Virus record (IMG/VR): IMGVR_UViG_3300043419_000648
Span: 1-38,781 of that record
DNA length: 38,781 bases
Source: a virus
Reading direction: 5' to 3' (one strand)
Within the stretch, counting starts at the first letter, position 1; each line of letters begins with the position of its first letter. Shown piece after piece: positions 1 through 38,781 of this stretch. The notes below the pieces were generated by a model. That model ran no database searches. It had not been told where the DNA came from and saw only the letters and a list, made by a program, of their open reading frames with translations. The position numbers and the translations under genes are program-made.

Positions 1-391
1 TTACCTGCGCTTCGGTCAACTTGCCTCTGCGCTGGTGTAGCACCGCGTCTATGTTGTTTTCGCCTCGCGTGCCCCAACGAAGGTTTTCTAACCGGTTATC
101 TGCTGGGTCGCCATTGTTGTGGCAACACTCGTGCATATCCGGGGGCGGGCCTATGAACGCACGCAACACAAGGTCATGGACCATTTTTGTGTTACGACGC
201 CCCAGCACAACGCTCATGTGGCCAAAATTAGATGGACCGGGGCGAAGCACCCTACCTTTTCGATTAGATGTGTACGGAGTGCCCCACCGCGAGATTTGCG
301 TAACCACACGATCCAGCGAACGCGCGCGGCCCTGATCGCTGACTTCATACCTGCCTTCGTAGCCCGGCACAGGTTTCCAGACTTCTTGCAT
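1..391 (-). CDS. HNH homing-type endonuclease with NUMOD4 domain (5' part, continues across the window join)
   Basis: The ATG is at 391-389 with an AGGAAC ribosome site just upstream. The frame stays open to position 1, giving 130 residues here. Residues 4-27 form a NUMOD4 DNA-binding motif (VWKPVPGYEGRYEVSDQG). Residues 71-115 form an HNH core of the HNH_3 type: VHDLVLRAFIG, a second H at residue 91, then DNRLENLRWGT and EN. Residues 124-130 begin a C-terminal helix-turn-helix, and the frame continues without a stop at 38781-38705 on the same strand, giving 155 residues in total. Such genes are usually free-standing homing endonucleases that nick or cut related phage DNA to spread themselves. 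It lies between the SSB-like gene and the polymerase gene. Confidence 0.88.
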   Translation of the reverse strand, partial: MQEVWKPVPGYEGRYEVSDQGRARSLDRVVTQISRWGTPYTSNRKGRVLRPGPSNFGHMSVVLGRRNTKMVHDLVLRAFIGPPPDMHECCHNNGDPADNRLENLRWGTRGENNIDAVLHQRRGKLTEAQV

Positions 392-410
392 GTTGTTCCT
401 ATGAACAAAA

Positions 411-486
411 AGCCCTGTTCTGCATCCTCACCCCCGAAAGGGCGTTGGCGGACTCGAAGGTGTCGAGCAGGATGCAGAACAGGGCT
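411..486 (-). terminator. Long-stem intrinsic terminator or structured RNA on the minus strand
   Basis: Positions 411-428 and 469-486 are perfect 18-bp inverted repeats. On the minus strand the second arm runs straight into a run of five T. The 40-base loop holds two small hairpins, one at 433-442 (CCC, GAAA, GGG) and one at 453-467 (CTCGA, five bases, TCGAG), so the whole can fold as a multi-branched structure. It lies between the SSB-like gene and the HNH gene, so it should stop or attenuate transcription towards the polymerase and primase genes. The stem is unusually long and the loop unusually large for a plain terminator. Confidence 0.7.
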
Positions 487-562
487 CACCTTTACCGCGC
501 CGCCAAGCGCACAAGAAGTATAACAAAGAGCAAGGGCGGCATTGCGCCGCCCCTGCTAGACC

Positions 563-1210
563 TTAGACCGAGCGCCGACGGCGACGGGGTTCTTCAGTCT
601 GCGATTCGGCCTGTTCGGCCTGGTCGCCTTCGCTGCTGTTGCCGTCCATGGATACCCACTCCACGACCTCAAAGATCGGGGTGTAGATGCGTCCGTAGGA
701 CTTGTGGACGTAGTGGTCCTTCTTCAGCACCACGACCGGCACAGGCTTGGTCTGATCCTTCTCGACCGCGCCAGCGATCTCGACGGCCAGCGCCTGCATG
801 GCCTTCTTGCCACCGACGCTAGTGGTCGAGAAGCGAACTTCCATACCCTCGTCGTCGCCTGCGATGCACTTCAGGCTGCAGCCGATCTGCACTTCCCAAC
901 CGCGCTTGGCGTTGGGAGGCGCAGCTTCCATTTCAGGAAGCGGCTGCGTGACGGGGACCATCTTCTCACCGAGCACCTCGCCGTCACCCCACGCGATAAA
1001 GCCGTGGACGAACGAGAAGGGATTGACGGCCCACTTGCTGCCGTCCTCAACTTCGGTTTGGTCTGCACCAAAGACCCAATGGCCGGTCTTGTCCATCTTG
1101 AGGATGGCAACACCAGCCTCGCCGACGTTGTTGCTGATTGAGCGAAGGGCGGTGGACAGGGAAGCGACTGCGGGCAGATTAGCGCCCTTGAATGACACGA
1201 TATTGGACAT
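563..1210 (-). CDS. Putative phage single-stranded DNA-binding protein (by context)
   Basis: The protein has 215 residues, starting at ATG 1210-1208 with a TTGGAG ribosome site seven bases upstream. I recognise no catalytic motif. The centre (about residues 100-190) is beta-rich, with conserved-looking stretches such as GWEVQIGCSLKC and YGRIYTPIFEVVEWVS. The C-terminal 25 residues are acidic and glutamine-rich, then end in five arginines. It directly follows the Cas4-like nuclease gene with two bases between them. In many phages a DUF2800 nuclease is followed by a DUF2815-type SSB-like gene and then polymerase A, so the place in the operon suggests an SSB or annealing role. The function is inferred from context, not from motif. 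Confidence 0.5.
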   Translation of the reverse strand: MSNIVSFKGANLPAVASLSTALRSISNNVGEAGVAILKMDKTGHWVFGADQTEVEDGSKWAVNPFSFVHGFIAWGDGEVLGEKMVPVTQPLPEMEAAPPNAKRGWEVQIGCSLKCIAGDDEGMEVRFSTTSVGGKKAMQALAVEIAGAVEKDQTKPVPVVVLKKDHYVHKSYGRIYTPIFEVVEWVSMDGNSSEGDQAEQAESQTEEPRRRRRSV

Positions 1211-1212
1211 TA

Positions 1213-2334
1213 TTAGACTCCAAGTTTAGAAAAGGCAGCGGTGAGTTGCTTGCCGATGTTAAGCACCGCTGGCCTGGGATCGCTCTCAGGCGCAACGGTG
1301 TTGCCTGATGACACTGAGACGACCAGATGGTCAGCCAGTTTCACCTTGCTCTTTTTGAGTGCTTTCTCTGCCTCAGCAGGCGACAGCATCTCTTGTACGA
1401 ACGGTTCGACGCCTTGCTCGCGCAGCCAGGCCGCCGCCTCGTCGGGCTTGACCCACTTACGCCGAGATTGCCTCGGTACTAATTTATACCCCGGCACGGG
1501 CAAATCTTTCTCAAGCCGGTCGAACGCGATCTTGCGGGCGGCGGCAATGAAATCCTCCAGTTTATCCGCAAGCGTCAGCGCCTGCGCCACCTGATCGGGC
1601 GAGAGGGCTTCCAGTTTTTGCTGCACCACTCGGTCGATCTCGCCGGTCATCTTCGGGCAGATCGGCTTGGCTGCACACCAGCGACAGTGACTACCCACTT
1701 CCAGAGGTGCGTCAGGACGCTCGGACAGGCGCACCGCCCGCACGAGGTTAAGTTCAAAGTTCTCCAGCGTGTCCAGATCGGTCACCCAGCGCCGGACGTA
1801 GGGCGGCTGGACGATGACAAGCTCCAGCCTCTCTACACCCTTGAACACCCACTCCAGCCCCGGCGTGCGGGCCGCAGCGGCAGCGTAGAACAGCAACTGC
1901 AGATTGCCCTCGGCATGGACGGGCACGCCGTCACCGAACTTCCAGTCCAGCACGACCGCCGTGCGGCCCCGACGCCCCACGACGTCAGCGCTGCCAAACG
2001 CGCCGGGGATCAGATCGCCAAAAGAGACGGTCTGCTCGACGTCAAGCTCCATCGTCTCGTCGGGGTCGATCTCGTTGAGCGCCTGCAGCGCCGGGATGAT
2101 CTTCTCGTCGATCATCTCCTGCGTGACCGCAACGTCTTTGTAGGTGCGGCCCAGCAGATGCTCGGGCTTGAGGCTCACGTTGTTGAGCAGGTCAGCCATG
2201 CAGCCGTGCAGCAGGGTGCCGGTGTCGGCGTAGGAGCTGGACTCCTGAGGAGGCATGCGCTGCACGAGGGCGACGCTGCCTGGGCAGTTGATGACGCGGC
2301 TGGCGGTCGAACCGCCGACGACTGTTGAGTGCAC
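1213..2334 (-). CDS. DUF2800 / Cas4-like PD-(D/E)XK exonuclease
   Basis: A GTG start at 2334-2332 is preferred over upstream ATGs. AGGAG lies at 2342-2346, six to seven bases upstream, and the family normally begins right at the HSTVVGGSTASR stretch. The product has 373 residues. The PD-(D/E)XK core is visible as E100, D117, D130 and K132 (LDWKFGDG), followed by the QLLFYA motif near 146-151. C17 (VINCPGS) together with the C-terminal cysteines in GSHCRWCAAKPICP could bind an iron-sulfur cluster, as in Cas4 and AddB nucleases. Family knowledge suggests single-strand exonuclease or end-processing activity in phage replication or recombination. It leads the minus-strand replication operon. Confidence 0.85.
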   Translation of the reverse strand: MHSTVVGGSTASRVINCPGSVALVQRMPPQESSSYADTGTLLHGCMADLLNNVSLKPEHLLGRTYKDVAVTQEMIDEKIIPALQALNEIDPDETMELDVEQTVSFGDLIPGAFGSADVVGRRGRTAVVLDWKFGDGVPVHAEGNLQLLFYAAAAARTPGLEWVFKGVERLELVIVQPPYVRRWVTDLDTLENFELNLVRAVRLSERPDAPLEVGSHCRWCAAKPICPKMTGEIDRVVQQKLEALSPDQVAQALTLADKLEDFIAAARKIAFDRLEKDLPVPGYKLVPRQSRRKWVKPDEAAAWLREQGVEPFVQEMLSPAEAEKALKKSKVKLADHLVVSVSSGNTVAPESDPRPAVLNIGKQLTAAFSKLGV

Positions 2335-2362
2335 TGAACTCTCCTGTACTGAACGAGAAGGC

Positions 2363-2390
2363 ATGGTAGCATACCGTTCAAGATTGTCAA
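2363..2390 (-). promoter_or_regulatory. Sigma-70-type promoter for the minus-strand replication operon
   Basis: On the minus strand a perfect TTGACA lies at 2390-2385. A 16-base spacer leads to TACCAT (4 of 6 matches to TATAAT) at 2368-2363. Transcription would begin near 2357, just upstream of the AGGAG ribosome site and the GTG start at 2334. This fit between promoter, leader and start supports both the promoter and the chosen start. Confidence 0.6.
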
Positions 2391-2410
2391 AAACTTTTTT
2401 AGAGGGTAGC

Positions 2411-2707
2411 ATGCGTGAAAGTGACATCGAACGGTACTTCGTGCGCTGTGTCAAAGCCCTTGGGGGCGTGGCGTACAAGTTCGTCAGCCCGTCGCACCGG
2501 GGTGTGTCGGATCGAATCGTTTGCCTGCCTAATGGTCAGGTGTGGTTTGTGGAGTTGAAAGCGCCTCGAGGTCGGTTGTCGGAGTTGCAGAAGTTATTCG
2601 CGGCGGACATGGCACGGCTCAAGCAGCCGTATGTGGTTCTGTGGTCAAAGGAGATGGTTGATGAGTGGTCTAAAGCAAGGCGATTGGGTCAAGCACCCAA
2701 AGATTGA
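2411..2707 (+). CDS. VRR-NUC domain nuclease
   Basis: This 98-residue protein starts at ATG 2411 after AGAGGG at 2401-2406. It has the full pattern of the VRR-NUC branch of PD-(D/E)XK nucleases: an N-terminal helix (MRESDIERYF), then GVSDR with D34, and the catalytic E48-x-K50 in WFVELKAP. Free-standing phage VRR-NUC proteins are predicted structure-specific endonucleases, probably acting on Holliday junctions or flaps. It is the first gene of the plus-strand early operon and starts 76 bases from the divergent DUF2800 gene start. Its 3' end overlaps the next gene. Confidence 0.88.
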   Translation: MRESDIERYFVRCVKALGGVAYKFVSPSHRGVSDRIVCLPNGQVWFVELKAPRGRLSELQKLFAADMARLKQPYVVLWSKEMVDEWSKARRLGQAPKD

Positions 2708-2873
2708 GGCAGCGCTGTACGTCGTGGATGTGTTGGATGGTGGTCTGTTGCGCCTACGCGCACCGTCGCCCGACGGCTGGCCGTACCCTGTGACGATGGT
2801 GATGCCGAGGAAGGACGTGAAGTTGGCGCGGCCACCTAAGCAGGATGATGATTTTGAGGAGGCACCGTGGTGA
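2661..2873 (+). CDS. Small hypothetical protein (70 aa)
   Basis: The ATG at 2661 has AAAGGAGA about eight bases upstream, inside the end of the VRR-NUC gene, so translation is probably coupled. The product has a short beta-rich core (LKQGDWVKHPKIEAALYVVD; later LLRLRAP) that resembles a small SH3- or KOW-like barrel, and an acidic tail ending in DDDFEEAPW. I do not recognise a family. It overlaps the next gene by seven bases. Confidence 0.7.
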   Translation: MSGLKQGDWVKHPKIEAALYVVDVLDGGLLRLRAPSPDGWPYPVTMVMPRKDVKLARPPKQDDDFEEAPW

Positions 2874-3106
2874 ACAAAGAGTATGAACACATGCACAGGC
2901 TGGTCACTAGCCTGCACAATGCGTGGCTGGGCAATCCCTTCGGTGAAGTTGATGAGAAGCTGATTGAGATCAGGCTCAAGCGGCTCATGGACTGGTTTGG
3001 CCGCGATGATGAAGATGATGAAGGTGTATGCCCCACCTGTAACGGATCGGGTGAGGGGGTGTATGACGGGTCAACTTGTAGCGAATGCGGAGGCCGTGGT
3101 GAGTGA
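2867..3106 (+). CDS. Small protein with DnaJ-type zinc motif
   Basis: A GTG start at 2867 (or the next codon, GTG 2870) follows a strong GAGGAGG. The 79-residue product has an alpha-helical N-terminal half and an acidic linker (DDEDDEG). It ends with two CxxCxGxG-like knuckles, CPTCNGSGEG and CSECGGRGE, the spacing used by the DnaJ zinc-binding repeats. With only two knuckles it would hold one zinc ion. The role is unknown; such miniature DnaJ-like zinc proteins are common in phage early regions and might interact with host chaperones or regulators, which is inference. Confidence 0.72.
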   Translation: MVNKEYEHMHRLVTSLHNAWLGNPFGEVDEKLIEIRLKRLMDWFGRDDEDDEGVCPTCNGSGEGVYDGSTCSECGGRGE

Positions 3107-3269
3107 AAAGTGGTCAACCAAAATCTACAAGCGTTGCGATAAGCAATGCCACAAATGCAGACAGTGCAGAGAATTTGAGGCGTTGATCGACCAGATCGAC
3201 GTTGAGAACAAAAGCGACCTCGACCGCCAGCGCGAGGCCGAGAAGTTCACCCGCGCAAGGGAGCAATGA
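3099..3269 (+). CDS. Small cysteine-cluster protein (56 aa)
   Basis: A GTG start at 3099 has GGAGG just upstream and overlaps the stop of the preceding gene. The product is highly charged. Its N-terminal cluster CDKQCHKCRQC (residues 13-23) may bind metal, and the rest is a helical, possibly coiled-coil segment rich in D, E, R and K. No family is recognised. It ends in an ATGA-type overlap with the next gene. Confidence 0.62.
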   Translation: MSEKWSTKIYKRCDKQCHKCRQCREFEALIDQIDVENKSDLDRQREAEKFTRAREQ

Positions 3270-3496
3270 TGGGATGCGAGCATTGCAGGCACCCGCTCTG
3301 GGCGGGTATCCGTTGTGGAGTTTGCGGTCGATGGGCGGACGAGAACGGAGATCCGAGTGAAAAGCTGGAGGCTGCATGGGACGCCTACCAAGAGGCGCTG
3401 TTTCATGTCGCCAACCAAGGCGACGTAGGTGTAGATCAATGGCTGGCGTGTGAACGTAAAGCCCGCAACGTAATTGCCAAAGTGGAGGGAGCATGA
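3266..3496 (+). CDS. Small zinc-ribbon protein (76 aa)
   Basis: ATG codons at 3266 and 3269 lie side by side, and the first overlaps the stop of the previous gene. The N-terminus carries CEHC and CGVCGRW, fourteen residues apart, a treble-clef or rubredoxin-like zinc knuckle pair. The remainder is a helical segment (EKLEAAWDAYQEALFHV). This resembles the many short zinc-knuckle proteins of unknown role in phages. The function is unassigned. Confidence 0.68.
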   Translation: MMGCEHCRHPLWAGIRCGVCGRWADENGDPSEKLEAAWDAYQEALFHVANQGDVGVDQWLACERKARNVIAKVEGA

Positions 3497-3684
3497 ACGG
3501 AACCAAAACCATGCACAACGACGCACGAATCCACGTCGTTCCTATCAACGACCTGCGCGAACACGAGGCAAGCGTGGATTGCTGGTGCAAACCGACTGAG
3601 GATGGCGAGGGGTGGCCTGACATCTGGGTGCATCACTCGATGGACGAACGGGAAGAGTATGAGAACGGAAGGAAGAAATCATGA
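3493..3684 (+). CDS. Conserved small phage protein (63 aa)
   Basis: The start ATG at 3493 overlaps the previous stop, with GGAGGGAGC upstream. The product contains the stretches HVVPINDLREHEAS, CWCKPTEDGEG and VWVHH-like IWVHHSMDEREEYE, a pattern I recognise from many unnamed phage and prophage proteins. The CWC and HHS residues might bind metal. No function is known to me. Confidence 0.78.
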   Translation: MNGTKTMHNDARIHVVPINDLREHEASVDCWCKPTEDGEGWPDIWVHHSMDEREEYENGRKKS

Positions 3685-4067
3685 GTGACCTGAGAACCGC
3701 CGCCCAGCAGGCGCTGGAGGCGTTGGAGCACGGTTGGATTGAGAAGGGTGACGAGGTTGTTGCCGCCCTCCGCGCCGCGCTGGAGCATCCGGAGCAGGAG
3801 CCGCTTTACGCAACAGCGCAGCCAACTGCGGAGGACATTGCTCAAGAGTGGGACTTGTTAAAAGAAACCCAAGCCGCTCTGCGCGATGCGTGGGTGATCC
3901 TCAAGAAGCTCAAAGCAGTGCAAGACGCGGCGCGAGAGTTGGTTGAGTCTGACCCTGACTCAGCGGCAGACACTGAGGGGGAAGCGTTTGCGGCATGGTG
4001 CGCGTTGGCCGCCGCTATTGACGATGCCGATACCCTGCTGTGCGAATTTGGGGAAAGTCATGAGTAA
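3681..4067 (+). CDS. Hypothetical early protein (128 aa)
   Basis: The ATG at 3681 overlaps the preceding stop and follows GGAAGGAAG. The protein begins LRTAAQQALEALEHG and has a second helix ending AALRAALEHPEQEPLY, a common opening for small phage proteins of unknown role. It then shows long helices rich in alanine, glutamate and lysine (about residues 60-120), consistent with a coiled coil or helical bundle. It overlaps the next gene by eight bases. Confidence 0.68.
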   Translation: MSDLRTAAQQALEALEHGWIEKGDEVVAALRAALEHPEQEPLYATAQPTAEDIAQEWDLLKETQAALRDAWVILKKLKAVQDAARELVESDPDSAADTEGEAFAAWCALAAAIDDADTLLCEFGESHE

Positions 4068-4308
4068 GCCGGTGGCGTACAGATTTCAATCACCAGCCAC
4101 CGAGGAATGGCTGCTTGGTTTGGAGCCGCCTGTTGGTAGCCGATGGGAAATTGAGCCTCTCTACACCCACCCACCCCGCCGCGAGTGGCAGGGGCTGACG
4201 GATACGGAGATCGGAATGGAGTACGTTAAGTGGGACGCAACACCCGGGGTCAGCATGGGTAATTTCGCCCGCGCCATCGAGGCAGCGCTGAAGGAGCGCA
4301 ACGCATGA
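4060..4308 (+). CDS. Hypothetical early protein (82 aa)
   Basis: The ATG at 4060 has GGGGAAAG upstream and lies inside the end of the previous gene. The pattern EPLYTHPPRREWQGLTD followed by NFARAIEAALKE is often seen in short phage proteins, where a proline-rich linker separates a small N-terminal part from a C-terminal helix. The function is unknown. Both ends overlap neighbouring genes, which marks it as part of one transcript. Confidence 0.7.
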   Translation: MSKPVAYRFQSPATEEWLLGLEPPVGSRWEIEPLYTHPPRREWQGLTDTEIGMEYVKWDATPGVSMGNFARAIEAALKERNA

Positions 4309-4595
4309 GCAAGTGTGGACACGGCCTGACAAGCAAAGAGTGCTACGTCTGTGCGTCTCCGAAGTATGGTGATCATGGCCGAGCGCAACGCATGACACGC
4401 GACGACATTATCCGCATGGCGGTGGAGGCTGGGATCGTTGTGACCGGCGAGGCTATCTGGAAGTTGTGTGAACTTGTTGCCGCTGCCGAGCGCGAGGAGT
4501 GCGCTCAGGCGGTGGAAGTGTTCGACAAGACGTTTCAAACGGGCGGGGTTATCGCTCACGCCATCCGAGCAAGATCCCATGAGAGCCAAGTCTGA
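4305..4595 (+). CDS. Hypothetical early protein with N-terminal zinc knuckle (96 aa)
   Basis: The ATG at 4305 overlaps the previous stop, with AAGGAGCG upstream. The N-terminus CGHGLTSKECYVC could bind zinc. The rest (MTRDDIIRMAVEAG, then LCELVAAAEREECAQAVE, then AIRAR) matches a pattern common in small proteins of Proteobacteria phages. An internal ATG at 4392 begins that conserved part, so the knuckle may be a fused extra. The function is unknown. Confidence 0.7.
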   Translation: MSKCGHGLTSKECYVCASPKYGDHGRAQRMTRDDIIRMAVEAGIVVTGEAIWKLCELVAAAEREECAQAVEVFDKTFQTGGVIAHAIRARSHESQV

Positions 4596-4806
4596 CGTTG
4601 ACTTGATCACAGCAGACTTGGTGGCAGCTATTCAAGACATCAGGCAGCACATCGAGCCAGGTGCGTATGACTCCCTGGCGCACGTTGAAACCTTCTGTGC
4701 CATTGCGCTGCGGGTCATGCGCAAGACGAACCCAAGCAAGCTGAGGGATGCAGCCATGGCTGAGGAAATTAAAGCCCGGATTGATGGGCGAGAGGTACTG
4801 GAGTGA
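4579..4806 (+). CDS. Hypothetical early protein (75 aa)
   Basis: The start ATG at 4579 lies inside the 3' end of the preceding gene, and no strong ribosome site is visible, so coupling is likely. The 75-residue product is mostly helical (VDLITADLVAAIQDIRQHIE, then HVETFCAIALRVM) and ends with a charged helix. I recognise no family. Its stop overlaps the GTG of the next gene. Confidence 0.6.
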   Translation: MRAKSDVDLITADLVAAIQDIRQHIEPGAYDSLAHVETFCAIALRVMRKTNPSKLRDAAMAEEIKARIDGREVLE

Positions 4807-5477
4807 CTCCACTGATTCAGAAAGCGGTCCGCATGGCCCCTGAGCCTGAGACCGCAATGTGGTTCGATGTCGGTCCGATGGATCGGTGGGACGGTGGCCA
4901 GGTGCCGGTGGACCTGGTGCTCAACCTGCCATTCCCGCGCACTGGCATCGTTGGATATGACCAGGATGGAAAAGACTTTGCGCTCTGGCTGACGCAGGGC
5001 ACTGACAGTGTGACGGTGGCCGGTGCATCGATGTGGCATGGCAAGTACATGGAGCCGTTCGCTTACATCAAGACCGACGAAGGGCTGCGGTATTACCGCA
5101 AGGATGGCCCGATGATTGACCAGGCCGATGTGCGTCCTGCGTTTCGGATGGTTTGCGCCACGCTGATAAAGCTGTCCGAGCGCAAGTCTGAGGCACACAT
5201 GCCCCTGGTCAAGGACACGTTCATCAACCGCAAGCGAGCGGCAAAGGGCAAGAGTCCTGTGGCATTCGACTGGCACACCGTCGAGATCGGCCCATGGGTC
5301 GGCAAGTCGGAGCCACAAGGGGGAACTCATGCCAGCCCAAGACTGCACGACCGTCGCGGTCACTGGAGACTGATCAAAGCCACCGGGAAGCGGGTCTGGG
5401 TAAAAGCTTGCAAGGTGGGGGATGCCAGCAAGGGTGTCGTGTTCAAAGACTACCGGGTGAGCGAGGCTTTGCAGTGA
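4803..5477 (+). CDS. Hypothetical early protein (224 aa) with basic C-terminal domain
   Basis: A GTG start at 4803 overlaps the previous stop, and GGAG sits just upstream. Residues 1-130 are a mixed alpha/beta domain (MWFDVGPMDRWDGGQVPVDL; GIVGYDQDGKDFALWL). The C-terminal 50 residues read RLHDRRGHWRLIK, then RVWVKACKVGDASKGVVFKDY, a motif I associate with a recurrent C-terminal part of unnamed phage proteins. The histidine, tryptophan and basic residues suggest nucleic-acid contact, but this is inference. It is the largest of the early hypothetical proteins here. Confidence 0.72.
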   Translation: MTPLIQKAVRMAPEPETAMWFDVGPMDRWDGGQVPVDLVLNLPFPRTGIVGYDQDGKDFALWLTQGTDSVTVAGASMWHGKYMEPFAYIKTDEGLRYYRKDGPMIDQADVRPAFRMVCATLIKLSERKSEAHMPLVKDTFINRKRAAKGKSPVAFDWHTVEIGPWVGKSEPQGGTHASPRLHDRRGHWRLIKATGKRVWVKACKVGDASKGVVFKDYRVSEALQ

Positions 5478-5680
5478 GCGAGAACAAGAATATGGGCGCA
5501 GCCAGTGGCGAGGTGTACTGGCGCGATCCAGACGAACAGATTCCGCCTCGTGGGTCTAAGCTTTTGATTCTGACCAGCGGCGGTGTTGCGGTGATCGGGG
5601 ACTGGATCGATGACTCTAATTTCGTCGCATGGTCACCGCTGCCCAAGAAGCCAAGGAGAAATGATGGCAACCTGCGCTGA
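5474..5680 (+). CDS. Small beta-rich hypothetical protein (68 aa)
   Basis: A GTG start at 5474 overlaps the stop of the preceding gene. The product resembles the DUF551-like class of small phage proteins: a tryptophan early on (VYWRDPDEQIPPRG), then KLLILTSGGVAVIGDW, and a final FVAWSPLPKKP. That order of strands (W, P-rich turn, hydrophobic strand, G-x-W, W-x-PLP) is typical of the group, but no function is established. It overlaps the start of the winged-helix gene. Confidence 0.65.
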   Translation: MSENKNMGAASGEVYWRDPDEQIPPRGSKLLILTSGGVAVIGDWIDDSNFVAWSPLPKKPRRNDGNLR

Positions 5681-6206
5681 GAGAATCCTTCGGCATCTGG
5701 CCCAAGGCAAGCATATGAACATCGAAGAACTGAAGCGAGTCACCGCGCACGGTGCACTGAGCGTCAAGGCTGCACTGCGCGAGCTTCATGCAAAGAAGAT
5801 GGTCCGCGTCGTCAGCCCGCAAAAAGGCTACGACAGCAACACACGCCGATGGGCCATCGTTGCTGGTGTGACCGTGCAAAAGCCTGCACCTGCGCCTAAG
5901 CCTGCGAAGTTATCTGGGCGACAGCTTGTTCTGGATACGCTCAAAAGAGGGCCAAAGACCCGCGCTCAGATCTCGCTTGCAACCGCACTTGGAAAGACAA
6001 CCGTAATTGACTGCATCTCCAAGTTAAGTGCGGATCGGTTGGTTCGGATCTGCTCTTATATTCCGCGCTCTCGCGGCGCTGCGATGCCGCTCTACGATCT
6101 GTCGGACGGCAGACCCGACGCAGTCATTGTCGAGACCGCGCCTTTGACGATTATCCGAAAGACCGTCGTCATCCCCCGGCGCGACCCTGCTGCGGCATGG
6201 TTTTGA
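5664..6206 (+). CDS. Tandem winged-helix DNA-binding protein
   Basis: The ATG at 5664 is preferred to the adjacent ATG at 5661 because it lies a normal distance from AAGGAGAA. The 180-residue product appears to contain two winged-helix domains. The first spans about residues 1-65 (RILRHLAQGKHMNIEELKRV, then SVKAALRELHAKKMVRVV). The second spans about 80-150 (QLVLDTLKRGPKTRAQISLA, then TTVIDCISKLSADRLVRI). A proline-lysine linker (KPAPAPKPAK) joins them. The tandem layout fits a transcription regulator or a DNA-bridging protein. It is the only clear regulator candidate in the early operon. Confidence 0.7.
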   Translation: MATCAERILRHLAQGKHMNIEELKRVTAHGALSVKAALRELHAKKMVRVVSPQKGYDSNTRRWAIVAGVTVQKPAPAPKPAKLSGRQLVLDTLKRGPKTRAQISLATALGKTTVIDCISKLSADRLVRICSYIPRSRGAAMPLYDLSDGRPDAVIVETAPLTIIRKTVVIPRRDPAAAWF

Positions 6207-6210
6207 CGAA

Positions 6211-6241
6211 AAAAAGACCCCGCTGATTCGCACCAGCGGGG
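6211..6241 (-). terminator. Intrinsic terminator for minus-strand transcripts
   Basis: CCCCGCTG at 6218-6225 and CAGCGGGG at 6234-6241 form a perfect 8-bp stem with an 8-base loop. The A run at 6209-6215 gives a U run on the minus strand. No minus-strand gene lies here, so it would stop late-operon transcripts that read through the convergent junction at 8133. On the plus strand the hairpin has no U run and may act only as an RNA structure ahead of the helicase gene. Confidence 0.6.
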
Positions 6242-6247
6242 CCACCC

Positions 6248-6289
6248 ATGCAACCACTAAGGAGCGTCCGGGAGAGAGCGGACAACTAA
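6248..6289 (+). CDS. Possible 13-residue leader peptide
   Basis: An ATG at 6248 opens a frame of 13 codons (MQPLRSVRERADN) that stops at 6287-6289, four bases before the helicase ATG. It contains three arginines. It spans the small hairpin at 6266-6283. It could couple ribosomes to the helicase start, which lacks a well-placed ribosome site of its own. No clear ribosome site precedes this ATG, so it may be chance. Confidence 0.25.
   Translation: MQPLRSVRERADN
6266..6283 (+). promoter_or_regulatory. Hairpin presenting a ribosome-binding sequence ahead of the helicase gene
   Basis: GTCCG (6266-6270) and CGGAC (6279-6283) can pair, leaving GGAGAGAG in the loop. The only purine-rich stretches near the helicase ATG at 6294 are this loop and AAGGAG at 6259-6264. 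Both lie farther away than usual, so folding may bring the ribosome site into range or control access to it. Confidence 0.35.
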
Positions 6290-6293
6290 GTAT

Positions 6294-7625
6294 ATGCTAA
6301 GACCATACCAAGAAGAAGCGGCTGACTTTCTGTTTGAGCATGACCGCGCCATGATCCTGGCGCCAGTGGGCGCGGGCAAGACCGCCATCACGCTCACAGC
6401 CATGCAAGACGCCATCCGGGAGGGCGTGGCCCACAGATTCCTCGTGCTGGCCCCCAAGCGCGTCTGTACGGACGTTTGGCCTGTAGAGCAGCCCAAGTGG
6501 GCACCGGCGCTGACGTTAGCCGTCGCCGTCGGCTCGCCCGCCGCCCGTAAGGCAGCGCTGACCGGCCAGGCGCAGGTGGTAGTGACCAACTACGACAATC
6601 TGCAGTGGCTGGCCGAGCAGGATCTGAACTTCGACGCGGTGGTGTTTGATGAACTGACACGGCTCAAGAATCCTTCCGGTAAGAGGTTCAAGGCGCTGCA
6701 CAAGATCCTCGACTGCCCTATCCGCTGGGGTCTGACTGGTTCGTTCACCAGCAACGGTCTGGAGGATTGCTTCGGCCAGTGCAAGATCATCGACCAGACC
6801 CTGCTGGGCCGCAGCAAGGGCGCGTTCCTGCAGCAGTATTTCGTCTGTCTGAACAAGGAGTTTGGCGACTGGACACCGCGCAAGGGCGCACTTGAGCAAG
6901 TCATGGCAAAAATCAGGCCCGCCACCTATCTGCTGCAGGGCGGTCTATACACCAACATGCTGCCGCCGTTGAACACTGTTGAACTGCGCTGCGACATGGA
7001 CCGCACGCAGTACGACAAGATGAAGAAGGACTTCGTGGTGGAGTTCGACAGCCTCACCGCCATCGCCGCCAACGCGGCGGTCGTGACGAGCAAGCTGCAG
7101 CAGATGTCGTCCGGGTTCGTCTACAGCACGACAACTGCGCCTGATTCGGCGCGGCCTGGCAAGTTCACATCCACACAGAACGCAGTGTGGTTCAGCAGTC
7201 ACAAGTTCGACCGGCTTGATGAACTGCTTAACGAAAACCAGCAGGCCAACACTCTGCTGGTCTACAACTACAAGGAAGAACTTGAAGAACTCAAGCGACG
7301 CTACGCCCACCTCACCGTACTGGACGACCCTGACGCCATTGGACGATGGAACGCTGGCAAGGTTCGACTACTGGCAGTGCACCCGAAATCCGCTGGTCAC
7401 GGCCTTAACCTGCAGCACGGAGGCTGCCACATGGTCTTTCTGTCCCTGCCTTGGAGCCTTGAGCTTTACGAGCAGACCGTCGGACGTTTGCACCGCAGCG
7501 GTCAGCGCCATCCCGTCTGGTGCTACCTCCTGATGACCAACAAGACCATCGACGAGCGCATCTGGGCGGCGCTCAACGACAAGCGGGCGATCAGCGACAT
7601 TGCGCTGGAGGAGCTAAAATGGTAA
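6294..7625 (+). CDS. SNF2-family DEAD-box-like helicase
   Basis: This 443-residue protein carries the superfamily 2 motifs in order: a Q-like motif RPYQ at 3-6, Walker A GAGKT at 26-30, the DEAD-box equivalent DELT at 119-122, and motif III GLTGSF near 147. The C-terminal lobe has motif V (SAGHGLNLQ) and motif VI (QTVGRLHRSGQ), as in SNF2 enzymes. Short phage SNF2-type helicases of this size accompany VRR-NUC, DUF2800, polymerase A and primase-helicase genes in many phages. It probably moves or remodels DNA during replication or recombination. Its last codons overlap the next gene. Confidence 0.93.
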   Translation: MLRPYQEEAADFLFEHDRAMILAPVGAGKTAITLTAMQDAIREGVAHRFLVLAPKRVCTDVWPVEQPKWAPALTLAVAVGSPAARKAALTGQAQVVVTNYDNLQWLAEQDLNFDAVVFDELTRLKNPSGKRFKALHKILDCPIRWGLTGSFTSNGLEDCFGQCKIIDQTLLGRSKGAFLQQYFVCLNKEFGDWTPRKGALEQVMAKIRPATYLLQGGLYTNMLPPLNTVELRCDMDRTQYDKMKKDFVVEFDSLTAIAANAAVVTSKLQQMSSGFVYSTTTAPDSARPGKFTSTQNAVWFSSHKFDRLDELLNENQQANTLLVYNYKEELEELKRRYAHLTVLDDPDAIGRWNAGKVRLLAVHPKSAGHGLNLQHGGCHMVFLSLPWSLELYEQTVGRLHRSGQRHPVWCYLLMTNKTIDERIWAALNDKRAISDIALEELKW

Positions 7626-7810
7626 AACTTTACCTTGCGAAACTGAAGGCAGCGAAGAAGGAACGGCGTCAGTGGACGCTGGTCCGCAACCGCGCCGACC
7701 GTGCGCTAGCCAAACTGGACACGCGCATCACAACCTTGGAGAACAAAATTGCACACCTGGCGATCACTCAACAAAGAACTGGCGCTCATGACCGAGCAAC
7801 AGGTGCTTGA
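7619..7810 (+). CDS. Small basic coiled-coil protein (63 aa)
   Basis: The ATG at 7619 overlaps the helicase stop and has GGAGGAGC upstream. The product is almost all helix (LAKLKAAKKERRQWTLV, then LAKLDTRITTLENKIAHL), strongly basic at the N-terminus and with heptad-like leucines near the end. Its position right behind the helicase suggests a helicase partner, but this is inference only. It overlaps the next gene. Confidence 0.6.
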   Translation: MVKLYLAKLKAAKKERRQWTLVRNRADRALAKLDTRITTLENKIAHLAITQQRTGAHDRATGA

Positions 7811-7937
7811 CCTGCTGACACAGGAGCGGCAGGGCGAGAAGCGCCTGTCCGTACTGGAGCGGCTGCACCAGCGCTATACGGCGCTGCGCTCGCTCAGGGA
7901 GCGCCAAGAGTTGCTACGCGAGGCGCGGGCGCTATGA
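7788..7937 (+). CDS. Small charged helical protein (49 aa)
   Basis: An ATG at 7788 lies within the end of the previous gene. The product (MTEQQVLDLLTQER, then RLSVLERLHQRYTALRS, then ERQELLREARAL) is a single long amphipathic helix or helical hairpin with heptad leucines. No family is recognised. Its stop overlaps the DUF3310 start in an ATGA arrangement. Confidence 0.58.
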   Translation: MTEQQVLDLLTQERQGEKRLSVLERLHQRYTALRSLRERQELLREARAL

Positions 7938-8152
7938 GCAGTCTAGACAAGCAAGTGGCCGGCGACCACTACAAGCGCCTGCCTATCCAGCCAATCAAGT
8001 TCATCCACGCCAACGGCATCCCGTTTTGCGAGGCCAACGCGATCAAGTACCTATGTCGTTGGCGGGACAAAGGCGGCATCGCTGATCTGGAGAAGGCCAA
8101 GCACTACATCGAACTGCTGATTGAACTAGAGACTACTTCGCCACGCCCTTGA
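7934..8152 (+). CDS. DUF3310 (SaV-like) protein
   Basis: The 72-residue product shows the DUF3310 signature throughout: QVAGDHYKRLPIQPIKF, then FCEANAIKYLCRWRDKGG, then DLEKAKHYIELLI. The family is very common in phages and is sometimes listed as a nucleotide kinase-like protein, although its reaction is not established. The alpha-helical fold with conserved Y, K, W and R residues may bind nucleotides. It is the last gene of the plus-strand early operon. Its final 20 bases overlap the convergent holin gene, leaving no room for a terminator. Confidence 0.85.
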   Translation: MSSLDKQVAGDHYKRLPIQPIKFIHANGIPFCEANAIKYLCRWRDKGGIADLEKAKHYIELLIELETTSPRP

Positions 8153-8534
8153 TCTTTTCGACCGAGCGCAGGCCACCGATGCCTAGCATGCCGGTGATGA
8201 CCACCCACAGCAGATCGAGGTTGAGTTCGGGCGGTGTGGGCCAGCCCTTCGTTGCGCTGACCCACGCCAGCACGGGCTGGCCGATGGTGGCGTACACGAA
8301 CCCTGCTGCACCGCACCAACCGAATGCTGGCCTCCAGCCACTGACCCAGACCGATGCGTGCTGCGCTTCACGGGCGTTGATCTCAAGCTGCGCGATGATC
8401 TGCTTGAGTTCGCCGTCTGCGGCCATCCGCACCAGTTCTAGTTCAGCGGCTTGCTTGGCTGCGGGGTCAGGCACGAACCGATCCAGCAGGGTCTTGCCGA
8501 TCTCGAAAATGGGGCCGAGCAGCAACGGGTTCAT
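8133..8534 (-). CDS. Holin, GTA 3TM-holin family
   Basis: This 133-residue protein starts with a short amphipathic helix (LLGPIFEIGKTLLDRFV) and a charged helical middle. It then has two clear hydrophobic segments at about 70-92 and 106-122. The signatures SGWRPAFGWCGAAGFVY and the C-terminal GMLGIGGLRSVEKIKGV match the three-transmembrane holin family first described in gene transfer agents. It would form inner-membrane lesions that release the endolysin. Its start overlaps the end of the muramidase gene, a normal lysis pair. It is the last gene of the late operon. Confidence 0.8.
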   Translation of the reverse strand: MNPLLLGPIFEIGKTLLDRFVPDPAAKQAAELELVRMAADGELKQIIAQLEINAREAQHASVWVSGWRPAFGWCGAAGFVYATIGQPVLAWVSATKGWPTPPELNLDLLWVVITGMLGIGGLRSVEKIKGVAK

Positions 8535-9010
8535 GCTTGCTCCATCAGGTCACAGATGCGCCGTGCCCAACCGCGCCCGAACGAGGGCCATGTGGTCAAG
8601 TTGGTCATGAAGCGCAGGCGGCTGGCAAGGACGGCGCGTCGCAGTTGCTCAGGGTCAGCCTGGTGCGCCTTACCCATCGTCTGCGGCCCGATCACGCCAT
8701 CGACGTAGACGCCAAGGGCTTGCTGCAGCCAGCAGATCGACTGCTTCGGGCCTGAGTTCACCGCCGCGTCGAATACGACATAACGCACCTCGGCGGGCAA
8801 CTCGTCAGCGCGGACGGCGTTCCAGTAGTCCTCGCGGTAGATCCGCTTCGCTAGGTCAACCGGCAGGTCACGCATGTCGCCTTTGTAGCCTACCCGACGA
8901 GCCACGCGCTCAGTGATGCCCCAGCGAGTAGCGCCGCCCGGATCGTCCGGGTGATCGACGAAACCGCCTTCGTGCGCTAGGACTTTCTCGACTGCTTGGT
9001 CGAAGTTCAT
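8531..9010 (-). CDS. Endolysin: GH108 muramidase with peptidoglycan-binding domain
   Basis: The 159-residue product opens with the glycoside hydrolase 108 motif: VLAHEGGFVDHPDDPGGATRWGIT, with E14 as the catalytic acid. Residues about 55-110 (DYWNAVRADELP, then VVFDAAVNSGP) are also typical. The C-terminal half has the predicted peptidoglycan-binding region (VDGVIGPQT). There is no signal peptide, so export should depend on the holin. It cleaves the glycan strands of the host wall. It overlaps genes on both sides. Confidence 0.9.
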   Translation of the reverse strand: MNFDQAVEKVLAHEGGFVDHPDDPGGATRWGITERVARRVGYKGDMRDLPVDLAKRIYREDYWNAVRADELPAEVRYVVFDAAVNSGPKQSICWLQQALGVYVDGVIGPQTMGKAHQADPEQLRRAVLASRLRFMTNLTTWPSFGRGWARRICDLMEQA

Positions 9011-9165
9011 CGGATGGACATTACGACGCTGACGAGCAGCATGATGATCGCGCCAGTCGCCGCAAGCAGGATCTGCTCAAGGCGTTTCAGTCGAGCGTTG
9101 ATGCCCGTGTAGCGTTCGGCGCAGACAGCTTCGTGGGTAGACAATCTGTTTTCAACGTCGGACAT
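9007..9165 (-). CDS. Small single-pass membrane protein of the lysis module (52 aa)
   Basis: The ATG at 9165-9163 opens a frame that stops at 9007 and overlaps the endolysin start in an ATGA arrangement. The N-terminal 30 residues are a charged helix (MSDVENRLSTHEAVCAERY, then RLKRLEQ). A single hydrophobic segment follows at about 32-49 (ILLAATGAIIMLLVSVV). This XhlA-like layout (cytoplasmic coiled coil, then one membrane helix) is typical of accessory lysis proteins. Its place beside endolysin and holin supports that role. It is too short for many gene finders. Confidence 0.72.
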   Translation of the reverse strand: MSDVENRLSTHEAVCAERYTGINARLKRLEQILLAATGAIIMLLVSVVMSIR

Positions 9166-9167
9166 GA

Positions 9168-10742
9168 TTATTGAGCAAGAGCGTTTTCGGAGTTAACCAT
9201 CTGATTGGAGTACGCGGGGAAGCCCGCTGCCGCGCCTCGCGCAGTCAACGCCGGTACATTTGCAAACGGTGATTCAAGAACGTTCAACGAACGACCTTGG
9301 CGCATCTGCGCGGCAAGTTCATTCAAAGTTCGTTCACGAATCCGCGTTGACAATCCTTTAGAAGTCAGACCACCAGCAGCAATCAGCGCACCGCCGGGAG
9401 CAACAGCGGTAAAAATCGCAGCCGCCGGTGTCATCGGGGTGAACTTGGCAAAAACATCAAGCACCGCCGTAGTGTTACTGCCCTTGGCCGCTTTCTCAAT
9501 CGCTGCACGTTCGTCAGAAGAAAAAAAACGCATCTTTTTGTCGTTCTTAGCCAACGACGAAAGGGCGGATGCCATTGCCGAGCCGGTGCTATTCGTGGAC
9601 AACTCAGACTTGCGAATGATTTCCTCAAAGATCTCGCTTTTCTTCATCTTGGCGTAGTCCTGCCGCGCCACGTTCCAAGCGTCGATTGCCGACTTGTTGC
9701 CGCCCACGACCGCGCTTGCAGGCGCGTTGAGCAAATAATCGTCGAACTCGTCCATTAAACGGCTAGCAATCAACCGTTCTTGAGGGTCTGCGCTGTTCTT
9801 AGCACCTTGGATAATCTTGCGAAGGGCTTGCAGTTCAGCCGTATCTTTCGGCGTATTTTGCTGCAACTCTCTAAACGCGCTCGCAACCTTGGGGTACGCT
9901 GCTTCAACGTACCCAACGTCCCGGCGAAGTTGCGCGGGTAGCGCACTGATCTTTGCGCCGAACTGCGCCGGGTCCAGTTGGAACCCAGACTGATCAAGGG
10001 TTGCATACGCGGCTTTGGACCGGGCGGTCAGTTCGGCAGAAGTCGGTGCGGCTTCAAGTTTAGCCATTCGAGGACTTACCACCGCTCCGGTAGCGGCACC
10101 GGCAGCAAGGCCCGCCAGTGGGCTTTCGGTCGATTCGCCCACACCTGTAGCGGTCGCCCCTGCTACTGGCGCAACTGCGATCTGTGTGCGGGGCAGTCGG
10201 CTAACCTCTCGACCAATTGTACCGGGAGCGCCTGCCATCCCAGCCATGGCGCGACCAGCAGCGACTTGCGGACCAGCGCCACCCAAAGCCTCGCCGGCGG
10301 CTTCAACCATACGCTCTGCCCGTGTCTCAGGTTGCGGGCCGGGAATCATTGAACGAATGATCTGCGACGGCACGCGGCCTTGCTGGCCGGTAAGTCCGTA
10401 GTACGCCGCCGTAAGCGCGTCCGCAGCAGGGACAGCCAACGATCCAGTCAACGCGCCGATTGCAGCGCCCGGAGGGCCACCAACAACGCCGCCCAGAAGC
10501 CCGCCGGCCGTCGCCCCAATAGCGCCTGGCGCTGCACCCTTGGCGGCAATCCCTGCTAACCGTGCTGTCTGGTCAACGATAGACGGGGCAGGCGCAAGAT
10601 ACGAAAGCACTTCTTGAGGCGAGTACCCGCTCTCAAGCGCCTTGACGACGTTGGGGTTGGATTGCTTTAGATAGCCGGTAATCTCGTCGTCCGAGTATCC
10701 AGCGCGGCGAGCCTGCTCAATCTGGGTGCGAAGATCGGTCAT
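9168..10742 (-). CDS. Putative internal virion (DNA ejection) protein, 524 aa
   Basis: The N-terminus holds two short repeats, AGYSDDEITGYLKQ (about 14-27) and SGYSPQEVLSYLAP (about 39-52). A glycine- and alanine-rich, membrane-compatible stretch follows at about 68-110 (AIGATAGGLLGGVVGG). Residues 220-400 are long charged helices, and another hydrophobic segment lies near 435-465. Proteins of this make-up, near the distal end of P22-like late operons, are usually packed in the head and ejected with the DNA to make a channel through the envelope. The assignment rests on composition and position. Confidence 0.55.
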   Translation of the reverse strand: MTDLRTQIEQARRAGYSDDEITGYLKQSNPNVVKALESGYSPQEVLSYLAPAPSIVDQTARLAGIAAKGAAPGAIGATAGGLLGGVVGGPPGAAIGALTGSLAVPAADALTAAYYGLTGQQGRVPSQIIRSMIPGPQPETRAERMVEAAGEALGGAGPQVAAGRAMAGMAGAPGTIGREVSRLPRTQIAVAPVAGATATGVGESTESPLAGLAAGAATGAVVSPRMAKLEAAPTSAELTARSKAAYATLDQSGFQLDPAQFGAKISALPAQLRRDVGYVEAAYPKVASAFRELQQNTPKDTAELQALRKIIQGAKNSADPQERLIASRLMDEFDDYLLNAPASAVVGGNKSAIDAWNVARQDYAKMKKSEIFEEIIRKSELSTNSTGSAMASALSSLAKNDKKMRFFSSDERAAIEKAAKGSNTTAVLDVFAKFTPMTPAAAIFTAVAPGGALIAAGGLTSKGLSTRIRERTLNELAAQMRQGRSLNVLESPFANVPALTARGAAAGFPAYSNQMVNSENALAQ

Positions 10743-12022
10743 TTTGGCTTAAAGATAGCGTCAAGCGGCGGGCGGCCAGCGGGGGCAGCAGGCGCGGTCA
10801 CTGGCGGTTCTTCAACAGTCAGCGGAATGTTCGTTTTGATGCCCGAAACGTTCTTGTTATGTAATCTGATTACGTTGCGGGCAGCGCGTTCGTTGATGTC
10901 AAGAATGCGCTCAAGCGCCTTGCGGTCCAACGAAATGTTGCCGCCCGCCATCTTTTCGGCGTATTCGCGGTCCGCGTTAGACAAACCTGTGCCGGCACCA
11001 AACTGTTTGATGATTCGACCCACGTTTTGCGCCATATTGGCCGCAAACGCTTGCGTGTTGGCGACCTTATCTTCGGCAAAATTGATGCCCGCTTGATTAA
11101 GCGCCGCGCCGAACTTGGTCAGGTAGTCCGCGCCGAACCCGGTGATGACGCCGCTTTGCAGCAACTGCCGCCCTTGCGCGACCGTATCAATAATCGACCG
11201 TGCATCTTCTGCAACGGTTTTATTTTCCATTACTTGTGTAGCCTGACCCTTACCAAGACCGGCCTCAAAAGCGCTTTGTTGCGGTGGCAAGTTAACGACG
11301 GTCTTTGCTGGTTCAGGCCGCGTCGTCAGCATCTTGATGCGATCCTGAACCGCCGTATACTCGGCGGACCCCGGCGTTAGCTGGCCCAAATACTGTTGAA
11401 GGCGAACGATTTCAGGCTGTGCAAACTCCTCTGGCAGACTCTTACGCAATGCCTCACCCTGCGCCCTAACCCGAGGACTAGGACTCATGACCATGCGTTG
11501 CACCATCTCGCGGTTGACGCCGGGCTGGGCCAATGCATTTACGGGTGCGGGGGCTGCACCTTCCGCCGACGGGGCCATCGCGTTAGCAGGCGCAGGGGCA
11601 GGAACGCCGCCCAAACCAAGACGTTGAGTTTCTCGCTGGTACAAATCTTCTTCGTCCAGTGCCTGCAGCCCCTTCGTCGCATATTGAATCAACGAATCTT
11701 CGCCCGACTGCATACCAAACTGCAGCACTTTCCCCAGTGTCGGACGGTCCAACTTGTAGCCGCCCTGCGCGAGTTGTTCGTTTAGTCCGGTCAGGAACTG
11801 CTGGCGCTCCGCAGCGCGGTCTTGCTTGGCGCGGATGTCCTGCGCTTGAGCCATGCGCTGTTCACGCTGCGCGAGGATGTTTTCGCGCTGTGCGTCCATC
11901 TGCATCATCTGCATTTCGCGCAGACGGTTGCGCTCAGACGCTGCTTCGGCAGCTTCTTGGCCTTGGATAAACCGCTCGCCAATCGACGGCCCTTGCGAAA
12001 GGATGCCAAAGTTCACAGCCAT
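10739..12022 (-). CDS. Putative internal virion protein with N-terminal coiled coil, 427 aa
   Basis: Residues 20-85 form a glutamine-, methionine- and arginine-rich coiled coil (ERNRLREMQMMQMDAQREN). A proline-alanine linker lies at about 137-165. The C-terminal half carries the recognisable phage pattern GAGTGLSNADREYAEKMAGG, followed by an R-rich helix. That C-terminal pattern recurs in large, otherwise unnamed phage virion proteins of podoviruses. With the neighbours on either side it probably belongs to the ejection-protein set, as P22 gp7, gp16 and gp20 do, though I see no direct sequence link to those. It overlaps the 524-residue gene by four bases. Confidence 0.5.
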   Translation of the reverse strand: MAVNFGILSQGPSIGERFIQGQEAAEAASERNRLREMQMMQMDAQRENILAQREQRMAQAQDIRAKQDRAAERQQFLTGLNEQLAQGGYKLDRPTLGKVLQFGMQSGEDSLIQYATKGLQALDEEDLYQRETQRLGLGGVPAPAPANAMAPSAEGAAPAPVNALAQPGVNREMVQRMVMSPSPRVRAQGEALRKSLPEEFAQPEIVRLQQYLGQLTPGSAEYTAVQDRIKMLTTRPEPAKTVVNLPPQQSAFEAGLGKGQATQVMENKTVAEDARSIIDTVAQGRQLLQSGVITGFGADYLTKFGAALNQAGINFAEDKVANTQAFAANMAQNVGRIIKQFGAGTGLSNADREYAEKMAGGNISLDRKALERILDINERAARNVIRLHNKNVSGIKTNIPLTVEEPPVTAPAAPAGRPPLDAIFKPK

Positions 12023-12031
12023 GATGTAGCC

Positions 12032-12745
12032 TTAAGGAAGATTTTCGTCCATGACTGGCATGTATGACGGGCTGGCTTGGTAAATTGGCGCAGTGCCGCC
12101 GCCATACCCACCATAGCCACCATAGTACCGACCGGCCAGCGACGCAATATCGCCAGCACCGCGCTGATACGCGCTGCCTCGGGCCAGCATAGCGTTGGCA
12201 GCGGTCTGACCTTGGCCGATCATTGCATTACCAACATTCGTGGCGTAGTTTGCGCCCGCTTGTCCGAGTTGTTGGGAGGTAGTCTGGCCAACCCCCGCCA
12301 GCGACTGCAGCGGGTTCAGCGCAGCTTCACGCTCAAGTCGATACCGATTAAAAGCATTTTGGTATTCTTGCGAAGCAAGGTCTTGCCCGTATCGTTGGAT
12401 ACCTTTCATCGTCGCGCCGCTGAGTAGACCACCGCGTGCTGCAGCCGACCGCTCCAACGCCTTCATCCCTTCGGATAGGCGAAAGGCGTAGCCCGGATCG
12501 GCTTGGAACTGTTGCATACCGAACGGCGTGTACTGAGTCGCCATCGGGATCAGTTTGTTCAGCGCGGTCATTCCCGCCTGACGCCACGGCTCCTGCAGTT
12601 CAGTTTGGCGCTCAAACATCTCGCGCTGCAATTGCGTAGCGCGGTCAGTAGCAGCGGCGCTCGTGTCGGCAGCGGACTGCGCGGCGCGTGATGAACGACT
12701 AGCGCCAAAGATTGCGGCAGCGGCAGGGATAAGGAACTGGAACAT
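12032..12745 (-). CDS. Putative virion DNA-injection-type protein, 237 aa
   Basis: The start is ATG 12745-12743 (FQFLIPAAAAIFGASRSSRAAQ), with GAGG about nine bases upstream. The frame runs further upstream but lacks a ribosome site there. The N-terminus is hydrophobic, and a glutamine-rich helix follows. The signature DPGYAFRLSEGMKALERSAA, then ARGGLLSGATMKGIQRYGQD, recurs in many tailed phages beside tail and ejection genes. The C-terminus is glycine- and tyrosine-rich (YYGGYGGYGGG). It is probably a minor virion protein that travels with the DNA; the precise role is unknown. Confidence 0.6.
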   Translation of the reverse strand: MFQFLIPAAAAIFGASRSSRAAQSAADTSAAATDRATQLQREMFERQTELQEPWRQAGMTALNKLIPMATQYTPFGMQQFQADPGYAFRLSEGMKALERSAAARGGLLSGATMKGIQRYGQDLASQEYQNAFNRYRLEREAALNPLQSLAGVGQTTSQQLGQAGANYATNVGNAMIGQGQTAANAMLARGSAYQRGAGDIASLAGRYYGGYGGYGGGTAPIYQASPSYMPVMDENLP

Positions 12746-12746
12746 T

Positions 12747-13082
12747 TTAGGTAACCTCGCGTCCACTGGCGCGGATGTTGATCGCTGACGCCGTGCCTGC
12801 AATTGTACTGATGAATCCGCTTGGTGACAGCACCTGTCCGACAAGTTCCGGGAAGGTGTAGGTTTCGCTGGCCTGCAGCGTCTTGGTCTTGACGATCAAG
12901 TTGGCGTTGCTTGCCGAGCCAGCAGCGGTCACCAGGTTCACGCTGATCGTCGCCGCCGAAGCGCTGTAGTTCGTCGCGGTGAACTTGTCGATGATCGTCG
13001 TGACCCCCGCAGCCGTGTACTGCGTTACTTGGGAGTTCTCAGCCGTCTTGGCCGGGATCAGAACTTTTACTGAGACAGCCAT
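12747..13082 (-). CDS. Small beta-sandwich virion protein, 111 aa
   Basis: The product is threonine-, serine- and valine-rich, with alternating hydrophobic strands (MAVSVKVLIPAKTAEN, then TIIDKFTATNYSASAATISV, then TLQASETYTFPEL). This pattern fits an Ig-like or decoration-type beta sandwich, common among small tail or head proteins. It sits between the S74 tailspike gene and the injection-type protein gene. No specific family is identified. Confidence 0.6.
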   Translation of the reverse strand: MAVSVKVLIPAKTAENSQVTQYTAAGVTTIIDKFTATNYSASAATISVNLVTAAGSASNANLIVKTKTLQASETYTFPELVGQVLSPSGFISTIAGTASAINIRASGREVT

Positions 13083-13115
13083 ATTAAGTCCTTAAATTTA
13101 TCGAGCGGGGTGGGG

Positions 13116-15425
13116 TCACGATTTAAGCGCTTGTACTTCCGCTTCCAACGACTCAATCCGCGTCATCGCTTCTTGAAGCGCCTTGAGCATCTTGAGATTG
13201 ACCACCGAATACTTCACCGACTTGGTTGTCGTGCCCGCGTCCTGCCACTCAATAGTCTTAACGGGATTGCCTTCTTCGTCCACAGAGTCAACTTCGACAG
13301 TCACCATGTCTGCGGTTTCCTCCACAAGACCCGGCGATATTTCTTCAACTTCTTGGGCGATCAGGCCGATTTGTAGCGTCCCGTTGGGGTCGTCCTTGAG
13401 CGTGTACTTCTTAACAGTCAGCGCCTTAATGTCGGCCCATTGCGAGGCGGCGTCCACGATGCCCTGTTTCAGCTTAACATCGGAAATTGCGCCGTAGCTG
13501 TTATTGGTGTTCGTGACGTTTCCATTCGCCGCCACCCGGAAAACCTCCGCTGCCGTGTCGGTGCGGTTGGCAAGGTAGTGAAAGCCGTTGGTAATGTCAG
13601 GTTTAGTGGTACGGACGCAGTTGGCCGATGCGCTGGTACTCAGATTCGACACCAAAAGGGTATTGACGCCCGCGTCGGCAACGAAACTGTGCAGCGTGTC
13701 GCCAGCACCCGCCGCGAAGTTGGGCACGGCGTAAGAGCCGGTGGATGTGAACTTGCTGTAGCCCGTACCAATATGCCGCGCAGCCTCTTGCAGCGTGCCC
13801 GCGTTCTGAATTTGGACGCGGTATGCCGTGCTAGCGCCGCTCGCGCCTACTGCGTTGACTTCTTGAACGGTTGTCGAAGATGCCGAGTGCTGCGTGTAGT
13901 AGTTCGCGTTGCTGCTGTTACGAATCTCCAGCGTGTCGGCGTCAGTACGCAAGGCTGCGCCAAAGCGGCCAGAGTAGTTTTGGAGAACCGTTGCGCCAGC
14001 CGTCAGCACGCCTTGCGGCCATAGACCACGCCGCTGATCATCGGTGCCGGTGTAAACATTAGTGGTACTGACAAAGGATGGCCGCTCGGCGTTCACAACG
14101 CCCGACTTCGCGGCGGCATCAACTTGAACGCCGTGAAGTCCGCGCTGGTACAAACCGCCGTAAATGTTCACCGCAGCGGCACCCGAGCCAACGTACACCA
14201 GCGGGTTGGTGTAGGGAGGTGCCGAATTCGGGCCAGCCACATTACCGCCAACAATGTTGCAGACGCTGATCGTGTCCGTGCGGCTGCTAGTGCCATCGAC
14301 GTACAGACGAATAGCCGGCCCCGCAGGAGTAGTGCCGTCCGTCACGTTTTCAAAATACGGTTCAATAAACGTGACGGAACATCCCTTATGAATGTTGACG
14401 CCGCCGACCTTGGTGGACTCAATGGAGCAATGGTCAAATACCGTATCCATCAGGTATTCGCCCGAGGTTGTCATCACCACACCCCAATTTGACTCGCGGA
14501 AAATGCAGTCAACGAACCGCTGGGTTGTCGTTACGCTGTCCTCGTCCGTTAGCAGGACAGCTTGCGTCCCGCATCGCTGAAAGGAACACGAATCATAGGT
14601 ATTGAACATCCCAAAAGTGATCTTCAAGCCTGTCGTGAAATACTCAGCGCCGACGTTCTTGAACCGGGAATTGGCAACTTTTCTCAGGTTAATTCCAATA
14701 GCGCCGTTGTTGCCATCAACACTCTCAAAAAACAAGTTTTCGATTGAAATGCCCCAGACGTAGCCACTCTCAAGGTCGCCCTGGTCAACTGCCACGCCAC
14801 TGACGCCGCCCGCAAAACTGATCTTGGTGACGTTTTGGTTAAGGCTGCGAGGATCTGGCATTGCTAGTTGCTCACCGCACAGTTTGGAGCCTCGCCCAAT
14901 AGTCAGCGTCGAAGTGCAGTAATAGGTTCCATAGGGGAAGTAAAGCACCGCGCCGTTCTTGGTAGCGTCAATACCAGCCTGAATCGCCGCCGTATCGTCA
15001 GTCGTGCCGTCACCGACAGCGCCAAAGTCCTTCACGCTGACGACATCACGCAGCTTTGCCTGCACCGTGCGGTACGCAGCGCCTGTGCCGTCAGCAATGA
15101 ACCCGACGAGTGACGAGCCGGACGAGGACAGCAGTTCCTGCATCGACTGCGATCCCTCGCTGTAGATGTCGTCCACCGTCCAGATGTCCACATCCGTCGC
15201 AGAGGCCAGGCGCAGCTTGTACGGGCCAGTGCCGAGCCACACGTTGGCCTCGCCTCGGGAGTCGAGGATCACCGGGTTGGTGTTAACCGAGGTGCCAGCC
15301 TGGTCGGTGTACGTCACCAGCGGCGTCGTCGTGCCCGCTGCGTAGCTGTACAGCTTCCCGCCCACCAGCGGTTCACCGTTGGCGGTAAAGAATTGGATTT
15401 TGGGAACGGGGGTAAGAGCGGCCAT
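13116..15425 (-). CDS. Tailspike with pectate-lyase fold and S74 self-cleaving chaperone
   Basis: The product has 769 residues. Residues 1-95 form a beta-rich virion-binding head (KIQFFTANGEPLVGGKLYSY). The stretch VSVKDFGAVGDGTTDDTAAI near 128-147 is the classical opening of a right-handed beta-helix (pectate lyase 3 type). Serine- and threonine-rich coils run on to about 640. From about 648 an S74 peptidase domain begins (SDVKLKQGI with the Ser/Lys pair, then IGLIAQEVEEISPG) and ends in a coiled coil. S74 domains help the trimer fold and then cut themselves off. The beta-helix would bind and perhaps degrade host surface polysaccharide. Confidence 0.88.
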   Translation of the reverse strand: MAALTPVPKIQFFTANGEPLVGGKLYSYAAGTTTPLVTYTDQAGTSVNTNPVILDSRGEANVWLGTGPYKLRLASATDVDIWTVDDIYSEGSQSMQELLSSSGSSLVGFIADGTGAAYRTVQAKLRDVVSVKDFGAVGDGTTDDTAAIQAGIDATKNGAVLYFPYGTYYCTSTLTIGRGSKLCGEQLAMPDPRSLNQNVTKISFAGGVSGVAVDQGDLESGYVWGISIENLFFESVDGNNGAIGINLRKVANSRFKNVGAEYFTTGLKITFGMFNTYDSCSFQRCGTQAVLLTDEDSVTTTQRFVDCIFRESNWGVVMTTSGEYLMDTVFDHCSIESTKVGGVNIHKGCSVTFIEPYFENVTDGTTPAGPAIRLYVDGTSSRTDTISVCNIVGGNVAGPNSAPPYTNPLVYVGSGAAAVNIYGGLYQRGLHGVQVDAAAKSGVVNAERPSFVSTTNVYTGTDDQRRGLWPQGVLTAGATVLQNYSGRFGAALRTDADTLEIRNSSNANYYTQHSASSTTVQEVNAVGASGASTAYRVQIQNAGTLQEAARHIGTGYSKFTSTGSYAVPNFAAGAGDTLHSFVADAGVNTLLVSNLSTSASANCVRTTKPDITNGFHYLANRTDTAAEVFRVAANGNVTNTNNSYGAISDVKLKQGIVDAASQWADIKALTVKKYTLKDDPNGTLQIGLIAQEVEEISPGLVEETADMVTVEVDSVDEEGNPVKTIEWQDAGTTTKSVKYSVVNLKMLKALQEAMTRIESLEAEVQALKS

Positions 15426-15427
15426 GA

Positions 15428-16186
15428 TCAGTCCTGATATGCGCTGATGTTGTCAGTCACGGTCAGAATAATAGACGGAATCGCCGGAACCGGGGCGGCT
15501 GCGGCTTGAGACAGGATCTGCACGGAAGTATCGCTTACAGACCACACCAACTCAAAATAATCGCCAGCTTTAAGTTGTTCAACGTAGTTCCACGACGTTA
15601 CCAATTCGCCGTCTGTGCCCTTCAGCCGCACTTGACCGGCTGAGTTGGAAACGTCTGTGCCGTTGATCCGTAGCCAGAGGAAGATTAGATGACTGCCGCC
15701 ACTGGTGTTGTCCAACTGTGCGCTGAACTGCATGTTGTACACGCCGTTTTGCGCCACATAGATCCGCGACGCGGGCGAGCCGATATAGACGCCGTTCGAC
15801 AGGTTTGTCGAGTTGAACGTCAAGGCGTAGGCGGTGTTGATGGCCGCTGCCGTTTGCGTGGTGGTGTCGTAGAACGTCCCGTAGGGGCGGTTGTGTAGAT
15901 GCGGCGTAATGGATGGGGCCAGAGCCAGCGCCTCGACCTGCTTGCTCAGTTCATCCAACTGCGATTGCGTCAGGCTCAGAAGTTGAGCCTGCTGTGCAGA
16001 GGCAGCAATATCGGCAGCGGCGTCTGTGGTGGTCGGGCCTAACTGAAGATCCTCGATGGAGAAATCAGTCGTGCCGACCTTGGTGAACAAATCGAAGAAG
16101 AACCGATACCACTCGCGTGAGATCAGCCCGGTGCGCGAGTCGGTAATCGGCACCCGTGGCGGGATGATCTCAAGGATGTTAGGCAC
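15428..16186 (-). CDS. Tail fibre-like protein with C1q/TNF-like jelly-roll domain, 252 aa
   Basis: The N-terminal part (about 20-40, SREWYRFFFDLFTKVG) is a motif seen at the head-attached end of small phage fibres. Residues 60-95 form a glutamine-rich coiled coil (SAQQAQLLSLTQSQLDELSK). The C-terminal 150 residues are a jelly-roll-like domain (GVYNMQFSAQLDNTSGGSH, then FLWLRINGTDVSNS, then DYFELVWSVSD), as in C1q-like receptor-binding tips. It would add a second type of receptor contact beside the tailspikes. It overlaps the gp10-like gene by eight bases. Confidence 0.68.
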   Translation of the reverse strand: MPNILEIIPPRVPITDSRTGLISREWYRFFFDLFTKVGTTDFSIEDLQLGPTTTDAAADIAASAQQAQLLSLTQSQLDELSKQVEALALAPSITPHLHNRPYGTFYDTTTQTAAAINTAYALTFNSTNLSNGVYIGSPASRIYVAQNGVYNMQFSAQLDNTSGGSHLIFLWLRINGTDVSNSAGQVRLKGTDGELVTSWNYVEQLKAGDYFELVWSVSDTSVQILSQAAAAPVPAIPSIILTVTDNISAYQD

Positions 16187-17678
16187 GGGTCGGACTCAGG
16201 ATAAGTTCCGCGCCCATGATGGCGATCTTCACCGGGTCCGTACCGCTGACCTCGTACACCCGGTCGCGCAGCTTGAGCGTCATGCCCAGCCGCCGCCAGA
16301 ACACCCGCTGACTGTACTCGCCCACCTTGCCGAGCGGTGCCCAGTGTTCGTTGCTCCAGGTGTGACCGCCATCGTCACTCCAGCGCAGCATCACACGAGG
16401 GTCAACACCGGCGTCGGTGGAGCTTTCCAGATCCAACGGCTCACCAGACTCGGTGGTCAGGATGTCGCCGTTCTCAGCGAGCAGCACGCCAAAGACGCCT
16501 GCCGCACCGACGCCCGTCTCGCAGTCGAGTTGCAGCGTGTGGTGCGCGGTGCGCTTGAGGTTGTTCTGGCCGGTGGGCAGCGCCCGCCACGAGCGCAGCC
16601 ACTTCTGAATCTGACCGTTGTCCGAGTACACCGTCGGGTCGAAGGTGTACAGGTTGCCGTTTTCGTAGTCGCCAACGAAGATTTCGTTGTTGAAGTTCAT
16701 CTGGCAGTTGCTGCGGTGCCTGGTGAACTGACCATCGGTGAACCCGGCACGCTCATGCCACGCGCCCGTGGAGACGTCGTAGACCCATGTCTTGTCGGCG
16801 GTGGGGAACGACAGAACGTAGAAGCTGTGGCCGTCCTGCTGGTAGGTATACCCGATGGTCTTGTTCAGATCCGGATAGGACTGGATCTGCCATTCGATTG
16901 CGTGCGTGCTGACGCGCTTGCCGGTGTAGCCCTCGGCGCGGTAGACGATGCCGTTACCACGGGAGTCGGTTCCAAGCCAGAAGATGCCGTTGTCGAGCTT
17001 GGCGACGCTGTGCGTGGCCGCACATCCAATCTCGTTAAATGCGCCCTGCACCCGCTGCAACGGAAAATCAGTCAACCCCGCGTTGACCCATACCTCGACC
17101 GAGTTAGGCCCAAAGAGCCATACCTCGCGGTGGTCAACGATCATGCCGGTCAAATTGTCGGGTGAACCGTCTACGGTGGAAAAGTCCGACGGATCAATTG
17201 ATGTGCCGTCAAAGAACTGCGTAACCCATATGTTTTGGCTGTTCGGCTCAATGAATACGAAGTAATTGTCAAGGAAACCGACTACATCCGCGCCGGGGAA
17301 ATCCGGGTCGGTAATCTGGCTAAATACGTTTGTGTTGGCGTTGTAGATGTAGCTTGGCCCGTGGCAGGCGACAAACAACTGGATGCCGTTGTCGGCCATG
17401 CTGACCGCGCCCGTGCCGCTGACGTTGCCCAGAAACGTGATGTTGTAGGACGAGTCGAGCTTGTACAGTTCCGTGCCGCTGACGACGTAGGCGTAGCCTT
17501 TGAACGTCCACAGGCCACGGATCGGCCCGGTGCCCACTTCGCGGACGAACTGCAGGCCGGGGCAGCGCTGCAGGAAGGCAGGCTCTTTACCTGCTTCCGG
17601 GACAATTTCTGGAAACAGGTTGATCATTCTGTTGTCCGCAGCATTGACGCTGCGGGCGGTATAGGCACTTCCAAGCAC
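16179..17678 (-). CDS. P22 gp10-like packaged-DNA stabilisation / tail protein
   Basis: The 499-residue product has the family opening SAYTARSVNAADNRMINLFPE, then repeated beta-propeller-like blades (YAYVVSGTELYKLDSS; GIFWLGTDSRGNGIVYRAEGY; TWVYDVSTGAWHERAGF). P22 gp10 plugs the portal-tail tube after packaging and is about this long. The first ordinary start is GTG 17678-17676, but AGGAG at 17697-17701 lies 18 bases away. The well-spaced codon is ATC at 17690, so the start is odd (see findings). An endonuclease gene on the other strand lies directly upstream. Confidence 0.82.
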   Translation of the reverse strand: MLGSAYTARSVNAADNRMINLFPEIVPEAGKEPAFLQRCPGLQFVREVGTGPIRGLWTFKGYAYVVSGTELYKLDSSYNITFLGNVSGTGAVSMADNGIQLFVACHGPSYIYNANTNVFSQITDPDFPGADVVGFLDNYFVFIEPNSQNIWVTQFFDGTSIDPSDFSTVDGSPDNLTGMIVDHREVWLFGPNSVEVWVNAGLTDFPLQRVQGAFNEIGCAATHSVAKLDNGIFWLGTDSRGNGIVYRAEGYTGKRVSTHAIEWQIQSYPDLNKTIGYTYQQDGHSFYVLSFPTADKTWVYDVSTGAWHERAGFTDGQFTRHRSNCQMNFNNEIFVGDYENGNLYTFDPTVYSDNGQIQKWLRSWRALPTGQNNLKRTAHHTLQLDCETGVGAAGVFGVLLAENGDILTTESGEPLDLESSTDAGVDPRVMLRWSDDGGHTWSNEHWAPLGKVGEYSQRVFWRRLGMTLKLRDRVYEVSGTDPVKIAIMGAELILSPTRA

Positions 17679-17691
17679 GGGGGTCTTGATG

Positions 17692-17697
17692 ATATAC
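17692..17697 (+). promoter_or_regulatory. Possible -10 box for the endonuclease gene
   Basis: ATATAC/TATACT at about 17692-17698 matches the sigma-70 -10 consensus at five of six positions. It lies 29 bases upstream of the endonuclease ATG at 17727. The -35 side (around 17670) is poor. It overlaps the leader of the divergent gp10-like gene, so expression of the two could interfere. Confidence 0.3.
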
Positions 17698-17726
17698 TCC
17701 TGTTTTCAACTGCCGGGGGTATTCAC

Positions 17727-18356
17727 ATGGCGACTTGGAAGCCCGTGTACGGATTTGAGGATTCTTACGAAATCAGCAGCGAAGGTCAAGTGCGTAGCCT
17801 TCGCCCTGTCAACCTGTCGCAAAGAACGCTTTCGGATGATCAAGTAGAGTTGATCAAGCGAATGACGCAAGAAGGTTTTAGCTCCAGAAAAATTGCGCCA
17901 GTGGTAGGCGTTAGCCAACCGATTGTAAGCAAGATTCTTAGGGGCGCGGCGTACAAACCGGCCAAAAGAAATATTTTGATGCCTGCTTGCCGAAGGGATG
18001 GCTATTTGTTCGTTACGTTGTCCGTGAACGGAAAGCACTCGCACAAAACTGTTCATGGCATGGTCGCGGAGGCGTTCATAGGCCACCGTCCGCCTAATTG
18101 CCATGTCAACCATAAAGACGGCAACAAGCACAACAACAAGGCAGAAAATCTGGAGTATGTATCCAGAAAAGGGAACGCAATACATGCCTTGTATGAGTTG
18201 GGCAAAGCTAAAAAATTGACTGTTGATCAAGCCAAAGACATTTGGTACGCGAAGCAAAACGGGGAAAAACGCGCAGATGTCGCTGCCAAGCACGGCGTGT
18301 CCATCCATATGGTCAGCGCCATATGGATGGGAAAATCGTGGTGGCATGCTCGTTAG
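17727..18356 (+). CDS. HNH homing-type endonuclease, NUMOD4 with two helix-turn-helix modules
   Basis: The ATG at 17727 opens a 209-residue frame on the plus strand inside an otherwise minus-strand operon. Residues 3-26 are a NUMOD4 motif (TWKPVYGFEDSYEIS). Residues 33-73 are a resolvase-like helix-turn-helix (SDDQVELIKRMTQEG, then IAPVVGVSQPIVSKIL). Residues 108-146 are the HNH core, with H110, then NCHVNHKDGNKHNNKAENLEY. Residues 164-206 are a second helix-turn-helix (LTVDQAKDIW, then AAKHGVSIHMVSAIW). Most relatives have only one such helix-turn-helix. It lies between the gp10-like gene and a small membrane protein gene, two bases from the latter's stop. Confidence 0.9.
   Translation: MATWKPVYGFEDSYEISSEGQVRSLRPVNLSQRTLSDDQVELIKRMTQEGFSSRKIAPVVGVSQPIVSKILRGAAYKPAKRNILMPACRRDGYLFVTLSVNGKHSHKTVHGMVAEAFIGHRPPNCHVNHKDGNKHNNKAENLEYVSRKGNAIHALYELGKAKKLTVDQAKDIWYAKQNGEKRADVAAKHGVSIHMVSAIWMGKSWWHAR
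18302..18331 (+). repeat. Perfect 12-bp inverted repeat near the end of the endonuclease gene
   Basis: CCATCCATATGG (18302-18313) and CCATATGGATGG (18320-18331) are perfect inverted repeats around TCAGCG. They lie inside the codons for the recognition helix of the C-terminal helix-turn-helix, 25 bases before the stop. No T run follows on either strand, so it is not a simple terminator. A strong RNA hairpin or a dimeric protein-binding site is possible. Confidence 0.75.
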
Positions 18357-18358
18357 CT

Positions 18359-18565
18359 TCACTTCTCGTCCAGAGGTTTGCTGGTCACCCAGCGCAGGAG
18401 CCAGAAGGCGACGCCGATGCCCGACAGCGCCAAGCCGGAATAGTCAGCAGGCACGACACTTGCCAGCAGGCCAGGAGCCAACTGCTCAAGGACTCCAATG
18501 ACCGCGACGACAATGGCCGCGTTGCTGGTCTTGGAGTACAGGGAGCCTTTGAGTTTATTGAGCAT
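18359..18565 (-). CDS. Small two-helix membrane protein, possible second holin (68 aa)
   Basis: The N-terminus is short and basic (MLNKLKGSLYSKTSN). Two hydrophobic segments follow, about 15-38 (NAAIVVAVIGVLEQLAPGLL) and 44-62 (SGLALSGIGVAFWLLRWV), and then a charged tail (TSKPLDEK). That layout is typical of class II-like phage holins. It lies between a tailspike gene and the gp10-like gene, far from the endolysin, so it could also be a virion membrane protein. The gene is minus strand and its stop abuts the end of the inserted endonuclease gene. Confidence 0.55.
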   Translation of the reverse strand: MLNKLKGSLYSKTSNAAIVVAVIGVLEQLAPGLLASVVPADYSGLALSGIGVAFWLLRWVTSKPLDEK

Positions 18566-18591
18566 GATGGTTAGACAACAATTTAACGTGA

Positions 18592-20136
18592 TTACACCGG
18601 GCCTCTACGCACACGCCAAGCCACGCCAGCATTTGCTGTGGTGGCTGCAGTAAAACCGACGTTGATGTTTGTTGCGTCTACGCTGTTGATGTACGGGTTT
18701 CTTGCAGCAGATTCTGCATTTGATGGAGTCAAAACAACGTCACTTTTTGTGGGTGTGTAAGACATCCCATGCGCCACATTAAATGTCGATATACCAGAAC
18801 CAACAACAGCTTCACCACGCCCCTCAGTAACCAAACCAATGTTTTCGTTTACCCTGCAAACTGCGGTGACATTCATTGCGGAAATTGTCGTGGCGTTAGA
18901 AAACAAATTTTGATTTATTATTACGCCGGAATCCGTTGCCCCAAGCGTGTTGTAAACGGGGGCAACACCAAACCCGGTTCTTTGGGCAAAAGTGTTCCCT
19001 GTAATTTCTAACTTAGTTGACGCTAATGAAAAATTGACCCCGTATCGCGTGTAAAACGAAATGCTGTTGTTTGCAATTACGCAGTTATCTGGCGAATTTG
19101 TGCCATCCAGAAGAATACAGTCGTATGTGCTCCCACCGTCGTAGTGACCTGTAAAGGTGTTGTTTACAACGAAAATCTTTTCAGAGTAGGCGGGAGCAGT
19201 TCCAGCTGCGTCATAAGTGATCCAAAGCGCCGCAGTTGCCCCTAGCGATCCAATGTAATTATTACTGATGTTGGCGCGGTCTTGGCTTCCAAGTTTAATC
19301 GACTGATTGTTGTAGTCAATCGTGCTGCCCTCAATCACTAACCAATCGCAGCCAACAACCTCGACGCCTTTATCCCAACCAAGTATCTCGCAGTCACGGA
19401 TAATAAGACCCGCGTCTGTACCGTTTCCGGTTCCTGGGTAGTAAATTCCGCGCCCAACATAGCCGCTACCTTTGAACGTGCAAAGATTGACGAATGGTGA
19501 AACTGTATCTTTGAAGTAAATGCCGTTTCCTGAGCTTGTATTACGGAAAAAGCAGTTAAGAATGCGCGGATTACGCCCCCCGTTTATATAAACTCCGTAG
19601 ACGCCGCTGTTCATGTTAAACGAGCATCCGATAATATCTAGTTCGTCCTGCGACGAGTTTTGAACGGTAGCTGTTTGATTGACGCCAGCCCCACTTCCAG
19701 TAAACGACAAGCCATCTACAACCAATTTGTTGCCGTGGTCGGTTTTGTAAATCGCGCCTGTTGCACCGGTGCAGTTTAGCGTCGCGCCATAACCGAGAAA
19801 AGTTACTGCTTTACCGGTGGCGTTAATGCCGCTAACCTTATAGGTGCCTGGCGGAAAACAAATGCAATCGTTTGCCGACACCGCAGCAAATGCAGCCTGA
19901 ATCGCCGCAGTGTCATCGGTCACCCCATCACCAACAGCGCCGAAGTCCTTGACGCTCACGGTATCGCGCATCTTGGCCTGGGCGGTGCGGGTGACTGCGC
20001 CGGTGCCTGCTTGGAGGAACCCAAGCTGATTGATCGCGGCCTTCTTCGTAACGCCGCCCTGCACCACCGGAATGACATCAGTCGATGCAACCGGGGATGT
20101 TGCCGCTGGCAGGTTGGAGATCTTGACGTTAGCCAT
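18592..20136 (-). CDS. Second tailspike, pectate-lyase beta-helix without S74 domain (514 aa)
   Basis: The N-terminus (about 1-60) is an adaptor (VKISNLPAATSPVASTDVIP). It leads into RTAQAKMRDTVSVKDFGAVG and the rest of the pectate-lyase opening, very close to the other spike at 13116-15425. Residues 100-420 are beta-helix repeats with stacked asparagines (LNCFFRNTSSGNGIYF, LEITGNTFAQRTGFG). A small C-terminal domain follows (YTPTKSDVVLTPSNAE), similar to trimerising tips, and no S74 domain is present. The beta-helix part looks more AT-rich than neighbouring genes, suggesting a recently acquired receptor-binding module. It would bind or cut host polysaccharide. Confidence 0.85.
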   Translation of the reverse strand: MANVKISNLPAATSPVASTDVIPVVQGGVTKKAAINQLGFLQAGTGAVTRTAQAKMRDTVSVKDFGAVGDGVTDDTAAIQAAFAAVSANDCICFPPGTYKVSGINATGKAVTFLGYGATLNCTGATGAIYKTDHGNKLVVDGLSFTGSGAGVNQTATVQNSSQDELDIIGCSFNMNSGVYGVYINGGRNPRILNCFFRNTSSGNGIYFKDTVSPFVNLCTFKGSGYVGRGIYYPGTGNGTDAGLIIRDCEILGWDKGVEVVGCDWLVIEGSTIDYNNQSIKLGSQDRANISNNYIGSLGATAALWITYDAAGTAPAYSEKIFVVNNTFTGHYDGGSTYDCILLDGTNSPDNCVIANNSISFYTRYGVNFSLASTKLEITGNTFAQRTGFGVAPVYNTLGATDSGVIINQNLFSNATTISAMNVTAVCRVNENIGLVTEGRGEAVVGSGISTFNVAHGMSYTPTKSDVVLTPSNAESAARNPYINSVDATNINVGFTAATTANAGVAWRVRRGPV

Positions 20137-20849
20137 TACATATTGCCTGCATAGACGTTGAAACGCTGGCGAGTTGCCACGAGCGAGTACGGCAGGCTCA
20201 TCACATCGTCAGGGTTGTTGATGCGCTTCAGATTGCGCTTGCTGGTCATGGCGATCCGCTGCACCTGGGGCGACGGCTCGACGCCGAACTCCGGTGCGAT
20301 TTCCATCGCCAGGTTGTAGGCAAACGCCCGCAGATACCCCGGCGGGAAAGCCAGCGTAGTCGCCAGCGTCGCAGGGTTGGTCAGTTCATCAACCGACACG
20401 AAATGCCACTCCAGCAACCGCGTGGGCACTGGATAAATGTACATCTCAACGTCGGGGTAGGTCATGTTGATCCACAGCACTTGCGGGTACGTCGAGGTCA
20501 CGGTCTTGACCGCGATCCCGTCGTACTGTTGCTGGTTGATGATCTTGATGCCGTAGCTGACGTTGTTGCTTGGGTCGCGGAAGTACGTCGCGTCGTCGAG
20601 CAGGATGGGCCGGTTGCCCACGAAGTCGCCGGATGGCCCTAGCGTGCGGCTGCGGACACTGGCAGGCCAACTAAAGACCTGATCCTGCGTGGAGAACACC
20701 GAGAGTCGCTCCGTGTTCCACGAGTCCACCATCTGGTTCAGAGCGGCAAGCGCGTCTTGCGATACCGCAGCAGAAGGAGTTTCACCCTCTGCTAAAACGC
20801 CCAGCAAGCGCAAGGCGCGATTGATCTGCTCACCCGCCGTGGTCGGCAT
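20136..20849 (-). CDS. P22 gp4-like head-to-tail adaptor (tail accessory factor)
   Basis: This 237-residue protein opens with TAGEQINRALRLLGVLAEGETP and SQDALAALNQMVDSWNTERL, the hallmark of the P22 gp4 family. A middle beta part (VSYGIKIINQQQYDGIAV) and a C-terminal helix (LRAFAYNLAMEIAPEFGVEP) also fit. gp4 forms a ring below the portal, closes the packed head and provides the site for the tail. It overlaps the second tailspike gene by one base and follows the coat protein group, as in P22-like operons. Confidence 0.85.
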   Translation of the reverse strand: MPTTAGEQINRALRLLGVLAEGETPSAAVSQDALAALNQMVDSWNTERLSVFSTQDQVFSWPASVRSRTLGPSGDFVGNRPILLDDATYFRDPSNNVSYGIKIINQQQYDGIAVKTVTSTYPQVLWINMTYPDVEMYIYPVPTRLLEWHFVSVDELTNPATLATTLAFPPGYLRAFAYNLAMEIAPEFGVEPSPQVQRIAMTSKRNLKRINNPDDVMSLPYSLVATRQRFNVYAGNM

Positions 20850-21012
20850 GTTCGGGTTCCTTTCGAGGACGGCTGCGTTTACGCAACTCGTTCACAGGTT
20901 CTTCACCCGGAGTATACCGCTCCCAGCCATGCTGCTCATCGTAATCCGCCTCCATGTCCAAAGACGCGATCTTGACCCCGTGACGGGGATGACGAAGGTA
21001 GATGAGCGGCAT
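20830..21012 (-). CDS. Conserved small head-region protein (60 aa)
   Basis: The ATG is 21012-21010; a TTG four codons upstream is an alternative. The pattern PLIYLRHPRHGVKIASLDME followed by EYDEQHGWERYTP-like residues is common in P22-like and related phages between coat and gp4 genes. The C-terminal third is very basic (ELRKRSRPRKEPEHADH). The role is unknown; position and charge fit a minor head or DNA-contacting protein. It overlaps the gp4-like gene by 20 bases. Confidence 0.68.
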   Translation of the reverse strand: MPLIYLRHPRHGVKIASLDMEADYDEQHGWERYTPGEEPVNELRKRSRPRKEPEHADHGG

Positions 21013-21024
21013 GGTGGGTATCAA

Positions 21025-21366
21025 TCAAGCAGCGGTCGTAACATTGGTCCAAGTCGTCGAACCGTTTGTATTCACATACAGACGAGTCGAAGTCGAAGAA
21101 CCATCGGTACGAATGTACAGCGAGCCTTGAGCAGCCGACACCGTAGGAGCACCAGAGCCAACATAAATGCCCAGACCTGCGGTGCTAGTCGCCAGAAACG
21201 CCGAAGCGCCGCCAGCAACAACAGCCACACCACTGTCAGCAGTGACGTTGCCCGTGGCCGCAACAGAAGCCGCAGCAACCGACCCGGCGCTAACAGCACC
21301 AGTGACCGACACGCTCTCAAACTCGGGGTCGCTGAACGCGACGCCTACAGCCTTTGTATTAGGCAT
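21025..21366 (-). CDS. Small Ala/Val/Ser-rich virion protein (113 aa)
   Basis: The product is low in complexity: FESVSVTGAVSAGSVAAASV and similar strands, then a C-terminal module with LYIRTDGSSTSTRLYVNTNG and STTWTNV. This C-terminal module resembles the short repeats at the ends of phage fibre and decoration proteins. It lies two genes downstream of the coat gene, so it may decorate the capsid. Its start carries a GAAAGGAT ribosome site just behind an intergenic hairpin. Confidence 0.6.
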   Translation of the reverse strand: MPNTKAVGVAFSDPEFESVSVTGAVSAGSVAAASVAATGNVTADSGVAVVAGGASAFLATSTAGLGIYVGSGAPTVSAAQGSLYIRTDGSSTSTRLYVNTNGSTTWTNVTTAA

Positions 21367-21383
21367 GATCTATCCTTTCAAAT

Positions 21384-21399
21384 GGGGGCCAAAGCCCCC
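21384..21399 (-). terminator. Intergenic hairpin downstream of the decoration-like gene
   Basis: GGGGGC (21384-21389) and GCCCCC (21394-21399) form a perfect 6-bp stem with a 4-base loop. On the minus strand it is followed by ATTTGAAAGG, not a full U run, so it may attenuate transcription or protect the 3' end of the upstream message. A sister hairpin lies at 21841-21854. Confidence 0.5.
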
Positions 21400-21404
21400 G
21401 GTTA

Positions 21405-21812
21405 TCAGGCGATCTTGTAGACCGTGTAAGCGCCTTCAGCGGTCTTGCGGAACCGGAAAAGGGCGCTAGAGGTGACCGCAACAGCAACAAAGGCATTGCC
21501 GCCGTCAGTGATGCCCGTGGCGGTGGCCAGGGTAACAGTGCCGGACGAAGTGCCGATGTTGATGACGCTCAGGTCGAACGTGCTGCCAACAGTAGCGTTG
21601 GGCAGCGCGGCATCAATCAGAGCAGCGGTCGGCAGCGTGTAGGTTGCAGCCGAAGTCGAGGGGTTGGCGTACAGCATACCGCCCACGACTTGAGCCGCGC
21701 TCAGGGTTGCGGTCGAGGTTGCAGTCTGCGGAGCAGCGCTGTAACCCATAGTGGTTTCGGCGCGATTGCCAGCGCCAACTTGGTAGCCACCAGCACCATT
21801 AGGGAGAGCCAT
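21405..21812 (-). CDS. Putative capsid decoration protein (135 aa)
   Basis: The start is ATG 21812-21810 with AAAGGA seven bases upstream. It is the first gene after the coat protein gene. The product has a short glycine-rich N-terminus (LPNGAGGYQVGAGNRAE), then a beta-rich domain (AATYTLPTAALIDAALP, TFDLSVINIGTSSGTVTL, then FRFRKTAEGAYTVYKI). This trimeric beta-tulip-like layout is found in several head-decoration or fibre-tip proteins. Hairpins on both sides suggest separate control of its dose. The assignment as a decoration protein is inference from position. Confidence 0.6.
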   Translation of the reverse strand: MALPNGAGGYQVGAGNRAETTMGYSAAPQTATSTATLSAAQVVGGMLYANPSTSAATYTLPTAALIDAALPNATVGSTFDLSVINIGTSSGTVTLATATGITDGGNAFVAVAVTSSALFRFRKTAEGAYTVYKIA

Positions 21813-21840
21813 GATCAAATCCTTTCAATGTAAGCGAACA

Positions 21841-21854
21841 GGGGCCGAAGCCCC
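21841..21854 (-). terminator. UUCG-loop hairpin downstream of the coat gene
   Basis: GGGGC (21841-21845), loop CGAA, GCCCC (21850-21854). On the minus strand this is a GGGGC-UUCG-GCCCC hairpin, an extra-stable tetraloop. It begins eight bases after the coat gene stop and is followed by TGTTCGCTT, a weak U run. It may stabilise the coat message or cause partial termination so that coat is made in excess. Confidence 0.55.
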
Positions 21855-21861
21855 CATCGGA

Positions 21862-23064
21862 TTAGCCCCAGAGACGGCAGGCCATCTGCGGACGGATGGT
21901 GCTGTAGCCATACAGGACATCAATACGGCAGGGCATCCGGTCGTTGTTGATGTCGTACTGGCGCACAACCCGCAGGCTGATGCCGTTATGCACAGCACGC
22001 GAGGCCATATCGACGCCCTGCGGGAGCAGAAGGTCGGCGGTGGCGAAGGTGATGGCGTCCTTGTGGTACACGAGGTTCTGGGCGTACTGGGTGGAGGCCG
22101 CACCGAGGAACACAACAGCCTTGGAGTTACCGGGCAGCGCGTCAACGGTTGCCAGAGCGTGAGCAGCCGAGTAGATCGGAGCCACGGTCACGGTCACGGC
22201 GGTGCTAACCGCAGTGGCGTCGGCCAGAGCAACGAACTGGAACAGCGAACCAGTGGACTCACGGGTCTGCGGGTTCACGGCGTAGCAGTCAGCCACGGTG
22301 AACACATCGCCAGCCTTGATGGTGACGGCAGATGCCACGGTCAGGGCGATAGAAGTCGCGCCTTCGGCGGTCACAGCAGCCGAGGTGGAGTTGCCAGTAG
22401 CGCCACGCGAGCCGGTGGTGAACTGCTTAATGGACTGAGACATGTTGATCTCGTCCAGACCCAGAACGCCCGTGCCCATCATGCCGTTTTTGAACTGCTT
22501 GGAAACGGTGTCGGTGGGGTTGAACAGACCTTTCATGCCCTCGACCAGCGCAGCGTTGGCGGCGGGGTTAACCGTCGCGTAGCGCGGGTTCATCACAGCG
22601 GCGTTCTCGTTCAGTTTCTGCTGGGCTTGCAGCAGCACGAGCGAGGTGGCCGGGGTGGTGCCGGGGGTGCCAACCGAGTTGCCGATGGTGCGGAAGGCAT
22701 TGGCGACGTCAGCGTCGATGCTGGAGGCCAACTGGCTGATACGAGGCTTCAGCACACGATCAGCAAAGTCGTCCAACTGCATCGTCAGTTCGGCGGAGGT
22801 GAAGTTCACGCCGATGTGCTTCTGCGAGGCAACCGTCAGGGTGGTGAACTGCTCGTTGTCGTCCTGAACTTGCAGGGCGGCACCGTCGGTCACCAGAGCG
22901 CGGTCCGGCAGACGGATACGCAGGGTCGAACCGATCTTGGCACCTTCAACAGCAAAGCTGTCGTCGTACTGACGGTTCACGTTACGGGTAAGAACGAGGT
23001 TGTTCTCAAGGATCTCCAGGGCTTTCCTGGTGATCATGTCAATGGTAAGAATACTGTTAGCCAC
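21862..23064 (-). CDS. Major capsid protein, P22 coat (gp5) family
   Basis: This 400-residue protein has the P22 coat opening (NSILTIDMITRKALEILENN, NRQYDDSFAVEGAKIGSTLR). It also has the signature KHIGVNFTSAELTMQLDDFA and the C-terminal LRVVRQYDINNDRMPCRIDV. About residues 225-320 form a beta-rich insert, as expected for the I-domain of P22-like coat proteins. Its length is close to the 430 of P22 gp5. It builds the icosahedral shell. The scaffold gene lies 18 bases upstream. A ribosome site GAAAGGAAC precedes the ATG at 23064. Confidence 0.92.
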   Translation of the reverse strand: MANSILTIDMITRKALEILENNLVLTRNVNRQYDDSFAVEGAKIGSTLRIRLPDRALVTDGAALQVQDDNEQFTTLTVASQKHIGVNFTSAELTMQLDDFADRVLKPRISQLASSIDADVANAFRTIGNSVGTPGTTPATSLVLLQAQQKLNENAAVMNPRYATVNPAANAALVEGMKGLFNPTDTVSKQFKNGMMGTGVLGLDEINMSQSIKQFTTGSRGATGNSTSAAVTAEGATSIALTVASAVTIKAGDVFTVADCYAVNPQTRESTGSLFQFVALADATAVSTAVTVTVAPIYSAAHALATVDALPGNSKAVVFLGAASTQYAQNLVYHKDAITFATADLLLPQGVDMASRAVHNGISLRVVRQYDINNDRMPCRIDVLYGYSTIRPQMACRLWG

Positions 23065-23081
23065 AGCAAGTTCCTTTCAAG

Positions 23082-23864
23082 TTAGCGGTTTTGCGCTTGC
23101 AACTTTCGAATCTGGCGCTGCCGTTCAGCTTCAATCCACTCCGACGTACTCATGGTCTTGATGGACCGGGGGTCGGTCGTGTCGTAAGACGGGTTGCTGC
23201 TGCTGGTTCGTGCAGTGACAGGTGTGATCGGTGCAGGTGCAGAAGTAGACTTTTTGACCGGCGGATTGTCGGACAACTTAACTTCAATCTTGCCAATCTC
23301 TTTTGCCTGCAAAAAAGGCGACAGGCGGGCGATCCGCTCGGCTTCTTTGACGTTGGACCCAAGGTAGTAAGCTACATCCGGGCCAATATCTGAAGCACGA
23401 ATCGTTTCGGCCATCACATCGGTAATCGGAACTCGCGGGTTGTAGGCGACCTGTTCAAAGTCGTCGTACTTGCCACGGGCTTCTTCTTCCCGTTCGTGAT
23501 AGGCATCGAGCATCACTGACTGCTGCTTCTGACGCTCACGCTGATCGAGCAGTTCTTCAGCCTTTCTGATCGCCAGCGCTTCCGCGTAGGCTTCCGGGCT
23601 TTCAAACTGATCCAGCGCGATGTCTTTGGGCGGCGCTTGCACTTGTGCAAGTCTGGCCTGCTGCTCGCGTTCCCACTTTCGTTGCTCTCTTGCGAGGCGT
23701 TTGCCGATCGCCGCTTCAAGTTCTTCCTGCGTAAAAGTTCGTGCAGGCTTTTCTTCAGGCTGGCTTTCAGCTACCGGCTGTTCTACTACGGACTCAAGAG
23801 CCGCCGTGGCTTCTTGTTCCGGCGCGGATTGCGCCTCCGCTGGGACTTGAACTTCTTCGGACAT
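23082..23864 (-). CDS. Scaffolding protein
   Basis: This 260-residue product is acidic and proline/glutamate-rich at the N-terminus (about 1-45). Long charged helices follow (LAREQRKWEREQQARLAQVQ; AEALAIRKAEELLDQRERQK). The C-terminus is basic (ERQRQIRKLQAQNR), a helix-loop-helix-like end as in P22 gp8 that binds the coat protein. Its place between portal-side genes and the coat gene is the standard one. It would guide procapsid assembly and then leave the head. Confidence 0.82.
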   Translation of the reverse strand: MSEEVQVPAEAQSAPEQEATAALESVVEQPVAESQPEEKPARTFTQEELEAAIGKRLAREQRKWEREQQARLAQVQAPPKDIALDQFESPEAYAEALAIRKAEELLDQRERQKQQSVMLDAYHEREEEARGKYDDFEQVAYNPRVPITDVMAETIRASDIGPDVAYYLGSNVKEAERIARLSPFLQAKEIGKIEVKLSDNPPVKKSTSAPAPITPVTARTSSSNPSYDTTDPRSIKTMSTSEWIEAERQRQIRKLQAQNR

Positions 23865-23923
23865 TATTTGCTCTGTTGAGAGCCTGGTCTAACGGGCCAG
23901 TACGTTTGCTGCTTATTCTGTCA

Positions 23924-24421
23924 TCAAGCACTCAATGCTGCAACTTTATCTTGGAACGCCTTAACGCGAGCGGCCAGAGCAGCTTCAGCGGCGTTCAATT
24001 GAGCAGCACGCTCATCGTTGCGGCTGGCTTGAGCGGCAACCTGCGATTCACGAGTCGCCAAAATCTGTTCACGGTTTTGAATGTTTTTTTCCTGAGCATT
24101 AAATGCTTCGGTTTTAGACTGTTCAAGAGCGTTCAAACTTTCTTCACGGGCGGCAAGATCGGCGGCTTTAGCCGTAGATTTGGCGTTTTTGGCCTTGGCG
24201 TCATCAAGCAGCGATTTAGCCTGCTCTTTGGCATCAGCCAGTTCTTTGGCTGCAGCCTGACGATCCGCAACCGCCTCGTTGACGGCAGTCAGTGCGCCTT
24301 GCCGCTTGGCAAGTTCATCACGGGTCTTGACTAGGGTAGCAACGTCACCGGACAGTTGCGTGGCGATGTAGTCAAGAAACTTGGCCGGGTCGATGGTTCC
24401 GGTGTCGCTGAACACTTGCAT
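23924..24421 (-). CDS. Coiled-coil head-region protein (165 aa)
   Basis: Residues 1-30 form a short N-terminal domain (VFSDTGTIDPAKFLDYIATQ). The remainder is one long alanine-, glutamate- and lysine-rich coiled coil (KTRDELAKRQGALTAVNEAV; REESLNALEQSKTEAFNAQE; LNAAEAALAARVKAF). It lies directly upstream of the scaffold gene in transcription order. It may assist scaffold or head assembly. No enzyme motif is seen. Confidence 0.62.
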   Translation of the reverse strand: MQVFSDTGTIDPAKFLDYIATQLSGDVATLVKTRDELAKRQGALTAVNEAVADRQAAAKELADAKEQAKSLLDDAKAKNAKSTAKAADLAAREESLNALEQSKTEAFNAQEKNIQNREQILATRESQVAAQASRNDERAAQLNAAEAALAARVKAFQDKVAALSA

Positions 24422-24428
24422 GGCGACC

Positions 24429-24734
24429 TCAAGCGTAATAAGAGACGTTGAGTTTGGCGCTGGCGGTCTGCTCGATAAACCTGATCTTGCTCAGGTCACC
24501 GTCATACTGCAGCGTCACACCAGCGGCCAGCGGCATACCAACCGAGGCGGTCGGGGCCACATCATCGTCGCGCCAGCGAACGGCTTGCGTTTCGCAGGTG
24601 ATGATGGCAAGCGTAGGCTTGCACGCCAGACCATTCAGGTCGGTCTGAGGCACAGTCAGGCCAGTCGAACTGCTCAAACTGGTGATCTGCTGGTAGCCCA
24701 GCCGCGTGGTGATTGCTTTGAGAGTAAGGGCCAT
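24429..24734 (-). CDS. Conserved small beta-rich virion protein (101 aa)
   Basis: The product reads LTLKAITTRLGYQQITSLSS, then IITCETQAVRWRDDDVAPTA, then GMPLAAGVTLQYDGDLSKIR and a final FIEQTASAKLNVSYY. The motif VRWRDDxVAPTASxGxxL is shared by many small virion proteins and resembles a compact beta sandwich found on capsid or tail surfaces. Seven bases separate it from the coiled-coil gene. The exact role is unknown. Confidence 0.65.
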   Translation of the reverse strand: MALTLKAITTRLGYQQITSLSSSTGLTVPQTDLNGLACKPTLAIITCETQAVRWRDDDVAPTASVGMPLAAGVTLQYDGDLSKIRFIEQTASAKLNVSYYA

Positions 24735-24735
24735 T

Positions 24736-25257
24736 TTAGTGTCTTTCCGTGAAAGAACGCAGTCGGATTATTGTACTACCACCCTCAGGCGTCAAGGTGC
24801 CAGTGTAAATGCCACCAGGTCCGTATTGAACGCCTGCACGAACATCAGATGGGTTGGGGTAAAGCGAAATATGGTTGGCAGCACCATCTAGCAATGCGCC
24901 GGGGCCGGTCAAAACACCCGACGTAATGTGGGTGGTGATCTTGATCGCGCTACCAGAAACCGTTGAACCTTGGCCGGTCAGGGTTCCAGTGGTGGCAAAG
25001 GCTCGGAACCGATTGGAGGCACCGGAAATAGCAGACCCCGGCCCAACCAAAGCGCCGGAAGCAACGTGGTTGACCGCTCCGGCGGTGCGGGCCGCGCTAC
25101 CTGAAACAACAGCATTACCAGCATCAAGCGCGCCTGATGTGGCGTGTATGCGACTGCGAGCAGCCGCTCCTACAACCGCAGACCCCGGACCTGTCAGTGC
25201 CCCTGTGGTGTCGTGCGTTACCGCACCGCCACTTTTGAATAACAGGAGCAATGACAT
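24736..25257 (-). CDS. Virion protein with five tandem glycine-rich repeats (173 aa)
   Basis: After a hydrophobic start (LLLLFKSGG), residues 15-135 are five imperfect repeats of 22-26 residues. The consensus is H-x-T/A-S-G-A-L-x-G-P-G-S-A-V-x-G-x-A-A-R. Examples are HDTTGALTGPGSAVVGAAAR and HVASGALVGPGSAISGASNR. The pattern fits a small beta-solenoid or fibre-like rod. The C-terminal 35 residues (VRAGVQYGPGGIYTGTLTPE) look like a separate cap. The gene is in the head-proximal part of the late operon. The function is unknown. Confidence 0.62.
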   Translation of the reverse strand: MSLLLLFKSGGAVTHDTTGALTGPGSAVVGAAARSRIHATSGALDAGNAVVSGSAARTAGAVNHVASGALVGPGSAISGASNRFRAFATTGTLTGQGSTVSGSAIKITTHITSGVLTGPGALLDGAANHISLYPNPSDVRAGVQYGPGGIYTGTLTPEGGSTIIRLRSFTERH

Positions 25258-25418
25258 TAGGCTTCCGCAGGCCTAAACCACCAAACCCGCCATGGATGCT
25301 CGGGGTCGTAATTGTCCTGAATGACGGCCAGTTGTTCTTCCGGCTCAGGGCGCGACGCCTTTGCGTCTAACGCCTCTTGGCTTGTCGCATACGCGCCTAA
25401 GCAAATTTCGTAGCCCAT
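25257..25418 (-). CDS. Small hypothetical protein (53 aa)
   Basis: The start ATG at 25418-25416 is chosen because TGAGGC lies five bases upstream and the previous stop is at 25426. An ATG at 25439 is possible but would overlap the previous gene and lacks a ribosome site. The product (MGYEICLGAYATSQEALDAK, then RVWWFRPAEA at the end) is tryptophan-rich at the C-terminus. No family is recognised. It overlaps the repeat-protein gene by one base. Confidence 0.55.
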   Translation of the reverse strand: MGYEICLGAYATSQEALDAKASRPEPEEQLAVIQDNYDPEHPWRVWWFRPAEA

Positions 25419-25425
25419 AGTTGCC

Positions 25426-26022
25426 TCAGTTATAGCCATAGGTGCCGCCACCTTGGTACTGGTTAATCTCAATCACCTCGTCGGTGATGATGTCCTCGGT
25501 AAACCTGACGAAAGTTTCGCCAGCAGTGCCGGGGCCGTTATACCCATTGGTCACTGTTCCAGCACCCATCGTTCCTACGTTCCTGACCTTCCAAGTGACC
25601 TTGATGCGCTCGCCTACCGCCATTGATGTGCTTGTCGGGGCCAAGTTTCCGGTTCTTGCCGTATCCGTTGTTCCCCATTCAAGACCAAATGTCGAATCTG
25701 GGATGATTGCGCTCAGTACCGTTCCTGCGTTGTTGCATCTTTCAATCAAAACGCCAGCGCCGGCGTTAACCGTAGTCGCAGATTCAAGACCACGAATGTT
25801 TACGGTAACCGTTCCGCTAATCGTTACCGCAGCTGTAATTGGCTCAGTGAACCATTGCAGGGCAGTCCCACCAACGGTTTCAGTCACTTGAATGTTTGTG
25901 CCGCCTGCGGTCGTAGTAGTGAACATCTGCAAATTAGGGGTGCCGCGCATCTGACTAGCAAGGCGTCCCCCTGCGCCGCCCACAGAGGACGTAAGATTCC
26001 GCATGAAAAAACTGGTCGGCAT
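25426..26022 (-). CDS. Beta-rich virion protein (198 aa)
   Basis: The product is threonine-, glycine- and valine-rich, with a jelly-roll-like order of strands (LQMFTTTTAGGTNIQVTETV; VTISGTVTVNIRGLESATT; VGERIKVTWKVRNVGTMGAG). A tail follows (EVIEINQYQGGGTYGYN). Such proteins are frequent in P22-like late operons between portal and scaffold genes and may be tail or head appendages that bind carbohydrate. Nothing enzymatic is seen. It overlaps the next gene by one base. Confidence 0.6.
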   Translation of the reverse strand: MPTSFFMRNLTSSVGGAGGRLASQMRGTPNLQMFTTTTAGGTNIQVTETVGGTALQWFTEPITAAVTISGTVTVNIRGLESATTVNAGAGVLIERCNNAGTVLSAIIPDSTFGLEWGTTDTARTGNLAPTSTSMAVGERIKVTWKVRNVGTMGAGTVTNGYNGPGTAGETFVRFTEDIITDEVIEINQYQGGGTYGYN

Positions 26023-26870
26023 TAGATCTCGTAACCCCAGACGGTGAACGTCACTGTCTGGGCAGCAGTCGTCGTCACACGCAGCACATAATCAGCGGTT
26101 CCTCTGATTGGAGTTGGAAACGTCATAATCACGCCGGGTTTGTTAGTCGCACTGGGTGCAAACTCACCATCAAAAATGGCAGCGTCTGTGCCTCGTGTGT
26201 AAGACGTATCACCTGACGCACCAAACCACAAAATGCAGGTGCCGGCAGTCGTGCCTCCAGACTGGATTTGAAGCGAAGTGACAACAACAGCCCGAGTGCT
26301 TGATGGTGTCCAGAGCGCCGTGCCGGTCTGAGCGCTGGTGTACTGCGCTCCTTTAAATGTTGAAGGTGAGCTACGGATACGATCCCAAGTCGTGCCGTTG
26401 AACCCGTAGAGCCTCGCCTGCGTGTGCAACTGATTGACAGCGTTAGTCTCGGCGTCAGTGCCTGCTGTATCTACAGAGACCGGGTTGGTACCGTCACCGA
26501 CCTGCACCTGACCCTGCACCCGCGAGACATCGACCAGCATGCCGTTGCTGATGTTGCCCCGCGCCCTATCCCATGTGCTACCGTTGTAAAGGTAGGTGCG
26601 GCCCTCAACATGCAGCGCATTCCCGCTGTTTGGTTCGCTGTCTGTGGGGTCGGTGTCAATCGTGACAACATTAGTGCCATCGCCAACCGGAACGCTTGCG
26701 TTTGTCAGTTTGACTGACAAGCCGTCTGTCCCATTCGCAGGAATCAGCGTCCTGCTGCCATCGGTGCTGATGGCGAGCTTCATCAACTGGATCTGCTCAC
26801 CTGTGCCGGTGACCTGATCCGTGGCGATGTCCGCGCCGGAGCCGGGTGTGATGGGTACGTTATCGGCCAT
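26022..26870 (-). CDS. Virion appendage protein with internal repeats (282 aa)
   Basis: The N-terminal half has two related modules. Each has a VGDGTN-V-xVDT strand (VGDGTNVVTIDTD; VGDGTNPVSVDTA), then a helix with ALHVEGR or QLHTQAR. Each ends with YLYNGSTWDRARGN or YGFNGTTWDRIRSS. The C-terminal 120 residues are a beta sandwich (RAVVVTSLQIQSGG; ADYVLRVTTTAAQTVTF). The NGTTWDR motif recurs in phage virion proteins, but no precise role is known to me. Confidence 0.6.
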   Translation of the reverse strand: MADNVPITPGSGADIATDQVTGTGEQIQLMKLAISTDGSRTLIPANGTDGLSVKLTNASVPVGDGTNVVTIDTDPTDSEPNSGNALHVEGRTYLYNGSTWDRARGNISNGMLVDVSRVQGQVQVGDGTNPVSVDTAGTDAETNAVNQLHTQARLYGFNGTTWDRIRSSPSTFKGAQYTSAQTGTALWTPSSTRAVVVTSLQIQSGGTTAGTCILWFGASGDTSYTRGTDAAIFDGEFAPSATNKPGVIMTFPTPIRGTADYVLRVTTTAAQTVTFTVWGYEI

Positions 26871-26871
26871 G

Positions 26872-27264
26872 TTACGCGCTCAGTGCGGTGTAGGTCAGGC
26901 TGGAGCAGGACACTGTGTCGCCCGGCGCTACAGTCAGGCCGTTGGTCATGTTGATGTCGGAGCCGCTGGCCGCAACAGCACAGTGGATCACTACCGTTCC
27001 GCCGCTGGTCTGCAACGTGGCAAACGCGACCGCAGAAGCGTTACCTGTAGCGTTGGTGTCTGAAGTAATGGCGTTGGCAGTGGCCGTACCGCTTGACGAT
27101 GCGCCAAATGCTGTCGCGCTCAAGGGTAGCGTAGCTACGGCTGTGCCGGGGGAAGCAACAGACGAGGGGCTAATACGAAACACCAAGTTGCCGCTAGTAC
27201 CAATTAGCGCCGTAACAGCGTCAGTCGCTGCGTTCCGTGCTGCGCTCGAGTGGGTCACTGCCAT
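26872..27264 (-). CDS. Small beta-rich virion protein (130 aa)
   Basis: The product (SSAARNAATDAVTALIGTSG, then NLVFRISPSSVASPGTAVA, then VVIHCAVAASGSDINMTNGL) is alanine-, serine- and threonine-rich. The pattern of one short helix plus an extended beta sandwich is common among unnamed tailed-phage virion proteins. It overlaps the upstream 54-residue gene by 44 bases. The function is unknown. Confidence 0.6.
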   Translation of the reverse strand: MAVTHSSAARNAATDAVTALIGTSGNLVFRISPSSVASPGTAVATLPLSATAFGASSSGTATANAITSDTNATGNASAVAFATLQTSGGTVVIHCAVAASGSDINMTNGLTVAPGDTVSCSSLTYTALSA

Positions 27265-27385
27265 GGGTCAGGTCCTCAGATGTGATTCTGCCGACCAGTT
27301 CGACTTCTTCGACCTGGCCGGTGTCTTTGCGAGTGATCTGCAGCGTAAAGCGCAGCTCGCCGGGTTGTCCTTGCAAATTGATCAT
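27221..27385 (-). CDS. Small conserved virion-region protein (54 aa)
   Basis: An ATG at 27385-27383 overlaps the stop of the upstream gene (ATGA) and opens a frame that ends at 27221. The product has strands typical of a compact beta domain (LRFTLQITRKDTGQVEEVEL, then VGRITSED). Its last 14 residues, read over the start of the next gene, are low in complexity. It fits into the only gap in this part of the operon, and the tight overlap supports it as a real gene. No family is recognised. Confidence 0.6.
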   Translation of the reverse strand: MINLQGQPGELRFTLQITRKDTGQVEEVELVGRITSEDLTHGSDPLERSTERSD

Positions 27386-27747
27386 GCCAAGAACTTGAGT
27401 TTATACAACGTAGATAAATACTGACCGACGATTTCGTCGATGATGTTCTGAATCGGCGTGTCCGTTTTGTCGCACACTTTGTAGCGCATCTCTTCGATGT
27501 CCTTGAGCGAATCCTCAAGAAACTCGACCACATTGCTTGTTTTCTTGGCGCTCATCAGCGCAATCGGCCCAATTAGACCATGCCGACCTTGATAGGCTTC
27601 CGCAAACTTGTCCGCCAGTTCCACGATGTTGTCGTAGAACTCGTTCAGAGCCGAGTGTTTGGAAAAGGACCGAGTGTTCAGATGCACGGAATGCGTGACA
27701 TCCCGCGCTAAAAACAGCGTACCTACGAATTCAGCACAATGGCTCAT
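27382..27747 (-). CDS. DUF5856-like helical protein (121 aa)
   Basis: The product begins SHCAEFVGTLFLARDVTHSV, then HLNTRSFSKHSALNEFYDNI, and continues with a helical bundle (VELADKFAEAYQGR). This matches the ferritin-like DUF5856 proteins of phages: a four-helix bundle with H and E residues spaced for a possible di-metal site (H3, H19, H22, H31, E43). No Dps activity has been shown that I know of. It overlaps the portal gene end by four bases. Confidence 0.72.
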   Translation of the reverse strand: MSHCAEFVGTLFLARDVTHSVHLNTRSFSKHSALNEFYDNIVELADKFAEAYQGRHGLIGPIALMSAKKTSNVVEFLEDSLKDIEEMRYKVCDKTDTPIQNIIDEIVGQYLSTLYKLKFLA

Positions 27748-29867
27748 TCCATCCTCTGCTCGGCAATCGCCATATCACCAGCGGTCATCACATCCCGAAG
27801 GGTCTGCATGACGACCTCTTGAACTTGTTCGGGCTGCATCCCGGCAGCGACAGCTTGCAATCTCCGGGTTTCAGCTTCGTAGGTCTTAATTTCCGCATCA
27901 GTTTGAACTTTGAAACGGTCAATCTCAAGTTGCTGAGCCTCCATCGACTGCTGAACCCGCTGGAGCATGCCTGCCATCTGCTCCATCTCCTGGCCCATAG
28001 CTTGGATCTGGAGATTGGCCGCTTGGAGCGCAGGATCTTCTTCATCGGTAAGAATCTTCGGGTCAATAGTTTTGGCGAACCGTTTTGCCATCTCTTGAGC
28101 GCCAGGCCAGTCCATGTTCTTGACGAACAGGTCGCCTGCCACCGCCCAAAGCTGCGGATTGCCCTGCAGCAGTTGCGCCATCGCCTCCAGCGACTCTTGC
28201 CGCTTGGTGGCATAGCCCGGTCCGGTGACAACCACAACGTCGTACTTGCCGACGCTCGGGTTGTAGATCTTCTCAATAACCACACCCTGCTCGTCAACGA
28301 TCTTCTTGACGGGTTCAGGCTGCATTGGGTTCATCTTGACCATGCTCGACTCGCCATCTTCACCGATGATGCGAGCGATGCGCTGCGTGTCGTAAATCTT
28401 GGGGATCAGATCAACCAGTTGCCGGGTGACGTAGCGAACAGCACGGGCGAGATTGTCAACGTAGTGATACGTCCCCGTGTCGCCCTCGCGCTGACGGGCC
28501 AGAATCGCCCGTCCAGACCGCTCGTTGGATACCTGTCCAAGCGAGGCGTCGTATTGACCAGTGGTGGACTTGACGTCCTCAGACGCACCAAGTTTTGCCT
28601 GTAGCAGCCCACTGGAGGCCATTGGCGGCTGCGCCCGCTGTGGCAGGGGCAGCATGTTGCCCTGACCGTCGGTAACGTCAGGGTTGACCTCCAGATACGG
28701 CCAGTTTTGCGTGTTGGCCGTTTTCCACTGGTTTTCGTAGCCCTCAAACTGACCGCCGTAGCCAATGAACGGGGCTTTGGGGGCCAGCGCCAGCATTTCG
28801 GCTTCCTGACTCACCCAGTAGTTGTACATCCGCTGCGCGTCCTTGGCGTTACGCACCAGACCGCTCAGATACACACGCCCTTCGACCTCAAACTCGTTGC
28901 CCACGACGCGCACGACAGGAATGTACTTGCCCGCCCAGTCGCGTTCCTCAAGGATCTCGTAGCCGTTGATCTTGCACCACTTTACCTGCTTGCGATCGGC
29001 CTGACGCGAGCGCAGCGGCTTGCCGTACATGGACCGCATCTGCTTGTCCTCGGGCGTGCCGTTGAACGCAGTCTGGTTGCCGGGGTACAGGTTGAGCGTG
29101 GCGCGGGTGTAGTCGACGTAGAAATACTCAGCGATCCGCACCGTATTCTCGTTGAGCCACTGGCTCAGAGACTGGTCGCCCACGCCCAGACTCATCAGAG
29201 TACTCATGGGTGCAGCGTCGGGGTACAGGCGCTCGTACTCATCTTTGGTCAGATCCTCGGTGATGAAGCACCACTTGGCGTCCGATCCGCAGGGGTCTTG
29301 GATCATCGGGTCCATGTAGACCGAGAACGAGTTGCGAACCCGCCCGATCTTGATGTCCTGATCGAAAGTGTCCTCGTCGCAGTACTCGGTCAGGATGCGG
29401 ACGTAGCCCTCACCAAACGTCACCTGGTTCTCGCAGGCGGTGTCGTAGGCTACGTCGGCGTCCGAGATGTACTCAATATGCCGCACGACGCCATCAAACA
29501 CCTCGGCCACCTCAACGTCGGCGTTGTCGTCAGCCGGGATGACCTTGCCATGCGGGCGGTTCTGCCGCTGATCGTTGGTGACCTGGCGAACGTGCTGGGG
29601 CAGCTTGTTGATCGTCAGGCACGGACGGGCGTTGATGGTCTGCCCTTGCACCGCACCTCGGGTCGCCAGCACATCGGCGGGCCATTGCCAGTGATTGTCC
29701 GGGCTACCTGCGAAGAAGCGCAGGTCGTCGATCTCATCCTCGCGTGTCTCGCTGTAGGCCGAAATCGCCATGTTCAGGCGAGAACGAGCCGTAGACAGGA
29801 TGTCCGACTCGTTTTTAGACCCGCCTGTAGCTACATTCCCCGCGGCAGCGATTCCCGAGTAGTCCAT
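27744..29867 (-). CDS. Portal protein, P22 gp1 family
   Basis: The start ATG at 29867-29865 is preferred over one 15 codons upstream because the latter would lie inside the preceding small gene. The protein has 707 residues, close to P22 gp1 at 725. It carries the opening helices (ILSTARSRLNMAISAYSETR) and the DNA-translocation core (RPCLTINKLPQHVRQVTNDQ, then EVAEVFDGVVRHIEYISDAD). It also has the conserved QYDASLGQVSNERSGRAILA and the C-terminal coiled-coil barrel helix (about 620-700). It forms the 12-subunit ring for DNA entry and exit. Confidence 0.92.
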   Translation of the reverse strand: MDYSGIAAAGNVATGGSKNESDILSTARSRLNMAISAYSETREDEIDDLRFFAGSPDNHWQWPADVLATRGAVQGQTINARPCLTINKLPQHVRQVTNDQRQNRPHGKVIPADDNADVEVAEVFDGVVRHIEYISDADVAYDTACENQVTFGEGYVRILTEYCDEDTFDQDIKIGRVRNSFSVYMDPMIQDPCGSDAKWCFITEDLTKDEYERLYPDAAPMSTLMSLGVGDQSLSQWLNENTVRIAEYFYVDYTRATLNLYPGNQTAFNGTPEDKQMRSMYGKPLRSRQADRKQVKWCKINGYEILEERDWAGKYIPVVRVVGNEFEVEGRVYLSGLVRNAKDAQRMYNYWVSQEAEMLALAPKAPFIGYGGQFEGYENQWKTANTQNWPYLEVNPDVTDGQGNMLPLPQRAQPPMASSGLLQAKLGASEDVKSTTGQYDASLGQVSNERSGRAILARQREGDTGTYHYVDNLARAVRYVTRQLVDLIPKIYDTQRIARIIGEDGESSMVKMNPMQPEPVKKIVDEQGVVIEKIYNPSVGKYDVVVVTGPGYATKRQESLEAMAQLLQGNPQLWAVAGDLFVKNMDWPGAQEMAKRFAKTIDPKILTDEEDPALQAANLQIQAMGQEMEQMAGMLQRVQQSMEAQQLEIDRFKVQTDAEIKTYEAETRRLQAVAAGMQPEQVQEVVMQTLRDVMTAGDMAIAEQRME

Positions 29868-29868
29868 A

Positions 29869-30006
29869 TCACTTCTTCTTCTTAGCCGCAGCACGCTGAG
29901 TGGCGTACGCAATCGCCACGGCTTGTTTTTGGGGCTTTTTCGCCGCCATTTCTGTCTTTACGTTTTGACGAAAGGCGGCTTTGGACGCAGATTTAACCAG
30001 CGGCAT
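29869..30006 (-). CDS. Small basic DUF6496-like protein (45 aa)
   Basis: The ATG is at 30006-30004 and the stop at 29869-29871, two bases before the portal start. The sequence PLVKSASKAAFRQNVKTEM, then KPQKQAVAIAYATQRAAAKK, is a very common short phage pattern (DUF6496-like), lysine-rich at the C-terminus. It is too short for many gene finders. The role is unknown; the strong basic charge fits DNA or nucleocapsid contact. Confidence 0.8.
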   Translation of the reverse strand: MPLVKSASKAAFRQNVKTEMAAKKPQKQAVAIAYATQRAAAKKKK

Positions 30007-30008
30007 GA

Positions 30009-30155
30009 TTATTTCTTCTTTGCGGTTTTAGCCGACTCTTTGAACGCCTTGTCGGTGGGCGCGCCCTTGCTGCCGGGTTTACGCATCTTCTCGCCAGATC
30101 CGGCCTTGATGCGGGCCTGTTTGGCGTGGATGTTGGCATAGAGTCCGGGTTTCAT
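30009..30155 (-). CDS. Small basic phage protein (48 aa)
   Basis: The ATG is at 30155-30153 and the TAA at 30009-30011. The sequence KPGLYANIHAKQARIKAGSG, then EKMRKPGSKGAPTDKAFKES, ends in AKKK. This is another of the short basic proteins often found in sets between terminase and portal genes. It probably enters the head or helps packaging, but that is inference. It overlaps the next gene by one base. Confidence 0.8.
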   Translation of the reverse strand: MKPGLYANIHAKQARIKAGSGEKMRKPGSKGAPTDKAFKESAKTAKKK

Positions 30156-30418
30156 CAGCACTTCCACCGTTTAAGAGATGCTTTGGCCCGTTCAGCCGGA
30201 CCTTTGGCGTTCTTCACAACCCCAGTCATCCGGGCGCAGAATGATGCCTTACGGCCCTTGTCGGCCTCAGTCTTGGGGCTAGGCGCGGGTGCCTTGAGGT
30301 TAGACCCCGTGGCGGCGTTGTACTTGGCTCGGCCTTTAGCGGTCAAGCCAGCACCCTTGGACGCGGGCAGCTTTTCGCCCCGACCAACGCTTAACGACAC
30401 GCCTTTTTTAGCCGCCAT
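30155..30418 (-). CDS. DUF6321-like basic protein (87 aa)
   Basis: The start ATG at 30418-30416 (AAKKGVSLSVGRGEKLP) overlaps the stop of the terminase gene. The pattern GLTAKGRAKYNAATGSNLKA followed by GRKASFCARMTGV and a final RWKC matches DUF6321, a small basic family found in phages beside terminase genes. No enzyme activity is known. The three consecutive small basic genes here form a typical trio. Confidence 0.82.
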   Translation of the reverse strand: MAAKKGVSLSVGRGEKLPASKGAGLTAKGRAKYNAATGSNLKAPAPSPKTEADKGRKASFCARMTGVVKNAKGPAERAKASLKRWKC

Positions 30419-31950
30419 TACGCACCTAGCCAAGAAGTAGTCTGAAACTGACGGTTTTGAGTCACAGTCCGCCGTTGTGCCCGCTCATTGTACTCCCGAT
30501 GGGCCACAGGGAACGCAAAAGTGACCGCAATCGCGTCTGCAGCGTCCGGTGAGGCCAATCCACGGGCTTTCATCTCTTTTTTGCCTTCAAGAAAGATCGT
30601 TCCCGCCGAGTTGGGCTTGATTGTCGGCCCTGTCAGGTCGGCCTTGAGCGCCCGGTCGTTCGGAATCGACGCCGTTCGCAGCCAATCCTTCATCGTGCCC
30701 CACAATTCAGCCCGTTTGTTGCCGTACATGATTGGATTCTTGGCCTTCCAGCCAAAGTTAACCCCTCGGACGACCTTATAGCGCTGCTCGTGCAGCCGGT
30801 CAAGGATTCCGTAGCCCAGACCGCCCTCGTCCAGCACCACCAGCGTCGGCTTGTACTCCTCAATCGCGTCGATCACCCGCCCGACGACGGTCATCGTGTC
30901 CTCGCCGTGGTACCGATGCAGCGCGATAAGGTCACGCCCTTGCCTGACCGCGATGACCGTGCTGTCCGCACCGCCTCGTGCCGGGTCTACGCCGATAACA
31001 ATCGGCGCGGTGATGTCCTTGTACCGGGGCCGAGCGGCTGCGTCGGCCACAATCGCCGGGCTGATGAACTGATCATCCCCCGCTGCCGGGAACTCACCGT
31101 ACACCTCGACGCGAGCCTGGCTAGAATCCTCGCCGTACTCCGCGATGATCTGCTCGTAGACCTGCTTGTCAGTGTCCTCGACCGTGCGGGCGTCCACCTG
31201 GCGCGTTGTCCAGAAGTCCCGCTTGGCGTGAAAGCACTCAAAGAAGTACCCCGTATTGCGCCGTGGGTTGCTGAACGCGAACCAGTACCTATCAAGGATG
31301 TTTTCTGTGAAGAAGCCCGCGCCCACTGACCAGATGCCGTCCGGGATACCGCTGGCCTCGTCGAACACCAGCATCATGCCGTCCATATTATGGACACCAG
31401 CGTAGGCGTCTGGGTTCTCCTCAGACCACAGCTTTCCTTCAGCGCCCCAGTAGCGCGTGCCCTTCTTAAGATCGCGCTCGACCAGATCCGTCAGCCACTT
31501 GGCAGGCGTCAGCTTCGTTGCGCTGATCTCCCACCAGTGAGCGTTCAGCACCATCGTCGCCCACTTGGTCAACTCACCCCAGGTGACCGACCGCAACTGC
31601 GCCTCTGAGTTGGCGCTGACGATCACACTAGACCCAATCCGGGTAGTCAGCATCCACAGGATCAGCCAACTCACCAGCGCCGACTTACCAATGCCACGCC
31701 CTGATGACACTGCCTCTCGCAGCGTGTCCATCGAGACCTGGCCTTTGTTCTTGTCAATATGCGCCTTGATGTCGCGCAATACCTGACGCTGCCACATGCG
31801 CGGGCCTTTGTGATGCGCCAGTGGCGTGTTGGCCTGGCCCCACGGAAACGCAAAAAGAACAAACGCTTCTGGGTCGTCCTTGATCTTCGCAGACCAAAGA
31901 CGCGCCATCAGCGTCTGTTCGTCATCGGGGCTGTAGATCGGCTTTTGCAT
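30418..31950 (-). CDS. Terminase large subunit
   Basis: This 510-residue protein has Walker A GRGIGKS at 84-90 and Walker B MMLVFDE at 192-198. The RNase H-like nuclease has D322 in VIGVDPARGG, D374 in VVLDEGGLGYG, and a late acidic SPDAADAIAV. This is the motor that packs DNA into the head and cuts it. The short N-terminal part (FPWGQANTPLAHHKGPRMWQ) is a typical opening of one P22/GTA-like branch. It overlaps the small subunit gene by 29 bases. Confidence 0.95.
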   Translation of the reverse strand: MQKPIYSPDDEQTLMARLWSAKIKDDPEAFVLFAFPWGQANTPLAHHKGPRMWQRQVLRDIKAHIDKNKGQVSMDTLREAVSSGRGIGKSALVSWLILWMLTTRIGSSVIVSANSEAQLRSVTWGELTKWATMVLNAHWWEISATKLTPAKWLTDLVERDLKKGTRYWGAEGKLWSEENPDAYAGVHNMDGMMLVFDEASGIPDGIWSVGAGFFTENILDRYWFAFSNPRRNTGYFFECFHAKRDFWTTRQVDARTVEDTDKQVYEQIIAEYGEDSSQARVEVYGEFPAAGDDQFISPAIVADAAARPRYKDITAPIVIGVDPARGGADSTVIAVRQGRDLIALHRYHGEDTMTVVGRVIDAIEEYKPTLVVLDEGGLGYGILDRLHEQRYKVVRGVNFGWKAKNPIMYGNKRAELWGTMKDWLRTASIPNDRALKADLTGPTIKPNSAGTIFLEGKKEMKARGLASPDAADAIAVTFAFPVAHREYNERAQRRTVTQNRQFQTTSWLGA

Positions 31951-32365
31951 GTTGTACTGGCTCCAACACTTCCGTTATCGCGCCCTCAATGACGCGCCCC
32001 TCGGCAGCTTGAAGCGCGCCCAAGATGCTGATGCGCTGCTCAACCTCGACCGAGATCGCCTGCTTGGCGACCCAGCCGTGGCTGTGCTTCAAGATCTCCA
32101 GCGCCGCCTTGGAGTCGCCCCCCGCCGCTGCTGCGTGCAACGCCTGACTGTTGGCGCGCTCACTGTCAGCGCGGCCCTTGAGTTCGGCAATATGGGCGAT
32201 TTGGTCAAGCTCTTTAAGTCGGTTGAACTCCGTCGGCAGCATTCCGGCTGCTAACGCCAGCGAGTCACCCTTCAGACCAAGATACGCCGCTTCGTAAATG
32301 CGCTCCAACGTCGCTTCCGTCGCTTTGATCTGTCTGACTGTCAAAGGAAGGCTTTTGAATGTCAT
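31922..32365 (-). CDS. Terminase small subunit
   Basis: The protein has 147 residues. About residues 18-50 (LERIYEAAYLGLKGDSLALA, then AAGMLPTEFNRL) are a helix-turn-helix for DNA binding. About 60-100 is an oligomerisation helix (KGRADSERANSQALHAAAAG), and about 95-125 has HGWVAKQAISVEVEQRISIL, common to this family. It recognises the packaging site and loads the large subunit. It is the first gene of the late operon. No good ribosome site precedes its ATG at 32365. Confidence 0.85.
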   Translation of the reverse strand: MTFKSLPLTVRQIKATEATLERIYEAAYLGLKGDSLALAAGMLPTEFNRLKELDQIAHIAELKGRADSERANSQALHAAAAGGDSKAALEILKHSHGWVAKQAISVEVEQRISILGALQAAEGRVIEGAITEVLEPVQHAKADLQPR

Positions 32366-32495
32366 GCGCGAAGTTTAACTAAAAAAGGTATGCCTAGATA
32401 GCCCATGCAATGAAGTTGTGTGCAATAAAAAAAAATTCTTGTGGCCCCACCGCTAACGTTTGGCCGGTCGGCTCGGCCCTCCCCCCCCACCCTCA

Positions 32496-32519
32496 ATGTT
32501 AGTAAGCGCTTGCTAACAT
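32496..32519. promoter_or_regulatory. 24-bp near-perfect palindrome centred on AAGCGCTT (operator-like)
   Basis: The sequence reads ATGTTAGTAAGCGCTT with GCTAACAT closing it. Only one symmetric pair fails, 22 of 24 bases being symmetric. The centre AAGCGCTT is the type bound by LacI/GalR-family regulators, which many bacteria own. A half site (GCTAACGTT) lies at 32452-32460. No such regulator gene is present in the window, so a host or phage dimeric regulator could bind here. This is inference from symmetry. Confidence 0.55.
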
Positions 32520-32541
32520 GCCCTGGCCGCACGGCATCGTG

Positions 32542-32577
32542 CGACCGAGCCGACCGAGCCGACCGAGCCGACCGAGC
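32542..32577. repeat. Four exact 9-bp tandem repeats (CGACCGAGC)
   Basis: The 9-base unit CGACCGAGC occurs four times without interruption. The 11-base reverse complement of one frame of it (GGTCGGCTCGG) occurs once at 32466-32476, 66 bases away, so a long hairpin enclosing the palindrome at 32496-32519 can form. Such short tandem units are seen at phage origins and at sites bound by multimeric initiators. Confidence 0.8.
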
Positions 32578-32586
32578 CGAACAACC

Positions 32587-32735
32587 GGGGCGCTTTAGGC
32601 TATCGGCAGGGCATGACCTAAAGCGCCTAAGGCAGATGGGCGATTTAGGCTATCGGGCAGGGAATGACCCAGAACGCCTAAGGAAAATGGGCGATTTAGG
32701 CTATAGCATGAGGCATGACCTAAAACGCCCAAAAG
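32587..32735. repeat. Three imperfect 50-51 bp repeats, each an inverted-repeat hairpin
   Basis: Units begin at 32587, 32637 and 32688. Each has a left arm (G/T)GGGCGxTTTAGG, a 17-18 base centre starting CTAT and ending ATGA, and a right arm CCtAaAxCGCC(T/C)AA. The arms of unit 1 pair perfectly over 11 bases; those of unit 3 pair with one mismatch, and unit 2 is more decayed. Further single arms occur at 32765-32777, 32775-32787, 32872-32885 and 32929-32942. The array looks like paired iterons. Confidence 0.85.
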
Positions 32736-32974
32736 CATGCGCCCGACGGCGCCGCGGGCGATCTTGGGCGATATAGGCGGTTTGGGCACCCCTATTTCAG
32801 TCGGCGCGGCTCCACGCCCATACATACATTATGTCAAATCACTACTTGACCGAAAAAACTACAAAGCATTACCTAAACCGCCCAAAATCCCCGCCGTGCC
32901 GCGCCACTACTGGGGATCGCGCCGTGTTGCAGAACCGCCCAAGACCACGCCTTCCGCTTTACCTAAGAAAACGC

Positions 32975-33004
32975 TTGACAGCCTGCAAGCAAATCCTTTA
33001 CAGT
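32975..33004 (+). promoter_or_regulatory. Sigma-70-type promoter for the plus-strand cassette
   Basis: A perfect TTGACA at 32975-32980 is followed after 18 bases by TACAGT (4 of 6) at 32999-33004. Transcription would start near 33011, with AGGAG at 33040-33044 and the first ATG at 33054. It should drive the genes up to the clamp at 34463. Confidence 0.55.
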
Positions 33005-33053
33005 CTCACCCATGCGCTGCACATCGTGGCGCGCAACCCAGGAGAGCTTGACA

Positions 33054-33260
33054 ATGAAAAACCTTGACCTAAACGTAATGTCACCCGATCAAGTCTCGCG
33101 CATCCTGCGCGATGTAGCAGACGCATTCAATGAGTCTGCATCTGATCTTGCGTCTACATGGCAAGACGACGGCGCAGGCCGCGTCTGGACTGAACTCGCC
33201 AAGATCCTTGAGTCCGCTGCCGATCGCGCTGATCGTGCCTGCGCAAAGCATTTCGTCTAA
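33054..33260 (+). CDS. Small acidic helical protein (68 aa)
   Basis: The ATG at 33054 has AGGAGAG nine bases upstream. The product is mostly helix (SPDQVSRILRDVADAFNESA; RVWTELAKILESAADRADRA) and acidic. I recognise no family. It is the first gene of the plus-strand cassette next to the candidate origin, which could mean a role in early control or replication, but that is inference. It would also suit a DNA-mimic style protein. Confidence 0.6.
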   Translation: MKNLDLNVMSPDQVSRILRDVADAFNESASDLASTWQDDGAGRVWTELAKILESAADRADRACAKHFV

Positions 33261-33274
33261 TAGGAGAGCCTGCC

Positions 33275-33565
33275 ATGCCTGCCATCACCAATTTCAGCCT
33301 GTCTGACGACATCCTTGACGTGCGCGACCTGATCGCTCGTGTAGAGGAATTGGAAAACCTAGAACCTGCAGACGAGGAAGAGAAATGGAATAATTGCGAC
33401 GAATACTTCACCGCCTACGCGCAAAAACTAGCAGACGACACCGGCGCAGTACCCGCGAACGTCCATTGGCCCATGACCTGTATTGATTGGGATATGGCCG
33501 CGCGCGATCTGAAGATGGACTACTTCTTCGTTGAGATCAACGGATCAACCTATTGGTACCGCTAA
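33275..33565 (+). CDS. Conserved small phage/plasmid protein (96 aa)
   Basis: The ATG at 33275 has TAGGAGAG upstream. The first third is an acidic helix (LIARVEELENLEPADEEEKW). The second part reads EYFTAYAQKLADDTGAVPAN, then WPMTCIDWDMAARDLKMDYF, ending in VEINGSTYWYR. That second part is a widely shared pattern in phages, plasmids and genomic islands, often found beside antirestriction genes. Its function is not established. An antirestriction role is a guess from context only. Confidence 0.68.
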   Translation: MPAITNFSLSDDILDVRDLIARVEELENLEPADEEEKWNNCDEYFTAYAQKLADDTGAVPANVHWPMTCIDWDMAARDLKMDYFFVEINGSTYWYR

Positions 33566-33566
33566 G

Positions 33567-33779
33567 ATGACATCTAAGATCAAAATCGGACAAGCCTATC
33601 AACCCTCGCGCACCACGCGCAGAGGCTGCAATGGCGCGTATTCGGCTTACCGGCCGCATCATGGCCATGGGATCGACGTAGACCGCTGGAATGACCCGAT
33701 TGGCCGCTTCCTACCCATTGTCTGCGCTATCGGCATGGTGGCCATCTTCGTCATGCTCGCCGTTGGCATCATCCGATGA
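33567..33779 (+). CDS. Small single-pass membrane protein (70 aa)
   Basis: The ATG at 33567 lies one base after the previous stop codon; no strong ribosome site is seen, so coupling is likely. The N-terminal two thirds are polar and basic (QAYQPSRTTRRGCNGAYSAY). A single membrane helix follows (about 47-68, FLPIVCAIGMVAIFVMLAVG). Its stop overlaps the next ATG. The function is unknown. Confidence 0.6.
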   Translation: MTSKIKIGQAYQPSRTTRRGCNGAYSAYRPHHGHGIDVDRWNDPIGRFLPIVCAIGMVAIFVMLAVGIIR

Positions 33780-33841
33780 TCCTCGCAATCCTCGCTAGCG
33801 CGATAGTCGCGCTGATCCTATCCATCATTGATCGGAGATAA
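33776..33841 (+). CDS. Tiny hydrophobic peptide (21 aa)
   Basis: The ATG at 33776 overlaps the stop of the previous gene (ATGA) and the frame ends with TAA at 33839-33841, five bases before the clamp ATG. The peptide is one hydrophobic helix (ILAILASAIVALILSII) with a basic end (DRR). The last codons contain GGAG, which also serves as the ribosome site of the clamp gene. It may be a true micro-protein or a coupling device. Confidence 0.45.
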   Translation: MILAILASAIVALILSIIDRR

Positions 33842-33845
33842 GAAA

Positions 33846-34463
33846 ATGACCGTTATCGTCCCTGCTCGCGTTATCCCTGCCCTGTCCATCTTTTGCGCGA
33901 AGAAGGACGTGCGCTACTACCTGACCGGTATGCTTTTGGACATCGGCCCAACGGGCGCATATCTTGTTGCCACATGTGGCCACATTATCGCAGTAGCCAA
34001 AATCGACTCTACTGCCCGTGAATCCGCGCAATTCATCATTCCGCAGGAAACCCTCTCGATTCTCTCGAAAGACAAAAAATCTGATATGGCAATCGACTGC
34101 GCCAGTCTGACCGGCTCATATGATGGCCAGAATCGCAGGCAACTCCAGATCCGCACGGGCGCAGGCGCGTTTATTGCCACTGAAGTAGATGGACAATTCC
34201 CCGATTGGCGCAGGGTCGCCCGTAAAGGCGACGATGATGGAAAACATATTTCCTATAACCCGCACTATCTGGCCCGTATTGATGAAGGCGCACAGATCAT
34301 AAGGGGTGGCACCAAAGGGCGCAGTGATCCGGTGGTAGTTCGTCCTGGCGGCACTGGCTGCGGATATGCGTCCCTTGATCGCGAGGGCAATATCGGCGCA
34401 TGGGTCATGCCGACCCGCACCAAGGTAGAGGATCTGCCCGCCTGCCCGAGCTGGACAATCTGA
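33846..34463 (+). CDS. DnaN-like sliding clamp, shortened
   Basis: The ATG at 33846 has GGAG nine bases upstream. The 205-residue product matches the central and part of the third domain of bacterial beta clamps. It has DVRYYLTGMLLDIG (compare DVRYYLNGMLFE in E. coli), VATCGHIIAVAK (compare VATDGHRLAV) and TEVDGQFPDWRRVARK (compare VDGRFPDYRRVLP). The first domain of about 120 residues is missing. A PCNA-like trimer of two-domain subunits is one possibility. It would act with the phage polymerase. This is a phage replication protein near the candidate origin. Confidence 0.78.
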   Translation: MTVIVPARVIPALSIFCAKKDVRYYLTGMLLDIGPTGAYLVATCGHIIAVAKIDSTARESAQFIIPQETLSILSKDKKSDMAIDCASLTGSYDGQNRRQLQIRTGAGAFIATEVDGQFPDWRRVARKGDDDGKHISYNPHYLARIDEGAQIIRGGTKGRSDPVVVRPGGTGCGYASLDREGNIGAWVMPTRTKVEDLPACPSWTI

Positions 34464-34482
34464 CCCTCACCCGCAGCAAAGC

Positions 34483-34506
34483 AAAAGGGGCCAATTGGCC
34501 CCTTTT
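34483..34506. terminator. Bidirectional intrinsic terminator
   Basis: A perfect 24-bp palindrome runs from AAAAGGGGCC through AATT to GGCCCCTTTT, with runs of T on both strands. It lies between the convergent clamp gene (stop 34463) and the primase-helicase gene (stop 34508-34510). It should stop both transcripts. Confidence 0.9.
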
Positions 34507-34507
34507 T

Positions 34508-36799
34508 CTATTTCACTACCGCCATTCTAGATGGCGCTGGCGGATCCTCTAGCATCCTACGCAAGTCCGACTTATTGTACTGGCGCAGGACAGACGGATC
34601 GGCGAATAGGTGTTTCTTCGTTGGATACTCTGCCGATCCGACCCGGCCTAAATCCGTCCATCCGGCCTCCTTTAAGGCATGCAGCAAAGCCGCTTGAGGT
34701 ACTTTGACACCCGACGGCGCTTGGCCCGCCAAACGGTCGCAGACAGCGTAGAACGGGCCTCCAATGAACCCGCGCGCAAACTCACCGGATCGGTTCCGGA
34801 TCAGATTCACCAGATACGACTCAGCCATCGACATGCCATTCTCGATCATGGCTTCTTTCCACGCCGTCCATGCGGGTGCTGCGCCAGGGTTGAAGGCCGA
34901 TACATCCCGCGCATGCAGCCATGAGGCCACTGCATCAAACCCGCCCGACCGGTACCACCTCCAGAGCCTATCGGCCGCGTCTGGTGCCATCCTGGGCGCA
35001 TGTGACCACAGGCAGAACCATCGACGGTCGGTCGAGTCTAGGCTGATCGGAACCGAGTCATTTGAAAATGCCAAGACCAGACCCCGATTGACCATCTGGT
35101 ACGGGTGTAGTCCCTTTCTGTTAATCGGAATCGTCTCAGGCGGAGCCGCGATAATCGGTTTCAGCTTGTTCGCCAGTGCTCGGCGCTCACGGGCCTCAGG
35201 CTCACGCAGTTCATTCAGGATGATGACCTCAGCTTCAAGGGCGTATCCGAACTGCGATTCCATCGATTGATTGTCCAGTAGGCCACGGTTGACCAGTCCT
35301 GGCCCACACACGGCGTACAGGAACGGAGCCCAGAGGGAGTCTTTCCCGCAGCCCTGGTCGCCCCCGTGCAGCACGGCGTGATTGATCTTCACCTCGGGGT
35401 GCTGGACTTTGTACGCCATGACGTTAAAAACGTGCTCACGCTCAGACGCCTCGGGGATCAGATCGGCGCAGTGTTTGAGCCACAGATCCACATTCCCGCC
35501 CCCGGACACCTTGGGTCGGCCATCGCGCCATCGGTTGCCGAACACCTCGCCATTCCGGGCGACCAGCACGGACTCGCCCGGTGCATAGGTGATCCCGGTC
35601 AGGACACGCGACCCCATGGCTTGACGGTTCTCATCGAAGCATATCGACGCCTCGACCCGACGTTGATTGTGAATCGAGGTGCAGGAAACGTGCCGGTACA
35701 GGGCATTGAACGCCCCCCGGCGCAACTCGGTGCGGTTCACTATGTCGAAGTAGGAATCGTCATCGATCACATATGCGAATCGTTCCCACCACTGCGCCTT
35801 ATCGAGCCGACCTAGTTCTTTGGTGTTAACCTCATCGATCACCTTCTGAGCGTCATCAGAAAAGAAATCAGACGGCGCGAGCCGCTGGAGCGCCTCGCTC
35901 ATCGTGGACGCGATCAGGTCATCACGCAGACCGGCCTGGTGGACAGGCCCACCCTGGTCAGCTACCCATTTCAGGAACCATGCCGAATCCAGATCCACGC
36001 AGTGCGAATGCAGGCAGCAAAACGCCCGTGAGGCGGGCAGGTAACGACCCTCGGGGTTGCCGTCGGTATGCTCGCCGGCATTGGGGCAGATGATCCCGGC
36101 CCAGCCCTCTGGGTTAGGCTTGGACAGGACTAGCCCCTGATCGGCCAGCCATGCAAAGACGTCATCCGACCCGGTATCGGTCAGCCGGATCGGTTTATAC
36201 GCTGCGCCATCGGACTCGGCTGGCGTCACCCCTAGCGCGGCGCAGATGTCCTCAAGGGCGAACTCACGGGTCGGCTCGAACTCAACCAGTCGAGCTTGAA
36301 ACCCATCCTTGTCGGGCTTCAGATTGACCGAGCCGGGCAAGCGGAAGTTACGGACAGGGTTGCACGCGCCACGGTCGGTATAGCCCGCCTCAGCAATCGC
36401 AATGATGGCAGCGGCGAAGTCGGCCTTGGTCGGCTGATCGGAAAAGGCATAGCCCCACTGGAAGTTACCCGGCGAGGTTTCCATCTTCCAGGTCGGCTCA
36501 AGGGGCGGCTCCTTGGACTTCGTGCCGATATCGTCCAACACCATGACGATGCAGTACTCACAGTTCGCAGCGCTAGCGCTGACCTGCCCCTGATCGAACC
36601 GATCAACGATGAACGACGCAGTGTTGCCGTACCAAGCCTGATCGGGCTTGATGCGTGCGGGGTCAGGCAGGAACGCCGGCCAGGTGCACTTCAGCGCCCC
36701 GTCGGCGTGATAGCTGCGGGGGTTCTTGGGTTTCTGCCGCACGATGAGCGGCGTCTCGCCCTGCGGGGCGAGGCTAATCAGCCAGTCAAGGAAAATCAT
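34508..36799 (-). CDS. Primase-helicase: RepB/PrimPol-like N-terminus fused to SF3 (VapE/D5-like) helicase
   Basis: The product has 763 residues. The N-terminal 200 residues carry archaeo-eukaryotic primase signs: VMVLDDIG (D89, D90), WKMETSPGNFQWGY near 104-117, and NPVRNFRLPGSVNLKPD near 147-163. A zinc knuckle follows (C238, H244, C262, H266). The helicase part has Walker A GGDQGCGKD at 479-487, then VIILNELREPEAR as Walker B, then LAFSNDSVPISLDSTDRRW as the SF3 sensor. It would make primers and unwind DNA at the phage origin. It overlaps the polymerase gene by four bases. Confidence 0.87.
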   Translation of the reverse strand: MIFLDWLISLAPQGETPLIVRQKPKNPRSYHADGALKCTWPAFLPDPARIKPDQAWYGNTASFIVDRFDQGQVSASAANCEYCIVMVLDDIGTKSKEPPLEPTWKMETSPGNFQWGYAFSDQPTKADFAAAIIAIAEAGYTDRGACNPVRNFRLPGSVNLKPDKDGFQARLVEFEPTREFALEDICAALGVTPAESDGAAYKPIRLTDTGSDDVFAWLADQGLVLSKPNPEGWAGIICPNAGEHTDGNPEGRYLPASRAFCCLHSHCVDLDSAWFLKWVADQGGPVHQAGLRDDLIASTMSEALQRLAPSDFFSDDAQKVIDEVNTKELGRLDKAQWWERFAYVIDDDSYFDIVNRTELRRGAFNALYRHVSCTSIHNQRRVEASICFDENRQAMGSRVLTGITYAPGESVLVARNGEVFGNRWRDGRPKVSGGGNVDLWLKHCADLIPEASEREHVFNVMAYKVQHPEVKINHAVLHGGDQGCGKDSLWAPFLYAVCGPGLVNRGLLDNQSMESQFGYALEAEVIILNELREPEARERRALANKLKPIIAAPPETIPINRKGLHPYQMVNRGLVLAFSNDSVPISLDSTDRRWFCLWSHAPRMAPDAADRLWRWYRSGGFDAVASWLHARDVSAFNPGAAPAWTAWKEAMIENGMSMAESYLVNLIRNRSGEFARGFIGGPFYAVCDRLAGQAPSGVKVPQAALLHALKEAGWTDLGRVGSAEYPTKKHLFADPSVLRQYNKSDLRRMLEDPPAPSRMAVVK

Positions 36800-38724
36800 T
36801 TTCCGTAACGCTCCATCACGTTAATTTCAGCGTCCAAGGGCAACCCTTGCGCCCACTCGGGCGGGGTGCGCATCACTTCCTGCAGTCGGGTCATCTCGGC
36901 CTCTGCATCGGCATCGGGCACTTCCAGCACCACCTCGTCATGCACATGCAGGACAGCGCTCACCTGGCGCAGCGTCGCCCGTAGGACATCATTGGCCGCT
37001 GCTTGGCAGATGTTCTCGCAGGCCAGCCCCTTCCACAGCCGCGCCCGGGGCCACTCCTTCGCATCAGCAGCAGGCTTCCATGACGCCTTGGCATAGGTCA
37101 CGCCTTCAGTCTCCAGTCGGGCATAGGGGTAGCAGAGGATACGCCCACTGGGCAGGCCATACCAGAGGTGCTGGCCGTCAAAGTAGTACGTCACCCGACC
37201 GGCGTGGAACTCATGCCCTTTGTTCCGCATGGCGCGGGTGTAGGCCGACTCCAGATCCTGCCAGTAGCGCACGGCCCACGGGTTGGCCCGGCGCCAGGCG
37301 TCCACCATCCGGCGCGAGTCGGCCTCGGGCAGATGCACGCCATAAACGCGGCCCATCGCAGCGAACGCGCGAATGCCACCGCCATACCCGCAGGCGAGTT
37401 CCTGCACCTTGCCGATCTGGCGCTGATCCTTGGTGATCTGATCGACCGACACATGGAAGGTGGCAGACGCATTGTGCTTATAAACGTCCGAGCCGGTGCG
37501 AAACAGATCCAGCTTGGACTCGCTGGTCGGCTCGGCCGACAGCCACGGGTTCATCCGCGCCTCGATCGCCGACCAGTCTGCTACGATCAGCACATGCCCC
37601 GGCGCAGGCACAAGCGCAGGGCGAAGCATTCCCTTCAGCACATCGGTGACCCGGCGACCGAACTCGGGCACGATCTTGTGACCGCGCACCATGGCGTGCC
37701 GCACGGCATTAGGAGCCTTGGCAGTCGCACGGGCGAAGTTATGCACCTGAGCGCCGTAGGACGACGCCCTGCCCGTCGCGCTGCCGCCAGCGAACACAAA
37801 CGCGCCCCTGACGCGGCGATCTTCTTCATCGGCCAGATCAGCCAGACGCTTGAACTTGGCAACGCTAGAGGCCCACAGGTCATCGGCGCACTGGATCACC
37901 TCGGCCACATCGGGCGGCACTTGGTCAGGGTTTAGGGTCAGCAGGTTGGCCCGCACGGTCTTGTCTATGGACACCCGGTCATCGACCTGCATCAGCTTGC
38001 GGGCCTCCTCGCCCACGCGCTGCCAAACCCACTCGCGCATCCTGGGCGACCGCACGCTGGTGATCTCGCCCTGCGTCACCTCGGCAACAATGGCCTCGAT
38101 CTCGACCAGTTCATCGGCGGCGTACTTGATCGCAGCACGGCACAGGTCAACATCGACCAGCACGCCACGGTCGTTGATCCGTTCGTTCACATGGTAGTCA
38201 GCCAGTTCCTCGTCCGACAGATCGCGCATGGCGTTGCTGACCGCCCGCATGGCCCTGACGTCCTGCTCGCAGTACCGGATAAGTTCGGCCATCAGGTCGG
38301 AGTCTTGCCGGAACGATGCGTCGGCCTGCGGGATGCACAGCAGACGGATCAGTTGCGCCCCACGGTGATCCTTCTTCATGGACGCGCTGGCGAACCGGCC
38401 TACATCCTCAAGCGAGCCAGGCGCACAGTTCGCCCGTGCCTGCGCGGCGGTGCAGTAGAACTGCTCCAGTTTGAAATCAATCTGCAGGACGTACCAAAAA
38501 ATCAAACGCTCAAACGCCGCGTTGTGCGCCCTGATCTGTCCCTCATACTTCCGCACCCGCTCGGGGAACGGCTGGTCAGGCGTCCATGTCTGGACGGGTT
38601 CGTCGTCGAAGGCGTAGGACATGCACAGGACTTCTGTAGTCGCATCCTGCGCGTAGTTGTACACGCCGCGTGTCGTCAGGTCGCAACGACTGCGGCTTTC
38701 CATGTCAATCCATAAAATAGTCAT
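36796..38724 (-). CDS. Family A DNA polymerase with 3'-5' exonuclease domain
   Basis: The ATG at 38724 has CGGAGGCA upstream. The 642-residue protein has an N-terminal exonuclease (LWIDMESRSRCDL with D7 and E9, then AHNAAFERLIF), but no 5'-3' exonuclease domain. The polymerase motifs are A (VADWSAIEARM), B (KDQRQIGKVQELACGYGG) and C (HVHDEVVLEVP, about 593-603). This short PolA form is common in phages with an SF3 primase-helicase. It copies the phage genome. The HNH gene that ends at 38705 overlaps its start. Confidence 0.95.
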   Translation of the reverse strand: MTILWIDMESRSRCDLTTRGVYNYAQDATTEVLCMSYAFDDEPVQTWTPDQPFPERVRKYEGQIRAHNAAFERLIFWYVLQIDFKLEQFYCTAAQARANCAPGSLEDVGRFASASMKKDHRGAQLIRLLCIPQADASFRQDSDLMAELIRYCEQDVRAMRAVSNAMRDLSDEELADYHVNERINDRGVLVDVDLCRAAIKYAADELVEIEAIVAEVTQGEITSVRSPRMREWVWQRVGEEARKLMQVDDRVSIDKTVRANLLTLNPDQVPPDVAEVIQCADDLWASSVAKFKRLADLADEEDRRVRGAFVFAGGSATGRASSYGAQVHNFARATAKAPNAVRHAMVRGHKIVPEFGRRVTDVLKGMLRPALVPAPGHVLIVADWSAIEARMNPWLSAEPTSESKLDLFRTGSDVYKHNASATFHVSVDQITKDQRQIGKVQELACGYGGGIRAFAAMGRVYGVHLPEADSRRMVDAWRRANPWAVRYWQDLESAYTRAMRNKGHEFHAGRVTYYFDGQHLWYGLPSGRILCYPYARLETEGVTYAKASWKPAADAKEWPRARLWKGLACENICQAAANDVLRATLRQVSAVLHVHDEVVLEVPDADAEAEMTRLQEVMRTPPEWAQGLPLDAEINVMERYGK

Positions 38725-38781
38725 AGTGCCTCCGTGCCTTTATGGCGCTTATCGTTGTCTCATGCACGCCGTATTCCGCCG
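38705..38781 (-). CDS. HNH endonuclease, 3' part (continues from position 1 across the join)
   Basis: If position 1 is joined to 38781, the endonuclease frame continues through 26 more codons. These encode TAEYGVHETTISAIKARRHY and DYFMD, ending with TGA at 38705-38707. The first 18 are the second and third helices of a helix-turn-helix (compare AAKHGVSIHMVSAIW in the other endonuclease). The stop lies 20 bases inside the polymerase gene, whose ribosome site CGGAGG is within this coding stretch. The in-frame match is strong evidence that the two ends belong together. Confidence 0.8.
   Translation of the reverse strand, partial: AEYGVHETTISAIKARRHYDYFMD

Follow-up and report, generated by a model that had tools for sequence, protein, structure and literature searches.

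A conserved repeat array upstream of the small terminase gene is a probable replication origin in uncultured podoviruses with NrS-1-type primase-helicases

The window, that is, the whole stretch of DNA analysed here, spans the 38,781 bp of a virus record in IMG/VR and has a non-coding array of short repeats in its right part. Leftward genes for the small terminase subunit (terS, 31922-32365, minus strand), the large terminase subunit (terL) and the portal lie on one side of the array, and those for a DNA polymerase (PolA, 36796-38724) and a 763-aa primase-polymerase-helicase of the DUF5906 (NrS-1) type, the proposed initiator (34508-36799, minus strand), lie on the other. A small rightward accessory operon encoding an ArdA-like protein and a DNA polymerase III beta-clamp-like protein (33828-34463, plus strand; PF02767) separates the array from the initiator gene, in agreement with the first-pass annotation, which had placed a clamp gene downstream of the array and a primase-helicase gene beyond it. 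The beta-clamp-like gene is accessory and is absent or unrecognised in many relatives, and the segment 33054-34463 (ArdA-like antirestriction and beta-clamp-like genes) varies between near-identical phages, making it an apparent gene-exchange hot spot. The clamp and primase genes converge on a 44-bp gap (34464-34507) that contains a symmetric GGGGCCAATTGGCCCC hairpin flanked by runs of A and T, probably a two-way terminator. Three further elements lie on the terS side of the array: (i) a long C/G tract with CGTTAGCGGTGGGGCCACAAGAA (terS strand) at 32435-32495, directly upstream of terS and kept in the closest relatives, a possible late promoter or packaging site; (ii) a near-perfect palindrome, ATGTTAGTAAGCGCTTGCTAACAT, at 32496-32519, a candidate operator or packaging element, where 19 of the 128 relatives also have palindromes of the GTTAGT...ACTAAC type in the region upstream of terS; and (iii) a VNTR-like, GC-rich tandem repeat of 9 bp, CGACCGAGC, at 32542-32586, in a region where repeat unit and copy number are highly variable among relatives with almost identical neighbouring genes.

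The array itself is real. All five exact copies of GGGCGNTTTAGG in the window fall within 32588-32883, against a mean of 0.0 expected from first-order Markov simulations; allowing at most one mismatch, nine copies were observed against 0.6 expected from the same simulations, and sites with at most two mismatches reach a density of nine per 300 bp against a simulated maximum of three. The repeat array reported in the first-pass annotation is thus borne out, and the 12-14 base motif described there is present, but the true unit is longer: 9-bp half-units, TTGGGCGNT together with TTAGGTCAT or TTAGGCTAT, stand in tandem to form 18-bp sites, of which the window array holds eight, and its extent is better set at about 32586-32966. 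Three inverted pairs (32586-32732) are spaced in 50-51 bp steps, just as had been described. Pair 1 (32586-32630) consists of a plus site at 32586-32603 and a minus site at 32613-32630, with TTAGGCGCTTTAGGTCAT on the minus strand; pair 2 (32636-32681) of a plus site at 32636-32653 and a minus site at 32664-32681; and pair 3 (32687-32732) of a plus site at 32687-32704 and a minus site, a perfect TTGGGCGTTTTAGGTCAT, at 32715-32732. They are followed by a run of four 9-bp plus-strand units (32754-32762, 32764-32772, 32773-32781 and 32782-32790), which includes the 18-bp site 32764-32781 and is oriented throughout toward an AT-rich stretch at 32828-32877. This putative DNA unwinding element has a GC content of 30% against 58% for the window, placing it in the lowest 0.03% of window 50-mers, and confirms the earlier claim of an AT-rich stretch between motif copies. 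To its right, an 18-bp minus site at 32868-32885 (TTGGGCGGTTTAGGTAAT) faces back to it, as do two single minus-strand units, TTGGGCGGT at 32934-32942 and a weak one, TTAGGTAAA, at 32958-32966, the latter just upstream of a rightward sigma-70-like promoter (32975-33004).

Relatives were collected through a TerS search of viral contigs, which returned more than 500, the best 80 of which were fetched, and through further searches with the primase-helicase; loci of 10-22 kb each were compared. Direct queries for relatives in bacterial genomes returned none, and an alignment search found five contigs in metagenome-assembled genomes, where binning is no proof of host. The gene order common to the relatives is exo, ssb, polA, primase-helicase, accessory genes, array, terS, terL and portal, with 2-7 kb between array and initiator gene in most of them. 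A strong cluster of short repeats usually lies just upstream of terS, at a distance of 150-900 bp in most of 128 relatives. Using a motif finder that masks simple tandem repeats (its unmasked version was drawn to GC-rich tandem repeats beside terS), scores above 80 were obtained for 94 of the 128 regions, compared with one of 128 shuffled regions, none of 116 terL segments and none of 91 primase-gene segments. The motif depends on the lineage (TTTGGGTCAT, TGTGGACAAT, TGTTGGCTAT, TAGGTCAAATTGTC and others), and despite these differences the 9-bp units and their mixed orientation are kept across lineages. A frequent order is ++-++, then the AT-rich stretch, then ---++-----, and an AT-rich 50-mer is flanked by sites on both sides in 74% of the relatives. 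The gene flanking the array on its far side changes between near relatives, and the array stays. The automatic strand register was wrong for a few motifs (L124, L090, L105, L200 and L228).

Among distant relatives, a k-mer scan detected no comparable array beside terS in Vibrio phages 1.021.A and MZH0603 or in MW202898. In MW202483 (L161, 28221-28576), a homing endonuclease gene adjoins terS and an array with the motif TTTATGTAAACA lies past it; the wing region of the corresponding initiator is a distant variant, GMCFAPELSTKRH. In phage DSL-LC05 (L082, 33228-33750), both the repeats, TGACCCACTGGG, and the terS downstream of them are different; its TerL (75%), portal and capsid are related, but its primase and polymerase differ as well, and its replication module is another one. 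Because both primase type and motif differ, DSL-LC05 neither supports nor refutes the reading proposed below; its repeats suggest, on the other hand, that these podoviruses may use the site upstream of terS for control more generally.

The inverted pairs could alternatively act as RNA or single-stranded DNA hairpins, that is, as terminators, a non-coding RNA or a stem-loop origin of the kind proposed for pRN1/BIP-1. As single strands, pairs 1 and 3 do give good folds (z -3.3 and -4.6), but pair 2 folds poorly (z -1.6), relatives show same-strand runs such as ++-++---++----- instead of hairpins, and the motif co-varies with a predicted DNA-binding domain, all of which makes hairpins a most improbable explanation. 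The array also lacks any Rfam match, on which ground a non-coding RNA was rejected.

Because the small terminase gene is next to the array, a layout like that of lambda, the possibility considered first was a pac or cosB packaging site to which the small terminase subunit binds. The position of the array 150-900 bp upstream of terS fits such a site, as do the DSL-LC05 repeats, which also precede their own, different terS. Against this, near-identical TerS proteins accompany different motifs in three sets of phages (L092/L093/L096 vs L098, L052/L058 vs L066/L074, and L116 vs L126), and the N-terminal region of TerS is nearly invariant. In the first set, L092, L093 and L096 carry TTTGGGTCATT and L098 carries GTTGTCCACG; their TerS (120 aligned residues), TerL and SSB are near-identical, whereas their primase-helicases share 98-100% identity within the former three and 92-93% with L098, the differences being concentrated in the last ~120 residues. 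Different arrays with near-identical terminases argue against a packaging site, and TerS distance is uncorrelated with motif distance (partial correlation 0.08; 151 of 2000 permutations as high). Since site specificity follows TerS neither in these swaps nor in the statistics, the TerS-bound packaging site was rejected, and we regard it as very unlikely; terS is a conserved neighbour of the array without co-variation with it.

To identify which protein tracks the motif, six proteins (SSB, PolA, primase-helicase, TerS, TerL and portal) were compared with it in sliding 40-aa windows. Two windows covering primase-helicase residues 701-760 gave rho values of 0.44 and 0.42, and all others in the six proteins stayed at or below 0.26; among pairs with similar TerS, the same two windows reached 0.66 and 0.65, and the next highest 0.56. 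The correlation falls to 0.07 and 0.04 in the flanking primase-helicase windows 681-720 and 741-763. Mere linkage does not explain this peak, because residues 741-763, encoded nearer the array, drop and because TerS, adjacent on the other side of the array, is peakless. Across 59 non-redundant loci, residues 701-745, which include the wing of a predicted winged helix, gave a partial Mantel correlation of 0.50 with the motif given the rest of the protein, and none of 2000 permutations was as high, although relatedness among the phages lowers the effective sample size. Only this stretch clearly tracks the motif among those tested in SSB, PolA, the primase-helicase, the terminases and the portal. 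Of the three candidate binders named in the first-pass annotation, the primase-helicase is favoured, as motif divergence follows its C-terminal winged helix. The other two are not retained: the SSB-like protein has no clear correlation with the motif, and just one fetched relative has a recognisable counterpart of the tandem winged-helix protein (5610-6206). PolA, TerL and the portal were ruled out together with SSB for want of a comparable peak, and the small genes between array and primase were discarded because they change while the motif stays.

The favoured protein combines a RepB/AEP-like N-terminus, a DUF5906 helicase and a predicted C-terminal winged helix. DUF5906 (PF19263, E 1.5e-11) is present in all 47 aligned members, 6k9e is a sequence match in the PDB (E 1.8e-5), and RepB_primase is detected in 41 of the 47 members (best 6.6e-8), the window protein falling below the curated cut-off. 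In AlphaFold2 models, the C-terminus (codons 683-750; 34550-34753, minus strand) has helices 683-693 and 702-711 in helix-turn-helix order and a beta-hairpin, 715-720/729-733, which brackets residues 721-728 (GSAEYPTK; 34616-34639, minus strand) and thereby identifies them as the wing. The best structural matches of the full model are to the C-terminal region of NrS-1 polymerase (6k9c, 6k9e and 6lrb); other matches include poxvirus D5/E5 helicases, the AEP domain of S-2L PrimPol, RepB' and SaPI5 PriRep1. The C-terminal domain alone had no significant match in the PDB, the weak ones being mostly winged-helix regulatory proteins, and its fold assignment therefore rests on the predicted topology.

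Within this domain, the segment that changes with the motif reads GR[LVI]-721-S-723-[DE]-x-726-[TS]-KKH, and residues 721, 723 and 726 of the wing loop track the motif bases. The loop KSRE.D goes with TGTGGACAA, ASRE.G with TGTTGGCTAT, MSRDYP with TGTCGGTCAT, AS[GA][DE] with TTTGGGTCAT, ASHD with TAGGTCAAATTGTC, and GSAEYP, the loop of the window, with TTGGGCGNT. The adjusted R2 is 0.82 for residue 723 as predictor of motif column 3 and 0.62 for residue 726 as predictor of column 7. A first rule, fixed before new loci were examined, states that Arg723 occurs if and only if column 3 is G; of the 32 unique new arrays, 29 fitted it automatically (Fisher p 3e-6, without correction for relatedness). 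Two of the three misses contain TGTGG or TGTAG on the other strand and the third is L176; L097/L100 and possibly L176 are exceptions to the rule. A second rule, pairing Asp726 with A at column 7, fitted in 28 of 32. The first rule also holds in two contigs, L236 and L240, that come from bacterial genomes assembled from metagenomes. Under a strict automatic rule, eight of 13 independent sister contrasts agree; three more agree after correction of the register by hand, and two disagree.

The same dependence on a phage protein bears on whether the units could be DnaA boxes of an origin that relies on host DnaA. The DnaA box is TTATCCACA, from which TTGTCCACA, the commonest motif class and present in many relatives, differs by one base. 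The motifs of the window and of other lineages (TTGGGCGNT, TGTTGGCTAT and TAGGTCAAATTGTC) are unlike any DnaA box, however, and motif changes follow the phage protein; we therefore hold a DnaA-dependent origin to be hardly credible.

Taken together, the array is very probably a replication origin that the phage primase-helicase reads with its C-terminal winged helix and in which the AT-rich stretch would melt. The first-pass annotation had likewise seen iterons flanking an easily melted stretch, and the comparative data favour that view, with the primase-helicase as reader. Sequence comparison establishes the array, its conserved position, its AT-rich core, the co-variation of the wing and a predictive residue-base rule, and we strongly infer that the winged helix binds the sites directly. 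Several features are those of an iteron origin: the short repeats are clustered in one non-coding region, an AT-rich element lies between them, and both the co-variation and the out-of-sample rule match a domain of the initiator to the repeats. GC skew differs between terL and the primase gene as expected for an intervening origin (p 1e-14), but the portal gene contradicts this. In the proposed mechanism, the 9-bp units, in tandem as 18-bp sites, would be bound as double-stranded DNA by the winged helix, with wing loop 721-728 setting the base specificity. With the sites occupied, helicase assemblies would be loaded to the left and right of 32828-32877, the AT-rich stretch would melt, and replication would be initiated there, the primase-helicase itself priming synthesis and the phage PolA probably extending the primers.

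Co-variation reveals a binding relation and not its purpose, and it would be expected equally if the array were an operator or replication-control element, through which the primase-helicase or a factor sharing its wing regulated either copy number or the divergent promoters of the late (terS) and accessory genes. The array does lie between divergent transcription units, and a weak unit stands just upstream of the sigma-70-like promoter at 32975-33004. For an operator, however, a span of 300-700 bp with as many as 20 sites and an AT-rich core is large; the array also persists among near relatives that differ in the far-side flanking gene, and the co-varying protein is a primase-helicase. Together, these points leave a control element unlikely.

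It is conceivable, although we would not expect it on balance, that changes in the wing (721, 723 and 726) of a primase-helicase conserved in its other parts, together with changes in up to 20 scattered sites, have switched initiator-origin specificity many times across a large group of uncultured podoviruses, which would amount to a readable protein-DNA code for origin choice. Such diversification would make the replicons of co-infecting phages incompatible or, alternatively, let a phage evade satellites that exploit its replisome. The array bears on start-site choice by NrS-1-type primase-polymerase-helicases. With the origin-like array, its likely reading domain and base-predicting residues identified, a single small domain and synthetic DNA would be enough to test how the origin is recognised, how the helicase is loaded and how specificity switches, and the approach offers a means to find origins in uncultured phages by sequence alone.

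Comparison with known systems places the window protein nearest to NrS-1 polymerase in its helicase, since both share DUF5906 (47 of 47 members) and the best structural matches. In the portions of the NrS-1 literature consulted, the polymerase recognises TTTGGTTA, present in two genome copies, and also GTG, and no iteron array is reported for that phage (PMC7102993, PMC8718748). The window has two copies of TTTGGTTA, near the number expected by chance and both outside and far from the array, and initiation at this motif was rejected for the window. Initiators of the pRN1 ORF904/BIP-1 type resemble the window protein in uniting an archaeo-eukaryotic-type primase, a helicase and a C-terminal winged helix in one protein, and for them a large stem-loop origin directly downstream of the gene has been proposed rather than iterons (PMC4234260). 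Directly downstream of the window primase-helicase gene, no stem-loop of ~100 nt was found, the 44-bp gap holding only a 10-bp terminator-like hairpin; unlike that stem-loop, the co-varying element of the window is an iteron array. P4 alpha, which binds origin repeats with a winged helix, likewise has primase, helicase and winged helix in the same protein, as proposed for the window initiator (PMC4234260), but its primase is of the bacterial TOPRIM type, whereas the N-terminus of the window protein matches RepB_primase (AEP).

As in the window, the iterons of SaPI origins flank an AT-rich stretch. SaPI Rep and SCCmec Cch2 recognise their iterons via the C-terminal domain, and SaPI Rep, which in SaPI5 carries a fused primase, is an initiator helicase like the one proposed here (PMC7581432). 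SaPI5 PriRep1 is among the structural matches of the window protein, and recognition by the helicase C-terminal domain is mirrored in the co-variation peak at residues 701-745. The two systems differ in that the window helicase belongs to the NrS-1/DUF5906 branch, that the SaPI origin lies directly downstream of the initiator gene whereas the window array lies kilobases away, beyond other genes and beside terS, that the window-type arrays occur in whole phages whereas SaPIs are satellites, and that the window iterons are 9-bp units doubled to 18 bp with their specificity residues in the wing. The description of the locus as an undescribed system was therefore too strong, because reading of iterons or repeats by a C-terminal domain or winged helix is already known from SaPIs (PMC7581432) and P4 (PMC4234260). 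The proposed mode is that of the SaPI Rep/iteron and P4 alpha origins, in a different enzyme family.
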